DNA of 64,000 nt, from positions 1 through 64,000 of the forward strand of contig MWFC01000003.1 of assembly GCA_002071415.1 (NCBI GenBank), read 5' to 3'. Position numbers and translations under genes: made by a program. The notes below the pieces were generated by a model. The model was not told the DNA's origin, searched no databases, and worked only from the letters and a program-made list of their open reading frames with translations. This stretch comes from Bacteroidetes bacterium ADurb.Bin012 (lineage in GTDB: Bacteria; Bacteroidota; Bacteroidia; Bacteroidales; TTA-H9). Below, piece by piece: positions 1-64,000 of this stretch (position 1 is the stretch's first letter; the number at the start of each line of letters is the position of its first letter).

Positions 1-53
1 ATGCGGGAAAAAACCTTAAAAACCAATTCATAAATTTAAAAAAACCCAAGTGT

Positions 54-572
54 ATGAAAAAGTTAGGATTATTTACTGCAGGCCTTTTCGTAATGGTCTT
101 TGCCGCTCAAAATGTGAACGCCCAATCAGGTGCACAGGCAAGTGCAAGCGCTAATGCAACAGCAACTGTGGTCTCGGTTGTCACCGTTGCCAAATCAGCA
201 GACCTTGATTTTGGTACCTTTGCCAGTGGATTAACAGCGGGTACCGTATCAATGGAAACAAATGGGGACAGATATAAAACAGGAGGTGTTGTCCTCTTAC
301 CTACGGATGTGGGTAACCCTGCAACCTTTACTGCGTATGGACCAGCTACTGAACATTATTTTATAACTTTACCTGACGATGATGATGTTACCCTTACTTT
401 ATCAGGTGGTACTGAGACGATGGACATTAGTGGATTTATTCATAATGCTTCTGGAATTTTTGGTGCCGGCGGTTCTGAATCATTCAATGTAGGAGGAGTA
501 TTAAATGTTCATGCACTTCAAGCTGCAGGACTATATACCGGAACTTTCGATGTAATCGTTACCCTGCAATAA
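54..572 (+). CDS. DUF4402 secreted subunit, candidate major fibre subunit
   Basis: A 172-residue exported protein. Residues 1-23 form a signal peptide (Lys-Lys, hydrophobic core, cleavage near NA-Q). The mature part is small, Gly/Ala/Thr-rich and beta-predicted, with the DUF4402 pattern: an early LDFGTF motif, a central NGDRYKTGG segment, and a C-terminal tail ending YTGTFDVIVTLQ. The alternating hydrophobic end resembles the donor strand of fimbrial subunits. It opens a same-strand group with a PapD-like chaperone, a second DUF4402 protein and an usher-like barrel, and is directly followed by a terminator-like hairpin. From this context I infer the most abundant subunit of a surface fibre. 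The family assignment is firm; the fibre role is inference. Confidence 0.8.
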   Translation: MKKLGLFTAGLFVMVFAAQNVNAQSGAQASASANATATVVSVVTVAKSADLDFGTFASGLTAGTVSMETNGDRYKTGGVVLLPTDVGNPATFTAYGPATEHYFITLPDDDDVTLTLSGGTETMDISGFIHNASGIFGAGGSESFNVGGVLNVHALQAAGLYTGTFDVIVTLQ

Positions 573-590
573 TGAAATCAACTTCTTAGT

Positions 591-617
591 AAAGGGGCGG
601 CCTAAAGCTGCCCTTTT
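591..617 (+). terminator. Intergenic hairpin after the first DUF4402 gene
   Basis: An 11-bp stem (AAAGGGGCGGC pairing with GCTGCCCTTTT, two G-T wobbles) closes a five-base loop and runs into a T-rich stretch. It lies 18 bases after the DUF4402 stop codon and 20 bases before the chaperone gene. Because the following genes look like the same system, it probably acts as a partial terminator or mRNA stabiliser, giving more subunit than chaperone and usher. Confidence 0.6.
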
Positions 618-636
618 AATTTTTAAAAACGAACGA

Positions 637-1518
637 ATGCACAAGGGAAAACTTATAAAAACAAGACTGCAACACAGGGGAAGGGCTTATGGTGTTAAAG
701 GGGGATGGTTTTTCGTTATTTTACTTTTAGTGTGTCCATTTTTAGGGATAGCGCAGGGCGATTTGCTCATTACTCCACGGCGGGTGGTGTTGGAAGGAAA
801 CAAGAAAACAGAAGAGATAGCGGTAGCCAATGTAGGGCAAGATACGGCATTCTATAATATTTCACTGATAGAATTCCACATGCATGAAGATGGGCGTATG
901 GAACAGATTACCGAACCCATGTCCGGGCAGAAGTTTGCTACGCCAATGTTGCGTTTTTTCCCGCGTTCCATCAAGCTTGCGCCTCAGGAATCACAAGTTA
1001 TACGAATACAGGTAAGGCGGCTTCCCAATATGGAAGAAGGCGAATATCGTTCGCACCTTTATTTCAGGGCTGTACCCAAATCGAGGCCAGAAGGCGAAAA
1101 AACCGAAGAAACCGACACTACTTCTCTCAAAATAAGGCTCATCCCTATCTATGGCATCTCCATTCCAGTTATCGTACGCATCGGTAATTTGTCGGCTACT
1201 TTAACCATCAGTGATTTAAGCCTCGAGCAGCAGGAAGGGCAAACCACGCGGCTTAAGATGACATTGAACCGCCAGGGCACGCAATCGGTTTATGGCAATG
1301 TTACGGTAGATTATGTTGCTCCCGGAAAAGAACCCGTAAGAGTAAGCCTGGTAAAAGGGGTTGCCGTTTACACGCCCAATACTTTACGCTATTTTTCGAT
1401 GCCTTTGACACTTCCCGAAGGGTTTAGTTGGGATAAAGGAAAACTTGTAATACGTTTTACCGATGCAAACGAAGCAAAACCTTATATCTTCGACGAAAAA
1501 GAATTGGTATTGCCTTGA
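637..1518 (+). CDS. PapD-like periplasmic pilus-assembly chaperone
   Basis: A 293-residue exported protein. A basic N-terminus and a hydrophobic segment (about residues 24-38) end in a signal cleavage site near AQ-GD. The mature start (LLITPRRVVLEGNKKTEEI) and the segment with SQVIRIQVRR match the first immunoglobulin-like domain of PapD-type chaperones, where a basic residue anchors the subunit C-terminus. A second beta domain covers about residues 190-293. In the family such chaperones hold fibre subunits in the periplasm by donor-strand complementation and pass them to an usher. The neighbours are two DUF4402 subunits and an usher-like protein, which fits. No alternative Met lies near the start, so 637 is used. 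Confidence 0.82.
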   Translation: MHKGKLIKTRLQHRGRAYGVKGGWFFVILLLVCPFLGIAQGDLLITPRRVVLEGNKKTEEIAVANVGQDTAFYNISLIEFHMHEDGRMEQITEPMSGQKFATPMLRFFPRSIKLAPQESQVIRIQVRRLPNMEEGEYRSHLYFRAVPKSRPEGEKTEETDTTSLKIRLIPIYGISIPVIVRIGNLSATLTISDLSLEQQEGQTTRLKMTLNRQGTQSVYGNVTVDYVAPGKEPVRVSLVKGVAVYTPNTLRYFSMPLTLPEGFSWDKGKLVIRFTDANEAKPYIFDEKELVLP

Positions 1519-1600
1519 AAAACTTCACTTGATAAATTTTTGTATCGTAGAGGTAAATATAAAAATAATCAAATAAGATGATGAGAAGAAAAAGAATAAA

Positions 1601-2101
1601 ATGCCCAAGGATATGCGGAGAGTAAAGATTTTCATTGGTCTTATTTTTTTTTCATTTTCTCTTTATGCCCAAAGGACCAGCGAATTAAAGGTTCATGTAA
1701 GTCAAGAATTATCATTCGGTTCATTTTATAGTGGACGTAGTGGTGGAACTATTACTATTTCTCCAGATGGCAATCGATGGGTCACGGGTGAAATTATCTT
1801 ATTAGTCAATTCGAGTGGATGTCCTGCTTTATTAGAAATTGAAGCACCTCCTAACCGTACCATTCATGTTGAATTTCCCGTTTCTGCAGAAATAAAGCAG
1901 GCAGGGGGTCAGCAAAACCTTACTATCAATAATTTTACCACCGATAAACTCAACAATAGTTTATTAACTTCCTCCAGAGACCTTCCTTACGGAAATCAGG
2001 TTAGGGTCGGGGCAACGCTTACAGTACCAGGCTCAGTCACCCTTTCTTCCGGAAATTATATTGGCAATTTCAGAATAAATGTAGTATGTATTCAGGAATA
2101 G
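1601..2101 (+). CDS. Second DUF4402 subunit, possible tip or minor subunit
   Basis: A 166-residue secreted protein with a signal peptide (residues 1-23, ending LYA-Q). It shares the layout of the protein at 54-572: an N-terminal LSFGSFYSG segment, a central SPDGNRWVTG segment matching NGDRYKTG, and a C-terminal strand ending GNYIGNFRINVVCIQE. Two Cys (in SSGCPA and VVCIQE) are absent from the first copy and could form a disulfide. Its stop codon is six bases from the usher start, so the two are co-translated or co-transcribed. The pairing with an usher suggests a minor or initiating subunit. The start could also be the Met four codons later. Confidence 0.78.
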   Translation: MPKDMRRVKIFIGLIFFSFSLYAQRTSELKVHVSQELSFGSFYSGRSGGTITISPDGNRWVTGEIILLVNSSGCPALLEIEAPPNRTIHVEFPVSAEIKQAGGQQNLTINNFTTDKLNNSLLTSSRDLPYGNQVRVGATLTVPGSVTLSSGNYIGNFRINVVCIQE

Positions 2102-2107
2102 ATTAAT

Positions 2108-5038
2108 GTGCATAACAACAAATCCTTCTTTTGCTACCTTCATTTCTTATTGGGAAAAGCCATACATCAATTTCCTATCCTGTGGATTTTATGGCTAGCA
2201 TTTTTTATTTCGAATCCTCTCAAAATAAATTGTCAAAACAATCAAAGCGAAGAACTACCAGCGATAGAAGAAATTCCTGTCAGCATACGGATAGAAAGTG
2301 TAGGGGCAGGTATGATGAATTCCCTCTATGAGTATGAATCGGAGAAGCTGTTTTTGCCCGTATTAGAATTATTCCGATTTCTTCAGATAAAGGCAGAACC
2401 TTCGGTTACACTCGATTCTATCAGCGGTTTCATAGGAAAAGAGGAGTACCGCTATCTTATTGATAACCATTACAAAAAGATCTTTTTCAGGGGGAAAGAT
2501 TTTTCCATAGCTGAAAATCAGTCGATGAATACGGGAGACGATCTTTACATAGATTCTCGTCTTTTTGGTGAAATATTCGGTTTGCATTGCAAGTTCAACT
2601 TTCGCAATCTTTCTGTTACGATAAAACCCGATTTCGAATTGCCTGTCATAAGGAAAATGAGGATCGAACAATTCAGAAAGAACATCAAACAGTTAAGAGG
2701 TGAGGTAGAAGCAGATACTACTTTAAAGCACCAGCATGAGCTTTGGAAATTCGGTATGATGGATTGGGCTGCCACTTCGACACAAAGCACCGACAGCAAA
2801 ACCAGCAGCCAGTTTTGGTTAAGAACCGGTGCCGAAGCATTATATGGCGAAACCAATTTGCAGCTTTATTATTCCTCGCTTAATGAATTTACGAACCGCA
2901 ACTTACAATACTACTGGCGATGGGTGGACAACCAGAATAAAGTCATTCGCCAGGTAAGAGCAGGCAGAATATCTCCTATGTCTATTTCTTCCATCTATAA
3001 TCCTATAACAGGCATCAGCATTACCAATGCTTCGACCTTATATCGTCGTTCTTTTGGAGAATACACTATTTCCGACTACACCGAGCCAGGCTGGACTGTC
3101 GAACTTTACGTAAACAATGTGATTGTAGATTATCAAATTGCCGATGCTTCAGGGTTTTACAAATTCAATATTCCTTTGGTATATGGAGCTTCGGAGGTGA
3201 TGCTGAAATTTTATGGGCCTTATGGTGAAGAACGCATTCAGCGTATATTCCTAAATGTTCCTTTTAGCTTCCTACCGCCAGGTGAGCTGGAATATACTGT
3301 GAATTCTGGTCTTGTTCTCGATGACAAGAACTCACATTTTGAAAGAGCCGATGTAAAATATGGCGTCAAACGTTATCTGACCATTGGGGGTGGTTTCGAA
3401 TATCTGTCTTCTATCGTTTCGGGCAAGGAAATACCTTTTATAAATGCATCCGTTGCGCCAGTCCGGAATTTACTCATTAGCAGTGAATATGCCAAAGGAG
3501 TACAAACCAAATTGTTGGCAAATTACAGGCTTGTATCGGGTTCATCGTTCGAGCTAAAATATACTCATTATGTTCCCGGGCAGCAAGCCGTGCGGGTAAG
3601 CTATCTGGAGGATTGGCAAGCCACTCTTTCGATGCCGGTTCGTTTCCCAAAATTCAGTGCTTATTCTCGTCTATCGTATAGGCGAAATGTATATAAAACA
3701 ACTACTTACAACATTGCCAGTATTACACTTTCGTCATATATAAAAAAACTGAATGCCAGTATAAGTGCGTATGCCAATTGGATGGATGGAGACGATCCAT
3801 TCATTTATGCAAATATCGGACTCGGTTTGCCTCAATGGAAAGGATTTACCTCCCGCGTACAATCGCAAATCAATTTTAGCGACAATAGGGTTATTTCTCT
3901 CAGAGCCGAAATAGAGAAACGGATATTGCGGCAGGGATACCTTTCCCTAATGGGCGAGGAAAATTTCCAATCGAAATATCGTGCAATTAGCCTTTCTTTT
4001 CGATGGACTGTTCCTTTTTCGCAGGTAAATTTAGCTACTCGCTTGTCGAACAACGAATTTATGATTACCGAAGGAGCTCAGGGCAGTTTTGCCTTTGGAA
4101 GCGGGAAAGGCTATGTGCATGCCGAAGATCGTCCTTCCGTAGGAATGGGAGGATTATCCATCATTTCTTTTATAGACCTCAATCACAATTACAAAAGAGA
4201 CAGTGGCGAACGCTTGGTTAAGGGGCTTGCCATGCGCATCAATGGCGGTCGTGTCATACAGGGGGAAAAAGATTCTATTATCCGTGTGGTGGGTTTAATT
4301 CCCTATACCGACTATATCCTTACCATAGACGAAAAAAGTCTCGAAGAGATTTCTTATCGTATTGCGCATAAAGTCATTCGCATTTATGCCGAGCCTAATC
4401 AATTCAAAAAAATAGAGATTCCTGTACTGCCCATGGGAGAAATAAACGGCTGGGTATTGAGGAAAGACGGTACCGGCCAAAGAGGCGAAGGACACATCAT
4501 CATCGATATTTATTCGTCCATAGGGAAAAAGATAGCTTCTACGATTACCGAAAGAGATGGCGCATTTAGTTATCTTGGCTTACCTCCTGGCCATTACATA
4601 GCCCGCTTAGATTCGGCTCAAGTGGCAAAACTTGGCATAGTGTCATCTCCTTCCGAAATACCTTTCGAAATCAAACCCGACGTTCTGGGCGATGTGGTTT
4701 ACGATTTGAACTTTTTCGTCGAAAGACCTCCAACAGAGGACAAAAAAATTACCGAAACCCCAAAAGACACTCTAAAAGTTACAGAAATAAGAATACCGCT
4801 TGTTCAAGAGTTTTACACTCTTCAAACGGGGGCTTTCAAACATAAGCATAATGCCGAACAACTTTCCGAAACCCTGAAAAGAACCTTTGAATTACCTGTC
4901 TGGATAAAATATGAAAACAAACTTTACAAAGTAAGAATAGGCAGATTTTCCGACTATATCGAAGCAAAAAACTTTCGAAGTATGCTAAGAGAAAAAGGAT
5001 TCGACGCTTTCATCATCGAAAAAAAGAGCAATAACTGA
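2108..5038 (+). CDS. Usher-like outer-membrane protein with C-terminal SPOR domain
   Basis: A 976-residue outer-membrane protein. A GTG start gives an unusual leader with a hydrophobic stretch to about residue 42; a TTG 14 codons later is an alternative. Order: a periplasmic N-terminal domain (about 50-180); a plug-like beta domain near 327-395 (PGWTVELYVNNVIVDYQ, then YGPYGEERIQR) as in fimbrial ushers; a long aromatic-rich barrel; a Cna/SdrD-like segment near 685 (FIDLNHNYKRDSGER); a carboxypeptidase-regulatory-like domain (GEINGWVLRKDG onward); and a SPOR domain in the last 75 residues (FYTLQTGAFKHKHNAEQL). SPOR domains bind denuded peptidoglycan, so the fusion may anchor or position the pore. 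The usher role is inferred from folds and from the chaperone/subunit neighbours. Confidence 0.78.
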   Translation: MHNNKSFFCYLHFLLGKAIHQFPILWILWLAFFISNPLKINCQNNQSEELPAIEEIPVSIRIESVGAGMMNSLYEYESEKLFLPVLELFRFLQIKAEPSVTLDSISGFIGKEEYRYLIDNHYKKIFFRGKDFSIAENQSMNTGDDLYIDSRLFGEIFGLHCKFNFRNLSVTIKPDFELPVIRKMRIEQFRKNIKQLRGEVEADTTLKHQHELWKFGMMDWAATSTQSTDSKTSSQFWLRTGAEALYGETNLQLYYSSLNEFTNRNLQYYWRWVDNQNKVIRQVRAGRISPMSISSIYNPITGISITNASTLYRRSFGEYTISDYTEPGWTVELYVNNVIVDYQIADASGFYKFNIPLVYGASEVMLKFYGPYGEERIQRIFLNVPFSFLPPGELEYTVNSGLVLDDKNSHFERADVKYGVKRYLTIGGGFEYLSSIVSGKEIPFINASVAPVRNLLISSEYAKGVQTKLLANYRLVSGSSFELKYTHYVPGQQAVRVSYLEDWQATLSMPVRFPKFSAYSRLSYRRNVYKTTTYNIASITLSSYIKKLNASISAYANWMDGDDPFIYANIGLGLPQWKGFTSRVQSQINFSDNRVISLRAEIEKRILRQGYLSLMGEENFQSKYRAISLSFRWTVPFSQVNLATRLSNNEFMITEGAQGSFAFGSGKGYVHAEDRPSVGMGGLSIISFIDLNHNYKRDSGERLVKGLAMRINGGRVIQGEKDSIIRVVGLIPYTDYILTIDEKSLEEISYRIAHKVIRIYAEPNQFKKIEIPVLPMGEINGWVLRKDGTGQRGEGHIIIDIYSSIGKKIASTITERDGAFSYLGLPPGHYIARLDSAQVAKLGIVSSPSEIPFEIKPDVLGDVVYDLNFFVERPPTEDKKITETPKDTLKVTEIRIPLVQEFYTLQTGAFKHKHNAEQLSETLKRTFELPVWIKYENKLYKVRIGRFSDYIEAKNFRSMLREKGFDAFIIEKKSNN

Positions 5039-5042
5039 CATT

Positions 5043-5213
5043 ATGGCTTTTATCACAAAAAATAGTTCGAGTATAGTATCTGAATGGAAATCAATATGGA
5101 AAAGAAGTTCAACGGGAATACTACGAATCTGGCACAAATTTGGAGGCGGTAAGAGCGAAATATCAAAAAGTGAAAGTTTTTCGGCACCAATCTGGATGAA
5201 AAGAAATTCGTAA
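5043..5213 (+). CDS. Possible 56-residue small ORF, function unknown
   Basis: An ATG four bases after the usher stop opens a 56-codon frame rich in Ser, Lys and Trp (four Trp), ending WMKRNS. It has no signal peptide, membrane segment or family I recognise. Close spacing to the usher gene is the only support. The rest of 5039-5371 shows no other gene. It may be chance or a decayed downstream gene. Confidence 0.2.
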   Translation: MAFITKNSSSIVSEWKSIWKRSSTGILRIWHKFGGGKSEISKSESFSAPIWMKRNS

Positions 5214-5371
5214 CGTGTTTCTTTCATCAGTTACAGCAGAAGAATATTTCAAAAAATGGTTCAGGAATGATGAATCAAGATATCAGCAGAAGCCTGCAAG
5301 TTTTTCTGCAATAATTGGGGTTGAAAGACAGAAATTAAAGAATTAATAACTAACTAAAACAAGAAAAAGCT

Positions 5372-6034
5372 ATGAAAAACAAAAGGGTGGTCTTAGCAGC
5401 ATTGTTGATGATTACGATGGTTGCTTTTTCGGTACAAACGAAAGCACAAAAGGGTTATTCATTCAATGTAAACGCTATGGTTCAAAATTCATGGTTGTTT
5501 AATTCGGATGACAGTGATATGGATAATTTTTCCCAGAAAGCTTATATCCATCCAGCTTTAAGCATAGGTGCGGGATACAACTTTACCGAAAAGTTAGGAA
5601 TGGGATTAGACGTAATGTATTCGTTTCAGGGACGCAAACAGGAAGTAGGTGGAGTGGAAACGCGTATAAAACTCGATTACGTCAAAATTCCTCTGTATTT
5701 CCATTTCAACACTAATCCTGCTCAGAAGTGGATGTTCAGCCTAAATGTGGGGCCTCAATTCAATATTCTGACCACTGCCAAGTATCTCGATGCCAATGAC
5801 AACGAAATGGACATCAAGCATCATTACGAAAATTTGACTTTTGGTGGTTTTATTGGAGCTGGGGGAGAATATCAAATTAATTCCAAATTCAATGTATTTG
5901 GCATGGTGAGATTCGATTATGATTTTACCAATCCGGAAAATAAGGATGCATTGGGATACAATCCCGATCGAGCTAATTCGCATAACTCCACTTTAGGTCT
6001 GCAAGTAGGGTTACGTTATAAATTAGGTGAATAA
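5372..6034 (+). CDS. PorT/OmpW-like outer-membrane beta-barrel protein
   Basis: A 220-residue protein with a signal peptide (about 1-25, ending KAQ) followed by alternating amphipathic strands. The pattern GAGYNFTEKLGMGLDVMYSF, a central FHFNTNPAQKWMFSLNVGPQ, and a terminal strand LGLQVGLRYKLGE are typical of the outer-membrane beta-barrel family PF13568 in Bacteroidota. The last residues give the alternating hydrophobic pattern read by the BAM complex, though they end in Glu rather than an aromatic. It is separated by about 330 bases from the usher gene, so membership of that operon is uncertain. No specific ligand can be named. Confidence 0.8.
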   Translation: MKNKRVVLAALLMITMVAFSVQTKAQKGYSFNVNAMVQNSWLFNSDDSDMDNFSQKAYIHPALSIGAGYNFTEKLGMGLDVMYSFQGRKQEVGGVETRIKLDYVKIPLYFHFNTNPAQKWMFSLNVGPQFNILTTAKYLDANDNEMDIKHHYENLTFGGFIGAGGEYQINSKFNVFGMVRFDYDFTNPENKDALGYNPDRANSHNSTLGLQVGLRYKLGE

Positions 6035-6117
6035 GGAATTAATTGCCTATAAATTCACCGGTTCTGCTTCCGGTACATATAAAAAGCAGGCTTCTGTGAG
6101 TGTTTTGGTTGATTATG

Positions 6118-6138
6118 CGGCCCGCCTTCGGCGGGCCG
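6118..6138 (+). terminator. Strong GC hairpin downstream of the barrel gene
   Basis: A perfect 9-bp stem CGGCCCGCC/GGCGGGCCG with a TTC loop, followed by AAAACTTTT. It lies between the plus-strand barrel gene (ends 6034) and the minus-strand HsdR_N-like gene (ends 6203), so it could terminate either or both. The U-tract is weak on both strands. Confidence 0.5.
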
Positions 6139-6202
6139 AAAACTTTTCGAAACTCTAAAAAATCAGAAAGTAAAATCCTACCATACTCACTAAACAAAAA
6201 AT

Positions 6203-6628
6203 TTAATCCTTGGGATAGGGAGGCAATTCGGACTGGAATTCGATTTTTCCTGCAGCATAATCGAGTTTCATTATTATAGTCGAATTGCCATTGGTGAGCA
6301 CAATAAAATCAGCCTTCAGGGTATAATTATACAGAGTTACCTGTTCGAACACTTTTTCGGTCAAGGCTATCTCAGGGGACTTGCATTCAACCAACATCCA
6401 GGGACGCCTGTTCTTGTCGAAAACCACCAGATCGCTGCGATAAGTTTTACGCTGTATGACGATTGAAATTTCTATTCCAATACGACCTCGTGGATAAGCA
6501 CAATCTTCGACCAAAAAATGAGCAAACCATTGTCGCACCCTTTCTTCAGGGGTCAATTCAACATACCGGCCACGAAATTCATCGAAGATCTCCTCTCGGC
6601 CGTCGATTGTGCGCGTCATTATTTTCAT
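6203..6628 (-). CDS. HsdR N-terminal domain-like (PD-(D/E)XK fold) protein
   Basis: A 141-residue protein resembling the isolated N-terminal nuclease domain of type I restriction R subunits (HSDR_N_2). It retains the nuclease pattern: Asp66 in YRSDLVVFD, then Glu81-Cys-Lys83 in MLVECKSPE. There is no helicase part and no HsdM/HsdS nearby, so this is not a restriction system. In Bacteroidota a stand-alone copy is commonly found beside holA, as here with holA and AMP nucleosidase on the other strand. That conserved setting suggests a housekeeping nucleic-acid role, but the function is not known. A Met four codons in is an alternative start. Confidence 0.75.
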   Translation of the reverse strand: MKIMTRTIDGREEIFDEFRGRYVELTPEERVRQWFAHFLVEDCAYPRGRIGIEISIVIQRKTYRSDLVVFDKNRRPWMLVECKSPEIALTEKVFEQVTLYNYTLKADFIVLTNGNSTIIMKLDYAAGKIEFQSELPPYPKD

Positions 6629-6988
6629 GAGCTTTACAAATTTCGTTAAAATTCATTCCCCATCAATAAAAAATCCATCATAACCAGGGACAGGAAATCC
6701 TATATTCGGTGGCCAGGTGGATCGTCAGAGCGTATCGAGGCCGCTTGCATTTCGAAGTTTTCGACGGATAATCCCGATTTATTCGACAATCGAAAAAATC
6801 AGACAGAGAGTTCGTTCGATTTCTTCAAAACCGAATACAAAAAGATGCAAAGGAAATGCAATTCAACCGAAATTCATTGCCAGACATTAATTAATGACGA
6901 ATTTTCAGGAAATGAGAAAATTGAAAAGTACTAAATAAAAATGGCCTAATTTTGCTTTGGACTGAGGATCATCATAAATCTTTCAAGG
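6629..6988. other. Divergent intergenic region
   Basis: About 360 bases between the divergent HsdR_N-like and AMP nucleosidase genes. Apart from the amn promoter candidate at its right end, I see no gene, repeat or RNA here. Confidence 0.6.
6921..6954 (+). promoter_or_regulatory. Candidate Bacteroidota promoter for amn
   Basis: TAATTTTG (6947-6954) matches the Bacteroidota -7 consensus TAnnTTTG. A TTG lies 23 bases upstream at 6921-6923, near the expected -33 position. The leader to the ATG at 6989 would be about 30 bases. Confidence 0.5.
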
Positions 6989-7768
6989 ATGAAAACGAAA
7001 GAAGAAATAGTAAAGAACTGGCTTCCAAGATATACAGGGGTTCCTCTGGAGGATTTCGGAAAATACATTTTACTCACCAATTTCATGGATTATCTGAATT
7101 TATTCTCCAGCATCATGGGAGTGAAAGTAAGGGGATTAGATCGGACCATGCCAGTTGCCTGTGCAGGTGATATCAGCATGATCAATTTCAGGATGGGGAG
7201 TGCCAATGCCGCTACCATTATGGATTTACTAAGTTCGATACAGCCCAAAGCGGTGTTATTTTTGGGCAAATGTGGAGGATTGAAGAAGAAAAACAATATT
7301 GGTGATCTTATTCTTCCTATTGCAGCCTTACGCGGAGAAGGCACTTCGAACGATTACATGCCTGAAATGGTACCTGCCCTGCCAGCTTTTGCACTTCAAA
7401 AGGCCATTTCGACTACCATACGTGATTATGGAAAAGATTACTGGACGGGTACGGTTTATACTACCAACCGCAGAGTGTGGGAACATGACGAGGAATTCAA
7501 GTTTTTCCTCCGTAAAACACGTTGTATGGCTATCGATATGGAAACCGCCACACTTTTCGTCACGGGCTTTGCCAATCATATTTCTACAGGCGCCTTACTT
7601 TTGGTATCCGATCAACCCATGATTCCCGATGGAGTGAAAACCGAAGAAAAAGACCGGGAAGTTTCTCTTCATTTTACCGAACTTCACCTTCGCATTGGGA
7701 TAGATTCACTACGCCAGCTCATCAATAATGGTCTCACGGTGAAACATCTGATCTTCGACCTCGAATAA
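6989..7768 (+). CDS. amn: AMP nucleosidase
   Basis: A 259-residue protein of the nucleoside phosphorylase superfamily, in the short form found in Bacteroidota. AMP nucleosidase hydrolyses AMP to adenine and ribose 5-phosphate. Family features are visible: a Gly-containing FLGKCGGLKKKNNIGDLILP stretch (base/phosphate site), the substrate-binding AIDMETATLF segment with its conserved Met-Glu, and LLLVSDQP near the C-terminus. The gene has its own TAnnTTTG promoter and is 24 bases upstream of holA, an arrangement common in this phylum. MTA/SAH nucleosidase is a related alternative, but the N-terminal region and length fit AMP nucleosidase better. Confidence 0.88.
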   Translation: MKTKEEIVKNWLPRYTGVPLEDFGKYILLTNFMDYLNLFSSIMGVKVRGLDRTMPVACAGDISMINFRMGSANAATIMDLLSSIQPKAVLFLGKCGGLKKKNNIGDLILPIAALRGEGTSNDYMPEMVPALPAFALQKAISTTIRDYGKDYWTGTVYTTNRRVWEHDEEFKFFLRKTRCMAIDMETATLFVTGFANHISTGALLLVSDQPMIPDGVKTEEKDREVSLHFTELHLRIGIDSLRQLINNGLTVKHLIFDLE

Positions 7769-7792
7769 ATTCTCCCCGATTTTCTATTCAAA

Positions 7793-8806
7793 ATGACTTT
7801 TGAACAAATCTATACCGATTTAAAAAACAAGATTTATAAACCCCTTTATCTATTTTACGGGGATGAATCCTTTTACATCGATTTTCTGACCGACTACATG
7901 ACAGGGAATATTCTCAAGGAAGAAGAAAAAGATTTCAATCTTTCGGTATTCTATGGTTTAAATACTACTGGTTCGTCAATCGTAGACAGGGCTCGCCGTT
8001 ATCCAACCATGGCCGATTACAACCTCGTTATTGTGCGAGAAGCGCAGCAATTACGCTCGGAACTGGACCAGCTAAGCCAGTATGCCCTTCATCCAAGCTC
8101 TTCTACAATTTTGACAGTTGCCTTGAAATTGCAATCCAGCAGGAAACATGAATTGTTGAAAGATTTCAAAAAAGCCGTCGATAAATTCGGAGTATCCTTT
8201 GAATCGAAAAAACTTTACGATGATAAGATTCCACAATGGATTCGAAAATATCTGAGTGCCAGGGGTTATACTATTACAGATCATGCCTGCCAGATGATGG
8301 CCGACGACCTTGGCAACGACTTGAGCTTAATCGTTAACGAATGCGCCAAACTCATCATCAATCTGCCCAAAGGGTCAAATATAACCCCCGAGATTATCGA
8401 AAAATACATTGGCATTAGCAAGGATTTCAATCCCTTCGAATTATGCAGGACTATTTCACAACGCAACAAATTCGGCACTGCTCAAATCGTTCTTTATTTT
8501 GCCAGCAATCCAAAAGAAAATCCTCCTATAAAAATCAGTACAGTTTTATTTAATTATTTCCAAAAATTATGGATTTATCATCAATTAAATGATAAAAAAG
8601 CCTCAGTAGCTGCTCCTATCCTGGGAGTAAATCCTTTTTTCGTGAAAGAATATGCTGCAGCCGCGCGAAATTTCAATCTCCCTCAATGCAGTCAGGTTTT
8701 GCAACTTATAAGCGAATATGATTTGAAATTCAAGGGTGTAGATATCGATCAGGCTGATCCGGTGGAAATGATGAAGGAAATGATCTATAAGATTCTATCG
8801 GTTTAA
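7793..8806 (+). CDS. holA: DNA polymerase III subunit delta
   Basis: A 337-residue clamp-loader subunit. The N-terminus carries the HolA signature LYLFYGDESFYID followed by an AAA+-like domain (about 1-140). The middle contains the lid region with DDLGNDLSLIVNECAKL, and the C-terminal collar runs to residue 337. Delta opens the beta sliding clamp during loading. The stop codon overlaps that of tamB on the other strand: both stops share the four bases TTAA at 8803-8806. Confidence 0.9.
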   Translation: MTFEQIYTDLKNKIYKPLYLFYGDESFYIDFLTDYMTGNILKEEEKDFNLSVFYGLNTTGSSIVDRARRYPTMADYNLVIVREAQQLRSELDQLSQYALHPSSSTILTVALKLQSSRKHELLKDFKKAVDKFGVSFESKKLYDDKIPQWIRKYLSARGYTITDHACQMMADDLGNDLSLIVNECAKLIINLPKGSNITPEIIEKYIGISKDFNPFELCRTISQRNKFGTAQIVLYFASNPKENPPIKISTVLFNYFQKLWIYHQLNDKKASVAAPILGVNPFFVKEYAAAARNFNLPQCSQVLQLISEYDLKFKGVDIDQADPVEMMKEMIYKILSV

Positions 8807-11800
8807 TTGGCAGAGGTAGAGATATTCAGAGATTCTTCCTGAATGATTTTACGTTTTTTCCTGAACAGTTCGGCCAGATTATTAAAATCTTTTCTGTAAA
8901 ACAGTCCAATGCCTTGGGTATAAGGGGCCGAAACGGTAAGTAATTCAGTAGTATTGGATCGGTTGAAGGCTCTGAGACGAAGTTTACCATCGCGTGTGAG
9001 CATTACTTCTACATTGATATCACCCACCACATTGCTTGTTTTGTTTGCATTTTGCATTCCCACCACGCCCAAATTCCCGTCGATAGTTACACGTTGATCA
9101 AAAAGTTGGGTGCTTAGGGCAAGTTCGAGTTCCTGAGCCGAAATAGCATCGCCAGGCCGATAATTTATCCCGATATCGAAATCTTGACTAATTTGAGACA
9201 ATAGATTGCTGATTTGATTCGAAAGCATCTGGAACGAAGAGATTCCCAAGCTATTTCCAAATGATTTATTGGTAACTGCGAAGCTAAAATTATTCAACAC
9301 CAGAAGGGATACGAACTGTTGAGTCATAACCATCTGATTGGTAGTATCGAGTTTGGCATAAACGGCTCGTTCGATGTCAGGATCGATTTTTGGAAATTGA
9401 ATGCTGAAGGTGATAAAAGGATTCAACAGCTTATTTTGAAGATGTATAATGGTTTTTACAGGTATTCGAGCCGAAGTGACGGTAGAATCGAGGTCTAATC
9501 CCAATCCACTAAGGGTAGTACGCGTGGTAAATGAAGCTCTTAAATTTATTTGAGCATCCAACGGATCGCCAGAAAAATGTATGGTCGAACCCTTCTCGAT
9601 TTCGAGCATTCGGCTGAGGATATTTTGCAGATTAAACAGGAATGAACCTGATTGAATTTCATATTGGCCATTGATATTGAGATCGCCTCTCGAATTTACT
9701 TCTAACGTAATCATACCTTCGCCCGTCCCCTCTATGGTTCCGGCATCTTGTGGAAGGCTTACTTTTATCCTGGCCTGAGGAGTTAGTGTCAATACCGAAA
9801 AAACATTGAAACCAGAAACATTCAAATTGGTACGTTCCACCTTCTTCAACTTCAAAGTATCTTCGGGTTGTTTAAAATATAAGAAACTCGAAGAACGAAC
9901 ATCCACCGTCGACGACAATGGCACGTAAATATTGCTTCCCTTCTCGGTAATGGCATTGGCTTCGATATTCAAGTTATTTATAGAACCCGAAACGCGAATT
10001 TGACCCGAAATAAAGGCAATTCCATTCACATATTTGTTTTGTTGAGGCTCGGCATTGAACAAAATGAAATTTTCAGGTTGCAATCGAATATCCAAATACA
10101 TATCCTGGAAATTCTTATGGGCAATATATCCATCACAAAAAGCAACATTCCCCAACGAATCATTTATTTTCAGTTTGTTGAAAATTATTCTCGAAGGTTC
10201 GACTATAATTTCATCCGAAAAAGAATAGGTAGTATTGAAAAATTTCGGACGAATCTTGGCACGAATAAACTTCAACTTTCCATGAATTTCAGGACTTTTA
10301 ACTGAGCCTTCGAGTTCGATATTCGAGCTTAGAAAACCTTCGAGTTCAGCGATAGCCATGTTTAGAAAAGGTTGAATGGGCTTCAGATTGAAATTTTCCG
10401 TTTTCAGTTTGATGTCGAAATTCTGTTTTGGATCTGAAGGATAATAATATCCGGATAAATCGATGGGATGAGATTGAAATTTATTGTTAACCAGAGTTGA
10501 TTTAGCCTTTACAAAGAGGGCTTTCGATTTTGTATTCCACAAGGAAGTGAGTTCCATAAAACCCAGATTTTGTTGATTGACAGCCAGATGATCGATTCGC
10601 ATCTCGGCCTGAATCAAAGGTTTGTTATCTTCCTGATGAAGCTGGATGTGTCCTTGAAGCAAGCCTCCTATTTGTAAACCAAAGGGCTGCAAAAAGAAGT
10701 CGGCATGAGAAAGACTGAAATTATGGAATTGTGCATTAAGCATTTTAGTGCTATCGGAGCTGTAGGCTCCATCGATGTATAAACTCTCGTTTTCTGAAGT
10801 GATCTCGAGTCGATGGATATCGATTTCCTGTTTCCGAAAGATTATTTTATTGTCGGGTTGAATTACGTAGATATTATCATCTAAATTGAACGAAGATTCT
10901 ATGAATTGCATAAAAATTTCAGGATAATTCGAAAACGACAGGTAACCTTTCAGGTTTCCATAATTGGATGAATCTTCGGGTAAGAGGCCCCATTTCATAT
11001 TGTATCGGATACTATCGTATGCAATATTGGCAGTAAGGTCAAATTTATCGAGGCCAAAATACAAGATACTATCCTTCTTCATTTCTACAAAATTTACTTT
11101 TCTAATATTGGTTTCCAATGTAATAGCATCTTGAAAGGATTGGCTGCGCAAGGAAAGATTATTCATCTTGACGCCGTAAACGCTCAAGGTATCGGTTTGT
11201 GCTTCGAGGCTTAAAATCCGGTCTTTAGTGTCGAATTGTCCTTTGATGCGGCTATTATTCGCAACTTTTAGCCATGGCAGGAATAGTGCGGTCAATTCGT
11301 TCAGCTTTTTTATTCTTATATCATAGACGAAATTCTGGCCTGTGGTGTCGCTAAGGGTTTGACCCAAATTATGAAATGAATTCAAATAATTATTAAAAAA
11401 TAACGAAAATGAATATCCTAATTGGGCAAATTGAATTTCTCCTCTCACACTGGCATCGAAGAATGGAGAAAGGAGGCTCAAAGTACGTTCACCAGTCGGA
11501 GTAAGTAACGTATTTAAAAAAATGCGATTGGCCGAATAATCTTTCCCTTTTTCGGTATAATTCACTTCGGTTAAATCTATAGAACCTTCCAGATTGTCGA
11601 GGTGTGAGCCCAAGAAATTTGCCCTGAGCTCGAAATTTAGTTCACATAACGAATCGCCGCGATCGATCATTCCAAGATTTTGCAAATACGCATGCGAAAC
11701 CCCTGCAGTAAAGTTATATTCGGGTATATCTTCGCTCAAGTCGATCGACCCATCGAAATTGAGATTCAAGTTGGGATCATCGATGTTGATTTCACCCTGA

Positions 11801-13293
11801 AATTGCTTTTTGGATAGTTCTCCACGCACGGTCAGATTTTTATAAGGATAACGATTGAATTCGAATTTTTGAACCATAACATTCAATCTTACATTTGCGC
11901 TATCGAGACTGAAACCCTTGCCCTCGACATCTCCAGCCATACTTACCGCCCCTATTAATTGCGGAACTTCTAAAATCCTTCCCAGATCAAAATTATCTGT
12001 CGCCAAATTTCCACGGTATTCATATTGACCATTTGGAAGTGCCATTAGTTTCAAATCAGTAATCAACACACCAACTCCCGTTGTAAATCTTGCATTTGCC
12101 ACAAAATCGTTGTAAAATCCCAAAAATTCGCCCGAAATACTTACAAATCCCAATTCATAAATCTGCTTTGGCAGATGAATCTTTTCTTTCAATCGAAAAT
12201 TCCCAGGTAAGGTAAAATTATTGACATCTTTCATATCGGCATATAATTGCCTAGCTTTTAACACGATAAAAGTTTCTTCGATGTCGGGCATTCCCGTCAT
12301 TTGCAAATCACCCTTAAAAATGGTTTTTTCCCCTGTTCTTATCGTTAAGGCTTCGCCTCGCATATCAGGTACTTTCCCAAAAACTTTACCCTTTACCAAG
12401 ATGTTCTGATTCATTCCTTCCAGAGAAACTGCAAAAGGCGAAAAATCTATAAAATTAAGCCTCGAATCCTGAAATTCAGTTTGAATATACATACGATCGA
12501 CAAAATGATTATAATCATCGAAATCATTGTATTCAAAGGTAAGTTTCATGTTTACATCACTGTAAGGAGTCTTGAATTTAAAATCATCGATGATTAAATG
12601 CTGCGACGATACAGTAAATTTTCCTTGCAGGTGTTCGAATTTTAAGCCCGATCGTTCTTCAGCTTGCAGTTCTTTGACTCTAAAAGTCATCGAATCTCCG
12701 GTAAAAATATAAGAAAATGCTTCCAGATTTATTCCATTTATTTCAATAAAGGCATAATCCATTCCTTTTTCACGTTTACCGCATTTATTCTGGTCTTGAT
12801 ACATAAAATGGCTATTCTGGAATTCAAATCTTCGTACGATGATCTTCAAATCACCTACTCCAAATTTTCGAGGCTGCTCGTGCTTTGGTTTTCCTGAAGA
12901 GAATTTGCCAAACACATGGGTAATATTTAATTTTTTATCCCCATAATATTTTACCAGATTTACTTCTGCATTTTCGGCTTTTACTGAATTGAAAAACAGA
13001 ATTTTTTGGTGAGGCTGTATCATATTGATATTCACTGAAAGCCTCTCGGCTCTTATTAAAACAGTTCCACAGGAATCTTCCATATAAACATCACGCAAAA
13101 CAATACCTGACAAAGGATGCAGATACATACCCCCAATCCCCACCTTAACACTCAAAACTTGAGACAATTTACCCGCAACCTTTTCCCCTAAGGCAGTCTG
13201 AACACCGGGATGCAACATGATTGCCATACCCGAAGAAATAACAATTGTTATCCCGACGACAAAATAGAATAATATTTTTATTAACTTCTTAAT
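8803..13293 (-). CDS. tamB: TamB-like translocation/assembly module protein, probable ATT start
   Basis: A very long protein (about 1,496 residues from the proposed start). The body is repetitive beta structure of AsmA/TamB type, ending in the DUF490/TamB domain (INIKGTI-like strands, then DIGINYRPGD and a terminal barrel-like segment). TamB bridges the inner and outer membrane in envelope biogenesis. The first ATG (13225-13227) would remove the membrane anchor. The open frame extends 22 codons upstream to 13291-13293, giving KKLIKILFYFVVGITIVI, the usual TamB N-terminal membrane helix. That stretch has no ATG, GTG or TTG; ATT followed by Lys-Lys is the best start. A membrane-protein gene ends 18 bases before it. 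Confidence 0.82.
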   Translation of the reverse strand: MKKLIKILFYFVVGITIVISSGMAIMLHPGVQTALGEKVAGKLSQVLSVKVGIGGMYLHPLSGIVLRDVYMEDSCGTVLIRAERLSVNINMIQPHQKILFFNSVKAENAEVNLVKYYGDKKLNITHVFGKFSSGKPKHEQPRKFGVGDLKIIVRRFEFQNSHFMYQDQNKCGKREKGMDYAFIEINGINLEAFSYIFTGDSMTFRVKELQAEERSGLKFEHLQGKFTVSSQHLIIDDFKFKTPYSDVNMKLTFEYNDFDDYNHFVDRMYIQTEFQDSRLNFIDFSPFAVSLEGMNQNILVKGKVFGKVPDMRGEALTIRTGEKTIFKGDLQMTGMPDIEETFIVLKARQLYADMKDVNNFTLPGNFRLKEKIHLPKQIYELGFVSISGEFLGFYNDFVANARFTTGVGVLITDLKLMALPNGQYEYRGNLATDNFDLGRILEVPQLIGAVSMAGDVEGKGFSLDSANVRLNVMVQKFEFNRYPYKNLTVRGELSKKQFQGEINIDDPNLNLNFDGSIDLSEDIPEYNFTAGVSHAYLQNLGMIDRGDSLCELNFELRANFLGSHLDNLEGSIDLTEVNYTEKGKDYSANRIFLNTLLTPTGERTLSLLSPFFDASVRGEIQFAQLGYSFSLFFNNYLNSFHNLGQTLSDTTGQNFVYDIRIKKLNELTALFLPWLKVANNSRIKGQFDTKDRILSLEAQTDTLSVYGVKMNNLSLRSQSFQDAITLETNIRKVNFVEMKKDSILYFGLDKFDLTANIAYDSIRYNMKWGLLPEDSSNYGNLKGYLSFSNYPEIFMQFIESSFNLDDNIYVIQPDNKIIFRKQEIDIHRLEITSENESLYIDGAYSSDSTKMLNAQFHNFSLSHADFFLQPFGLQIGGLLQGHIQLHQEDNKPLIQAEMRIDHLAVNQQNLGFMELTSLWNTKSKALFVKAKSTLVNNKFQSHPIDLSGYYYPSDPKQNFDIKLKTENFNLKPIQPFLNMAIAELEGFLSSNIELEGSVKSPEIHGKLKFIRAKIRPKFFNTTYSFSDEIIVEPSRIIFNKLKINDSLGNVAFCDGYIAHKNFQDMYLDIRLQPENFILFNAEPQQNKYVNGIAFISGQIRVSGSINNLNIEANAITEKGSNIYVPLSSTVDVRSSSFLYFKQPEDTLKLKKVERTNLNVSGFNVFSVLTLTPQARIKVSLPQDAGTIEGTGEGMITLEVNSRGDLNINGQYEIQSGSFLFNLQNILSRMLEIEKGSTIHFSGDPLDAQINLRASFTTRTTLSGLGLDLDSTVTSARIPVKTIIHLQNKLLNPFITFSIQFPKIDPDIERAVYAKLDTTNQMVMTQQFVSLLVLNNFSFAVTNKSFGNSLGISSFQMLSNQISNLLSQISQDFDIGINYRPGDAISAQELELALSTQLFDQRVTIDGNLGVVGMQNANKTSNVVGDINVEVMLTRDGKLRLRAFNRSNTTELLTVSAPYTQGIGLFYRKDFNNLAELFRKKRKIIQEESLNISTSAN

Positions 13294-13311
13294 AAGCCAA
13301 AATTTTGAATT

Positions 13312-13914
13312 CTAAGTAAAAATAACCTTCCATATTCCATTTTCTTCCTGCTTGATGATATAATTATCGCGCACGAAACGGTAAATAATGAATGACAGAA
13401 AAAATATAAAAAAACGTGATACACATTGAGCAAGAGTAATAAAGGGCATTAAGCCAATATTCAATTTCCAGATGAAAACCGTACGAATAAAAAGAAAAGC
13501 ATTGATGATGCCAAGAAGTAAAAGTGCCTGCCTGTTCCATCTAAGCACTGGACCAAGTAAGAATAAATTGAGGATATTGAAAAAATTTGTACCTAAAAAC
13601 CAGATTATTGTAATCCATAAAGGAAATTCGATAATGCCATAAATCTTCATCATGGGAAATTGCTGCATCAGACTGATGAAACAACTGACTATCACAAAGA
13701 GAATCAAGAAAATGATGCCCACTCTCAGGCGATTACGAATTCGAAATGGAGGTGTAAACGAAATCTCTTTGGCTATGTACTTAATCCATCGGTAATCATT
13801 GGAGATTTCCACTTCCAGAGTCTCGATCAGATGGTCGAATACTTGTTGTTTTGTCCATCCTTGTTTTAACCCTCGTCTGATGGTTTTCCTTAAATTGTAC
13901 TTTTTCTTTGCCAT
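13312..13914 (-). CDS. Small multi-pass membrane protein, function unknown
   Basis: A 200-residue protein with a basic cytoplasmic N-terminus (MAKKKYNLRKTIRRGLKQG) and about four hydrophobic segments: VGIIFLILFVIVSCF, WITIIWFLGTNFFNILNLFL, LLLGIINAFLFIRTVF and a C-terminal FFIFFLSFIIY. I do not recognise the family. The start at 13914 is preferred over an upstream Met at 13989 because a TATTTTTG promoter box sits four bases before it. It precedes tamB with 18 bases between them, so they are probably one operon. Its TAG stop is in the same frame as tamB. Confidence 0.7.
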   Translation of the reverse strand: MAKKKYNLRKTIRRGLKQGWTKQQVFDHLIETLEVEISNDYRWIKYIAKEISFTPPFRIRNRLRVGIIFLILFVIVSCFISLMQQFPMMKIYGIIEFPLWITIIWFLGTNFFNILNLFLLGPVLRWNRQALLLLGIINAFLFIRTVFIWKLNIGLMPFITLAQCVSRFFIFFLSFIIYRFVRDNYIIKQEENGIWKVIFT

Positions 13915-13918
13915 AAGG

Positions 13919-13926
13919 CAAAAATA
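13919..13926 (-). promoter_or_regulatory. -7 box four bases from the ATG (leaderless)
   Basis: Minus-strand TATTTTTG matches TAnnTTTG and is separated from the ATG by CCTT only. It fixes the start of the membrane protein at 13914 and predicts a leaderless transcript. Confidence 0.5.
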
Positions 13927-14157
13927 ATGCATGTTGCAATTATTTTTGCTTTTGATTGCACAACAATTAAAAAAACACTGTAGTTTCAAAAAAAAAGAAT
14001 GATTTCCATTAGCTTATAAAGCTAAAATATTTAGATTCCGAAGATAAGTTCGAATAATTTTTATGTTTTTTACGTCGTACAGTTTTTCAACATAGAATTC
14101 TTACGAGACAAGCCAAAACTCGACAAAATGATTTTGCGGGGAGGGAATGGGAGAAAA

Positions 14158-15012
14158 TCAGTGAGGGAATGGCAATCGAAGTGAATGAGATTTGAAGCTA
14201 AGTGAGGCTTTCAATTTGAACAGCAGGTCATTGCCCAGTAGGCCATCAATAGGAGGCAAGTCCAATTTGGAATATAATGAATTAATATGTTCGAGATCGA
14301 TAAGCAGCATTTCGTAATTCGTCATTTTTACCGGGCCAATGCAAAGTTCAGGGATCAGAGCAGCACCAAAGTTTTGAGCATCATTAGCAATCCCAGCGGA
14401 GGGCTGGTCGGTTCGCTCGAGCTGGCTGGCTTCATAAGGATAGAACTGTTTGAAAAGGTTTAAATCGAAAATGGTTGAAGAAGCTCCGGTATCGATTAGC
14501 ATATTTGCCTTTTGTTTTCGAACCTTCAGTGTAACCATCAGATGTTCGCTGTCGGGCATAATGCTGAGAATTTGCATTGGTTTTTTTTCTTTTTTGAGTT
14601 CGATAGTTTTCTTTTTGTAATTCAATTTTGCCTTTAGCTTAACCAGCAGGTCGCAGCCAAGTACTCCATGAATTGGATCATTGAAATACCGGGAATAAAT
14701 TTGGTTGAGAGGTGAGAGATCGAGGAGTGTAGCCTGATATTTCGAAATTTTTCGTTTTTCTATTTCGAAATCGGAAACTTTCAGTAAAAAGGGTTCCAGC
14801 TCATTGCCGAGGCCCATAGCCATCATGGGGGACTCTTTCAGTTGAAATTCCGGTAAAAAACATGAGATTCTCGCTTTGTCGAAAACCGAATGAGAGGCTC
14901 CAGAATCGATGATCCAATGAGCGGGCATACCATTTACTTTTACAGCGATAGCAATATGATAACCTTGTTCGAGGATTTTAAAAATCTGGAAAGGGATTTC
15001 GATTCGTTTCAT
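14158..15012 (-). CDS. Two-domain retropepsin-like aspartic protease
   Basis: A 284-residue protein with two copies of a retropepsin-like half. The first has Asp36-Ser-Gly in WIIDSGASHSVFD and a later GVLGCDLL; the second has Asp174-Thr-Gly in MLIDTGASSTIFD and GLLGNDLLF. These are the catalytic loop and the hydrophobic Gly loop of each half. Retroviral-type proteases normally need a homodimer; a tandem chain could fold as a pseudo-dimer like pepsin. No signal peptide is present, so it should be cytoplasmic. It is the last gene of an operon nine bases after the nucleoside kinase. Substrate unknown; the Ser in the first DSG does not by itself rule out activity. Confidence 0.78.
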   Translation of the reverse strand: MKRIEIPFQIFKILEQGYHIAIAVKVNGMPAHWIIDSGASHSVFDKARISCFLPEFQLKESPMMAMGLGNELEPFLLKVSDFEIEKRKISKYQATLLDLSPLNQIYSRYFNDPIHGVLGCDLLVKLKAKLNYKKKTIELKKEKKPMQILSIMPDSEHLMVTLKVRKQKANMLIDTGASSTIFDLNLFKQFYPYEASQLERTDQPSAGIANDAQNFGAALIPELCIGPVKMTNYEMLLIDLEHINSLYSKLDLPPIDGLLGNDLLFKLKASLSFKSHSLRLPFPH

Positions 15013-15021
15013 GATAAGGGA

Positions 15022-16686
15022 TTAATAGATGAAGCTGCTGCCGCCCAAGAATTCGCGAAGAATGCTTGTAGGAGGAATTTCACGGGAAGAAATTGGTTGA
15101 AAATAAGAAAGGAATTTCATAAGTCTCAGGGCTTCGGCATGTTCGGGTTCGATTTCGGGAATAGTTTTCAGAAGTGGCTCGGCATAAGTTTTCAAAACGG
15201 CCAGTTCATAAAGGAGTGCCGAATTGAACATCACATCGGCATTTTCTTGAAAAGGGAAGATATTTTTTTCTTCTCCATTCCTAACGCTATCCCAACGTCT
15301 TAGGGTTTCGAGGGCAGAATAGCCTCTGAAGCGATAATCGCGTACCATCCTGCGAAAAAGACGATTATCGGTAGATGAGATTGGATTTTGAGCATCAATA
15401 GAAATTTGGGTAAGAGCCGAAACGAAAATCCCGAATTTACGTGCTGGATCTATGTGGGGAGTCAAATCAGGGTTCAGTCCATGAATGCCTTCTATAATCA
15501 GCACCTGATCGGGCTTCATTTTAAAGGTTCCATTATAATAGGAACGCCTACCGCTATTGAAATCGAAACGAGGAAGGCGCACTTCGCGTCCAATGAGTAA
15601 ATCATTGAGGTTTTCGTTAAAAAGATCGATGTCTATTGCCTGGAGACTTTCGAAATCATATTCACCTTTTTCGTCCCTTGGAGTGTGCTCTCTATCGACA
15701 AAATAATTGTCGATAGAAATTTGAACTGGTTTTAAGCCAAGCACCATTAATTGAATGGACAGCCTCTTGCTGAAAGTAGTTTTTCCCGATGAAGAAGGAC
15801 CAGAAATGAGAACAATCTTTACTTTATCGTACCATCTATAGATTTTATCGGCTATGCGTGCTATACGTTTTTCGTGCAGGGCTTCCGAAATTTTAATCAA
15901 ATCGGTATCACGTTTTTCGGAAGTAGCTTTGTTTAAATTGCCAACAAAGGGAACGTCGAGGATATTTATCCATTTCTTATGTTCACGAAATACCTTGAAA
16001 AGTTTGGGTTGATGAGTAACTGCCGGAGGAATTTCGAAATTTTCGGGATCGGGCACGCGTATCAGCAAACCCTTATAGTAATGGCGAATATCATAAAGAG
16101 TAAGATACCCGGTCGAAGGCACCAGATAACCATAGAAATAATTGATAAAACCATTCAATCCATATACCGAGGTGTACATTTCGTGTCGTCTTCCAAAGAG
16201 TTCGGCCTTATCCATCTGGCCATTCTTCATGAAGAGTTGGGCGGCTTCGGCTGTAAGTATCTCCTGGCGGGTAAAAGGTAAATCGGCCGCTACCATTTCG
16301 ACCATCCTTTCTCTTATCCGTTTTAGTAAATCTTCATTCAGTTCTATGTTTTCTCCTTCCAGCTCGGCATACCAACCTTTGCTCACGCTATGATCGATAC
16401 GCAACAAGGCTTGAGGAATAACTTCCTTTACCGCAGCATACAACAGGAAGTAAACTGAACGAACATACATGCGGTAACCAATATTATGCGAAAAATCAAT
16501 AAAATTTACTGTTTTGGGTTTATAAAGATCGAAGCTGAGTTCACGCAATTTATTATTGACCAGTGCCCCCAAAATCGGATACTTCAGCTTTACGTTAAAC
16601 TGGCGAGACACTTCAGCCAGTGTAATCCCTTTGGGAAACTCTCTTCTTTCGTCGCAATTCTGACAAATAATCTCGATAGTGTTCAT
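15022..16686 (-). CDS. TGS-domain nucleoside (uridine-like) kinase
   Basis: A 554-residue protein. Residues 1-65 form a TGS-like ubiquitin-fold domain, followed by a threonyl-tRNA synthetase-like second domain (MYVRSVYFLLYAAVKEV and an ERMVEMVAADLPFTR helix). From about residue 280 comes a P-loop kinase resembling uridine kinase, with Walker A GPSSSGKTTF near 295 and QISIDNYFVDREHTPRDE as the nucleoside site. Many Bacteroidota and anaerobes carry this fusion, annotated as nucleoside kinase. It would phosphorylate a pyrimidine or other nucleoside with ATP; the substrate is not established from sequence. The gene lies 10 bases after uvrA. Confidence 0.85.
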   Translation of the reverse strand: MNTIEIICQNCDERREFPKGITLAEVSRQFNVKLKYPILGALVNNKLRELSFDLYKPKTVNFIDFSHNIGYRMYVRSVYFLLYAAVKEVIPQALLRIDHSVSKGWYAELEGENIELNEDLLKRIRERMVEMVAADLPFTRQEILTAEAAQLFMKNGQMDKAELFGRRHEMYTSVYGLNGFINYFYGYLVPSTGYLTLYDIRHYYKGLLIRVPDPENFEIPPAVTHQPKLFKVFREHKKWINILDVPFVGNLNKATSEKRDTDLIKISEALHEKRIARIADKIYRWYDKVKIVLISGPSSSGKTTFSKRLSIQLMVLGLKPVQISIDNYFVDREHTPRDEKGEYDFESLQAIDIDLFNENLNDLLIGREVRLPRFDFNSGRRSYYNGTFKMKPDQVLIIEGIHGLNPDLTPHIDPARKFGIFVSALTQISIDAQNPISSTDNRLFRRMVRDYRFRGYSALETLRRWDSVRNGEEKNIFPFQENADVMFNSALLYELAVLKTYAEPLLKTIPEIEPEHAEALRLMKFLSYFQPISSREIPPTSILREFLGGSSFIY

Positions 16687-16696
16687 GATAGATAGA

Positions 16697-19561
16697 TTAA
16701 GAAAAAACTTGTTTTAGATAAAAACCGGTGTAACTTTTGGGATTTTGAGCTACCTCTTCGGGTGTACCTTCGGCCACGATATATCCTCCTTGATCTCCTC
16801 CTTCAGGACCTAAATCGATAATATGGTCGGCTACTTTGATAACTTCCATGTTATGTTCGATCACGATAATGGTATTGCCTTTGTCGGCTAATTTCTGAAG
16901 AACATCCAGTAAAACTCTTACATCTTCGAAATGAAGTCCTGTAGTAGGTTCATCGAGGATATAAAGGGTTTTCCCAGTATCGCGACGCGAAAGTTCGGAA
17001 GATAGCTTCACTCGTTGTGCTTCCCCACCCGAAAGAGTAGTCGACGACTGCCCAAGAGTAATATAACCCAGTCCCACTTGCTTCAATGTTTGTATTTTGC
17101 GAAGAATGGAAGGAACATTGGCAAAAAATTCAACGGCCTGATCGATCGTCATATTAAGGACATCGTTGATAGATTTTCCCTTGTATCTGATTTCGAGGGT
17201 TTCGCGATTGTATCGTTTCCCTTGGCATACTTCACAGGGAATCGTAACATCAGGTAAAAAATTCATTTCTATAACTCTTACACCTGCACCACCACAGGCT
17301 TCGCATCGTCCTCCCCTCACGTTGAACGAAAACCTTCCGGGCTTGTAACCTCTCACTTGTGATTCAGGCAAGCGTGCAAAAAGCTGGCGTATCTCGTCAA
17401 AAACCTTGGTGTACGTGGCAGGATTGCTCCGGGGAGTTCGACCTATAGGTGATTGATCGATCTGAATGATCTTGTCGATGTTTTTCAAACCTTCGAGACT
17501 ATCGTATGGTAGAGGTTTTTGCTCGGAACGATAGAGAGCCTGACTGATAACCGGATAAAGAGTTTCTTCGATAAGGGTAGATTTTCCACTACCCGAAACA
17601 CCAGTAACGCAAATAAATTTTCCAAGAGGAATCTTCAAATTAATATTTTTCAGATTATTTCCTCTAGCGCCCTTAAGAATGAGGCTTTGCCCATTACCAA
17701 GCCGCCGCTTAGGGGGAACCTCTATTTTTTTCTTTCCACTGAGGTATTGGCAGGTAAGTGAATTACTTTGGAGCAATTGCTGTGGAGTACCACTTGCCAC
17801 CACCCATCCTCCCTTCTTTCCAGCTCCCGGACCGAGGTCTACCACATAATCGGCCGATACTATCATCTCCTTATCATGTTCGACTACAATAATGGAATTG
17901 CCAATATCGCGCAAATTCTTCAAGGCTTTGATGAGGCGATGATTATCTCTCTGGTGCAAACCTATGCTAGGTTCGTCAAGTATGTATAAAACACCCGTAA
18001 GCTGGCTTCCAATTTGAGTAGCCAGATGAATGCGCTGGCTTTCACCACCCGATAGACTATAGGCAGGTCTGTCGCAGGTAAGATAGCCTAAGCCAAGTTC
18101 CAGAAGAAACCACAACCGCGACCTTATCTCTCTTATAATTTCCTGACCTATGATGCGATCATTCCCCTGAAGCCTTTCGGGTAATTGTCCGAACCAATGA
18201 TCCAGACTTCCGAGGTCCATCATGGCCAATTCGGCAATATTTTTACCATCTACCTTGAACCATAATGATTCCTTCTTCAATCGGCTTCCATTGCACACCG
18301 GGCAGGTCACCTTATTCAGGAATTCTCCTACCCACTTACGAATCGAGGCAGTTTCCGATTCCTGATACTGTCGAATAATAAAATCGACTATACCATCGAA
18401 CTCAAGGGTATAAGTCTGTATAACTCCACTATCGTATTCCTTTCTGACCTTGAAGCCTCCGTCGACTCCATAGAGGATAGCATTTAAAGCCTGTTCAGAA
18501 AGGTCTTTGATAGGAGTATCGAGATGAAAACCATAGATCTGGCCAATTCCTTCTATCTGCCTGAAAATCCAATTATCTCTATATTCGGCCAGTGGGGCTA
18601 TTCCACCCTGACGTGTGGTTTTATTCTTGTCGGGGAAAATCTTTTCCAGATCGATCTCGCTGATACGGCCAAGCCCGCTACACTTTGGGCATGCTCCATA
18701 AATAGAATTAAACGAGAAAGAATTCGGTTCGGGGTCTTCGTAAGCAATTCCAGTGGTCGGACACATCAGATTGCGGCTGAGATAGCGCATACTACCATCA
18801 GATTCATTGAAAACGATAAGGGTTCCCTTGCCTTGTTTCAATGCAGTTTGAACTGAGGAGGTCAGACGTTCTTCCGAGCTTCCACCAATTTTTATCCTAT
18901 CGATGATGAGCTCGATATCATGCGTTTTGTAACGGTCTAACTGACGAATTTCCGATAAAGATTTTATATCGCCATCTACCCTAATTCTCGAATATCCCTG
19001 TTTGCGTAACGAATCGATGAGTTCGCGGTAATGACCCTTACGCCCTCTAACTAAGGGAGCAAGAATATCTACCTTGCAATCTTCAAACTCTTTCCGAATA
19101 ATTTCTATAAGGTTGCTTTCGCTGTATTTGACCATGAGTTCGCCCGTCATATAGGAATAAGCCTTTGCAATGCGAGCAAATAACAGACGCATGAAATCAT
19201 AAACCTCGGTAATGGTTCCGACGGTAGAGCGTGGATTAGAACCCGAACTCTTCTGTTCGATCGAAATCACCGGACTTAAGCCCACAATCTTATCCACGTC
19301 GGGGCGTTCGAGATTGCCAATGAATTGACGGGCGTAAGCCGAAAATGTCTCGAGGTATCTTCTTTGCCCTTCTGCATAGATGGTATCAAAAGCAAGAGAA
19401 GATTTTCCACTGCCGCTCAAACCGGTAATCACCACAAATTTATCTCGGGGAATAATAACGTCGATATTACGCAAATTATGCACACGGGCACCATAAACCT
19501 CCAGATTGTCCTCTTTCTGCAGTAATATGTCTTTCGGTATACCTTCTTCAATCCTTGTCAT
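16697..19561 (-). CDS. uvrA: Excinuclease ABC subunit A
   Basis: A 954-residue UvrA, normal length. It carries two ABC ATPase modules: the first Walker A near residues 47-55 (GLSGSGKSS), the second [10 protein letters not shown] near 640. Signature motifs [11 protein letters not shown] and [12 protein letters not shown] are intact. Zinc-finger cysteines are visible in CPVCNGSRL and in the CEACGGAG...CEVCQGKRY module. One Cys of the first zinc site is Thr (CPTTG), a form I recall from other Bacteroidota UvrA. UvrA finds bulky DNA lesions and loads UvrB. The start overlaps the end of the transglycosylase gene by 14 bases, indicating translational coupling. Confidence 0.95.
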
Positions 19562-20579
19562 AACTATTATCGGGGACAGATGCTTCTTTATTGACCTCTT
19601 CCCTGATCATTTCATCGTAATTTTTATAATTCCCTGTAGGAATCTTAATTCTATATCTCTTATTCGGTGAAACAATCAAACTGGTGTCTGATATCCATGG
19701 ATTCAATTCACGCAAAATGCGATAATTAATGCCTTGTTTTTGAGCAAATTCAATAAGATTGGAGATATCTTCCTTTACTACAATTTCTTTGCTTGGAATT
19801 GGCGGATAAAGGTTTTCCTTCTTAAAATAATAACCATACCGCTCGGGATGTTCAAAAATAAGCTTAAAAGCCAGAATCCGAAAAATATACCTCGAAGTTT
19901 CCTGATTCATATACATTTCGTAATAATTCGTAGTTTTCTGCGACTGTACAATACGGTCGAAACGCCCCATGCCTCCATTGAAGGCAGCCGCAGCTAAAGT
20001 CCATGTTCCATATTTTTCGTAGGCCTTTTTTAAAAACTTGCACATGGCTTCGGTAGATTTCTCCAGATTATATCTTTCATCTACGTACTGGTTGACTTCA
20101 AGGCCATATTCCTGAGCAGTGGATTTTATGAATTGCCAATAGCCAGCAGCACCAGCTATCGAAATATTATGAAGAAAACCACTCTCCGCCAGTATCATGT
20201 ATTTGAAGTCTTCAGGAATATCGTTCTTCTTTAGAATAGGTTCGATTACAGGGAAATAACGATGGGCTCTTTTAAACAACAATAATGACTGCGAATGCCA
20301 GTATGTATTCACCGTGAGCTCTCTGTCGAGGCTTTCTCTAACATAGAACAAATTCAGAGGAACTTCTTCCCCAGCAAATGAAAGTTTTTTCGGAATTGGG
20401 ACAGGTACGACTTTCATGTCACCTTGTTTTACAAAATCATCCCCAATGATCTCATCGATTAGAGGCTTTTCTATATGGGCATGTATGATAAATCCTATTA
20501 TCACGATCAAACCTATAACCACAAGCCATTTTAAAGGCGATTTCCTATCAAAAGAATCAAGTATCTTATTCATTATCAA
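19548..20579 (-). CDS. Membrane-anchored lytic transglycosylase (MltD/SLT type)
   Basis: A 343-residue protein with one N-terminal membrane helix (about 18-34). The SLT domain begins near 115 and has the catalytic Glu132 in MILAESGF, then AAGYWQFIKSTAQEYGL and AAAAFNGGMGRF, all conserved in goose-lysozyme-like transglycosylases. A C-terminal region (FAQKQGINYRILRELNPWI) looks like a degenerate LysM peptidoglycan-binding motif. It cleaves peptidoglycan glycan strands forming 1,6-anhydro ends. It is the first gene of an apparent operon with uvrA, the nucleoside kinase and the retropepsin-like gene. Confidence 0.88.
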   Translation of the reverse strand: MIMNKILDSFDRKSPLKWLVVIGLIVIIGFIIHAHIEKPLIDEIIGDDFVKQGDMKVVPVPIPKKLSFAGEEVPLNLFYVRESLDRELTVNTYWHSQSLLLFKRAHRYFPVIEPILKKNDIPEDFKYMILAESGFLHNISIAGAAGYWQFIKSTAQEYGLEVNQYVDERYNLEKSTEAMCKFLKKAYEKYGTWTLAAAAFNGGMGRFDRIVQSQKTTNYYEMYMNQETSRYIFRILAFKLIFEHPERYGYYFKKENLYPPIPSKEIVVKEDISNLIEFAQKQGINYRILRELNPWISDTSLIVSPNKRYRIKIPTGNYKNYDEMIREEVNKEASVPDNSYDKD

Positions 20580-20909
20580 GAATCAAAGTAAACCAAAATT
20601 GTTTTTACGAAAGCTTGCAAAGTTATACAATATCTCCTTTTATGATAAGTAACCAAGTTATCTCCCATTTCAGGAGTTCATTATGAATACTAAAACCAGT
20701 GATGAAAGCAGGTTACAAAACTCAAATTTCAGGCCAGAGTTTACCGCATGCCGAAATGGCTTTGAATTCAAAGCTCAAATATGAACCTGCGCTGATGAAC
20801 AGATCATTCACCGAATAAAGAGCTGAGCATCTTTTTCCATAATTTTTAGGACTTTTCTCTTTTGCACTTCAGTTGAAAGCACAACAAGAAAACAAATTGC
20901 TAAACTGAT
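20580..20909. other. Intergenic region with the mltD-uvrA operon promoter
   Basis: 330 bases between the DUF349 stop (20910) and the transglycosylase start (20579), both on the minus strand. It contains the promoter box at 20618-20625. No other gene or hairpin was found. Confidence 0.5.
20618..20625 (-). promoter_or_regulatory. -7 box for the transglycosylase-uvrA operon
   Basis: Minus-strand TAACTTTG fits TAnnTTTG. It lies 38 bases before the ATG at 20579, leaving a leader of about 30 bases. I could not place a convincing -33 TTG. Confidence 0.45.
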
Positions 20910-23249
20910 TTATTTCTTATTCAGTTCCTCTTTCAGAAATTTCACCTTTGCCTCGATAAGTTTGATTTCCTGTTTGGTTTTATGAATTTTGCGTTCGAAT
21001 TCCTGACGGAGGATATCGGCATTTTTCGAACTCGCCAAAAAGCCCAGATTGTTTTCCCAGAGGGTAACATCTTCGGTCATTTTTGCTGCTTTGTTTTGCA
21101 GGAAGTTAATTTCTCTGATGATGGTTTTATGTCCATCGGGCAAGTCTTTAATCTGTTCGAATCGCAGTTTGTACGACATGGCATCTACCTCGATGGGGCT
21201 GATATTGAGGCGGTCGAGTTGTTTATCGATTGCTTTTCTGAAGCTATTTTGCAGGCGTTCTTTTTCATTCAGGGGTACATATCCTATCTCGACCCATTTA
21301 CGTTGAAATTCTTTGATTACCCGTAAATTTTCGGCTTTATCGTCGGTATAAGGATATTCTTCCACCTGTTTGATGAGTTCTTCTTTCAGACGAAGGTTTT
21401 CTTTTTCATTTTGATGAATGTTGGAAAAATATTCTTCCTTAGCCTTAAAGAATTGGTCGCAGGCGGTACGGAAGCGTTTCCAGATTTTTTCAGATTGCTT
21501 GCGAGGAACCGGTCCAACCTTTTTCCACTCTTTCTGCAGATTGATCATTTCCTTGGTCGTATTTTTCCAATCGGTGCTATCCCTTAAAGCCTCTGCTTGA
21601 ACACATAAATCGAGCTTCAGGTTGTAATTGTGCAATTGTTGTTCTTTTATCTTGCTAAAGAACTCACTTTTTTGTTTATAAAACTGGTCGAGAAGCTCTT
21701 TGAACTGGTTCCAGATTTGATCGTTCACTTTTCGAGGTGCAGGGCCAACGCTACGCCATATCTTGAATAATTCATCGATGGCACGTGTATTTTCCTGCCA
21801 TTGACGGATAGTCTCCGCAGGTGTTTCGATAATCTCCCTGGCTTTTTCGATCAAGGCCTGTTTCGATTCATAGTTATTGCGAAGTTCATCCTGTAGTTTA
21901 TCGTAATATTCTCTTCGTCGGGCATTGATTTTTTCGGTAGCTGCCTTGAATCTTTCCCATATCTCATCTCTTTTTTCACTTGGAACAGGGCCAATCTCAC
22001 GCCACTGCTCGTGATATTTCTGAAGCTCCTTGAACGACTTCATTACATTAGGCTCCAGTAAAAGCTCTTCCGCCTTTTCGCAAAGTTCTATCTTGCTTTC
22101 CAAATTCTTCTTAAGATCAAGGTCTTTTAATTCTTTGTTGATTTTTACCTTGTCGAAAAATTTCTCAACTAAAAAATGATAATTCTGCCAAAGGGTATTA
22201 ACTTCCGACTTGGGAACCATTCCTATTTGACGCCATTTTTCCTGAAGATTTCTGAATTCATCATAAGTCTTCTTCAGTGTTTCTTCAGAATTAATCAAAG
22301 CCCTCAATTCATCCAGAATGGCCAGTTTGGCTTCCAAATTCTGCTGCTTCTGCCTTTCCAGCTCCTCCGCAAACTGAAGCTTCTTTTCCTTGTAAATATC
22401 GAAAACGGCATCAAATTGATGTTCAATATCATCGGGCTGATATTGAAATTCATCTTCTCTCCCTCCTGAAGCTATATATGATTCTAATTCCTGCTTCTGA
22501 CGTTCCTTTGTTTTACGTATGAAAGTAACCTTAATAAGCCCTACCTGGGTCTTGATACCATTAATATCATCACTATCTACAAGCGATTTGAGCACTTCCA
22601 CAAGTTTTTCTCTCGAAAGCAGATCATAATCAACTCCCTGAAAATCTATTTCTTTCAAAAATTCAGATTCCATATCGGGATGCTCTTCTTCTACCATTGA
22701 GCTTTCTGTAACTCTCTGATTTTCTTCTACAATTTGAGAATGAATTTCAACAGATTGAACATCCTGAGCCTCTTCTTCGACCAGCTCCATCTTAACCGGG
22801 TCATTATCCACAGCGTTTGCCGAATCATTAGTTTGATGCTCACTTACAGTTTCGACCTGTGGAGCATCCGAAATACACTTTTCAGCTACTTCCTCTTCAG
22901 GAGCTGATCCACTGCCTTCCACCTGCATCGACTCTATTTCGACATTCTGGCCATTATCTTGAACTTCGGTAGTGGTTTCATCTATTTTTGCAGCAATATG
23001 GATTTCAGCAGCCGGTTGAATCGTTTCTAATGATAAATTCACCTCTGAAGATAGTGGAAGTTCTGTTTCATTCGAGTTTTGCTCGACAGAAAATTCAGTC
23101 GGTTGATGGGGTGTATGTTCCAGAATCTGGGGAGATTCATCGTTCGGTAGTATATTATTAGAAGATGGCGATTCACTTAATTCAACAGGAGTCTCCTCGG
23201 TGAGGTCGGTTGCATTTGAGAGTTCTGACTTGAGATTTGCGTTTTCCAT
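20910..23249 (-). CDS. DUF349 repeat protein with acidic N-terminus
   Basis: A 779-residue cytoplasmic protein. The first about 200 residues are Glu/Ser/Thr-rich and low complexity. The rest is helical with several repeats of the DUF349 core, recognisable as WREIGPVPSEKRDEIWERF, WRSVGPAPRKVNDQIWNQF, WKKVGPVPRKQSEKIWKRF and WVEIGYVPLNEKERLQNSF, ending in a coiled coil. DUF349 proteins are widespread in Bacteroidota; their biochemical role is unsettled. No catalytic motif is visible. It is transcribed alone from a TAnnTTTG box. Confidence 0.85.
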   Translation of the reverse strand: MENANLKSELSNATDLTEETPVELSESPSSNNILPNDESPQILEHTPHQPTEFSVEQNSNETELPLSSEVNLSLETIQPAAEIHIAAKIDETTTEVQDNGQNVEIESMQVEGSGSAPEEEVAEKCISDAPQVETVSEHQTNDSANAVDNDPVKMELVEEEAQDVQSVEIHSQIVEENQRVTESSMVEEEHPDMESEFLKEIDFQGVDYDLLSREKLVEVLKSLVDSDDINGIKTQVGLIKVTFIRKTKERQKQELESYIASGGREDEFQYQPDDIEHQFDAVFDIYKEKKLQFAEELERQKQQNLEAKLAILDELRALINSEETLKKTYDEFRNLQEKWRQIGMVPKSEVNTLWQNYHFLVEKFFDKVKINKELKDLDLKKNLESKIELCEKAEELLLEPNVMKSFKELQKYHEQWREIGPVPSEKRDEIWERFKAATEKINARRREYYDKLQDELRNNYESKQALIEKAREIIETPAETIRQWQENTRAIDELFKIWRSVGPAPRKVNDQIWNQFKELLDQFYKQKSEFFSKIKEQQLHNYNLKLDLCVQAEALRDSTDWKNTTKEMINLQKEWKKVGPVPRKQSEKIWKRFRTACDQFFKAKEEYFSNIHQNEKENLRLKEELIKQVEEYPYTDDKAENLRVIKEFQRKWVEIGYVPLNEKERLQNSFRKAIDKQLDRLNISPIEVDAMSYKLRFEQIKDLPDGHKTIIREINFLQNKAAKMTEDVTLWENNLGFLASSKNADILRQEFERKIHKTKQEIKLIEAKVKFLKEELNKK

Positions 23250-23371
23250 AGTGAATAGAATAAGGAAGTGATTACTAAATAATTTCGAAGATAGGATACC
23301 GCAGGCGCGGTGGGATGTTTAAACTGACGGTATGATAATTAGTAGGGTTTGCATTTTACGAATATGGGCTG

Positions 23372-23379
23372 CAAACTTA
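23372..23379 (-). promoter_or_regulatory. -7 box for the DUF349 gene
   Basis: Minus-strand TAAGTTTG fits TAnnTTTG. The predicted leader to the ATG at 23249 is about 115 bases. A -33 element was not convincing. Confidence 0.4.
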
Positions 23380-23468
23380 CATAAAAAAAATAATTTTCAT
23401 ACGCCGCACAACAAAAATCAAGGCCATGATTGTTCTATAAGTAATAAATGAATATCATTTAAAGAAAA

Positions 23469-23510
23469 ACATTCCTTCTATTACCTCAATAAAGGTAGAA
23501 TAAGGAATGT
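23469..23510. repeat. Imperfect inverted repeat
   Basis: Arms ACATTCCTT...ACCT and AGGT...AAGGAATGT match at both ends, with a mismatched middle (CTATT against GAATA). The hairpin lies in the long gap between DUF349 and the ATPase and could be a transcription terminator or a mobile-element relic. No flanking direct repeat was seen. Confidence 0.35.
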
Positions 23511-24016
23511 GTCGGATGGTTTGTAAAGTCTTTAAATTTGTGGTGGATCAATATCCCGTTTTCGCAAATTGACTATAGCAAACTCTCCGAATTGAACCCC
23601 GTGAAGAAACTTTGAGTTCGAAGAGGAAATTAATATTTTTAATGCGAAAGTCTTATCTCTTCCGCTATGTTGTACTTTGTTCTAAATATTTAATAAATGT
23701 CTATTATAAGCCCCTTCAGAAAAAAACTTTAGGAAATTTATAGAGAAAATAAAAGAAAATATCTTATAAGTAATCCTGTTGGTCAAAAAAACGAAACATT
23801 AACCTCGGCTCATGAACCCAGAAGTCGAAGATGAATATAAAAAACCATAACGATTGACATAAATGGGTAAAATCAACTAACTTTAGGGATAGTTTTTAAA
23901 AACCCATCCTTGCAATTTTCAATCCATTTCAATTAAAATTGTCGATGAACAAAAGCACGATAAGCTCGCTTCAACTTTGAGGAGCGAGATCAATCGATAC
24001 CTTCGTTTTCTTTGCT

Positions 24017-26560
24017 TTATATTTTCTCCTTCTTCAATTGTTTATAGATTTCGAACCAAATAATGCTCGAAATTCCGGCCAAAGCGCAAATAAAAATTTC
24101 GAACCAGCCAATTTCCTCGAAGAGGAATAAATCTTGTAAAGCAGGAATTTTCAATACAAGAAGTAAGAAAAAGATGGCACCACCTACGATCCACTTTACG
24201 GTTGGATTGGGTGTTGAAATTATTTTGATTATGGAGGAAGACCACGAACGATTGCAAAGAATAACAGAAACATTCGAAACGATGAGTGTTACAAAGGTGA
24301 AGGTTCTTACAGCATTTTCCGAATACCCCATCCTTAGGCCTATAAAATACACCAGCAGGCTCATAAGGAGCAATCCAATACCTTGAGCGCAACTCATCAA
24401 TATTTTTTTTGTATCGAAAAAGGGTTCATCCAATGGTCGGGGAGGACGCGTCATTACATTTTTTTCCTCTTTTTCGGCTTCAAAAATGATGGAACAGGCA
24501 GGGTCGATGATCAATTCCATAAAAACAATATGAACAGGCCAAAGAATAAGAGGCAAATTGGCAAATAGCACTGGGATAAGCGACAAACCCGCAATGGGTA
24601 CATGAATGGCGAAAATATAGGCAAGCGCTTTTTGCAGATTATCGGAAATTCTCCGTCCCATCCTTATGGCTTCCACAATAGAGGCAAAGTTATCGTCGAG
24701 CAAAACCAAAGAAGAGGCTTCACGAGCCACATCTGTACCTTTTTCACCCATTGCAATCCCAATATTTGCGGCTTTCAAAGCTGGTGCATCATTTACCCCA
24801 TCACCCGTCATGGCCACTATCTCCTGATTCCTCTTCAGAGCATTTACAATCTTTAATTTTTGTTCGGGCACAACACGCGCAAATATGTTAACCTTCCTAA
24901 TTTTTTCACTGAGTTCTTCTTCTGTCAGCTCTTCAATATCCTGGCCAGTCAGATAAAGTTCAGGATCCTTTATTCCAATTTCCTTTCCTATATTGACAGC
25001 CGTAACAGGATAGTCTCCAGTAATCATGATGATTCTTATTCCAGCCTTGTAACATTGGGCTATGGCTTGAGGAATATTCTCACGAATAGGGTCCATCAAA
25101 CCAATCAAACCTAAAAATTCGAAATCGAAATCATGTTGTTGAGGAGGCAGATTTTCGTGAGCGATTCTCGAGCGAGCCACGCCAATCACACGCAGTCCCT
25201 TCGATGCCATTTTTTCGATGGCTTTTTGGTGTTTCCTTATTTCATCACCCGACAAATGGCATAAATCAAAAATAGCTTCGGGAGCACCCTTGGTGGCAAT
25301 AACTTTTTCCATGGTTTGGTTATTAGAAAAAACCCTCGACATGGCCAACATCTCCTCCGACAAGGGATATTCCTTCTCCATCATCCAGTCGTGATGGATG
25401 TGCTCCGAATTTTGTAAATATTTTTCCCCTACCCTCAGAATGGCTTTTTCCATTGGATCGAAAGGATTCGTTTGGCTGGCCAGAATTCCATATTCTATTA
25501 TCTGGTGAAACTCTTCCGTAAAATTCCCGTCGGTAGTTAAAACAGCAAATTCTTTCCCATTATAAAGCTGGGCAATGGCCATTTTATTCTGAGTGAGAGT
25601 ACCAGTTTTGTCAGTACAAAGCACGGTAATGGAGCCTAAAGTCTCGATGGCAGCCGGCTGCCGAGTCAACACATTTTTTTTAGAGATTCGCCAAGCTCCC
25701 AACGCCAGAAAAACCGTCAATACAACGGGAAATTCCTCAGGCAGCATAGCCATGGCAAGTGTAATACCCGCCAAAAAACCTTTCAGCAAATTGCCCCTTG
25801 TGAGGGTATAAATGACTATCACCATTACACACAGAATAGCCCCCATCCAGGTAAGCCGTTTTACCAGCATTCCCATTTCCCTTTTCAATTGTGTGGGCTC
25901 TTCTTTCACCGACTCCAGCGCCTTGCCAATTTTACCGATCTCTGTGTGTATTCCAGTAGCCAAAACTTTAACGATGGCATTCCCTCCAACTATCATCGAA
26001 CCAGAATAAACCAGGGGAACATCATCGCCTCCAGGGCTAAAGGTCACATCATCTTCGCTCCATTCTCTCTTCCTCACGGGAATAGATTCACCCGTTAGCA
26101 TCGACTCATCGGCCGATAGATTCACACAGCTCAAAACGATAGCATCGGCCGGAACACGATCGCCTTCCTGTAAAACTACAATATCATCCTTCACTACTTC
26201 GCGCCCGGGAATCCTTATGGTTTCACCTTCACGTATTACCAATGCTCGTGGACTTGCCATATTTCTCAATGCATCGAGTGCTCTCTCCGTCTTCTTTTCC
26301 TGATAAAATTCTATCCCCATGATGACAAAGACAAAACTCAGCAGCATCAGGCCTTCCTGAAGATCCCCCAATATCAGATACAAGCTACCACACACGACCA
26401 GTAGAATAAACATAGGCTCTTTGAGTACTCCCAGCGCAATCTGAAATAAATTCCTCGGCCTTGATGATGGCAGCTCATTGTACCCTTCCATGGCAAGCCT
26501 CCGCTCTACCTCTTCATGAGTTAAACCCCTTACTGTATATTCTTGAAGATTCGTTATCAT
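24017..26560 (-). CDS. Cation-translocating P-type ATPase (P2-type)
   Basis: An 847-residue inner-membrane pump with all P-type landmarks in order: cation-ATPase N-terminal segment (LTHEEVERRLAMEGYNEL), actuator TGESIPV, membrane helix 4 with AMLPEEFPVVLT, phosphorylation site DKTGTLTQNKM near residue 318, and hinge MTGDGVNDAPALKAA. Ten membrane helices are expected. The PEEFP core motif and lack of an N-terminal metal-binding CxxC domain place it with Ca2+/H+-type (P2/P3) pumps rather than heavy-metal P1B; the ion is not decided by sequence. A palindrome (26576-26591) just upstream matches one beside the adjacent MarR gene, suggesting repression by it. Confidence 0.88.
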   Translation of the reverse strand: MITNLQEYTVRGLTHEEVERRLAMEGYNELPSSRPRNLFQIALGVLKEPMFILLVVCGSLYLILGDLQEGLMLLSFVFVIMGIEFYQEKKTERALDALRNMASPRALVIREGETIRIPGREVVKDDIVVLQEGDRVPADAIVLSCVNLSADESMLTGESIPVRKREWSEDDVTFSPGGDDVPLVYSGSMIVGGNAIVKVLATGIHTEIGKIGKALESVKEEPTQLKREMGMLVKRLTWMGAILCVMVIVIYTLTRGNLLKGFLAGITLAMAMLPEEFPVVLTVFLALGAWRISKKNVLTRQPAAIETLGSITVLCTDKTGTLTQNKMAIAQLYNGKEFAVLTTDGNFTEEFHQIIEYGILASQTNPFDPMEKAILRVGEKYLQNSEHIHHDWMMEKEYPLSEEMLAMSRVFSNNQTMEKVIATKGAPEAIFDLCHLSGDEIRKHQKAIEKMASKGLRVIGVARSRIAHENLPPQQHDFDFEFLGLIGLMDPIRENIPQAIAQCYKAGIRIIMITGDYPVTAVNIGKEIGIKDPELYLTGQDIEELTEEELSEKIRKVNIFARVVPEQKLKIVNALKRNQEIVAMTGDGVNDAPALKAANIGIAMGEKGTDVAREASSLVLLDDNFASIVEAIRMGRRISDNLQKALAYIFAIHVPIAGLSLIPVLFANLPLILWPVHIVFMELIIDPACSIIFEAEKEEKNVMTRPPRPLDEPFFDTKKILMSCAQGIGLLLMSLLVYFIGLRMGYSENAVRTFTFVTLIVSNVSVILCNRSWSSSIIKIISTPNPTVKWIVGGAIFFLLLVLKIPALQDLFLFEEIGWFEIFICALAGISSIIWFEIYKQLKKEKI

Positions 26561-26575
26561 TTTCTTTTTTATCTT

Positions 26576-26591
26576 GTTAGGATTTGCTAAC
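26576..26591. promoter_or_regulatory. Putative MarR operator upstream of the ATPase
   Basis: GTTAG-GATTTG-CTAAC, an inverted repeat with a 6-base spacer, 16 bases before the ATPase start. The same GTTAG-N6-CTAAY form lies before the neighbouring MarR gene at 27160-27175. Confidence 0.5.
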
Positions 26592-26733
26592 TATTTTTTC
26601 GAAACCAATGAAACCATCTTATATCTCATTTATTCATTCTAAAAAGCAATCAAAATGAAAAATCCCAATTAACAATTTTCCTTCCAGATGATTTGTATAC
26701 TCTTGTAGTCTCAGCCTTATCAAGGATTTCGTT

Positions 26734-27147
26734 TCATTCTCTCAAAACCTTCGTCAAAAGCTCTTCCAGTTTCCCAATTTCCTCCTCTGTGAGTTTATGC
26801 TCAAATAATTCAGCTATGTTTCTGTGAGCCTTGTCGTGCATTTGTTGAATCAATTTTCCTTTTTCGGTGAGATGCAAATGTGTGCTACGCCTGTCGGCAT
26901 CAGACCTTACCTTATAAATGCAACTCTTTTCGATGAGCTTATCCACTACAGCTTTCACACTGGGTTTCGATAGGTTCAACTGGGCAGCAAGTTCAGTAAT
27001 ATTGGGATTATGCATAAAGTTGATCATCTCCAGATAATGCATCTGCGTTATGGTGAGATGAAGTTTGTGATAATCTTCGCGTGCCTTTTCCTCGGCTTCT
27101 CCAATCAAATGTGATAATTGCGATATGATTTCGATGAACTCTTCCAT
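26734..27147 (-). CDS. MarR-family transcriptional regulator
   Basis: A 137-residue winged-helix regulator. The middle contains the helix-turn-helix (NITELAAQLNLSKPSVKAVVDKL) and the wing with RSDADRRSTHLHLTEKG, the basic DxRxx motif typical of MarR. Terminal helices form the dimer interface. MarR proteins bind palindromes and usually respond to a small ligand. It is divided from the P-type ATPase by 173 bases on the same strand, and palindromes of the same form precede both genes. I infer autoregulation and control of the pump. The promoter box is four bases from the ATG. Confidence 0.88.
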   Translation of the reverse strand: MEEFIEIISQLSHLIGEAEEKAREDYHKLHLTITQMHYLEMINFMHNPNITELAAQLNLSKPSVKAVVDKLIEKSCIYKVRSDADRRSTHLHLTEKGKLIQQMHDKAHRNIAELFEHKLTEEEIGKLEELLTKVLRE

Positions 27148-27151
27148 GCAA

Positions 27152-27159
27152 CAAAAATA
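27152..27159 (-). promoter_or_regulatory. -7 box of marR, four bases from the ATG
   Basis: Minus-strand TATTTTTG fits TAnnTTTG and is separated from the ATG by TTGC. The putative operator abuts its upstream edge, a position where a bound repressor would block RNA polymerase. Confidence 0.55.
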
Positions 27160-27175
27160 GTTAGTTTTTACTAAT
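27160..27175. promoter_or_regulatory. Putative MarR operator upstream of the marR gene
   Basis: GTTAG-TTTTTA-CTAAT, same arm and spacer layout as at 26576-26591. It covers the spacer region of the marR promoter. Confidence 0.55.
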
Positions 27176-27911
27176 TAATTTTTAAAAATAAGTTTCAATT
27201 GAAATTTTTTATCGAATCAGTCATTTAGCTAATCAAAAAACATAATGACTGCTTTTCTGGTCTGGGTTTATTTCAGGCATATTACTCACAATGCTCGATG
27301 AACAAGCTGGAAACCTTCAAATGAATCGAAATGGCATCAATCAATTCCGGTATATTCATTCTATGACACCCTTCAGTCAGATCCGTAATGAAATCCTTGA
27401 GAGGTTGGTTATGGCGGTAGTCGGGTTCAGTCGGGATGATCAAAATACCATGGAATAATACCGGGAGTTTCGTCCACATTCAATTCAATACGATAGAATC
27501 AGAAATTAGAGATTTAGTACATGGCTGAGCCAACAATCTTTTAGTTGTTGATAGAAATATCGAATATTCCTCTTCGACGAAGATCTTGTACCTAAAAGTG
27601 GGTAAGTATTCGAACGATCAGTTCATCACTTCGACAAAAAACTGCGTGAAGAATTGGAGAGATCAGCAGGCTATGGCTGTCACAATCATAAGAGGGGGTC
27701 AATACTACGGTTTCACCATCCGAAGGTTTTTTTCATAATTCGGATAGGGTCATCCATTACATGTGGTATAAAGAGAGATTTCGGTTTTACTCGAATTTCC
27801 AGAATAGTATGGATCTTATCGCCCTGGCATACTTTTGCCAATGGAATTACAATGTTTCTCAAAAAATTGGGCAAGAAATAGGATTCTATTCTCGATTATA
27901 GATTCTATGCA
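27176..27911. other. 736-base region with only short broken frames
   Basis: Between the marR operator and lptD. Short frames exist on both strands (27282-27479 minus, 65 codons; 27654-27881 plus, 75 codons) but neither has a recognisable domain, ribosome site or promoter. A TTAGCTAA palindrome occurs near 27226. The stretch may be a decayed gene or insertion. No tRNA or small RNA was recognised. Confidence 0.4.
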
Positions 27912-30617
27912 TCACCTGTCGCGGAAGTCTTTCTTCTTTGTGAGTTTTAAGTCCTGAAGCATTGGCGATTTGACATTAATTTGGAAATTCCAGCTTTTCA
28001 GATAGCCTATGGGAATCCAGTTGAACCGCATTTCCCAACAATGGAGGTCGCGGTAAATATTGAGTGAAGCTTGCGATATCTTGTTAGTTTCGAAATCGTA
28101 TCCAGTTGAAAAACCTATTTTCCAGCGTGGAGCAAGGCTGATATCACCTGAAACATTCAAGGTTTGAACAATTTTTCTGATAACTTCTTCCTTGTAATAA
28201 GGATACTTGTGGTTAGCTGTATAATTGAGCGTATAAGCCAAATTGAGTTTCCATGGAATGTCGAAATCGATATAACTATCTGGATTGAGCAAATAATCCT
28301 GATATTCGGGGTCATTGGGATTTAACGGAGGTTTTCCTCCACTACCCTTCGATTTGGAAGAAAAATTCCAGTTTAATGATAAATTCCAGTTTGTATTATC
28401 CAGTCGTAAGGGTCTTCGATTAACTTTCCATTCGTATTGGTTAAGATTTTTGTTTCCGGTACTATCCAGAATATAAGGGTCCCACGAACTGGAATAATTC
28501 AAGGTAATGTTTTTAAAAAGTGTACTGCGGCCGCTCATCTGCACTTTCGACCACCGCAGGCTATCTCGCATAAAATCATAAGAAGTACTGATGGTAAGAT
28601 TATCGATCAAGGGTATCTTTTTTACCCCCGTAAGGGTATCTTTACGGTTTCTAACTTTCATTTCGAGGTTATTGCTAATTGAAAATGAAATTCGGCCTGC
28701 CTTTGATCCTATAGGGCTTCCGTATATTCCGCCCTCAAATATGGAATATTTATCGATAGTACCTTTCGCATTTTTCTGGTAAGGTTTGTAATAACCCCAG
28801 AATGAACTGCTAAAATCGGGATTGTACGAAAAACTCACACTGGGGCTCACCACATGACGCACTGCAACGATAGGTCCCTTCATGAAAGTAAACATACCAT
28901 AAATACGGGTATTCAAACTGCTGCTAAAAGTGAAATCACGAGCACACTTGAATCCATAGGCCGTATCGGTACGAACATATCCTGAAGCAACCGTGTCGTG
29001 GCTCCAGTCGGTAGTATCGACCCAGGCTTTGTGAATGGTTCTGAAATACCATCTTTCGGTATAATTGATTGAATTAGTCAAGTTGAAATATTTGAGAACC
29101 TTTATAGAACTGCTTATGGGTATACTATGTTTAATGCCATTTTGCATATTTTTCAATGTCTCGTGCTTAAAAAGCAACGAATCGTAAGTATTGATACGGT
29201 TTTCCGCATTCATAGAATACGACATGGTAATATTTTCATACCACTTTACTTTCCCAATTCGATTCTTTTTTTTGAATGGATTGAAGCGGTTACCCGTTAG
29301 TGTGATTTGTGGCAAACTGATATTCACTGTTTTATTCAGAGTATTTTGAGAATGATTGGCATTCATGGTAAGGTTATAATTCTGCCCAATTTTTGTTTGA
29401 TAAGATATACTCGACTGGAAGGTGTTCGAAAAATAATCGTTCATTTGATTGGGATTGAAATGATTGTATTTATTGCTGACGATATTCACGTTAGCTGAAA
29501 AATTACTGTTGGGGTTAGCTTTGGGATCCTGGCGATGAGACCAGCGAAATTGAAAATCGCGACTATTGAAATAGCCCGGGTCACCGGGTTCTCCACTGAT
29601 ATTGCATGCTCTCGCAAAATCGATATTACCACTATACTTATATCGTTTGGCATAGCGTAATTGTGGATTTATTTTCCATGAGCCACGAGTATAAATATCG
29701 CCTGTGAGAGTAAAATCCATATAATCGTTTATGGCCCAATAATAACCCCCTCTTTCCAGATAAAATCCCCTATTGGCCGATTCTCCATAGCTGGGAATGA
29801 TTACACCCGAACGTTGGCCTTTTTTATTGGGAAACAAACCAAAAGGAACGAACAGTGGTGTAGGAACGTCTTCTATGGTTAAATAAGCAGGGCCGGTAAC
29901 GATTTTATCTCCCGGTATCACTTTCCCCTTATTGAACTGAAAGGCAAAATGCGGATGATCGAGATTACAGGTTGTGTACATTCCACCCTTTTGATAAATC
30001 ACATCGTCGGGCATTCGTTTTACGATGGTACCATGAAGAAAACCCTCCCCATCTTGAGTTATTACATTCTCGATCAATCCTTTATTGGTCTTGAAGTTGA
30101 ATCGTATTTTGCTTGCCTTGAAACTTTGGTCTCCTTCGGTAAAAACGGGAGTCCCCCTTATCTTTCCAGTAGAATCGGGCCATCCCGAGGCAAAAATCTC
30201 GTTGAGTCTAAAATTCACCTCTACATAATCGGCAGTAAGTCCCATCTTTTGATAGGCAATCTCTACATCCTTATATAGATAAACCTTTTGCTCCTTCACT
30301 CTGAATCGGATACTATCATTGCATTTGTAATTAACAATATCTTCGAGGACATTTTTCGACGATTTGGGCTTCGGAACGACCTGATTGGTGTCTATGATCA
30401 GGCTGTCTCTCTCTGGCAAAGTATCCCCAATAGGGCTAATGAAGTTCTTAGTATCGAATAAAATCAATGAATCGTTTTTTAAGGTATCCCTGACAATATT
30501 TTGGGGTGAAAGGGAGTTCCCTAAGATAAGAATAAATACAATAAAAATGAAAATATTTTTCCAAAAAGTAGATGACAAATCTCCCAAAAAGTGTGTGCCG
30601 ACGAGGATATGCACCAA
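27912..30617 (-). CDS. lptD: LPS-assembly protein LptD (OstA/Imp)
   Basis: An outer-membrane protein of about 900 residues. A hydrophobic signal (KNIFIFIVFILILGNSLS) is followed by the OstA N-terminal beta-jellyroll (VEVNFRLNEIFASGWPDSTGKI, then KGLIENVITQDGEGFLHG) and a large beta-barrel rich in Tyr/Trp/Asn with FGLFPNKKGQRSGVIIPSYGE at the lumen entry. LptD inserts lipopolysaccharide into the outer leaflet. The frame stays open to 30998, but that would run antisense through the amidase gene. No ATG lies in the plausible start region; TTG or GTG codons at 30587, 30614, 30617 and 30647 are candidates. The start given is approximate. Confidence 0.85.
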   Translation of the reverse strand: MVHILVGTHFLGDLSSTFWKNIFIFIVFILILGNSLSPQNIVRDTLKNDSLILFDTKNFISPIGDTLPERDSLIIDTNQVVPKPKSSKNVLEDIVNYKCNDSIRFRVKEQKVYLYKDVEIAYQKMGLTADYVEVNFRLNEIFASGWPDSTGKIRGTPVFTEGDQSFKASKIRFNFKTNKGLIENVITQDGEGFLHGTIVKRMPDDVIYQKGGMYTTCNLDHPHFAFQFNKGKVIPGDKIVTGPAYLTIEDVPTPLFVPFGLFPNKKGQRSGVIIPSYGESANRGFYLERGGYYWAINDYMDFTLTGDIYTRGSWKINPQLRYAKRYKYSGNIDFARACNISGEPGDPGYFNSRDFQFRWSHRQDPKANPNSNFSANVNIVSNKYNHFNPNQMNDYFSNTFQSSISYQTKIGQNYNLTMNANHSQNTLNKTVNISLPQITLTGNRFNPFKKKNRIGKVKWYENITMSYSMNAENRINTYDSLLFKHETLKNMQNGIKHSIPISSSIKVLKYFNLTNSINYTERWYFRTIHKAWVDTTDWSHDTVASGYVRTDTAYGFKCARDFTFSSSLNTRIYGMFTFMKGPIVAVRHVVSPSVSFSYNPDFSSSFWGYYKPYQKNAKGTIDKYSIFEGGIYGSPIGSKAGRISFSISNNLEMKVRNRKDTLTGVKKIPLIDNLTISTSYDFMRDSLRWSKVQMSGRSTLFKNITLNYSSSWDPYILDSTGNKNLNQYEWKVNRRPLRLDNTNWNLSLNWNFSSKSKGSGGKPPLNPNDPEYQDYLLNPDSYIDFDIPWKLNLAYTLNYTANHKYPYYKEEVIRKIVQTLNVSGDISLAPRWKIGFSTGYDFETNKISQASLNIYRDLHCWEMRFNWIPIGYLKSWNFQINVKSPMLQDLKLTKKKDFRDR

Positions 30618-30679
30618 ATTGTTAATATCTTTTGGAAAAACTTTCAATCTTTTGTGATTAAAAAGCGGATGAGTAAGTG

Positions 30680-30687
30680 TATTTTTG
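30680..30687 (+). promoter_or_regulatory. -7 box for the amidase gene
   Basis: TATTTTTG fits TAnnTTTG and lies 24 bases before the TTG start at 30712, or 39 before the GTG at 30727. It sits in the short gap between divergent lptD and the amidase. Confidence 0.4.
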
Positions 30688-30711
30688 GAATCTAAAGGCT
30701 GAAAGTGTATT

Positions 30712-31983
30712 TTGAATAAAACGATTGTGAAAAAAAACAAATTGCCTAAAAAATATTGGGCCTCCAAAAGTAAAAATTTAATTTCAACTTTCAGGGGCTT
30801 GTTTTGTCTGGTGATGGTTGCAAGCATGATTATTTCTCTGAATGATGAAGTTTTAGCCTTATCGAAAGATGGGAAAATTCGTACTGTGGTCATTGATGCC
30901 GGGCATGGCGGTAAAGACCCCGGCGCTTTAGGAAAGACAAGCGCCGAAAAGAACATTACCCTGTCGGTAGCTCTCAAACTGGGGCAATATATTACCAAAA
31001 ATCATCCCGAGACGAAAGTTATTTACACAAGAAGCGACGATAGTTTTGTAGAATTATACAAACGGGCCGATATTGCCAATAAAAATAAGGCTGATTTGTT
31101 TATCAGCATCCACTGCAATGCCAGCAAATCGCGTATCCACTACGGGGCTGAGACTTTTGTGATGGGCCTTCATCGAAGCCAGGCCAACCTCGAGGTGGCT
31201 AAACTCGAAAACGCTGCCGTATTGTACGAAGAAAATTACCAAACTCGATATGATGGTTTCGACCCTAATACCCCAGAAACCGAAATCATTTTTTCGATGT
31301 ACCAGAATCTCTACAGGCAACAAAGCCTTTTATTAGCCTCGAACATTCAAAATCAGCTCAATACAGTAGCTTCACGTTTCGATCGTGGGGTGAAAGAAGC
31401 TGGTTTTTTGGTGCTTTATCATACTACCATGCCCTCAGTGCTGGTTGAATTAGGATTCATCAGCAACGAAAACGAAGAAAATTTCCTCAAATCGAAAGCC
31501 GGACAGGAAAAATTGGCCACGTCGCTTGCCAGCGCTTTCAACGCTTACAAAATGGAAGTCGAAAATATTCCTGCCATCTCAAGCATGGCCCCCGTTAAAC
31601 CTGATATTACGGTCGATTCAGAGCTTCTTTCATCTACGGCCGACCAGCAGAACAAAACCTTGCAAACTTCGAGCTTCGCTCAGCAAAAAAATACTGCACA
31701 AGCTATATCTTCCAGTCCAACCGAAACAATCGCATCCACAAGTTCGCCCATAATTTACCGGGTACAAATAACCGCCTCTACACAACCTCTTAGTAAAAAC
31801 CATTCCTTCTTCAAGGGATTAAAAGATATCTGGGAATATAAACATAAAGGCTACTACAAATACACTTCGGGCCATTTTTTCAACGAAGATGACGCAATCC
31901 AATACCGTGACTCATTACGAAAACAGGGTTTCAAAGATGCTTTCGTGGTTCCATTTCGAGGAGATCAACGATTGAATCCCTGA
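30712..31983 (+). CDS. N-acetylmuramoyl-L-alanine amidase (AmiC type) with SPOR-like tail
   Basis: A 423-residue exported Amidase_3 enzyme. A signal/anchor segment (GLFCLVMVASMIISL) precedes the catalytic domain, which shows the zinc ligands in VVIDAGHGGKDPGALG, the following Glu (SAEKNITLSVALKLG), and SIHCNAS, plus the catalytic Glu in SVLVELGFISN. A Ser/Thr-rich linker (about 280-345) leads to a C-terminal SPOR-like domain (VQITASTQPL... to FVVPFRGD). It removes stem peptides from peptidoglycan, as in daughter-cell separation. No ATG precedes the signal; TTG at 30712 or GTG at 30727 must start translation. Confidence 0.88.
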   Translation: MNKTIVKKNKLPKKYWASKSKNLISTFRGLFCLVMVASMIISLNDEVLALSKDGKIRTVVIDAGHGGKDPGALGKTSAEKNITLSVALKLGQYITKNHPETKVIYTRSDDSFVELYKRADIANKNKADLFISIHCNASKSRIHYGAETFVMGLHRSQANLEVAKLENAAVLYEENYQTRYDGFDPNTPETEIIFSMYQNLYRQQSLLLASNIQNQLNTVASRFDRGVKEAGFLVLYHTTMPSVLVELGFISNENEENFLKSKAGQEKLATSLASAFNAYKMEVENIPAISSMAPVKPDITVDSELLSSTADQQNKTLQTSSFAQQKNTAQAISSSPTETIASTSSPIIYRVQITASTQPLSKNHSFFKGLKDIWEYKHKGYYKYTSGHFFNEDDAIQYRDSLRKQGFKDAFVVPFRGDQRLNP

Positions 31984-32063
31984 TGAAAAAGTTAATGAAA
32001 TTATTCGGGATCGAATTTGTTGTAATTTCGCACCAGAATTAAAATTAAAACCATTACCCTGTC

Positions 32064-33011
32064 TTGAAAATATCGAAAGAATTTAAAACGGGATTAACTT
32101 TTATTGGGGTCATCATTATATTTATTTGGGGATATTCTTTTCTAAAAGGAAATGGAATATTTCATAATAAAAAATTTTACTATGTAGTTTATGATCAGGC
32201 TGTTGGGCTTGCACCAACATCACCGGTCTTCATTCGAGGGTTGCAGGTAGGTAAGGTTTCCGACGTGTTTTTTCATAAAAATATGAATGGTTCGGTAGTA
32301 GTAAAACTCAACATCGTAAATCAATTTCCCATACCCAATAATTCAGTGGCTACAATTATCAATCGTGATCTAATGGGTGCAAAAGCCATTGAAATCATTC
32401 TTGGAGATTCTCCACATCGTGCTCAGCCAGGTGATACGCTTGCTGGTGCTATAGATGCGGGTTTATTGGAAGGATTGAACAGGCAATTGACACCCGTGAT
32501 GCAAAAAGCCGAACTGGCCTTAAATTCAATTGATTCAACAATGAAAGTTCTACAAGTTTCATTGAATCATGAGAACAGGGAAAATATTTCGAAAAGTCTT
32601 CAAAGCATTCAATTTTCGTTACGAAACATCAAGCAGATTACCGCTACACTCGATACTTTAATCCTTTCCAATAAATCAAGGGTTTCTTTTATTATTCAAA
32701 ACATAGAATCTATTTCGGCAAATCTCGAAAGCAACAACGAACAGCTTACAGCCGTCATCTCGAATATTCACACCATAAGCGATACGCTGGCACAAGTACA
32801 CATTGAGCAAACCTTCAAAAAACTCGATTATAATCTGGAGTTGCTTTCCGAAATACTAATAAAGATCGAACGAGGAGAAGGATCGGCAGGATTATTGCTA
32901 AGCAGTGACAGCCTTTACGACAATCTTTCGCGCTCTACCAAGGAATTGGAGCTATTGATTCGCGATATTCGCGAAAACCCGAGTCGTTACCTTAAATTTT
33001 CAGTTTTTTGA
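32064..33011 (+). CDS. MlaD/MCE-family lipid-transport protein
   Basis: A 315-residue protein: a short basic N-terminus, one membrane helix (about 9-25, TFIGVIIIFIWGYSFL), then an MCE domain (about 36-115, with YDQAVGLAPTSPVFIRGLQVGKVSDV) and a long helical C-terminal part. MCE proteins form hexameric rings that move phospholipids between membranes. The only start that keeps the helix is a TTG at 32064; the next ATG lies inside the MCE domain, and an in-frame stop lies just upstream. MlaE/MlaF partners are not in the window. Confidence 0.85.
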   Translation: MKISKEFKTGLTFIGVIIIFIWGYSFLKGNGIFHNKKFYYVVYDQAVGLAPTSPVFIRGLQVGKVSDVFFHKNMNGSVVVKLNIVNQFPIPNNSVATIINRDLMGAKAIEIILGDSPHRAQPGDTLAGAIDAGLLEGLNRQLTPVMQKAELALNSIDSTMKVLQVSLNHENRENISKSLQSIQFSLRNIKQITATLDTLILSNKSRVSFIIQNIESISANLESNNEQLTAVISNIHTISDTLAQVHIEQTFKKLDYNLELLSEILIKIERGEGSAGLLLSSDSLYDNLSRSTKELELLIRDIRENPSRYLKFSVF

Positions 33012-33014
33012 AAC

Positions 33015-34550
33015 TCACCAGATGAAGATATCATCAGGTTTTCGGGGGCGACGTTGTTCGTGCCATTCAAAGCCTTTCAGTTTCAATCTATCGGCCGGAA
33101 ACTGTTTCTCGGGATACGTGCCACCTTCAGGTTTTATCAAATAAATGATATCTGTAAGTTCATTATCTTCGATAAGCAAGACCATATTGCTCGAAACAGC
33201 CAGATTAATGCCAATAAGGCTTCCATCTTCTTCGCGTATATAATAAACTGTTTCTGAATTGCCTTTCACGAATACTTTTCGCATTTCGCCATCGACGAAA
33301 TAAGCGAACATATCCCGGCCTCGCATTTGATTAAAGGTGCCAGAATCATCACGTTGTATGATAAATGCCGTATTATACATGGTCATACTGTCGACCTTCT
33401 GGTTGGCTACCCAAATTTTTATGCTGTCGGCAGTAAGCTGATTGGAATCTTGCCAAAGAACCGGAATTTTGTATAAGACAAACATAGAATCCGGATAGTT
33501 ATATAGCATCGAATCGCTCATTCCCTGAATATCGTGGCGGTAAAATTTTGCATGGTTGAAGGCATAAAAAAATTTGGCCTGTTGGGCAGTGTCGAAGGTC
33601 AAACGCAAGGTATCTGCATGGATATAAATAGTATCGGTATCCTTCTTTTCGTAATAAAGTACTCTGGCTCTTCGAGTAAAAAAAACGTAACCTAATGAAT
33701 CGGAATATTCTGCAAAATCACCATTCAAAATAACTCTGTAAGTGGTATCGTGGCCCGTAATATTTCGAAAGGCTCTTCCAAACGAAATTTTGTCATCATA
33801 GAAAACACTATCGGCTTTCAGGGTGCGATCCTTATTTCTCATGAAAACATGCGTTTTCAGGCTTACCATCTCCTTTTGGGTGTCGTACCAACCATCCTCG
33901 GCATAAACGTATCTTTCTTTCCCCGTAATGGTAGAAGGTCCTTTCACATAAGCAATCCTTGTTTTAGTATCATAGTTCAAGGTATCTGTAACCAGCACAT
34001 AATCGGGATTTCGGAGAACTACATTTTCTCTAAAGCGATATTCACGTGGACGACTAAAATAATATCCATTGCGACTGGTAAGTATATTGTCCTTATCGAT
34101 AATTCTTCCGCTATCGGGATAATGCCCTATCTCGAGATTGCGATCATAAAACAAATGTTCGGTATATAAGGTAGTTGTCTTGTCAATTAAACGGACATTA
34201 TAGTGAACTTCGGCAATTCGGGTATTACCATCGTAAAATAGAACATCACCAAAAAGATCCAGAGTGTCGCTTACATCGATATGGATATTCCCAAAGGCAT
34301 CGAAGCTATTGAGTTGTTCATACATAAAAGCCGAATCGCAGTACATCAAGGCCCCTTCGTGTTCTAAGACCACATGGCCACGCAAGAGGTTGACGGTAGT
34401 ATCATGCCATTCTTCACTGATAAGAATATCCGCCTTTTTTATCAGAATCCTCCTTTTTTGCTGAGCCGATGAAGAATAGCTAAAAAGAAGAATTAAGTCT
34501 ATTATAAAAACGATAAAAATACTAAAACGTAAGTTGTTTTTCTGGATCAT
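33015..34550 (-). CDS. OstA-like (LptA/OstA-N domain) protein
   Basis: A 511-residue exported protein. A signal peptide (FIVFIIDLILLFSYSSSAQ) precedes several stretches of OstA-N beta-jellyroll repeats, e.g. VNLLRGHVVLEHEGALMYCDSAFMY, VHYNVRLIDKTTTLYTEHLFYD and MVSLKTHVFMRNKDRTLKADSVFYD. In E. coli the LptA jellyroll forms the periplasmic LPS bridge; in Bacteroidota such longer proteins are named OstA-like. With LptD nearby, a role in LPS or lipid transport is likely. The Met at 34550 is preferred over one at 34616 because a promoter box lies at 34600-34607. Confidence 0.85.
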   Translation of the reverse strand: MIQKNNLRFSIFIVFIIDLILLFSYSSSAQQKRRILIKKADILISEEWHDTTVNLLRGHVVLEHEGALMYCDSAFMYEQLNSFDAFGNIHIDVSDTLDLFGDVLFYDGNTRIAEVHYNVRLIDKTTTLYTEHLFYDRNLEIGHYPDSGRIIDKDNILTSRNGYYFSRPREYRFRENVVLRNPDYVLVTDTLNYDTKTRIAYVKGPSTITGKERYVYAEDGWYDTQKEMVSLKTHVFMRNKDRTLKADSVFYDDKISFGRAFRNITGHDTTYRVILNGDFAEYSDSLGYVFFTRRARVLYYEKKDTDTIYIHADTLRLTFDTAQQAKFFYAFNHAKFYRHDIQGMSDSMLYNYPDSMFVLYKIPVLWQDSNQLTADSIKIWVANQKVDSMTMYNTAFIIQRDDSGTFNQMRGRDMFAYFVDGEMRKVFVKGNSETVYYIREEDGSLIGINLAVSSNMVLLIEDNELTDIIYLIKPEGGTYPEKQFPADRLKLKGFEWHEQRRPRKPDDIFIW

Positions 34551-34599
34551 AACGAAAGTTCGAAAAGCCGCAATCGCGAAAAGATTCGGATAAATCGAG

Positions 34600-34607
34600 C
34601 AAAGATA
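34600..34607 (-). promoter_or_regulatory. -7 box for the OstA-like gene
   Basis: Minus-strand TATCTTTG fits TAnnTTTG. It lies inside the longer possible reading frame, so translation probably starts downstream at 34550. Confidence 0.45.
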
Positions 34608-34697
34608 GCAAAACAATAGTATGATGGAGGATGTTCATTTTTCAAGTCTTTCGGCGAAGGTGAATATTCGAAAAAATCGTGCTCGAGTTGAATGCCT

Positions 34698-35435
34698 TTA
34701 TAAAGGTAATTGTTTGGTAGATTTCATTCGTTTTCTAACATATTTGAGGATATAGAATAAGGCGACCAATCCTACGATTGCTAAAATAATGTAACTGAGC
34801 TCTTTGTTGTATTTTTCGATTAAATCGGCCTGACCGTGAGCAATATAGCCCAGTAGGGCAAGGATGATATTCCATGTAGTAGCTCCAAGTGCAGTGAATA
34901 AAGTGAAGCTCAGAAGGTTCATTCGGGCCAGGCCTGCGGGCAATGAAATCAATTGCCTTATGCCTGGAATCAATCGACCAATGAAGGTAGAAATATTTCC
35001 ATGCTGGTTGAAATAATTCTCCGCCTTCTGAATTTTTGCACTACTTAATAAAAGCATCCTCCCTAATCTGCTGTCGGCTAATTTATACATTAAAGGCCTT
35101 CCTAACCATAAAGCCAAGAAATAATTGACGAAAGCCCCCAAGAGGGCTCCCAGAGTACCAAAAATGACTATTAATATTATATTGAGCTCACTTCCGGGCT
35201 TGCTGGCAATATACGCTGCCGGCGGAATAATTACCTCAGATGGAAAGGGAATGAATGAACTTTCGATAGCCATTAAAATCGTAATACTTCCATAATTCAT
35301 ATTTTTTTCGTACCAAAATTCGATTCGTTTGAGAAGTGACAAATTTTCGGGCTTCACTGGCTCGATCTGGGAATTTGCCCGAAGAACAATAATCTGAAAA
35401 GTGAGGAAAACAAAAATCAAAAGTTTTTTATTCAT
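34698..35435 (-). CDS. DedA-family membrane protein
   Basis: A 245-residue protein with an N-terminal hydrophobic segment, then the DedA/SNARE-associated domain: ESSFIPFPSEVIIPPAAYIA (re-entrant loop with Pro residues), GALLGAFVNYFLALWLGRPL and a FIGRLIPGIRQLISLPAGLARM motif with the conserved Arg residues. DedA proteins support membrane homeostasis and some recycle undecaprenyl phosphate. A C-terminal membrane helix ends in basic residues. The additional N-terminal leader (MNKKLLIFVFLTFQIIVLRANSQ) looks like a signal peptide. Confidence 0.88.
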   Translation of the reverse strand: MNKKLLIFVFLTFQIIVLRANSQIEPVKPENLSLLKRIEFWYEKNMNYGSITILMAIESSFIPFPSEVIIPPAAYIASKPGSELNIILIVIFGTLGALLGAFVNYFLALWLGRPLMYKLADSRLGRMLLLSSAKIQKAENYFNQHGNISTFIGRLIPGIRQLISLPAGLARMNLLSFTLFTALGATTWNIILALLGYIAHGQADLIEKYNKELSYIILAIVGLVALFYILKYVRKRMKSTKQLPL

Positions 35436-35757
35436 GAAATTATTTTGTTATCGGAAAAAATCTTTCATGCCATTTCAAGCATCAATCATCATGAATTCAA
35501 ACGACCATGTTGTTCGAATGATAATGAAGGAACATGCCATGCTTCTCATACCAGATTAGCAGGTAATTCAACAAAATGAATCAAAAATAGAATCATAAAT
35601 TTATTTTTATGATAGGTAATTTAATGAAGTTAATATTTTCATTTCCTGAAATACAACATAACCACAAGAAAAGTCAATTAATTCATTCATTGATGTTGAA
35701 TATTTCATTTCGTTTGATTTTTGCAGTTATTTAGGAACAGGTGTAAAAAAATTTATG
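35436..35757. other. Intergenic region, AT-rich
   Basis: 322 bases between the lipoprotein stop (35758) and the DedA start (35435), both minus strand. It is AT-rich with no clear promoter box, hairpin or gene. Confidence 0.4.
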
Positions 35758-36366
35758 TTACCAAGTTTTCAAAATTCTACCATTGATGTCGTACTGGGCA
35801 CCTTTATGTTCCTTTATGCTTCCATCAGGATTATAAATAGTAGTAGTCTCTTCGAGAATTCTGCCCTTTTCGTCGCGTTTTCGGGTCACTAATGAAAGAG
35901 GCCGCCCTTGTTTATCGAATTGTTGGTCACGAATTTCATATCCATTATCATCATAATCATATACATTTTTCACCCATAAGATTTCACGGCCTTCGGGATC
36001 GAATGACTGAAAAATGGCCTCAATTTTCAGATTCAAGTCATTGAAGTGAAAACGGGCAATGGTATAGACCACGCGTTTACCACTCAAATCCCACGATTGC
36101 GTAATTTCTTCGATTCGGTTGCCTCGATCGTCGTACTTATAATCGTACTGGTTCTTATAACGCACAGAACCATCACGGTTATAGGAAAAATCCTTTCTTT
36201 GCACAATACGGTCAAGGTCGTCGTATTTGAATTCGGGAGATTTTTGTTGGTTCGTTTTCTCTACTTCACCCGATGAGTTTGCCTTAGGGTTTTGTTTACA
36301 TGAAGAAGAACAAATACTTAATGCACCTAAGCACAAAATACATACAGCCAGGTTTATTTTTTTCAT
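35758..36366 (-). CDS. Lipoprotein with YD-like repeats
   Basis: A 202-residue protein with a lipoprotein signal (MKKINLAVCILCLGALSICSSSC), so it is probably anchored by a lipidated Cys. The mature part contains short tandem motifs of the form YDYDDNGYEIRDQ, FDKQGRPLS, RDEKGRILEE and YNPDGSIKE, resembling RHS/YD repeats that form beta-ribbons. Function is unknown. A Met three codons upstream (36375) is possible, but starting at Met-Lys-Lys gives a normal signal peptide. Confidence 0.75.
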   Translation of the reverse strand: MKKINLAVCILCLGALSICSSSCKQNPKANSSGEVEKTNQQKSPEFKYDDLDRIVQRKDFSYNRDGSVRYKNQYDYKYDDRGNRIEEITQSWDLSGKRVVYTIARFHFNDLNLKIEAIFQSFDPEGREILWVKNVYDYDDNGYEIRDQQFDKQGRPLSLVTRKRDEKGRILEETTTIYNPDGSIKEHKGAQYDINGRILKTW

Positions 36367-36397
36367 AGCCCACATACAATATAAGTGTTTGAAGGCG

Positions 36398-36405
36398 CAA
36401 AATTA
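36398..36405 (-). promoter_or_regulatory. -7 box for the lipoprotein gene
   Basis: Minus-strand TAATTTTG fits TAnnTTTG, about 31 bases before the start at 36366. Confidence 0.45.
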
Positions 36406-36428
36406 AAAAATTAAGCCTTTTAAAATTA

Positions 36429-38606
36429 TTAATCATAGAAGCGTTTCACCCTAGCCACACTTTTTACCTTCATAAGCCGATGAATAACCGAATCGAGATG
36501 AGCAACATTTGTCACCTGCACTTTCATCTTTCCATCGAAGAATCCATCTTTCGAATCGAGGTTTACAGAGAGGATATTGACATTCAGTTCATTGGTCAGA
36601 ACATGGGTGATATCGGCCAGAAGGCCGATTCGATCGTCGCCCGTAATACGAAGCAAAGCCTGATAAGGGCCTTCACCAGCTTTTTCGAACCAGCGAGCCT
36701 CAACTACCCTGTAAGCATGTTTCGAAAACAAGGTCAGGGCATTAGGGCAATTTTTGCGATGAATGGTAATACCGCGATTTACCGTAATAAAACCAAATAC
36801 ATCGTCTCCATAAATAGGCGAACAACAACGTGCCAGCGAATAATGAATATTTTTCGATTCATCTCCTATGATGATGGCATTGGGGGCAGGCTCTTCCTTT
36901 ACGGGCTTCTTCCTTTTCACCGGTGGAACAATATGGATTTCTGACGAAGTATTTTCGGTAAGAATTCTTTTGACTTCTGCCCAGTCGATATCAGAATGTG
37001 AAAATGAAGCATAGAGTTCGAGAGCCGTTTTCATTTTAAAATGCTTAAGCAGCTTTTCAACCATCTCATCGTTATAATTTACCTTCCATTTTCTGCAGTG
37101 CCGAAGCAGTGCGCTTTTCCCTGTTTCTGCTTCGGCAAGCTTGTCCTCGCTCAATGCTCTTCTGATCTTGTTTCTGGCTTTCGATGTAACACAATATTGC
37201 AGCCAATCTATCTTAGGAAATTGATTTTTTGAGCTTAGAATTTCTATTTTATCGCCATTGGACAATCGATGTTTTAAGGGAACTACTTTGCCATTTACCC
37301 GGGCTCCTGTACAACTGGCTCCAAGGCTCGAATGTACTTCGAAGGCAAAATCGAGGACACTTGCACCCTGAGGCAATTCTTTTACATCACCTGCAGGAGT
37401 AAGCACAAAAATATGAGTAGAAGACGGCAATGGTTGATGAGTATGTAAGGGATCGGCTCCCTCTCCAGGATAAGATTCCAGAACTTCACGAATTTCCCGT
37501 AACCAGGTATCTATCTCCGATTTTCTACCTGCTTCCTTATAATGCCAGTGGGCAGCATCACCTTTTTCAGCGATTTCGTCCATACGACGGGTGCGAATCT
37601 GTACTTCCACAAACTTTCCTTCGGGAGTCATTACAGTAGTATGAAGACTCTCGTAGCCACTCGGTCGGGCGCGTGTTATCCAATCACGCAGGCGTGAAGT
37701 ATCGGGTGGATAAATATTGCTTACTATGCTATAAACTCTCCAGCACTCGGCTATTTCATCGCTGAGTTGGCCTGTAAGTATGATGCGAACGGCAAAGAGA
37801 TCGTAAACATGTTGGATATCAACATTTTGCTTTTTTATTTTCTGATATATACTGGGAATTGTCTTGAATCTCCATTTGAATTCACACTCGATTCCTGCTT
37901 CCGATAAAGCTTCGCGAATGGGAATAATAAAATCGGTAAAAAAGGATTGTTGGCTCGGACGAAGTTCTTCCATTTTTTGTGCAATATCTCTATAGATTTC
38001 TGGCTCGCAATATCGCATCACATCATTCTCTAACTGAGTCTTGATATTATACAATCCAAGCCGATGTGCAAAGGGTATAAAAACATCTCTCGCCAATTGT
38101 ATGATCAATTGTTGAGATGCCGTAGGCAAAGAAGAATAATGGTTCAAATCATAGAGGTTTCTGGCCATTAGATAAAAGATGCCTCTTATATCATTGGAAA
38201 GGCTGATGAGAAGTTCACGGAAATTTTCCGAACCGGTGGAAACTTTCGATAGGTTAAGCTTCTCAATGGATAACAATCCCTGAGTAATTTTCAGGGTAAC
38301 TTCGCCAAAGGTCGAAGAAATCTGAGTGGGTTCTATTTTCCCAAATCTCAACATTTCAACCACAAACGCAGGTAGCACGGTTTGCGGCCCCATTCCCATT
38401 CGATGGGCAAGAATGAGTGCAATATCGAGTTGCTGAAGAACCAAGGGTTGACGTGCTTCGTTGATTATTTCTCCCAGATGCACGAGTGAGGTTTCGTATG
38501 CTTTGCGCAATACTGCAGTGTCGTTTCTGTGCAGGTAAGGTTTGATTACCTTGACAAGTGCCAGATACTTTGCATCGGCTTTGGTTTTTATCTCTTCGAA
38601 TTCCAT
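36429..38606 (-). CDS. relA: RelA/SpoT-family (p)ppGpp synthetase with degenerate hydrolase domain
   Basis: A 725-residue long RSH protein. The N-terminal hydrolase-like domain lacks the metal-binding HD motif: the usual ALLHDVVEDT stretch reads LPAFVVEMLRFG, and the later LADRLHN motif is MARNLYDLN. The synthetase domain is intact in outline (YDLFAVRII; ARPSGYESLHTTV; VEVQIRTRRMDEIAEKGDAAHWHY) with RLRD where bifunctional enzymes have RXKD. TGS (IFVLTPAGDVKELPQGASVLDFA), a Cys-Cys domain (SLARCCSPIYGDD) and a C-terminal ACT domain follow. I infer a synthetase-only enzyme of the stringent response, with hydrolysis done by another RSH. Confidence 0.9.
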   Translation of the reverse strand: MEFEEIKTKADAKYLALVKVIKPYLHRNDTAVLRKAYETSLVHLGEIINEARQPLVLQQLDIALILAHRMGMGPQTVLPAFVVEMLRFGKIEPTQISSTFGEVTLKITQGLLSIEKLNLSKVSTGSENFRELLISLSNDIRGIFYLMARNLYDLNHYSSLPTASQQLIIQLARDVFIPFAHRLGLYNIKTQLENDVMRYCEPEIYRDIAQKMEELRPSQQSFFTDFIIPIREALSEAGIECEFKWRFKTIPSIYQKIKKQNVDIQHVYDLFAVRIILTGQLSDEIAECWRVYSIVSNIYPPDTSRLRDWITRARPSGYESLHTTVMTPEGKFVEVQIRTRRMDEIAEKGDAAHWHYKEAGRKSEIDTWLREIREVLESYPGEGADPLHTHQPLPSSTHIFVLTPAGDVKELPQGASVLDFAFEVHSSLGASCTGARVNGKVVPLKHRLSNGDKIEILSSKNQFPKIDWLQYCVTSKARNKIRRALSEDKLAEAETGKSALLRHCRKWKVNYNDEMVEKLLKHFKMKTALELYASFSHSDIDWAEVKRILTENTSSEIHIVPPVKRKKPVKEEPAPNAIIIGDESKNIHYSLARCCSPIYGDDVFGFITVNRGITIHRKNCPNALTLFSKHAYRVVEARWFEKAGEGPYQALLRITGDDRIGLLADITHVLTNELNVNILSVNLDSKDGFFDGKMKVQVTNVAHLDSVIHRLMKVKSVARVKRFYD

Positions 38607-38610
38607 GATG

Positions 38611-38618
38611 CAAAATTA
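38611..38618 (-). promoter_or_regulatory. -7 box of relA, four bases from the ATG
   Basis: Minus-strand TAATTTTG fits TAnnTTTG and is separated from the ATG by CATC only, predicting a leaderless transcript. Confidence 0.5.
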
Positions 38619-38691
38619 GTTTGGAAATAAAGAAAATACGAAAGCCCCGAAAAAGCTGTCATCAGGTCAATAATTAAAACGACAAAATGAA

Positions 38692-41067
38692 TTACATGGT
38701 TTCGTGTTCAGTTCTTCTGATGATTTCTTCCTGGAGTTCGGGAGTCAGGTCGTTGAAATAATCGGAATAACCGGCTACGCGCACTATCAAATCGCGGTAT
38801 TTTTCGGGTTCACGCTGAGCATCCCTCAAAATTTCGGCATTCACCACATTAAATTGTATATGATGACCATCCAATCGGAAATATGTTCTTACTAGGGCAG
38901 TTAGTTTTTGTATGGCTTCATGGTTTTTGAAGAAGGAGGGAGTAAATTTTTGATTCAAGAGAGTACCGCCGGTTCGCAGGTGGTCTAATTTGGCACAGGA
39001 ACGGATAACGGCGGTTGGACCATGATGATCGGCTCCCTGCACGGGCGAAATACCCTCCGAAAGAGGCTGGCCAGCCCTACGTCCATCGGGTAGAGCTCCA
39101 ATAACACTTCCAAAATAAATATGAGAAGTTGTAGGAAGTAAATTGATCCTGAATTTGCCTCCTCTTGCTGTAGGCCTTCCATCTACAGCCTCAAAAAACA
39201 TTTCGAACACCCTTTGAGCCTCAATGTCAGCGTAATCGTCATCATTTCCATATTTTGGGGTTTGATAAACCAATAAGTGACGAAGAGACAGATCATCTTC
39301 GAAATCGTTTTCCAAAACCTTTATCAAATTATTCATCGAAAGAGTTTTCTTATCGAAGACATGATATTTGATGGCTGTGAGACTATCGGTAAGACTGCCT
39401 ATCCCAACTCCCTGAATATAACTTGTGTTGTAGCGTGCTCCTCCGGCATTGTAATCCATCCCGTTTTCTATACAATCATCGATAATAAGAGAAAGAAAAG
39501 GTACGGGAAGATAATGAGCAAAAAGCTTTTCGATGATATTATTGCCTTTTATTTTAATCTGGATAAAATGATTGAGTTGGGTTTGAAAGGCATTCAGAAG
39601 CTGGTTGTAATTCTCGAATGATTCAGCAGTTCCGGTGTTTGGGCCAAGCTGAACCTTGGTTCGAGGATCGAAACCATTGTTGAGTGTAATTTCGAGAATC
39701 TTTGGAAGATTCAAATAGCCTGTCAGCCAGTAGGCCTCCGTTCCGAAGGCACCGGCTTCCACACATCCGCTTGCACCTCCATTGCGGGCATCTTCTATGC
39801 TTTTCCCCTGACGGACTAACTCAGCAATAATGGCATCGGTGTTGAAAAGACTGGGCTGCCCAAAACCGGTCTGAATAATTTGAAATGCCCTGTGAAGCAA
39901 CTGGTCGGGATTTTTCCTGCTGATCTGGACCATACTGCTTGGCTGTAAAATTCGCATTTCTTCAACTACATCCAGAATCAAATAGCTGAGAGGATTCACT
40001 GCATCGCTCCCATCGACCTTCACACCACCGACGTTGATAAGAGCAAAATCGGTATAAGTGTTGCTCTCTTGAGCCGTAACCCCAACCTTGGGAGGTGCTG
40101 GGTGATTATTGAATTTTATCCAAAATGCTTCAAGTAGTTCACATGCTTTCTCATCGCTTAATCTTCCTTCGTTTCTATCTTTTTGCCAAAAAGGAAACAG
40201 ATGTTGATCGAGGCGACCTGGATTGAAACTGTCCCATGGGTTTACTTCTGTGATGACGCCGAGATGAATGTACCAGTAATGTTGAAGGGCTTCATGAAAG
40301 GTAGAAGGAGCAAAGGCAGGAACGCGTCGGCTAATTTGAGCCAATTCCTTTAACTCTGATTTTCGCTGTAAATCTTCTTCTTGTTTTGATAATTCTTCGA
40401 GTAAATCGGCATGACGATTAGCAAAATGAATCAGAGCCCTTGCGGCTATTTCCATTGCCTTCAACTCTTCATTTTTTTCAAAAGCCAGGTAATCTTCATA
40501 TAAATCGAGTTTCAACTGCACTCGGTGGATGTCTTCAATGAGATCGAGCATGCCCCTATTGAAAATTTTCGAACCTCCAACGGTATGCCCAGGTGCTCTT
40601 TGTTCCTGGAATTCGGTAAAAATACCAGCTTCATAACTTCTGAGCCAGTCTTCATCCATTAATCCCATTATCCTTTCTCTGTTGCTTCTTCCTTTCCAAA
40701 AAGGAATGATTACATCTCGATAAGCTGCAAAAGTATCCTCATCCACTCGAAATGATACCTTCGGCCTGGTATTCAGAATTCGAAGGTCTTCGAGAGAATG
40801 CAAGCTTACTTCGGGATAGGTAGGTACAGCCTTTGGTTCTGGACCCCGTTCACCCACGATTAATTCTCCATCATCAATATAAATCTTCTTGTGACTTAAA
40901 ATATAATCGAAAGCCATAGCCCGGGCTACAGGAACCGATACTCTGTAAGGCTCAGCCGTTCGATAAAACTGGGTGATCAATAAAGCCCGTTCGGCTGAGA
41001 TTCTGTTTACGGCTCTAAGACCTTTTTCTCTTAATTTCTCGATCCGCTGTGTTATTTTTGTGTTCAT
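38692..41067 (-). CDS. Glycyl radical enzyme, trans-4-hydroxy-L-proline dehydratase-like
   Basis: A 791-residue glycyl radical enzyme. The thiyl site is Cys435 in GGASGCVEAG with the dehydratase-type Glu437; the radical is Gly766 in RVAGYSDYF. Pyruvate formate-lyase has Cys-Cys instead, so the formate acetyltransferase name often given is unlikely. Many segments match my recollection of Clostridioides difficile HypD: TEFQEQRAPGHTV with His161, NDDDYADIEAQ, GGARYNTSYIQGVGIGS, RSCAKLDHLRTGGTLLNQ, and Cys and Gly numbers differ by one. HypD dehydrates trans-4-hydroxyproline to pyrroline-5-carboxylate. No proC is nearby; a related substrate remains possible. It starts three bases after the activase gene. 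Confidence 0.85.
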   Translation of the reverse strand: MNTKITQRIEKLREKGLRAVNRISAERALLITQFYRTAEPYRVSVPVARAMAFDYILSHKKIYIDDGELIVGERGPEPKAVPTYPEVSLHSLEDLRILNTRPKVSFRVDEDTFAAYRDVIIPFWKGRSNRERIMGLMDEDWLRSYEAGIFTEFQEQRAPGHTVGGSKIFNRGMLDLIEDIHRVQLKLDLYEDYLAFEKNEELKAMEIAARALIHFANRHADLLEELSKQEEDLQRKSELKELAQISRRVPAFAPSTFHEALQHYWYIHLGVITEVNPWDSFNPGRLDQHLFPFWQKDRNEGRLSDEKACELLEAFWIKFNNHPAPPKVGVTAQESNTYTDFALINVGGVKVDGSDAVNPLSYLILDVVEEMRILQPSSMVQISRKNPDQLLHRAFQIIQTGFGQPSLFNTDAIIAELVRQGKSIEDARNGGASGCVEAGAFGTEAYWLTGYLNLPKILEITLNNGFDPRTKVQLGPNTGTAESFENYNQLLNAFQTQLNHFIQIKIKGNNIIEKLFAHYLPVPFLSLIIDDCIENGMDYNAGGARYNTSYIQGVGIGSLTDSLTAIKYHVFDKKTLSMNNLIKVLENDFEDDLSLRHLLVYQTPKYGNDDDYADIEAQRVFEMFFEAVDGRPTARGGKFRINLLPTTSHIYFGSVIGALPDGRRAGQPLSEGISPVQGADHHGPTAVIRSCAKLDHLRTGGTLLNQKFTPSFFKNHEAIQKLTALVRTYFRLDGHHIQFNVVNAEILRDAQREPEKYRDLIVRVAGYSDYFNDLTPELQEEIIRRTEHETM

Positions 41068-41070
41068 GGT

Positions 41071-41868
41071 TTATCCTCCAATTTTTACAATAAAATGATT
41101 TGATTTAAAGATCGATTCAATATGACCAACACTTTCATCTGCATCGGGAATATTCTCAGGCATGGGATTCGAGGCTTGTAAGCCTCGGTATTTATTCTGT
41201 CCTAATTTGTGATAAGGCAAAAGATGTATTTCTCTCAGTATATCAGAGTTTCGCTTCATGATCGATAGTATTCCTCTCACATCGTCTTCGCTATCGGTAT
41301 AACCAGGAATTACAGGATATCGCAAGATGATATTGGCTCTCTGGTGAATGAGATATTCAAGATTTTCGAGGATGAGAGAATTGCTTGCTCCAGTATTTTC
41401 TTTGTGCCTGTGGTTATCATAGCCTTTTAAATCATAGAGAAAAAGATGGGTATAAGGCAATATGGCTTCGAAAACCCGTAACTGAACATAACCACAAGTA
41501 TCTACTGCTACGTGAATACCTGACTCGCTCAATTTCTGTGCTAAGGCTGCTGAAAACTTCCATTGCCACAAAGGTTCTCCTCCACTCAGAGTAACCCCAC
41601 CTCCACTTTCTTCCATAAAAGCCCTATCTCTAAATAAAATTTCTAATAATTCATCCAGATCGATTTCATAACCGATTTGTTCTTCATGCTCGAAGAATTT
41701 ACCTTCCAGTTTATCCATCCGTAAAAATGGCTCCGGCTTGTTAAGCTGGCTTTCGGGATTATGACACCATAAACATCGCAATGGGCATCCTTTGAAAAAA
41801 ACCGTCGTACGAATGCCCGGCCCATCATTGACACAAAACCGTCGAATATCGAATATCAAAGCTTTCAT
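41071..41868 (-). CDS. Glycyl radical enzyme activase (radical SAM)
   Basis: A 265-residue radical SAM protein. The SAM cluster Cys28-Cys32-Cys35 are in KGCPLRCLWCHNPES, and the SAM-binding GGEP is in VTLSGGEPLW. It abstracts hydrogen from the Gly of the downstream dehydratase using SAM and an electron donor. Most activases of dehydratase-type glycyl radical enzymes carry an inserted ferredoxin-like domain with eight Cys after the SAM cluster; here the insert (about residues 40-85) has no Cys. This minimal layout resembles pyruvate formate-lyase activase. The pair is one transcription unit, activase first. Confidence 0.88.
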   Translation of the reverse strand: MKALIFDIRRFCVNDGPGIRTTVFFKGCPLRCLWCHNPESQLNKPEPFLRMDKLEGKFFEHEEQIGYEIDLDELLEILFRDRAFMEESGGGVTLSGGEPLWQWKFSAALAQKLSESGIHVAVDTCGYVQLRVFEAILPYTHLFLYDLKGYDNHRHKENTGASNSLILENLEYLIHQRANIILRYPVIPGYTDSEDDVRGILSIMKRNSDILREIHLLPYHKLGQNKYRGLQASNPMPENIPDADESVGHIESIFKSNHFIVKIGG

Positions 41869-42413
41869 TGGAATTTATCGAGAATAGATCGAGAAAAACT
41901 AAGGAATATTTACAAATTGAATGATATAATAATTCGGAAAATGAGATAAGTCTGCTTCAAGAATAGAAAGGTCGAACAAAGTCTTGTAAAAAAAACCGTA
42001 AATTGAAAAGGAATCAATGATAGCAGACCCTGACAATCGTAATTGATGATTTTTCAGAGCATCCAACAGGAATACAAACCTTTCCCGTTATTGTGATATA
42101 ATGTGCTTATCGGCCAATACTTCTGCCACATAGATAAAAAAAGAAATACGTAGCAAAATTACAAATTTATTGGTTATATTGCTAAAAAATCAAAAATCAA
42201 ATTTTTCGAAACAAATTTGGACGTTGGCATTTTGTATTAACCGAATCATTTCTATAAAAATAATTCCGATCGAGAAAGAAAAGAATGAGAGTTCGTCGTA
42301 TTATGCAGTTCAGAGAAAATACCAGTTGCATTGAAACGAAAGATTCATATAAATTGTGATTTTGGAAGAATTTTATAGGATAAATTCATAGCCATTGCAT
42401 CTCTTTGTAAAGG
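41869..42413. other. 545-base region upstream of the activase
   Basis: Between the pta stop (42414) and the activase start (41868), both minus strand. It contains a promoter box at 42154-42161. If that is the real start, the activase mRNA has a leader near 280 bases. I found no known riboswitch pattern and only a 25-codon frame inside it. Confidence 0.4.
42154..42161 (-). promoter_or_regulatory. -7 box upstream of the glycyl radical activase
   Basis: Minus-strand TAATTTTG fits TAnnTTTG but lies about 286 bases before the activase start, so an unusual leader or an unseen small gene must lie between. A -33 element was not convincing. Confidence 0.35.
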
Positions 42414-43418
42414 CTATAAACCACCTGCCTGAATAACAGTAATAGCGATGAGATTTGTAATATCTTGAGAGCTGCAACCTCGGGAAAGGTCATTCACTGG
42501 AGCGGCCATTCCTTGCAAAACCGGGCCAATTGCATCAGCCCCGCCGAGTCGTTGTACCAATTTGTATGAGATATTTCCCGATTGAAGATCGGGGAATATC
42601 AGAACATTGGCTTTCCCGCCCACAGGACTATTGGGACATTTCCTTTTCGCTACTTCTTCTACAATTGCAGCATCGGCCTGAAGCTCTCCATCGATCATCA
42701 AGGACGGGTCAATTTCCTTAGCAATCTCGGTTGCATGAGAGACTTTATCGATGAGAGTATGCGTGGCACTTCCTTTCGTACTAAAACTCAACATGGCTAC
42801 CCGCGGTTCGATGCCAGCCAGGATTCTTGCAGTGCGAGCCGACATGACGGCAATCTCGGCCAACTGGCACTCTGTAGGATCAGGATTTACGGCACAATCG
42901 GCAAAAATCATCATCCCATTTTCACCCCAATGGCTGTCTTTAAATATCATTATATAAGCTCCCGATACTACACTAACACCTGGGAGAGTTTTAACAATCT
43001 GAAAGGCAGGCCGCAGAACATTGCCTGTAGTATTGATGGCACCCGCAACTTCACCGTCGGCTTTCCCATCTTTTATAAATAAACTTGCCAAATATAATGG
43101 GTCAGCAGCTAAACGATATGCCTGTTCGGGTGTCATTCCCTTATTTTTCCGGATTTCATACAAAAGGTCAGCGTAATACTGCCTCTTTTCATACGCATCC
43201 GGAAAAACAATCTCGGCCTTTGATATATGCTCAAGATTTAAGTCTTTCGATTTCTGACGAATTACCTCAGGATAGCCCATGAGTATAATTCGAGCCAAAT
43301 TTTCTTTTAAAACTTCATTCGCTGCAATTAAAGTGCGTTCCTCCTCTCCTTCGGGCAACACTATGCATTTATTCAACTGGCGGGCCCTTTGCCTGACTCC
43401 TTCTAAAAATGAATTCAT
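42414..43418 (-). CDS. pta: Phosphate acetyltransferase
   Basis: A 334-residue short-form phosphotransacetylase. Typical stretches are KCIVLPEGEEERTLIAA, the central FADCAVNPDPTECQLAEIA, and MLSFSTKGSATH followed by DGELQADAA near the C-terminus. It interconverts acetyl-CoA and acetyl phosphate, the first step to acetate and ATP in fermenters. No ackA is adjacent in the window. The Met at 43418 is chosen over one at 43463 because a promoter box at 43475-43482 would leave the latter almost without a leader. Confidence 0.92.
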   Translation of the reverse strand: MNSFLEGVRQRARQLNKCIVLPEGEEERTLIAANEVLKENLARIILMGYPEVIRQKSKDLNLEHISKAEIVFPDAYEKRQYYADLLYEIRKNKGMTPEQAYRLAADPLYLASLFIKDGKADGEVAGAINTTGNVLRPAFQIVKTLPGVSVVSGAYIMIFKDSHWGENGMMIFADCAVNPDPTECQLAEIAVMSARTARILAGIEPRVAMLSFSTKGSATHTLIDKVSHATEIAKEIDPSLMIDGELQADAAIVEEVAKRKCPNSPVGGKANVLIFPDLQSGNISYKLVQRLGGADAIGPVLQGMAAPVNDLSRGCSSQDITNLIAITVIQAGGL

Positions 43419-43474
43419 TATTGCTGATTTATTGTGTAATAATAGATGAAAAATCTGCTCCAAAAATTTTAAAG

Positions 43475-43482
43475 CAAAATTA
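43475..43482 (-). promoter_or_regulatory. -7 box for pta
   Basis: Minus-strand TAATTTTG fits TAnnTTTG, 56 bases before the chosen ATG at 43418. The surrounding region 43419-43780 (362 bases, divergent) holds this box and the DUF4271 one and no other feature. Confidence 0.45.
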
Positions 43483-43747
43483 GAAACTTTAAAAAAACGA
43501 CTCTCATTTCCCCCATAATGTTTTCTGAAAAAAAGTCAAACTCACCTATTTCCCTACTCCAATATCCGAAATGTATCGATGAATCCAGATATCCAGAAGT
43601 AAAAATACTTTATTACCATTCCATATTTTCAAATATTTTGACGCTTGTTATTAACCGAATTTTCCATTATGTTCATTTTACCGGCTGCCTGGGGTAATCT
43701 TAAACAAACTATTTGCATATAGAAGGGCAGCCTTTCCAATTTCGAAG

Positions 43748-43755
43748 TAATTTTG
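43748..43755 (+). promoter_or_regulatory. -7 box for the DUF4271-hemD operon
   Basis: TAATTTTG fits TAnnTTTG, 25 bases before the ATG at 43781. Confidence 0.45.
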
Positions 43756-43780
43756 CAAACCTTAGCTGGTAAACTTCACT

Positions 43781-44638
43781 ATGCCGCCAGATTCAGTCCG
43801 AGCAATCCTTATTCCTTTTGCTGACACTTTTGCAGCCATAAATCCCTTAGATACGTTGAAGGGATTCGACGCCATCTGTGTTTCGAAATTAAGTGTTATA
43901 AGCGATACAACCAGCGATAAACCAATTTCTTCGTTTTTCACTTCTCATACACTCATTTCCCAAAATTATGGAGAACAAAAGCCAATTGCCGGCCTCCCTC
44001 CCTGGATTTCTCTCGTTTTCCTTTTGAGCATTCTATTGCTTATTGCAGCAAAATTGATTCATGGTCAAAATTTAATGCAAATACTCAAAGCTCTCTTTTC
44101 TCGGAAAAAATTCAATCAGCTCGAGAAGGATATCGTATCAGTAGTGAATCCGTTTAAAAACACCCTGCTTTTTAATGCTGTGCTGATGTTAGGCTTGTTG
44201 GTCTTCATGATACTTCAAGAAGGAAATTTTAGAAAAATGGTATTTGAATGGGATATAAAGTTGTTTGGTTCCTTGCTGGTTTTTTTACTTATCTTCTTTC
44301 TTTTCAAATCATTATTCATAAGCTTGATCGGCAGCTTAATCCATAGGAGTCAATTTTCAAAGAAATTGCTTTTATATTTCAGTCTTATTCTCTCCATTAT
44401 TGGTGTTTCCCTGTTTCCCATCTTAGCACTGGCCATTTATTTAAATGAAGATTTACGACGAATCTTATTGATGATTTCTATAGCAATAGTATCTATACTT
44501 TATTTGTTTCAGATAATAAAATGGACACAAACAGCTATAGAAACGAAAGGCGCATTTGGGATTTACTTTTTTTCGTACCTTTGCACCGTCGAATTCTTGT
44601 TGCAGCTGATTCTATTAAAGGCCTATTTATTAGTTTAA
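43781..44638 (+). CDS. DUF4271 membrane protein
   Basis: A 285-residue protein with a soluble N-terminus and about seven membrane helices starting near residue 70 (WISLVFLLSILLLIAAKLIHG, VLMLGLLVFMILQEGNF, LFGSLLVFLLIFFLFK and others). This fits DUF4271, a Bacteroidota family regularly found next to hemD, as here. The function is unknown. It leads a same-strand group with hemD, rnpA, an S41 peptidase, an O-antigen ligase-like gene and cdd. Confidence 0.8.
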   Translation: MPPDSVRAILIPFADTFAAINPLDTLKGFDAICVSKLSVISDTTSDKPISSFFTSHTLISQNYGEQKPIAGLPPWISLVFLLSILLLIAAKLIHGQNLMQILKALFSRKKFNQLEKDIVSVVNPFKNTLLFNAVLMLGLLVFMILQEGNFRKMVFEWDIKLFGSLLVFLLIFFLFKSLFISLIGSLIHRSQFSKKLLLYFSLILSIIGVSLFPILALAIYLNEDLRRILLMISIAIVSILYLFQIIKWTQTAIETKGAFGIYFFSYLCTVEFLLQLILLKAYLLV

Positions 44639-44696
44639 TTTTAAGAAGAATAGGTTAATAAAATATTCGTTTTATTCACTTAAACACTTAAAAGAA

Positions 44697-45653
44697 TTGA
44701 AAATAAAAAAAGTTCTTATCTCACAGCCGGCCCCAGCCGAAGGAGAAAAATCACCTTACAACCTTCTTGCCCAAAAATACAACTTTGAAATTGTATATCA
44801 AAAACTTTTCAAGGTAGAAGGGGTAAGTTCGAAAGAATTCAGACGGCAACAGATCAGATTGCTCGATTATGATGCCATTGTTTTGACAAGCCGCCAAGCT
44901 GTTGACCATCTATTCAGGCTTGCTAAAGAAATAAGGGTCGAGATACCCGAAACCATGAAATATTTCTGTGCTACCGAAAATATTGCACTTTATTTACAAC
45001 GATATATTCAATACAGGAAAAGAAAGATCTTACATGGGCATCAGTCTCTGAGCGATCTTGCCGATCTGATGAAGAAACATAAAGACGACAAATTTCTTAT
45101 TCCATGCTCGGATTCATCAAAAAATGAGGTTCCTTCTTTTATGGATGAATTGGAAATCAATTACAAAAAGGCCGTTATCTACAAAACCGTTCCTCGTGAT
45201 TTACATTCTCTCGATATTAAAAGCTTCGATCTCATCGTGCTTTTCAGTCCTATGGGTATTAAATCCTTATTTAAGAATTGGCCTAATTATAAACAGCAAA
45301 AACAACTGATTGGTACATTTGGAGATAACACAACCAAAGCAGCCCTTGAAAATGGGTTAAGAGTTGATATTCAGGCACCATCTGCTACTTGCCCTTCTAT
45401 GACTATGGCTATTGAATATTATATTCTAAATGGAAATAAAAAAACCAAATCCAAGAATCGTTCAACCGCTAAAAAAAAGGAGATAGTCGAAACCTGCGAA
45501 AACTCCAATAACGATGAAATTGCTCCTTCTGCCGAAAATTTCGATGATGAAATTTGCAACAGTGAAAACATCGATGAAGGGAATGCCGATGATATAAATG
45601 TCAATCCAGAGCCTCCCCTTAAGAAGAATCATGAATCTCCTGCCATGAACTGA
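44697..45653 (+). CDS. hemD: Uroporphyrinogen-III synthase-like protein with acidic tail
   Basis: A 318-residue protein. Residues 1-240 match HemD: KKVLISQPAPAEGEKSP at the N-terminus, YDAIVLTSRQAVDHLF, KSFDLIVLFSPMGIKSLF and GTFGDNTTKAALENGL. HemD closes hydroxymethylbilane to uroporphyrinogen III. The last about 75 residues are a Lys-rich then Asp/Glu/Asn-rich low-complexity tail not needed for the fold. The start is TTG (44697); the next Met is beyond residue 80, inside the conserved domain. No other tetrapyrrole gene is in the window. Confidence 0.82.
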   Translation: MKIKKVLISQPAPAEGEKSPYNLLAQKYNFEIVYQKLFKVEGVSSKEFRRQQIRLLDYDAIVLTSRQAVDHLFRLAKEIRVEIPETMKYFCATENIALYLQRYIQYRKRKILHGHQSLSDLADLMKKHKDDKFLIPCSDSSKNEVPSFMDELEINYKKAVIYKTVPRDLHSLDIKSFDLIVLFSPMGIKSLFKNWPNYKQQKQLIGTFGDNTTKAALENGLRVDIQAPSATCPSMTMAIEYYILNGNKKTKSKNRSTAKKKEIVETCENSNNDEIAPSAENFDDEICNSENIDEGNADDINVNPEPPLKKNHESPAMN

Positions 45654-45684
45654 GACTTTGCCAACGGTTTTTAACCGTACTTAA

Positions 45685-46086
45685 ATGCGCACCAATTTCC
45701 GTAAATATGAACGGCTCTGCTCGAAAAAATATATCGAAAATCTATTTAAGAAAGGCGAATCCTTTGTCGTTTATCCTCTAAGAATTTATTTAACTACTGC
45801 TCATCCTGTTGCTTACACAGGAGTTCAAGTAGTTTTTGCAGTCCCTCAACGCAATTTTCGAAAAGCAACTCAGCGAAATCTTCTTCGACGCCGATTAAGA
45901 GAATCCTATCGGAATAACAAACAAATCATTTCCAATCTCCTTTATTCAACTCACTTTACTATTCACATAGGTTTTTTGTATATTGCAAAAGAAATCGAAA
46001 ATTATTCCTCTATCGAAGAAGCTATGATCAAGAGTCTGCAACTCATAGCAGAAAAATATAAGAACTCCCCTATCGAAGAGAAATAA
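45685..46086 (+). CDS. rnpA: Ribonuclease P protein component
   Basis: A 133-residue basic protein. The N-terminus (ERLCSKKYIENLFKKGESFVVYPLRI) and the RNR-like helix (RKATQRNLLRRRLRESYR) match RnpA, which assists the RNase P RNA in 5' maturation of tRNA. The gene follows hemD by 31 bases, as in other Bacteroidota. yidD, which often follows rnpA, is absent: only about 110 bases separate rnpA from the S41 peptidase. Confidence 0.88.
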   Translation: MRTNFRKYERLCSKKYIENLFKKGESFVVYPLRIYLTTAHPVAYTGVQVVFAVPQRNFRKATQRNLLRRRLRESYRNNKQIISNLLYSTHFTIHIGFLYIAKEIENYSSIEEAMIKSLQLIAEKYKNSPIEEK

Positions 46087-46194
46087 AATCAACTCTCCTT
46101 ATAATCAAACAACATTTACAACGTTATCCCAAAGGAAATTTCATATTTCCTCAGTTTCATCACTCAAGAAAAAAATATATTTACTCCAAGTAAT

Positions 46195-47868
46195 ATGAAA
46201 AAAATTCTACCTTTCATCATTGCGGTTATAATAACTTTAAGTGGATCAGCCCAACAAGACAATCTTTTCGAGATTTCGAAGAACCTCGAACTTTTCTTTT
46301 CTGTGGTCAAGGAGCTTCAGATCAACTATGCCGACCAGATCGACCCCGGTAAGCTGACCTCTACTGCGATCAAATCCATGCTAAATACTCTGGACCCTTA
46401 TACAATATTAATACCAGAGGACCAGATACAGAATTACAGATTCTTCATGAGTGGAGAATATGGAGGAATTGGCATCACAAGCTTGCAAAGAGCCAATGGC
46501 GATTGTACCATCATTGACGTGAAAGAAGACAGCCCGGCTTCACGAGCTGGCTTGAAACCAGGCGATTTGATTGTGAAAATCAACAATATCGACCTGAAAG
46601 ATAAAACCGACGAAGACATCGACATTCTTATAAAAGGAGAAGTAGGAAGCCCAATATCTCTCTCCATAATGAAATATAAAAGTAATCAAATCGAGAAATT
46701 GACTCTGCTGAGAGAAAACATTCAACTTCCCAACATTTCCTATTCCGGAATGATAGGCGACGACATCGGCTGCATTCGTCTGGAACAATTTACTGATAAA
46801 TCATCCAAAGAATTTTACGAGGCTTTCCAAAAACTTCGTCAAAGCAAAAATCTCAAGGGATTAATCATCGATCTTAGAGGGAATGGAGGCGGTTTGCTCG
46901 ATCAGGCCATAACCATTGTCAATCAATTCGTCGATAAAGGATTATTGATCGTAAGTACACGCGGCCGTAATATCGACCGAAACCGAAATTATTATACGAC
47001 CAACCCTCCCCTCGATCTCTCTATCCCACTGGTAGTACTTGTAGATAAATATACTGCATCGGCTTCTGAAATCCTCGCAGGTGCCTTGCAAGACCTTGAC
47101 AGGGCAGTAGTTATAGGAGAAAAAACCTTCGGAAAAGGGTTGGTTCAAAACATCTTGCCTCTCCCATACAATAATCAATTGAAGATTACCATTGCCAAAT
47201 ATTACATTCCAAGTGGGCGATGTATTCAAGCCATCGATTATTTCAAACACGACCAAAATCGAACATCTGTGCAAACCAAACCTGTATTCTATACCCACAA
47301 CGGCCGTATGGTTTTCGAACAAGGAGGAATTGAACCCGACCTTCCTTCTGATTCAGTATCTAACAATCCTCTTATCAATTCATTATTTCAGAATTTTATA
47401 ATTTTCGATTTTGTGAATGAGTTCGCTTATCAACATCCGCACATCGATCCTTTGGAAAAGTTTACTCTGGATAACAAGATCTTTAATGATTTCATTCAAT
47501 TTACTACCGATCGCTATAAAGATTGGGACTATGAAAATATAAACCTGATGCAACAATTGAGAAATCAACTTTCGGCACAAAACCGGTTGGACAACGAAAT
47601 TAAGTCTTCACTCGATAAAATCGAACTACAGCTTTACGACCAAATACCAATTCTTCTTTCACAAACACGGGAAGATCTCTCATTTCCATTGATGAGTGAA
47701 ATCATTAGCAGATACACCAAACCACAGGATAGGATAAAATTTTTAATTACTAACGATCCCGAAATTACCAAGGCTGCCAATCTGCTGCGTGATATGACTA
47801 CATATCAAAGTATCCTTGCCGGGACTCATCCTAATTGCCATAACCGTTTACGACCGGCTAATCCATAA
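46195..47868 (+). CDS. S41-family C-terminal processing peptidase
   Basis: A 557-residue exported serine protease. A signal peptide (1-20, ending SAQ) is followed by an N-terminal helical region, a PDZ domain (about 80-165; GGIGITS, SPASRAGLKPGDLIVKI) and the S41 catalytic domain: LIIDLRGNGGGLLDQA, the nucleophile Ser in DKYTASASEILAGAL (near residue 290) and the general-base Lys in EKTFGKGLVQ. A C-terminal extension of about 180 residues follows. These proteases trim periplasmic proteins. Its 3' end is four bases from the next gene's start. Confidence 0.9.
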   Translation: MKKILPFIIAVIITLSGSAQQDNLFEISKNLELFFSVVKELQINYADQIDPGKLTSTAIKSMLNTLDPYTILIPEDQIQNYRFFMSGEYGGIGITSLQRANGDCTIIDVKEDSPASRAGLKPGDLIVKINNIDLKDKTDEDIDILIKGEVGSPISLSIMKYKSNQIEKLTLLRENIQLPNISYSGMIGDDIGCIRLEQFTDKSSKEFYEAFQKLRQSKNLKGLIIDLRGNGGGLLDQAITIVNQFVDKGLLIVSTRGRNIDRNRNYYTTNPPLDLSIPLVVLVDKYTASASEILAGALQDLDRAVVIGEKTFGKGLVQNILPLPYNNQLKITIAKYYIPSGRCIQAIDYFKHDQNRTSVQTKPVFYTHNGRMVFEQGGIEPDLPSDSVSNNPLINSLFQNFIIFDFVNEFAYQHPHIDPLEKFTLDNKIFNDFIQFTTDRYKDWDYENINLMQQLRNQLSAQNRLDNEIKSSLDKIELQLYDQIPILLSQTREDLSFPLMSEIISRYTKPQDRIKFLITNDPEITKAANLLRDMTTYQSILAGTHPNCHNRLRPANP

Positions 47869-47872
47869 TTCC

Positions 47873-49441
47873 ATGACAAGGGAAAAACTATTTTATTACA
47901 TTTATTTACTCGGTTTTATGAGTCTGGTAGTGGCCATACCCACATCCAATTATGTAATGAGTCTTTCCCAGATTATTATGATTGGTGCATGGCTATTCTA
48001 TGGACATTATAAAATCGGCTTAAAACAACTGCTAAACAAAAAAATTGCTTGGGTATTCATTTCATTTTACCTTCTTCATATACTTGGGCTAATCTATACG
48101 ACAGATTTTGCTTATGCCATTAAGGATTTAAGAACCAAGTTGCCTTTGTTGGTATTGCCTTTTGTAATATTTACCATGCCCAGGCCTTCGAATAAATTTT
48201 TACAGCTTATCGTCTGGTTGCATGCATTGGCAATTTTCTTAGCCAGCCTCATCGGCATTTACTTGGCATGGCAAAAAGGATATGTAAATTACAGGCTCTA
48301 TTCTCCAGGAATTTCCCATATCAGGTTTGGATTGAACATTTGTCTTTCGGCTGTATTGCTATTATACGACATCATCCATCGAAAAAAATTGATTCCGAGA
48401 ATTTTAGCCTCCCTCCTCATTGCATGGTATATCGTTTATCTTAGTCTTTTTGGTTCAGTAACTGCCATTGTTATTCTGGGTATTCTTCTGGTGATAGGCA
48501 TCAGTATTTTCATAATACGTCACAGCCCTGTATGGGGAAAAATTATCTATTCCTTCATTTTAACCGCCTCAATATTAGGTTTTTCATTCTTGATAAAGGA
48601 AACTTTGCAACTCATACTCCATCATTCAAAAGAAAAAATCGACTTTGCAAACCTCGAAAAGTTCAGTGCCGATGGGCATGCTTACTTACATGATACGGTT
48701 TACTTTGGGAAGGAATTTGGGCAGTATGTGGGTTTATATTATTGCCCCGACGAACTTCCGCAAGCCTGGGCAAAACGTAGCAAACTCGATTACTATGGGA
48801 AGGACCTTGCAGGCCAACCCTTGATGGCTACTATCGTAAGATATCTCAACAGCAAAGGTTTACGCAAGGATGCCCGAGGGCTCGCCCAGTTATCAGACGA
48901 AGAAATCGGATGGATAGAAAAAGGCGTGGCCAACGCTCAATATATGCAAAGCAATGCCCTAAAGCGTACGATTATGGAATTTGCCCTTGGATATGAACAT
49001 TTCAAAGAGGGAAGTGGCACCAGGGGAAATAGTATTATACAAAGATTCGAACTCTGGCGAGCTTCAATCGAAATCATCAAAAAAAATCCAGTGATCGGAG
49101 TCGGAACTGGCGATGTTCCACAAGCATTCAAACAACAGCTCATGGCTATGCATTCCGACTTGAGCCATACCAGTCTACGTTCGCACAATCAATATTTAAG
49201 CATTACCATTGCTTTTGGCATTATTGGTTTGCTATGGTTTCTATGGATACTACTCTACCCTCTTAAAATCAATCAATTATACAAAGACTGGCGTTATGTG
49301 GCCTTTTTAATCATCATGGCAGTTTCTATGATCAACGAAGATACTATTGAGTCGCAAGCCGGAATCACTTATTATGTATTTTTTTCCTTATTTTTATATC
49401 TTCTTTCGATAGAAAAGGAGACCATGAATAATTTTCCTTGA
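47873..49441 (+). CDS. O-antigen ligase-like membrane protein
   Basis: A 522-residue polytopic protein with about 10-12 membrane helices and a large periplasmic loop (about residues 255-405). That loop carries the WaaL/Wzy signature FELWRASIEIIKKNPVIGVGTGDV followed by SHNQYL. Members join O-antigen or other glycans to lipid A core or protein. The loop is longer than in many relatives and contains an insert with HAYLHDTVYFGKEFGQYVG and a GLYYCPDELPQAWAKRS stretch. The start at 47873 avoids an overlap of about 50 bases with the peptidase gene that an upstream start would give. No other glycan genes are adjacent. Confidence 0.82.
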   Translation: MTREKLFYYIYLLGFMSLVVAIPTSNYVMSLSQIIMIGAWLFYGHYKIGLKQLLNKKIAWVFISFYLLHILGLIYTTDFAYAIKDLRTKLPLLVLPFVIFTMPRPSNKFLQLIVWLHALAIFLASLIGIYLAWQKGYVNYRLYSPGISHIRFGLNICLSAVLLLYDIIHRKKLIPRILASLLIAWYIVYLSLFGSVTAIVILGILLVIGISIFIIRHSPVWGKIIYSFILTASILGFSFLIKETLQLILHHSKEKIDFANLEKFSADGHAYLHDTVYFGKEFGQYVGLYYCPDELPQAWAKRSKLDYYGKDLAGQPLMATIVRYLNSKGLRKDARGLAQLSDEEIGWIEKGVANAQYMQSNALKRTIMEFALGYEHFKEGSGTRGNSIIQRFELWRASIEIIKKNPVIGVGTGDVPQAFKQQLMAMHSDLSHTSLRSHNQYLSITIAFGIIGLLWFLWILLYPLKINQLYKDWRYVAFLIIMAVSMINEDTIESQAGITYYVFFSLFLYLLSIEKETMNNFP

Positions 49442-49461
49442 AATCGCAAAATCATTGTATC

Positions 49462-49950
49462 ATGAAAACCCTAACACTCATTACAGAAATTGAGGAATTC
49501 GACTCGGTAGATCAATTGCCTGAAAAAGATAAGGAGCTTCTGCTCGAGGCTCGAGAGGCAGCTTCGAAAGCTTATGCTCCTTACTCGAATTTTAAGGTAG
49601 GAGCTGCTATTCGAATGGGAAATGGCAAAATAGTACAGGGAAGCAATCAGGAAAATTCATCTTATCCTGTTGGCTGCTGTGCCGAGCGTACAGCATTATT
49701 TTATGCTTCTAGTTGCTTTTGGGGTGAAAAAATCTGTGCGATTGCCATAGCCTCTCAAACAACGAATAGTGATGGCACACGCCCTCTCAGCCCTTGCGGA
49801 ATGTGTCGCCAGGCAATATTAGAATATGAAATTCTTCAGCAAGCTCCTATTCGTATTCTCATGCTGAGCGGAAGTACCAAAGTTTGGATTGCTCCATCCG
49901 CAGTAAGTTTGCTCCCCTTCCAATTCGATCATCAATATCTTGAACAGTAA
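49462..49950 (+). CDS. cdd: Cytidine deaminase
   Basis: A 162-residue zinc enzyme. Residues show AYAPYSNFKVGAAI, the zinc/catalytic CAERTALFYA (Cys ligand and general-acid Glu) and the second zinc pair in PCGMCRQ. It converts cytidine or deoxycytidine to uridine forms, in pyrimidine salvage. The Met at 49462 fits the usual N-terminus; a start at 49438 overlaps the previous gene by four bases. A group II intron remnant lies beyond its 3' end. Confidence 0.92.
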   Translation: MKTLTLITEIEEFDSVDQLPEKDKELLLEAREAASKAYAPYSNFKVGAAIRMGNGKIVQGSNQENSSYPVGCCAERTALFYASSCFWGEKICAIAIASQTTNSDGTRPLSPCGMCRQAILEYEILQQAPIRILMLSGSTKVWIAPSAVSLLPFQFDHQYLEQ

Positions 49951-49995
49951 TTGAATATTCTATAATATTAAATTTCGATGAATCCAACCATTTAA

Positions 49996-50738
49996 TTAGA
50001 TAAGATATAAAGATAAAAAAATAAGGACTTCAAAATTCTCAGCGCCATCTGAACTGGTAAGAAGCCAGAGCATCGAGTAGGTAGGGAGATTGCTCCCCCG
50101 CCCTCTCACCCCACCCAGCATGCTCTCGCACCGGACGGTTTCATCTAAGAGTGTAATGCTCCATGGTTTAATGACAAACTGTATAAGCCAACTTCCTTGA
50201 ACCATGCTGTCCCCCATGGCCTGTGGGGCTTTGAGTGTGCCTGACTTTCGCCACCATCCTTTCCCAAAAAACGCAAGTATCCAACTTTGCCACTTCTTCA
50301 CCCATTGCCGTTCCAAAAATTGCTGTAGGATGTAAACCCGTTTGCATTGCTTGAGCCTGATACATCCCAATTTGCGACGTATCCATCCCTCAAGTTCACA
50401 TACAAAAGAGGCGCATTTCGCTGCCTCGTAATACATCAGCCAGCCTCGTAATACAGGATTCAGCTCACAAATAACCTGTGCTGGGCTATCGCTTGTTGGA
50501 TGACTCGGTCGATGATCGTGGGAATACATAACTTGCATAACCCTCCGTTAGGCTCAGTGATTTCTATGAATTTGATACCTTGTGGCAAATAGTTGCCACT
50601 CAGTAAGGAGTGACGTAAGGTGCCCCCATTACGGGTGTACCATTCGACAAATTCTCCTACTCCCATCCCATCAATCCCGCTTACACCCTTCCATTCGCTA
50701 ACACCTCCTCCCAACTCGGCGTGTACAAGAACTTTCAT
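49996..50738 (-). pseudogene. ltrA: Group II intron reverse transcriptase/maturase, internally deleted
   Basis: Two overlapping minus-strand frames are pieces of one LtrA-type gene. The 5' piece (50460-50738) has the RT-0/RT-1 region: VSGIDGMGVGEF and IPTIIDRVIQQAIAQ. The 3' piece (49996-50538) has the maturase domain: LNPVLRGWLMYYE, EGWIRRKLGCIRLKQCKR and FFGKGWWRKSGTLKAPQ. RT motifs 2-7, including the catalytic YADD, and the thumb are missing. The junction, near 50460-50490, deletes roughly 200 or more codons and shifts frame, so the protein cannot reverse transcribe. Confidence 0.82.
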
Positions 50739-50768
50739 CTTGCAAGTAGTAATGTATGCCCGTCATAC
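50072..50768 (-). mobile_element. Collapsed group II intron remnant
   Basis: On the minus strand the element appears to start GTATGACGGGC (50768 downward; consensus GUGYG) right after the T-run of a terminator, followed by the domain-I-like TGAAAGTTCTTGTACA. It ends with CGTCCGG (domain V-like 3' strand) and a domain VI-like hairpin GGGAG-CAAT-CTCCC then CTACTCGAT near 50073. At about 700 bases it is far shorter than a full intron (about 2 kb), so both RNA domains and ORF have collapsed. Exact ends are inferred. Confidence 0.6.
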
Positions 50769-50800
50769 AAAAATGGCTGCCCCCGTTCCGGGGGCAGCCA
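50769..50800 (-). terminator. Rho-independent terminator of the GIN-barrel gene
   Basis: A perfect 12-bp stem TGGCTGCCCCCG/CGGGGGCAGCCA with a three-base loop, followed on the minus strand by TTTTT. It lies 22 bases beyond the stop of the minus-strand gene ending at 50823. The intron remnant begins immediately after the T-run. Confidence 0.85.
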
Positions 50801-50822
50801 TAAACATCCAATCCAACGCAAA

Positions 50823-52406
50823 CTACCAACCAATCAATGTCAATCCCACAGAAAATGGGTAAAGCTCGGGACCACGATGATTCCGAAACAATGTTGTAAT
50901 ACTGTACGTTCCGAACAAATTGACATAACCCCAACCCATTCTTACCATTACATCGGCCTTGAATGGATTGAGATTAAAATCATCATGAACCTTTTCGGTT
51001 TCTTGACGGGGAGATGTCATGGTTTTCCAAACTTCGTAATTAACGGGATCGATCAACTGGTATTCTTTCAACTGCTCGGCATACACGGTTTTCGTATGTG
51101 AACCTATGCGAGCTCCAAGTAAAAGCCCAGCCGTAAAATGATATAATTCGAGCTTCGAATTTCCTTTGTGCTGATACTCAAACAATACAGGTACTGTAAG
51201 ATATCTTACCATCAGTTTGTTCTTCTTTATTCTTACACCATCTATCAAATAACCATTCAAACGATAGGCTTTCTCGTCAAGATAAACTCCCTGATCGAAA
51301 CGGTAATTATGCCATTCCAAGCCTAAACCCGTTATAAAACCAAAATTTCCCGAACGAGATATTTTTATACTTTGTTCATAGGCATTTAAGTGAACTCCAA
51401 TGGATTTAGGCATATTCAAATCAAGATAACGATCAGCACCGGCAAAATCCATATTTCCATCACTGTTTAAGTAACCGTTCAAACTTAGATCGAATCCTCC
51501 CCAATGCCCTGTAAAACAATGTTGGTTCGTTTCTTTCTTCCATTTCACATTGCCGTCATCATCGACGATTAATTTCTGTTTCCCAATTTTAATCGTACTT
51601 ACGCCTTCATTATCATCCACTTTAATTTTCAATTTACCCAGATCGACAACTACCGAGTCTCCTCCCAGATTGACTACACCCTTATCTGCAGTGTCGATTT
51701 TGTACTGGGTAGAATAACCGACATCTGTCAAAATACGAGGTTTCGTCCTATATTTGATATTTGCAGCCCCGCTTTTCTGCACAATTGCCAAATCTTTTAC
51801 ATCGACAAAGGCATCGGCTGCTCCACGTAAAAATATGATCAAAGTATCGCTTACCAGTTCCGAAGCTTTCAAACTTCCAGCTCCACTTACATCCGACTTG
51901 TGCCAACTCGCCCTGCCATTCACCTTAACATCGGCAGCTCCCGATACATCCGAAAGCAAATGATCTATTTCAACATTCAGCTCAACATTGGCTGCACCAC
52001 TGGCCATAAGTTTCATTTCTTTTACCCGATTCATCCCATTTAACTTGAATGTAGCTGCACCACTTGCGTTTAGATATTTCAATTCTGGTATGGTGATAGA
52101 TATATTCACAACAGGATTCTTCAGTTTATTCCCTTTAATGTATAAAATTTCATTCACCACTTCCGTAATCACATTTTCTATTTGATCTTCATCGACTTCG
52201 ATTTTCACTTCCTGTAACTGACCAATGTTTATTACCACATTGAAAGTGCCTCCCGCCTCAACTCCATGAAAAGGGGGCAATTCTCTTGTTATCGTGATCA
52301 TCCTATCAATTGCTATGGGATCATCACCCAGCGTGATTTCCGGAAAAACAATAATCGAGAATATCAGGCTAAGTGCCCAAAGAATCTTCTTCTTTTTGTT
52401 TCTCAT
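50823..52406 (-). CDS. Head-GIN (DUF2807) and outer-membrane barrel fusion protein
   Basis: A 527-residue exported protein with a signal peptide (1-26). Residues about 40-230 form the head-GIN/DUF2807 domain, with short repeats such as LNASGAATFKL, LMASGAANVEL, DVSGAADVKV and DVSGAGSLKA that build a right-handed beta-solenoid. After a linker with VDDNEGVSTIKIG the C-terminal half (about 330-527) is an aromatic-rich beta-barrel ending in FSVGLTLIGW, an aromatic BAM-type end. GIN domains usually occur alone; the fused barrel suggests surface or periplasmic display of the solenoid. Function unknown. Confidence 0.8.
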   Translation of the reverse strand: MRNKKKKILWALSLIFSIIVFPEITLGDDPIAIDRMITITRELPPFHGVEAGGTFNVVINIGQLQEVKIEVDEDQIENVITEVVNEILYIKGNKLKNPVVNISITIPELKYLNASGAATFKLNGMNRVKEMKLMASGAANVELNVEIDHLLSDVSGAADVKVNGRASWHKSDVSGAGSLKASELVSDTLIIFLRGAADAFVDVKDLAIVQKSGAANIKYRTKPRILTDVGYSTQYKIDTADKGVVNLGGDSVVVDLGKLKIKVDDNEGVSTIKIGKQKLIVDDDGNVKWKKETNQHCFTGHWGGFDLSLNGYLNSDGNMDFAGADRYLDLNMPKSIGVHLNAYEQSIKISRSGNFGFITGLGLEWHNYRFDQGVYLDEKAYRLNGYLIDGVRIKKNKLMVRYLTVPVLFEYQHKGNSKLELYHFTAGLLLGARIGSHTKTVYAEQLKEYQLIDPVNYEVWKTMTSPRQETEKVHDDFNLNPFKADVMVRMGWGYVNLFGTYSITTLFRNHRGPELYPFSVGLTLIGW

Positions 52407-52540
52407 TGCTATAAATTTTGAATTTCTTGGTTTTTGAATTTTATTTATGACGAATTTTTACTTCAGATGTTACAAATATTCGGTTTGTTTATTCATTATA
52501 CGAATTCGAATATCTTTCAATTATAGTTCTGGAAACTTAC

Positions 52541-52548
52541 TAACTTTG
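52541..52548 (+). promoter_or_regulatory. -7 box of prmC, four bases from the ATG
   Basis: TAACTTTG fits TAnnTTTG and is separated from the ATG at 52553 by CTGC, predicting a leaderless transcript. Confidence 0.55.
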
Positions 52549-52552
52549 CTGC

Positions 52553-53431
52553 ATGACACTTGAAATAAGCAACAATCGGGTTTACCATATTTACCGGCAT
52601 TATCGTCACAAACTTTCTTCGATTTATCCTTCGGAAGAAGCATCCACCATAGCTCGTATGGTGATGCAGGAAATTTTAGGAATTGACCAAATAAAATTTC
52701 TTTCCGAACCCGATCTGCGTATTTCCGAATCAGAAATCCTAAAAATTCATTTCGCCTTCAAGGATTTATTGAATCATCGACCCCTACAATATGTACTAGG
52801 TTATGCATGGTTTAGGAATATACGGCTAAAAGTCGGCCATGGCGTGCTTATTCCAAGGCCTGAAACCGAAGAACTGGTTGGTTGGATACTCGAAAATTTT
52901 TTGGACAAACCCAATTTGAGAATTCTTGATATAGGAACGGGAAGTGGCTGTATAGCAATTTCATTGGCAAAAGAGTTGAAAGGTGCCCAGATTACGGCAA
53001 CCGACATTTCAGAAATGGCTCTCGAGTATGCCCGCGAGAATGCTTCAGAACATGGAACAGCCATTCAGTTTGTCCTCCATGATATTACTTCCAATGCAAA
53101 ATCAACACAATTCGAACCTTTCCATGTCATTGTTTCGAATCCTCCTTATGTAACTCAGTCGGAGAAATCGAATATGCATCCTAATGTTTTACGATATGAA
53201 CCTACTGAGGCCTTATTTGTAAATAACGAAGACCCTTTCATTTTTTACCGCAGCATTGCTGGATATGGACAAAAATTCCTGGATGAGGATGGCTGGATTT
53301 ATGTAGAAATCAACGAAAGATTTCCCGCTATGATACAAAAAATATTTTCTTCGCATAAATATCGTAATATCGAAACAAGAAAAGACTTCAATGGAAAATA
53401 CAGGATGATGAGAGCCCAAAAACCCGAATGA
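52553..53431 (+). CDS. prmC: Peptide chain release factor N5-glutamine methyltransferase
   Basis: A 292-residue SAM methyltransferase. An N-terminal helical domain (with RPLQYVLGYAWFRNIRLKV) leads to the Rossmann fold: VLIPRPETEELV, SAM motif LDIGTGSGCIAISLA and the catalytic SNPPYV. PrmC methylates the Gln of the GGQ motif in release factors RF1 and RF2. It is transcribed alone and converges with the TM1266-family gene. Confidence 0.92.
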   Translation: MTLEISNNRVYHIYRHYRHKLSSIYPSEEASTIARMVMQEILGIDQIKFLSEPDLRISESEILKIHFAFKDLLNHRPLQYVLGYAWFRNIRLKVGHGVLIPRPETEELVGWILENFLDKPNLRILDIGTGSGCIAISLAKELKGAQITATDISEMALEYARENASEHGTAIQFVLHDITSNAKSTQFEPFHVIVSNPPYVTQSEKSNMHPNVLRYEPTEALFVNNEDPFIFYRSIAGYGQKFLDEDGWIYVEINERFPAMIQKIFSSHKYRNIETRKDFNGKYRMMRAQKPE

Positions 53432-53447
53432 GCATCTTCTGGTAGAT

Positions 53448-53705
53448 TTATACCTCGAATTGCATCCGCCTGACTTGAATACCCCCAATTTGATTCAAAG
53501 CACTTTCCAGTTTATCTTGTTCATCTATGGAACCAACAAGTTGGAGCATAATGATCCCCAGCCTCGAACAGACTGCTTCTGTAACTTCATGGAAGCCTAA
53601 ACGCGATTTGATTATATGAGCAAATTCGGATAATACTTTCTGGGTCTGCCCTGCTTCCTTTATGCGGTCGGTTATAAGAATTCCCAGGATTCTGATTTCT
53701 TTCAT
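53448..53705 (-). CDS. TM1266-type iron-only hydrogenase system regulator
   Basis: An 85-residue ACT/NikR-C-like protein: MKEIRILGILITDR at the start, a central helix with LSEFAHIIKSRLGFHEV, then GIIMLQLVGSIDEQDKLESALN. This matches the small family that sits beside hydrogenase maturation genes, called putative iron-only hydrogenase system regulator. It has no DNA-binding domain. It follows hydG by 105 bases, which supports the assignment. Its mechanism is not established. Confidence 0.85.
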   Translation of the reverse strand: MKEIRILGILITDRIKEAGQTQKVLSEFAHIIKSRLGFHEVTEAVCSRLGIIMLQLVGSIDEQDKLESALNQIGGIQVRRMQFEV

Positions 53706-53810
53706 CTGTCAAAGATTTTCAAATTTAATACAAAATATTCATAATGAAACACTTATACTAATCTTGGAAGGCTCATTCGATTCCTATTCTGTATATAGTA
53801 TTTTAAAATT

Positions 53811-55238
53811 TTAAAAATACAGGTCTCTTTCGCCCTGTTTGATTCTTTCGATTCGTCGGCGTATTTCCTGAGTATTAGCTGTATCGCCCAAATGAGCAAG
53901 ATTTTGTTCTATAGCTTTCCAGCCCATTTGTGCAGTATCTTGAGGAGCATAATCCACTAAATATTCCGAAAGCGTTAGCAGCGCATTTGGTGTACAAAAT
54001 CTTTTAATGAATCCGGGAACGCTGAATTCCATGAAATGCTCGCCCGTTCGCCCTATTCGATAGCAAGCCGTACAGAATGAGGGGATGAAGTCGTTTTGAA
54101 TGAGTTCTTCGATGATTTCATTGAGTGAACGGTCGTCGTTAATTTTGAATTGTTCACGGTTAAGGTCTTGTTCTGCATTAAGATTTTGAGAATAGGTACC
54201 CAATTCCAAGCGTGTTCCGCCATCGATCTGAGAAATGCCGAAGGGGATTACTTCTCTGCGTAGCCTTGGGTTTTCTCTGGCGGTTAAAATCATTCCTGTA
54301 TAAGGAACTGCAAGGCGAAGTATGGCTATGAGTTTGGCAAAATCAGCATCATTCACCAGATAACGTCCATCGATATCGAGAGAAGAAGCATTTTGAATTC
54401 TAGGAAAGCTGATAGTATGTGGTCCCACATTGTAACAAGCCTCCAGATGGTTTGCATGTCTTACCAATCCCATCACTTCGAAACGCCAGTCGTATAACCC
54501 TATCAGGGCACCAATTCCTACGTCATCTATCCCTGCTTCCTGAGCTCTGTCGAGGGCAGTAAGACGCCAGTTGAAATCCGTTTTCTTACCTCCAAGATGA
54601 TATGTCTTATAGGCTTCAGGATGATAGGTTTCCTGAAAAATCTGATAAGTGCCAATGCCTGCTTGCTTTACTGTACGGAAACCATCGATATCGAGTGGTG
54701 CTGCATTGATATTCACTCTTCTGATTTCGCCTTTTCCTTTTTTTACTCCACAAACCAAACGAACCGTATGGGCAATATAATTCGCATCGTAATCGGGATG
54801 CTCGCCATAAACCAGGATGAGCCTCTTTTGGCCGTTATCCTCGAGGGCTTCTACTTCCCTGACAATTTCATCGTCAGTCAGGGTTTTTCTCACAGCAGCC
54901 TTGTTGCTTGTTCTGAACCCACAATATTGACAATTATTGGTGCATTTGTTGCCTATGTATAAAGGAGCGAATAAAACGATTCGGTTCCCATAGATTCGTT
55001 TTTTTAATTCACGTGCTCCTTGCTTAATTTCTTCGACAAGGTCGGTTTCGGTCGCATTGATCAACAGCGCAGTCTCTTCAAGTGTCAGCCGATTTTTTTC
55101 GAGCGATTTGGCTATGGTTTCTTTCACTCTTACCCGATCAGGTTTGGTATGATCGAGCAAATCCCAAATCTCATCCGTGTCGATGAAAGGTTTCATTCTT
55201 TCATCCTTCATTCTGCATTTTTCTGGATTAAATTTCAT
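53811..55238 (-). CDS. hydG: [FeFe] hydrogenase H-cluster radical SAM maturase HydG
   Basis: A 475-residue maturase. The SAM cluster is in YIGNKCTNNCQYCGF. The C-terminal auxiliary cluster motif is Cys-X2-Cys-X22-Cys, starting FIPSFCTACYRIGRTGEHF. HydG cleaves tyrosine to make the CO and CN ligands of the H-cluster. The frame opens with a TTG at 55268, but a TAAATTTG promoter box covers that codon (55266-55273), so the ATG at 55238 is the likely start. HydE and HydF, also needed, are not in the window. Confidence 0.92.
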   Translation of the reverse strand: MKFNPEKCRMKDERMKPFIDTDEIWDLLDHTKPDRVRVKETIAKSLEKNRLTLEETALLINATETDLVEEIKQGARELKKRIYGNRIVLFAPLYIGNKCTNNCQYCGFRTSNKAAVRKTLTDDEIVREVEALEDNGQKRLILVYGEHPDYDANYIAHTVRLVCGVKKGKGEIRRVNINAAPLDIDGFRTVKQAGIGTYQIFQETYHPEAYKTYHLGGKKTDFNWRLTALDRAQEAGIDDVGIGALIGLYDWRFEVMGLVRHANHLEACYNVGPHTISFPRIQNASSLDIDGRYLVNDADFAKLIAILRLAVPYTGMILTARENPRLRREVIPFGISQIDGGTRLELGTYSQNLNAEQDLNREQFKINDDRSLNEIIEELIQNDFIPSFCTACYRIGRTGEHFMEFSVPGFIKRFCTPNALLTLSEYLVDYAPQDTAQMGWKAIEQNLAHLGDTANTQEIRRRIERIKQGERDLYF

Positions 55239-55265
55239 TGACCAATTGAATTTAAAATTCTTTTG

Positions 55266-55273
55266 CAAATTTA
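55266..55273 (-). promoter_or_regulatory. -7 box for hydG
   Basis: Minus-strand TAAATTTG fits TAnnTTTG in the short gap after rex, giving hydG and the TM1266-family gene a separate transcription start and a leader of about 20 bases. Confidence 0.5.
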
Positions 55274-55310
55274 CGACTAATAAGAGCCCTATATTATTCT
55301 ATACAGAAAA

Positions 55311-55946
55311 TTATAGTTGTTTCTTAACGTAATAAGCCACTTTTTCTAAAGAAGTAATCATGTCAATTTCTTCGAGATAGACATGCGGAGGCACATTTAA
55401 TGGTTTTGGGGAGAAATTAAGAATTCCCTTTATTCCGGCCATAACGAGTCGTTCGGCTACGATAGCGGCATTATCAGCCGGAACAGTAATAATAGCTATG
55501 CTAATTTCTTCCTCAACGATGATCTCCTGCATTCTTTCGCTGGAATAACAATGAACACCAGCGTAGATTTTCCCGATCTTATCGGGGTTATTGTCGAATC
55601 CAGCCACGATATTGAGTTTTGATCTCTTACCACTAAAATAGCCAATGAGAGAACGCCCAAGATTCCCAATTCCAACTATGGCAACTTTTAATCCTTCTTC
55701 CGTATCGAGGATCAAACCAATCAGATCTATCAATTCCTTTACATCATAACCTTTTCTTAACGTGCCGGAATAGCCTATGAGCATAAGGTCACGACGCACT
55801 TGTACCGGTGTAATATGATGAATCAGAGCAATCTCATGTGAAAAAATATGATGCTTCCCCTGCGATAAGCATATAAGAAGATTTCGTCGGTATTGGCTCA
55901 ATCTTTCAATGGTTTTATCGGGTAAAGACCTGTGGCTCATCTTCAT
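55311..55946 (-). CDS. rex: Redox-sensing repressor Rex
   Basis: A 211-residue NADH/NAD+-sensing repressor. The N-terminal winged helix includes ITPVQVRRDLMLIGYSGTLRKGYDV; the Rossmann domain has GIGNLGRSLIGYF and the C-terminal GILNFSPKPLNVPPHVYL. Rex leaves DNA when NADH is high, opening fermentation and hydrogenase genes. It is the last gene of the hydCBA-sensor-regulator series, 11 bases after the receiver-kinase hybrid. Two Rex-like palindromes stand before hydC at 63771-63805, so Rex probably controls its own operon. Confidence 0.92.
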   Translation of the reverse strand: MKMSHRSLPDKTIERLSQYRRNLLICLSQGKHHIFSHEIALIHHITPVQVRRDLMLIGYSGTLRKGYDVKELIDLIGLILDTEEGLKVAIVGIGNLGRSLIGYFSGKRSKLNIVAGFDNNPDKIGKIYAGVHCYSSERMQEIIVEEEISIAIITVPADNAAIVAERLVMAGIKGILNFSPKPLNVPPHVYLEEIDMITSLEKVAYYVKKQL

Positions 55947-55957
55947 AGATAAATGAT

Positions 55958-57100
55958 TTATAGAATGATATCGGTTAAGGACTGAACAGGCAGGGTTACG
56001 ATGAAAGTGCTCCCCACGTCAGGTGTACTTTGCACGGATATATTTCCATTATATGTATCGACAATCTTCTTTACAATAGATAATCCCAAACCACTGCCTG
56101 TGATATTTCTTGTCTTTTCATTTTTTATCCTTACAAATTCCTGAAACAGACGAGAGGTTTCTTCTTCGGTCATACCTATTCCGGTATCCGATACTTCGAT
56201 CACTAAATTATTTTCATCCTTATGTATTCTAACAGTAACACTTCCACCTTCCTTATTGTATTTTACCGCGTTTGATATCAAATTATTAAAAATAATTTCC
56301 ATGTCGGAGGCATCGGTTTCAAATTCCAGGTCTTTAGGACAATCGAGCTTTATCTTCACATCACGCTGTATAGCCATAGGTTTTGAAGTATCAATAGAAG
56401 TTTGAGCTATAGCACAAATATTGAGTCTTTCGATTTTCTTTTCTTTTTCACCCGTTTCGATGCGCGTCATATCGAGCAAGTCTAAAATAAGTGTACGCAT
56501 GCCTTTAATACGTGCTAACGAACGGTCGATTACTTGAGCGTAGTCGTCAATTTTATCACCAAGCTGTTTCTCCTTCATCATTTGCAGATACCCTTCTATG
56601 GCATTCAAAGGAGCTTTTAATTCATGACTCAAGACGGATAGAAATTGGAAACGGATTTGTTTCCCGGCAATATTCATTTGCTGGGTCATACGTTTGAGAA
56701 AAATATGTTTTGTCGTAGATTCTATCACCGATCTCAATTCTTGAGGAGTAAAAGGCTTTGGAACGAAGTCGTGTGCCCCATCTTTAGTTGCTCTGACGGC
56801 CAGATCGAGGGAGGCATAGGAAGTAATCATAATGACTACTATGTCGAGTTTTTTGTTCTTAACATACGAAAGCACTTCCACACCCTGGATACCGGGGAGT
56901 TTATTATCGAGCAAGACAATATCGGGCTGATGGTTATTGATGATTTCGATAGCTTCTTCGCCAGTAACAGCGTCGAGTATCTCGAATTCATAAGGTTCGG
57001 TCATAAAGGGATAATCCACTTGGAAATTATCGAGTATGCGATGTATGCCTGAGCGAATGAAAGGCTCATCATCTACTACCAAAATCTTGAGTTTTGCCAT
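55958..57100 (-). CDS. Receiver-histidine kinase hybrid
   Basis: A 380-residue cytoplasmic protein: receiver domain (1-125; Asp65 phosphoacceptor, Lys115 in FVPKPF), HisKA dimerisation domain with His159 in SVLSHELKAPLNAIEG, and HATPase with DTGIGM and GSGLGLSIVKKI. There is no membrane segment and no DNA-binding domain. The receiver in front of the kinase suggests it is controlled by phosphoryl transfer from another kinase, plausibly the hydrogenase-like kinase three genes upstream. Its own target is not visible. Confidence 0.88.
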   Translation of the reverse strand: MAKLKILVVDDEPFIRSGIHRILDNFQVDYPFMTEPYEFEILDAVTGEEAIEIINNHQPDIVLLDNKLPGIQGVEVLSYVKNKKLDIVVIMITSYASLDLAVRATKDGAHDFVPKPFTPQELRSVIESTTKHIFLKRMTQQMNIAGKQIRFQFLSVLSHELKAPLNAIEGYLQMMKEKQLGDKIDDYAQVIDRSLARIKGMRTLILDLLDMTRIETGEKEKKIERLNICAIAQTSIDTSKPMAIQRDVKIKLDCPKDLEFETDASDMEIIFNNLISNAVKYNKEGGSVTVRIHKDENNLVIEVSDTGIGMTEEETSRLFQEFVRIKNEKTRNITGSGLGLSIVKKIVDTYNGNISVQSTPDVGSTFIVTLPVQSLTDIIL

Positions 57101-57114
57101 TTTTGAATATTTTA

Positions 57115-57507
57115 TTATTTTAACAATTTATTGATTTCCCGAATCAATTGGTCGGGACGCAGACCTTTTGGTAAAAACAGGTCGGCCTTGATCCATCGAG
57201 AATTCATGCCCAGTTCTGTTTCAAAACTTATGCCTGTTTCGGCAGTAACAGCAGTAAAAATAATTACAGGAACATCGGGATACAATCTTTTGATTTGATA
57301 GCTCAGAATAAAACCACTATCTTCATTTTCCATCATCAAATCAACTATGGCCAGATCGGGTTTGGTGCGTTCTATGATTTTTTGAGCTTCTCGCTGGCTT
57401 TCGGCCGTAATTACCCGAAATCCATTCTTTTCGAGCAATACCTGCAACTGGAACAAGTAATCGGGATCATCATCGACAATAAAAATCGTTTTCTTATGAG
57501 CTTCCAT
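57115..57507 (-). CDS. Stand-alone response regulator receiver
   Basis: A 130-residue single receiver domain (CheY-like): acidic pocket Asp12-Asp14 region in IFIVDDDPDY, phosphoacceptor Asp56 in LAIVDLMMENED, and Lys in FLPKGLRPD. The insert after Asp56 (MENEDSGF) and the loop with FETELGMNSRW are longer than in CheY. It has no output domain, so it probably passes phosphate to or from the flanking kinases. It lies 27 bases after the sensor kinase and 14 before the hybrid. Confidence 0.88.
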   Translation of the reverse strand: MEAHKKTIFIVDDDPDYLFQLQVLLEKNGFRVITAESQREAQKIIERTKPDLAIVDLMMENEDSGFILSYQIKRLYPDVPVIIFTAVTAETGISFETELGMNSRWIKADLFLPKGLRPDQLIREINKLLK

Positions 57508-57534
57508 GATGGTAATTTTTTTATAATGAAATTG

Positions 57535-59529
57535 TTAAACTGAATTGGGGTTGCGGGGTAAGGTAATTGTAAAAATTGTTCCTGTAGGCCCTTCTTCTTT
57601 ATTGTTATTCGACATGACGCTAATCTGGCCTTTGTGCATTTTCACAATTCCATAGATGAGCGGAAGTCCCAAGCCAGTGCCTTTGCCCAGCTCTTTGGTA
57701 GTGTAGAAGGGAGTAAATAGCTTGTCCATATTTTCCTTCTCGATGCCTATGCCTGTATCGGCAACTTTAATAATAACTTCATGAAGATTGTCTTTAAGGG
57801 TGACAGTAATTTCGCCGCCTTCGGGAGGCATAGCTTCAATCGCATTTTTTTCGAGATTTGTCAAAACCTGCATCATCTGTTCTTGATCAAGGAAACAGAT
57901 AGGGTCTTTCATTTCTGAAATCATTCTTGTTTTCACATTATCGGGTTTAACCACCGAATCGAGGCTTCGTTGAACTAATTGTTCCAGATGGGTCTCAGTC
58001 AGATTGACTTGATTTTTACGTGCAAAATTGAGTAAACCACTTACAATTTTCTTACAGCGATTGGCTTGCTCCACAATCAATTCCAGATCCTTACGCAGGG
58101 GATCATTCTCAGGCCGTTCTTCCATCATAATATTAGCATACATTGTAATAACTCCCAAAGGATTATTGAGTTCATGGGCAATACCGGCAGAAAGCTGACC
58201 CATGTGTGCCAATTTTTCCGATTGTTTTAAAGCCGCTTTGGCATGAGCAAGTTTTTCGTTGGTGATGTTCAGGTCATTGATGGATTTATGTAACTTTTCG
58301 ATGGTATAGGGCAGGCACATTTCGGGCTCTGCAAAGCCCTGAGCAATTGCTATGGCATGTTCCTCGCAAGTGTCATAACCGCATGCTCCACAGTTCAAAT
58401 AATCTTGAGGCGAGAGCTTACCTATTTTAACCAATGCTTCCTCGATTTGTTCTTTGGTTGGCAAAGGTTTACGTCTGTCTTCGGGGGTAAAATGTGCACT
58501 GAAATCGAGCTGATCGAATTTTTTTACATAATACTCTCTTTTTTGCTGACTGGTTTGATTCAGTTTCTGCTTTACATAATTGGCCACGAGCGTTCTTCTG
58601 ACGTATCGCTTCCCATTTTTTCCCATACCTGCTCCCATGATGCATCCCTTGCAGCATAATAATTCTAAATGATGAGTACTGACGAGGCCATCGTCGAATT
58701 CTCTAACAGCTTCCTTAAAGCTTGGGCTACCCTCGGCAATAATAATATTCCTTTCTGTTACATCCTCGCGGATATTCGTTGTTTGCAGAAGCCCCCTGCT
58801 CACCGGGAAGATTGCTCCTTTCCCTGCATAAGGAGGATCGAATTCGGAAGGACTTGCATTCTGAGGTGTAATGTCGTACTCATAAAACATCTCGCGAAGT
58901 TCAGTAAAGGTAAGCGCTTCGTCCACTTCAGAGCTCTCGGCCTTTTTAGCTATACACGGGCCAATGAAAACGGTTTTGATATTTTCGCCGTATTCAGCTT
59001 TTACACATCTATTCAAGGCAACCATAGGCGAAACAATAGGCGCCAGCCTATCCACAAGATGGGGATAATAATGCCGGATATAAAAGGTAACCGAAGGGCA
59101 ATCGCTAGTGATGATGCCTTTGTCGGTAGGTTTGTTCATAATTTCGGCATATCTTCGGGCTACCATATCAGCTCCAAAACCCACTTCACATACATATTCA
59201 AATCCCAAAGCTCGCACCATACCAATAAATAAATGGTAATCGCTTATTTCTTCAAATTCGGCCGGAAAACTGGGCGCTATCAATGCTGCAACAGGATCGC
59301 TCCCCTCGAGCAATTCCTTTACTTCGGCTTGAGAATGTAAAAATATCTTGGCTCCCTGGCTGCAAACTCTCACACAATTTCCACAACCTATGCACCGCTC
59401 GCTCATTACCTCAGCCTGCCCATTGACTATACGTATGGCTTTCACTGGGCATTCGCGTACGCAGGTATAACATACCCTACATCGATCCTTCACCGTAAAA
59501 ACCAATTGATTCTTATAGGATTTGCTCAT
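57535..59529 (-). CDS. Sensory [FeFe]-hydrogenase-like histidine kinase
   Basis: A 664-residue soluble fusion. Order: two [4Fe-4S] ferredoxin motifs (Cys17-27; Cys46-56), an [FeFe] hydrogenase large-subunit domain (about 75-320), a third Fe-S module (Cys380, 383, 388, 405; CGACGYDTC), a coiled coil, HisKA with His452 in GIAHELNNPLG, and HATPase (DTGIGI, GKGTGLGLPL). In the H-cluster, the ligands Cys144 (TSDCPS), Cys192 (GPC) and Cys292/296 (LCCKGC) remain, but the proton-relay Cys is Asp143. This fits HydDB group C sensory hydrogenases (kinase-linked). I infer H2 or redox sensing. It overlaps hydA by 17 bases. Confidence 0.85.
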   Translation of the reverse strand: MSKSYKNQLVFTVKDRCRVCYTCVRECPVKAIRIVNGQAEVMSERCIGCGNCVRVCSQGAKIFLHSQAEVKELLEGSDPVAALIAPSFPAEFEEISDYHLFIGMVRALGFEYVCEVGFGADMVARRYAEIMNKPTDKGIITSDCPSVTFYIRHYYPHLVDRLAPIVSPMVALNRCVKAEYGENIKTVFIGPCIAKKAESSEVDEALTFTELREMFYEYDITPQNASPSEFDPPYAGKGAIFPVSRGLLQTTNIREDVTERNIIIAEGSPSFKEAVREFDDGLVSTHHLELLCCKGCIMGAGMGKNGKRYVRRTLVANYVKQKLNQTSQQKREYYVKKFDQLDFSAHFTPEDRRKPLPTKEQIEEALVKIGKLSPQDYLNCGACGYDTCEEHAIAIAQGFAEPEMCLPYTIEKLHKSINDLNITNEKLAHAKAALKQSEKLAHMGQLSAGIAHELNNPLGVITMYANIMMEERPENDPLRKDLELIVEQANRCKKIVSGLLNFARKNQVNLTETHLEQLVQRSLDSVVKPDNVKTRMISEMKDPICFLDQEQMMQVLTNLEKNAIEAMPPEGGEITVTLKDNLHEVIIKVADTGIGIEKENMDKLFTPFYTTKELGKGTGLGLPLIYGIVKMHKGQISVMSNNNKEEGPTGTIFTITLPRNPNSV

Positions 59530-61252
59530 TCCCTTCCATTTTTTTTTCTAATCTTCTTCTATGCAAAAACTCAACGGCCTTGTTACTCAAAGGTGCATCA
59601 AAATATTTTTGGTACAGTTCATGAACAATAGGATTTTTGTGGGCTACACGGATATTTTCCTTTTCGTCCATTTCATAAAGAACTTTACTACGGGTTTTAA
59701 TATCCTTATCACTGGCGCCAATTTTTTGTCCTCCTCCATTGATACAGCCGCCAGGGCACGCCATCACTTCTATAAAATTTAAATTTTTCTTGCCCGCTTC
59801 AATTTCTTTCAATAATTTTTGAACCTGACTCATGCCGCTTACCACAGCAGTTTTTACTTTGTATTTTCCTGCCTCCATGGTAAAAAATTTGGGCCCGCTG
59901 CCTGAACGGACTTCTCCAATTTTATAAGGTTCAAGCTCCACGCCCGTCAGTAAGAAATACACCGTACGTAAAATGGCTTCAGTTACTCCACCCGATACTC
60001 CATAAAGTTTGGCAGCCGTACTTCGAATATGAAACGGACTATGTGGCAGCATGGGCTCGATATTATTCACATCTATTCCATACAACTTGATAAACCTGGC
60101 TAATTCACGCGTAGTAAGCACGGCATCAGTCATATTAAGGTCATCTATCAACATTTCCTGCCTCAATATCTCATACTTTTTAGCTGTACAAGGCATCAAC
60201 CCAACAGTGTAAATATCCTCCGCTCTCAGACGCATTTCGCTGGCATAGATTTTCTTGATCAAGACGCTCATTATCTGCTGGGGCGACAATACAGGACTGA
60301 TACAAGGTAAAATCGAGGGATGAAAGGTTTCGGCATAATGCAACCATGAAGGACAGCAGGAAGTAAACATAGGCATGCTTTCTCCCTCACGAATTTGTTT
60401 GGCCAACAAAGAAGCATTTTCCAAAATATTCAAGTCGGTAGCTAAACCTGTATCGAAAACCTTAGAAAAGCCAATTTTACTCAGTGCTGCAACTATAATA
60501 TGATCCGCAGTTTTACCTGCCTTGATTCCAAGATTTTCGTTAAGCCCCACGCTCAATGCAGGGGAAAATTGCGCTACCAGATGTTTCTCTGGATTATGCA
60601 AAGCTTCTTGCACTTTTGCAATGTGTTGCTGTTCCGAGAGAGCACCCGTAGGACAGATCAATATACATTGCCCGCAATGATGACAATTTCTCGAACTTAA
60701 TCCATGATTATATGAGGTTCCTATAGTCATCTGGTTGCCTCTGCCAATAAAGTCAACGGCTGCAACCACCTGCTCGGTTTCGCAAAGTCTGACACAACGG
60801 CCGCATAATATGCATTTGGATGGTTCACGCATGATGCTAACGCTTGCATAATCATTCTTTAAAGTATTCTTACTTCCGCTAAAACGTTTTTCCCTTAAAT
60901 TCAGATCGATAGCAAGGTTTTGTAATTCACAGTTTCCATTGCGTCCACAATAAAGGCAATCGTCGGGATGATTAGAGAGAAGCATTTCCGCTATAGCTCT
61001 TCTTGCTCTGATAACACGAGGTGAATGGGTTTTTATTTTCATCCATTCTTCCACCGGATGGGAACAAGATGGCACTAAATCGGGCCGGCCTTCCACTTCT
61101 ACCACACATATCCTGCAAGCACCCGTTGGAGAATATCCTTCAATATGACAAAGCGTGGGAACAAATACCCCATTCCTTTTCAAGCATTCAAGGATGGTTT
61201 CACCCCTTTGGGCAGTAATGACCTTATTATTAACTTCTATCGAAAACAACAT
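59513..61252 (-). CDS. hydA: NAD-linked [FeFe] hydrogenase catalytic subunit HydA
   Basis: A 579-residue enzyme. N-terminal [2Fe-2S] (Cys35, 46, 49, 63), His-Cys3 cluster (HPDDCLYCGRNGNC), two [4Fe-4S] motifs (CILCGRC; CHHCGQC), then the H-cluster domain. H-cluster ligands are Cys300 (TSCCPSW), Cys355 (MPCTAKKYE), Cys499 and Cys503 (EVMACPGGCINGGG), with proton-relay Cys299 intact, giving the numbering of clostridial CpI. This numbering supports the start at 61252 over one at 61318, which would overlap hydB. With HydB and HydC it should form a trimeric, probably electron-bifurcating, NADH/ferredoxin-linked hydrogenase (group A3). Confidence 0.93.
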   Translation of the reverse strand: MLFSIEVNNKVITAQRGETILECLKRNGVFVPTLCHIEGYSPTGACRICVVEVEGRPDLVPSCSHPVEEWMKIKTHSPRVIRARRAIAEMLLSNHPDDCLYCGRNGNCELQNLAIDLNLREKRFSGSKNTLKNDYASVSIMREPSKCILCGRCVRLCETEQVVAAVDFIGRGNQMTIGTSYNHGLSSRNCHHCGQCILICPTGALSEQQHIAKVQEALHNPEKHLVAQFSPALSVGLNENLGIKAGKTADHIIVAALSKIGFSKVFDTGLATDLNILENASLLAKQIREGESMPMFTSCCPSWLHYAETFHPSILPCISPVLSPQQIMSVLIKKIYASEMRLRAEDIYTVGLMPCTAKKYEILRQEMLIDDLNMTDAVLTTRELARFIKLYGIDVNNIEPMLPHSPFHIRSTAAKLYGVSGGVTEAILRTVYFLLTGVELEPYKIGEVRSGSGPKFFTMEAGKYKVKTAVVSGMSQVQKLLKEIEAGKKNLNFIEVMACPGGCINGGGQKIGASDKDIKTRSKVLYEMDEKENIRVAHKNPIVHELYQKYFDAPLSNKAVEFLHRRRLEKKMEGNEQIL

Positions 61253-61287
61253 GGAACTTCTTTTAATTATAGATATAAACCCTTGAT

Positions 61288-63234
61288 TCAATGAACAGAA
61301 ACTGCATCGAATTTGCAAACATCATAGCATATACCACAGCCAATACACTTGTCCTGCACAATGAAGTGTGGATTGCGCTGAGTGCCTATAATAGCCGAAG
61401 TAGGACACTTGCGGTAGCATATTGTACATCCGGTACATTTTTCAGTATGAATATAGAACGTCCTGAGTCCATTGCAGACATTGGCTCTGCATTTACGTTC
61501 GAAAATATGTTCTTCGTATTCATCACGAAAATATCTGAGAGTGCTGATAACGGGATTAGGTGCGGTTTTCCCAAGTCCACACAAAGAAGTTTCGGCAACT
61601 ACTGTAGCCAATTCTTCAAGCATAAGAACGCCCTTGAATCTTTCGAGAGATTGATGTTCTTGACCTTCAACGGGTTTCTTGGTTATCGACTCGAGAATTT
61701 CCCACATTCTACGCGTTCCTTCTCGGCATGGAATACATTTACCACAACTTTCGTGCTGAAGAAAATTCATAAAGAACCGTGCAATATCCACCATACAGGC
61801 AGATTCATCCATAACTACCAATCCTCCACTCCCCATCATGGCGCCTTCCTGCTTAAGCGACTCATAATCAATGTGGAGGTCCAGACAAGCCTCACCTAAG
61901 CATGCTCCCGAAGGCCCACCTATCTGCATGGCTTTGAAATCCTTAAAATCCTTTATCCCTCCACAAATATCATAAATAATTTCACGAAATGACCTACCCA
62001 TTTCTATTTCTACCAATCCATTGTATTCAACTTTTCCCGTAACGGCAAAGACTTTCGTGCCATGGCTAGTCGGAGTTCCCAAACCGGCAAACCACGTCGG
62101 ACCATTCTGGATAATCAATGGAACATTAGCCAAAGTTTCCACATTATTTATCACCGTAGGATGGCTAAAAAGACCCTGAGTGGCCGGATATGGGGGTTTG
62201 GGCTCGGGAGTTCCTCTTCTTCCTTCCATATTGTTGATCAAAGCAGTTTCTTCACCACAGACAAAGGCACCCGAGCCCATCTTGATATTCAGGTAAAAAT
62301 TTACACTACTATCCAAAATATTGCTGCCGATCAACCCAAATTCCTTTGCACTGTCTATCGCATTTTTTAGAGTTTGTATGGCTTTTTTATATTCTGAACG
62401 GATATAGATAAAAGCCTGGCTTGCTCCAACTGCATATGCAGCTATGGCAATTCCTTCGATAAGTTTATGTGGATCGCCCTCAATAAGCGCCCTGTCCATG
62501 AATGCGCCAGGATCGCTTTCATCGGCATTGCAAATCAGATATTTCTGATCACTTTGGGTTTGACGGGCAATCATCCATTTTTTACCTGTAGCATAACCCC
62601 CGCCTCCGCGTCCCCTTAATCCACTCTGCTCGATAATCTCGCAAATCTCCGTAGACGTATAGTTCTGAATTGCTTTTGCATAAGCCTTGTATCCGCCCCT
62701 TGCCAGATATTCTTCAATGCTCGAAGGATTGATCAAACCACAGTTTTCCAAAACCAAACGTTTCTGTTTCTTGAAAAATGGCAAGCGATTGATAAAAGGA
62801 ACATCTTCCCAGGGAACTAAATGCCGAGATTCGAATTGCCCCAAAACATCGACTGAATCAATAGTATTGTTGAATACAGCGTCGAGCAAAGAATAGACCT
62901 TCTCCGGCGTAATATTCTTAAAGGATATCCTATTCTTACCTGGTAATTGAACATCAACAATGGGTTCGAACTGGCATAAACCTATGCAACCGACCTCTAC
63001 CACATCGGCCTTCATCAAATGATCATTCAGGTACATTTGAATGCTTAGCATGGTTTGACTTGCTCCAGCAATCATTCCGCATGTTCCAGCACCTACGAAA
63101 ATAGTCGGCCTTTCAACCTTTTCACGCCTCAGCAAGGCCACTCTTTCTGCCGTTTGGTGACTGTATTGATCTGGTGGAATCAACAATATGTCGGCAATAT
63201 ATGGGTTCCGATTTTTTTTTGTTTCCTTGCTCAT
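61288..63234 (-). CDS. hydB: HydB, NuoF-like NADH/FMN subunit
   Basis: A 648-residue subunit. The N-terminal thioredoxin-like [2Fe-2S] domain (about 40-125) has Cys in GAGTCGMIAGA, VGCIGLC, one Cys fewer than the NuoE pattern, a variant I recall from other HydB proteins. The FMN/NAD site is in GLRGRGGGGYATGKKW with AICNADES-like LICNADESDPGAF. SLBB and the [4Fe-4S] CGKCIPCREGT follow, and two C-terminal [4Fe-4S] motifs (CTGCTICYRKCP; CIGCGICYDVCK) close the protein. It exchanges electrons between NADH, ferredoxin and HydA. It starts three bases after hydC. Confidence 0.93.
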   Translation of the reverse strand: MSKETKKNRNPYIADILLIPPDQYSHQTAERVALLRREKVERPTIFVGAGTCGMIAGASQTMLSIQMYLNDHLMKADVVEVGCIGLCQFEPIVDVQLPGKNRISFKNITPEKVYSLLDAVFNNTIDSVDVLGQFESRHLVPWEDVPFINRLPFFKKQKRLVLENCGLINPSSIEEYLARGGYKAYAKAIQNYTSTEICEIIEQSGLRGRGGGGYATGKKWMIARQTQSDQKYLICNADESDPGAFMDRALIEGDPHKLIEGIAIAAYAVGASQAFIYIRSEYKKAIQTLKNAIDSAKEFGLIGSNILDSSVNFYLNIKMGSGAFVCGEETALINNMEGRRGTPEPKPPYPATQGLFSHPTVINNVETLANVPLIIQNGPTWFAGLGTPTSHGTKVFAVTGKVEYNGLVEIEMGRSFREIIYDICGGIKDFKDFKAMQIGGPSGACLGEACLDLHIDYESLKQEGAMMGSGGLVVMDESACMVDIARFFMNFLQHESCGKCIPCREGTRRMWEILESITKKPVEGQEHQSLERFKGVLMLEELATVVAETSLCGLGKTAPNPVISTLRYFRDEYEEHIFERKCRANVCNGLRTFYIHTEKCTGCTICYRKCPTSAIIGTQRNPHFIVQDKCIGCGICYDVCKFDAVSVH

Positions 63235-63237
63235 GGT

Positions 63238-63699
63238 CTATTCTTCAAAATTGGATAAGTGTTCCAGAATCTGACGCAATTTTTCGGGCGTCACTTTATT
63301 GTAATATCGATCGTTGATTTCCATGGCCGGGGCTTGGCTGCATGCACCCATACACTCCACAAACTCTAGTTCGTACTCGTTGTCCTTCGTCCTTTGGCCG
63401 GGTTCAATACCGATTTGTTTTTTAATCTCACGGGCTACTAAAGATGAACCCATAATATGGCATGCTGTTCCTTCGCAAATTCTTATCGTCTTTCGTGCTC
63501 GTGGTGAAAACTTGAATTGATCGTAAAATGTAGCTATCGAATAAATTCTGTTCTCGGGAATACCCAAACAATAACTGACTTTATGTATAGATTCAGCGTT
63601 CAAATACCCCTCTTCCTCCTGTATTTCCTGCAGAACTGAGAGTAAGGCTTCTTTCCCTGCTCCAAGGTATCTATCGATTATATTTTGAACTCTATCCAT
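63238..63699 (-). CDS. hydC: HydC, NuoE-like [2Fe-2S] subunit
   Basis: A 153-residue thioredoxin-like ferredoxin. A helical N-terminus (LLSVLQEIQEEEGYL) precedes the complete four-Cys pattern: CEGTACHIMG (Cys-X4-Cys) and ECMGACSQAP (Cys-X3-Cys). In HydABC hydrogenases this subunit carries electrons to the flavin subunit. It is the first gene of the operon running hydC-hydB-hydA-sensor kinase-receiver-hybrid kinase-rex. Confidence 0.92.
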   Translation of the reverse strand: MDRVQNIIDRYLGAGKEALLSVLQEIQEEEGYLNAESIHKVSYCLGIPENRIYSIATFYDQFKFSPRARKTIRICEGTACHIMGSSLVAREIKKQIGIEPGQRTKDNEYELEFVECMGACSQAPAMEINDRYYNKVTPEKLRQILEHLSNFEE

Positions 63700-63770
63700 T
63701 TATGAATGTTTTTTTACAACATTTAGAAGTTTGTTACTTGAGGCCACTAAATTACGAATTATTTCTTTTA

Positions 63771-63788
63771 TTGTTATTGAAATAACAT
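63771..63788. promoter_or_regulatory. Rex-like operator 1 upstream of hydC
   Basis: TTGTTATTGAAATAACAT, an 18-base inverted repeat (arms TTGTTATT and AATAACAT, 2-base centre). It matches the known Rex form TTGTTAN6TAACAA except for the last base, and lies 72 bases before hydC. Confidence 0.55.
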
Positions 63789-63805
63789 TGTGAAATACTT
63801 AACAT
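63788..63805. promoter_or_regulatory. Rex-like operator 2 upstream of hydC
   Basis: TTGTGAAATACTTAACAT, same 18-base length and same TTGT...AACAT ends as operator 1, sharing one base with it. The 5' half equals the classic Rex half-site TTGTGA; the 3' half is less well conserved. Confidence 0.45.
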
Positions 63806-64000
63806 CAAAAAAATATTCAATTTAAAACAAAACAACGGAATTAATACACTTAAAACCAGATAATTGAAAGAATAAGAAGGCTTATCATTTTTTCCACTAT
63901 TCGAAACCGATCAAGATTCTTTAGATTTGAAAGTGTAATGGCAATTCCGTCGTCCTTATTATAATTCATCGAAATAAGGCATTCAGCGAGTATAAAAGAA

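Follow-up and report, generated by a model that had tools for sequence, protein, structure and literature searches.

TmHydS and TamHydS, the characterised [FeFe]-type "sensory hydrogenases", carry no attached output domain with which their putative H2 sensing and signalling could be assayed. In the window, the whole 64,000-nucleotide stretch of DNA that was analysed, the gene at 57535-59529 on the minus strand encodes a hydrogenase-like Fe-S protein that continues directly into a histidine kinase, hereafter called HydSK. A single soluble protein having both an H-cluster domain (H-domain) and a complete histidine kinase would allow a direct read-out by autophosphorylation, and its conserved response regulator (RR) and REC-kinase (REC-HK) offer a downstream assay. 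The HydSK family, analysed here as the best 80 of at least 585 relatives found in a scan of 84,980 species genomes, spans about 20 phyla and is nearly always located beside a bifurcating-type hydrogenase.

The fusion had been proposed in the initial annotation and proved to be real. The ORF starts with ATG, encodes 664 amino acid residues in a single frame, contains Pfam domains of both parts, and has full-length orthologs. Two N-terminal [4Fe-4S] ferredoxin-type motifs were located in residues 12-60 (59350..59496, minus strand, as are all features of HydSK; Fer4-type Pfam match at residues 13-60), with C17, C20, C23, C27, C46, C49, C52, and C56 as the cluster Cys residues. They are followed by the H-domain, Fe_hyd_lg_C, in residues 79-300 (58630..59295; E-value 2e-43, 149 bits against a cut-off of 22). 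A C-terminal [4Fe-4S] motif (PF04060, 4e-9) in residues 378-407 (58309..58398) lies between the H-domain and the kinase. Its ligands, C380, C383, C388, and C405, have the Cx2Cx4Cx16C spacing given for M2e and M2f proteins in the available part of PMC8163306. The kinase consists of HisKA in residues 443-506 (58012..58203; 1e-14), containing the phosphoacceptor H452, and HATPase_c in residues 548-660 (57550..57888; 6e-25). Thus, the three additional Fe-S motifs that had been described are present, but only one of them links the H-cluster to the kinase, and the other two are N-terminal of the H-domain. The kinase is joined without a PAS domain, as had been stated: Pfam detected no PAS domain in HydSK or in any of the 49 scanned family members, all of which showed the same architecture. 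NCBIfam gave hydrogenase and sensor-kinase models, and those listed were all under their own family cut-offs; thus, no curated name fits HydSK.

The structure of HydSK was modelled by AlphaFold2 using an alignment of 49 locus-derived sequences. The mean pLDDT was 86.9 and the pTM was 0.67, and the H-domain blocks were mostly above 90. Residues of about 5-351 matched CpI, DdH, and CbA5H by Foldseek and VIA-align (CpI, 4xdc: Z 36.6, rmsd 2.9, 345 residues), and the kinase part matched ZraS by Foldseek. A single helix of residues 406-471 starts after C405, the last Fe-S ligand, and contains H452. The pLDDT of this helix falls to 57-70 across about 421-460, which counts against the sensor mechanism proposed below; such a drop would be expected when a monomer model is built of a coiled coil.

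The residues of the active site were examined in an alignment of 100 sequences. The four H-cluster ligands, C144, C192, C293, and C296, were invariant (100/100), in agreement with the initial annotation, which had overlooked the shortening of the L3 motif described below. K195 (CpI K358), G190, E198, and P86 were also found in 100/100 sequences and S87 in 97/100 (P86 and S87 correspond to CpI P231 and S232), and P191, G295, and all 12 Cys residues of the accessory clusters, including the eight N-terminal ones (each 100/100), did not vary. The residues needed for a complete H-cluster pocket are thus kept over about 20 phyla.

At the proton-relay position (CpI C299), HydSK has Asp, as had been noted: D143 directly precedes the first cluster ligand C144 (CpI C300; 59098..59103). 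Asp was found at this position in 51/100 sequences, which are those of Bacteroidales, and the others had T, S, A, P, or N. Asp is thus a trait of the Bacteroidales clade, and three changes on the tree are enough to account for it. Among the sensory sequences in HydDB, only 17% have Cys at this position (PMC10055695). In CaHydA, Asp was the only substitution of C298 that kept the enzyme efficient (PMC3485046), and in CpI C299D (PDB 6glz) the carboxylate forms a hydrogen bond with the adt amine, with 30-80% activity reported for two such variants (PMC6226526). D143 was considered as a sign of an inactive site, and this was rejected because the C298D and C299D enzymes retain activity and a crystal structure of C299D contains the cluster (PMC3485046, PMC6226526). 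Asp being the one substitution that leaves hydrogenases active, D143 is no mark of lost function. These engineered group A enzymes share the TS-D-C-P motif with HydSK but keep the relay residues E279, S319, and E282, whereas in HydSK S319 is replaced by A163 and the E279 position is not Glu. The absence of the rest of the group A relay, which is the case in other sensory forms as well, counts against H2 sensing.

The L3 motif, C292-C293-K-G-C296 (58642..58656), is one residue shorter than the canonical CPGGC. In independent phmmer alignments to group A structures, C293 corresponded to CpI C499, C296 to C503, and C292 to A498, and the stretch from C293 to C296 lacked one residue. Instead of the canonical CxxxC spacing, the family has C-x-G-C, and one relative (L114) retains CKGGC. 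This shortened loop was also counted against H2 sensing. C292 was rejected as a cluster ligand since its CpI counterpart is A498 and the residue varies in the family (C, F, A, S, and T in 67, 14, 10, 8, and 1 of the 100 sequences, respectively).

In the kinase part, H452, E453, N456, and D591 were found in 100/100 sequences, and N562, G617, G619, and G621 in 99/100, with one gapped row. HydSK therefore has the H-box His and the N, G1, and G2 boxes of a HisKA sensor kinase (H452, N562, D591-G593-G595, and G617-G619-G621, conserved at 99-100%). Autokinase activity is expected because its ATP-binding boxes are fully conserved.

Full-length orthologs with 50-89% identity were found in 23 of 60 genomes searched, counting the source genome, and across many genomes the identity ranged from 89% to about 41%. 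In 198 genomes drawn across the phylum, 12 or 13 had orthologs (one match was partial). The best 80 of the at least 585 relatives belong to Bacteroidota, Planctomycetota, Hydrogenedentota, Lentisphaerota, Kiritimatiellota, Myxococcota, Desulfobacteraceae, Elusimicrobiota, Melainabacteria, Ignavibacteria, KSB1, WOR-3, Acidobacteriota, Fermentibacteria, Eisenbacteria, Chitinispirillaceae, Anaerolineae, and others. A chance fusion or a frame artefact was rejected on the basis of the full-length orthologs in the 23 genomes and the 80 loci in this other collection.

The genes form a tight operon in the order hydC-hydB-hydA-HydSK-RR-REC-HK-rex-hydG, in which HydSK comes fourth, all on the minus strand. 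The thioredoxin-like [2Fe-2S] protein HydC (63238..63699), the NuoF-like FMN/Fe-S subunit HydB (61288..63234), and the bifurcating-type [FeFe]-hydrogenase catalytic subunit HydA (59513..61318) were assigned by Pfam and NCBIfam, and HydA also by its motifs, which are canonical (TSCCPSW, LMPCTAKK, and VMACPGGC). hydSK overlaps hydA by 17 nt. Downstream are genes for a single-domain RR with D56 (57115..57507) and a REC-HisKA-HATPase protein, REC-HK, with D65 and H159 (55958..57100), both identified by Pfam and neighbourhood. These are followed by genes for the NADH/NAD+ redox repressor Rex (55311..55946; NCBIfam), the H-cluster maturase HydG (53811..55268; TIGR03955, 490 bits), and a TM1266/CPF_0552-like hydrogenase-associated small protein (53448..53705; just under the curated cut-offs). 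With HydG in the operon and the genes for HydE and HydF elsewhere in the same genome, H-cluster maturation is possible. A motif scan gave two adjacent Rex-operator-like palindromes upstream of hydC (63771..63805, unstranded), TTGTTATTGAAATAACAT and TTGTGAAATACTTAACAT. Four Rex-like matches were found in 20 kb against 1.24 expected, and four were reached in 9 of 200 shuffles; the two sites are candidate Rex operators, for which these counts are suggestive only. No Rfam elements were detected in the window.

This arrangement is conserved in the family. HydA was encoded upstream of HydSK in 60/68 loci. An RR gene was present within 1 kb in 52/65 loci, REC-HK, the most conserved downstream neighbour, was encoded in 64/65 loci, and the phosphoacceptors RR D56 and REC-HK D65 and H159 were at least 95% conserved. 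In one locus (L087), HydSK was located apart from HydABC. When all the neighbours were clustered, the only other conserved regulators to emerge were Rex, in 34 loci, and the PAS-type paralog HydSP with a SpoIIE protein, the latter two in Bacteroidales. A conserved DNA-binding response regulator was looked for in the cluster and was not found, which counts against the sensor kinase proposed below, since it leaves the output of the kinase unaccounted for. Among the HydA proteins of these loci, some catalytic subunits (L015/L047, L077, L043/L021, and L082) naturally have Asp at the C299 position, in the motifs TSDCPGW, TGDCPAW, and SSDCPAW, and in many other relatives Ser takes the place of the C300 ligand (TSCSPGW). 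The pocket of HydA from L117 is largely altered.

The novelty of this protein had been overstated in the initial annotation. A kinase-fused H-domain protein beside a bifurcating hydrogenase is already published, and HydSK is another member: the available text of PMC11406978 (2024) describes BfuT, group C3 [FeFe]-hydrogenases beside bfuABC, of which sub-type V carries a His-kinase domain and occurs in Hydrogenedentota, Calditrichota, and Bacteroidota. As in sub-type V, HydSK combines an H-domain with a His-kinase domain and is encoded directly downstream of bfuA/hydA, with the overlap and linkage given above; the source genome adds one more member from Bacteroidota, and this one carries Asp at the relay position. 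Two of our relatives, L086 (CSSed162cmA_463) and L102 (Perlabentimonas gracilis), are from genomes named there, and Bacteroidota such as P. gracilis are described as having two bfuT genes, the second being upstream of bfuC, as in the source genome. That text places the kinase-fused form in C3, whereas HydDB, in the part of PMC5037454 available, gives the name "histidine kinase-linked" to C1 and "phosphatase-linked" to C3, both as putative. The accessible text of PMC11406978 mentions neither the RR nor the REC-kinase, and likewise neither the SpoIIE phosphatase nor the C-x-G-C loop. The RR/REC-HK pair, this loop, and the contrast between HydSK and HydSP were not found in the available parts of PMC5037454, PMC11406978, PMC8163306, and PMC13104023. 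Relative to these texts, the conservation of RR and REC-HK as partners, the shortening of L3, and the way in which HydSK differs from the PAS paralog are new. No experiments on any kinase-fused member were found in the literature.

HydSK has the Fe_hyd_lg_C domain and four ligating Cys residues of the [FeFe]-hydrogenase superfamily, and the assigned affinity to sensory, group C-like proteins was supported. Like group C (M2f) proteins, as defined in the available part of PMC8163306, HydSK has two [4Fe-4S] clusters, an H-domain, and a Cx2Cx4Cx16C cluster, with all three of CpI C299, M353, and M497 altered (D143, G190, and L291, respectively), but it lacks the PAS domain after the C-terminal cluster. 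Group D (M2e) has Ser or Thr at CpI M353, whereas G190 was found in 100/100 sequences. TmHydS (group C, M2f) resembles HydSK in having two N-terminal clusters, an H-domain, a C-terminal cluster of four Cys residues, Gly at M353, a non-Cys residue at C299, and a location beside another hydrogenase, but it contains PAS, lacks a fused kinase, and has Ala131 at the relay and Ser267 at M497 in place of Asp143 and Leu291 (PMC10055695). TamHydS (group D, M2e), as far as the available texts describe it, lacks PAS, as HydSK does, and has the Cx2Cx4Cx16C cluster and Leu at M497, but it has no fused kinase, and it has Ser/Thr instead of Gly190 and Ala137 instead of Asp143 (PMC8163306, PMC13104023). In vitro, an H-cluster can be assembled in both proteins, which have related architectures, and both of them react with H2 (PMC10055695; available part of PMC8163306), and a signalling role has been proposed for the C-terminal cluster of sensory forms in the texts available (PMC8163306, PMC13104023). 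The [NiFe] regulatory hydrogenase is group 2b in HydDB (available part of PMC5037454). HydSK differs from HoxBC/HoxJ in being one polypeptide of the [FeFe] type without PAS, whereas the latter consists of an unrelated [NiFe] enzyme and a separate PAS-bearing kinase. In the HoxBC and HoxJ system, a hydrogenase-type H2 sensor drives a histidine kinase, as is proposed for HydSK.

HydSP is encoded divergently from hydC, just past the end of the window (plus strand, contig positions 64438-66315, L036:6438-8315; Pfam), and its domains include PAS_8, unlike those of HydSK. It is directly followed by a gene for a 394-aa protein with a SpoIIE (PP2C-type) phosphatase domain (L036:8334-9518, plus strand), and this linkage is conserved in Bacteroidales. 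An ORF for an 82-aa thioredoxin-like [2Fe-2S] ferredoxin lies between hydC and HydSP (L036:6163-6411, plus strand). In a set of 37 relatives of HydSP that includes one or two divergent sequences, the K358 equivalent was lost in 36, and at least one H-cluster ligand was lost in 13, three of these having lost most or all. HydSP of the source genome has the four Cys residues, with Ala at K358 and Leu at C299. In a tree made by a quick method, HydSP was placed inside the spread of HydSK with weak support (81). The residue losses suggest that HydSK is under selection for a full H-cluster and that this selection has been relaxed in HydSP.

An H2- or redox-to-phosphorylation switch, as initially proposed, is plausible judging from the sequence. 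We consider that HydSK is probably a soluble histidine kinase acting as a sensor for the hydrogenase operon, with a sensory-type [FeFe]-hydrogenase module as its H2- or redox-responsive input. Such a sensor would inform an anaerobic bacterium of its supply of H2 or reductant. HydE, HydF, and HydG would load the H-cluster into HydSK. H2, or the ferredoxin- or NADH-linked redox state set by HydABC, would then shift the charge of the H-cluster and the [4Fe-4S] chain, and the C-terminal cluster (C380-C405) may relay the change mechanically to the long helix starting at C405. As this helix runs into the DHp helix with H452, autophosphorylation may go up or down. The phosphate would pass to the adjacent RR, the REC domain of REC-HK, or both, which together with Rex may tune the expression or activity of HydABC.

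Nar1-like proteins have an H-domain that holds only a [4Fe-4S] cluster. The H-domain of HydSK might likewise hold this cluster alone, and the protein would then sense the redox state of the ferredoxin or NADH pool without H2 chemistry, with kinase activity set by electrons that its N-terminal clusters receive from either ferredoxin or HydABC. The C-x-G-C loop, the lost group A relay, and the free variation of position 143 outside Bacteroidales are in line with this, and the neighbouring PAS paralogs show that the architecture can persist without a full H-cluster. It is nevertheless rather unlikely because HydSK retains K195, P86, and S87 of the diiron pocket, which a [4Fe-4S]-only protein would not need, and because an active H-cluster is still formed in TmHydS, even though this protein has Ala at the relay and Gly at M353 (PMC10055695).

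The complete, conserved kinase and the dedicated REC partners in 64/65 loci, together with the separation from HydABC in L087, make it improbable that HydSK mainly serves HydABC as a bound regulatory subunit or electron partner that oxidises or produces H2 slowly and signals only in second place. That role would fit the translational overlap with hydA, the near-universal HydABC linkage, and the slow H2 turnover of sensory HydS enzymes (available part of PMC8163306), and one group has raised a possible metabolic role of C1 proteins in such clusters (PMC8542988). The invariant HExxN motif (H452-E453-N456) and the second kinase downstream in 64/65 loci would suit a protein acting mainly as a phosphatase of RR~P that opposes REC-HK, the H-domain only gating it. 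The motif is as in bifunctional HisKA kinases, but full conservation of the ATP-binding boxes makes this role very improbable.

The Bacteroidales locus could contain an opposed pair of sensors: HydSK as a true H-cluster H2 sensor, and HydSP/SpoIIE, which would read redox through [4Fe-4S] clusters only because the diiron site is lost. Both would use the same RR and REC-kinase, comparing H2 with reductant supply; we regard this arrangement as unlikely.

Elsewhere in the window, the minus strand at 49996-50738 carries what is left of a group II intron maturase/reverse transcriptase. A neighbouring 92-aa ORF has no Pfam match and resembles an N-terminal piece of reverse transcriptase, and one short ORF contains a GIIM domain. 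The same genome encodes five H-domain proteins in all, and two further group A [FeFe]-hydrogenase catalytic subunits were found on other contigs (C14:40227-41138 and C2:38617-39489).
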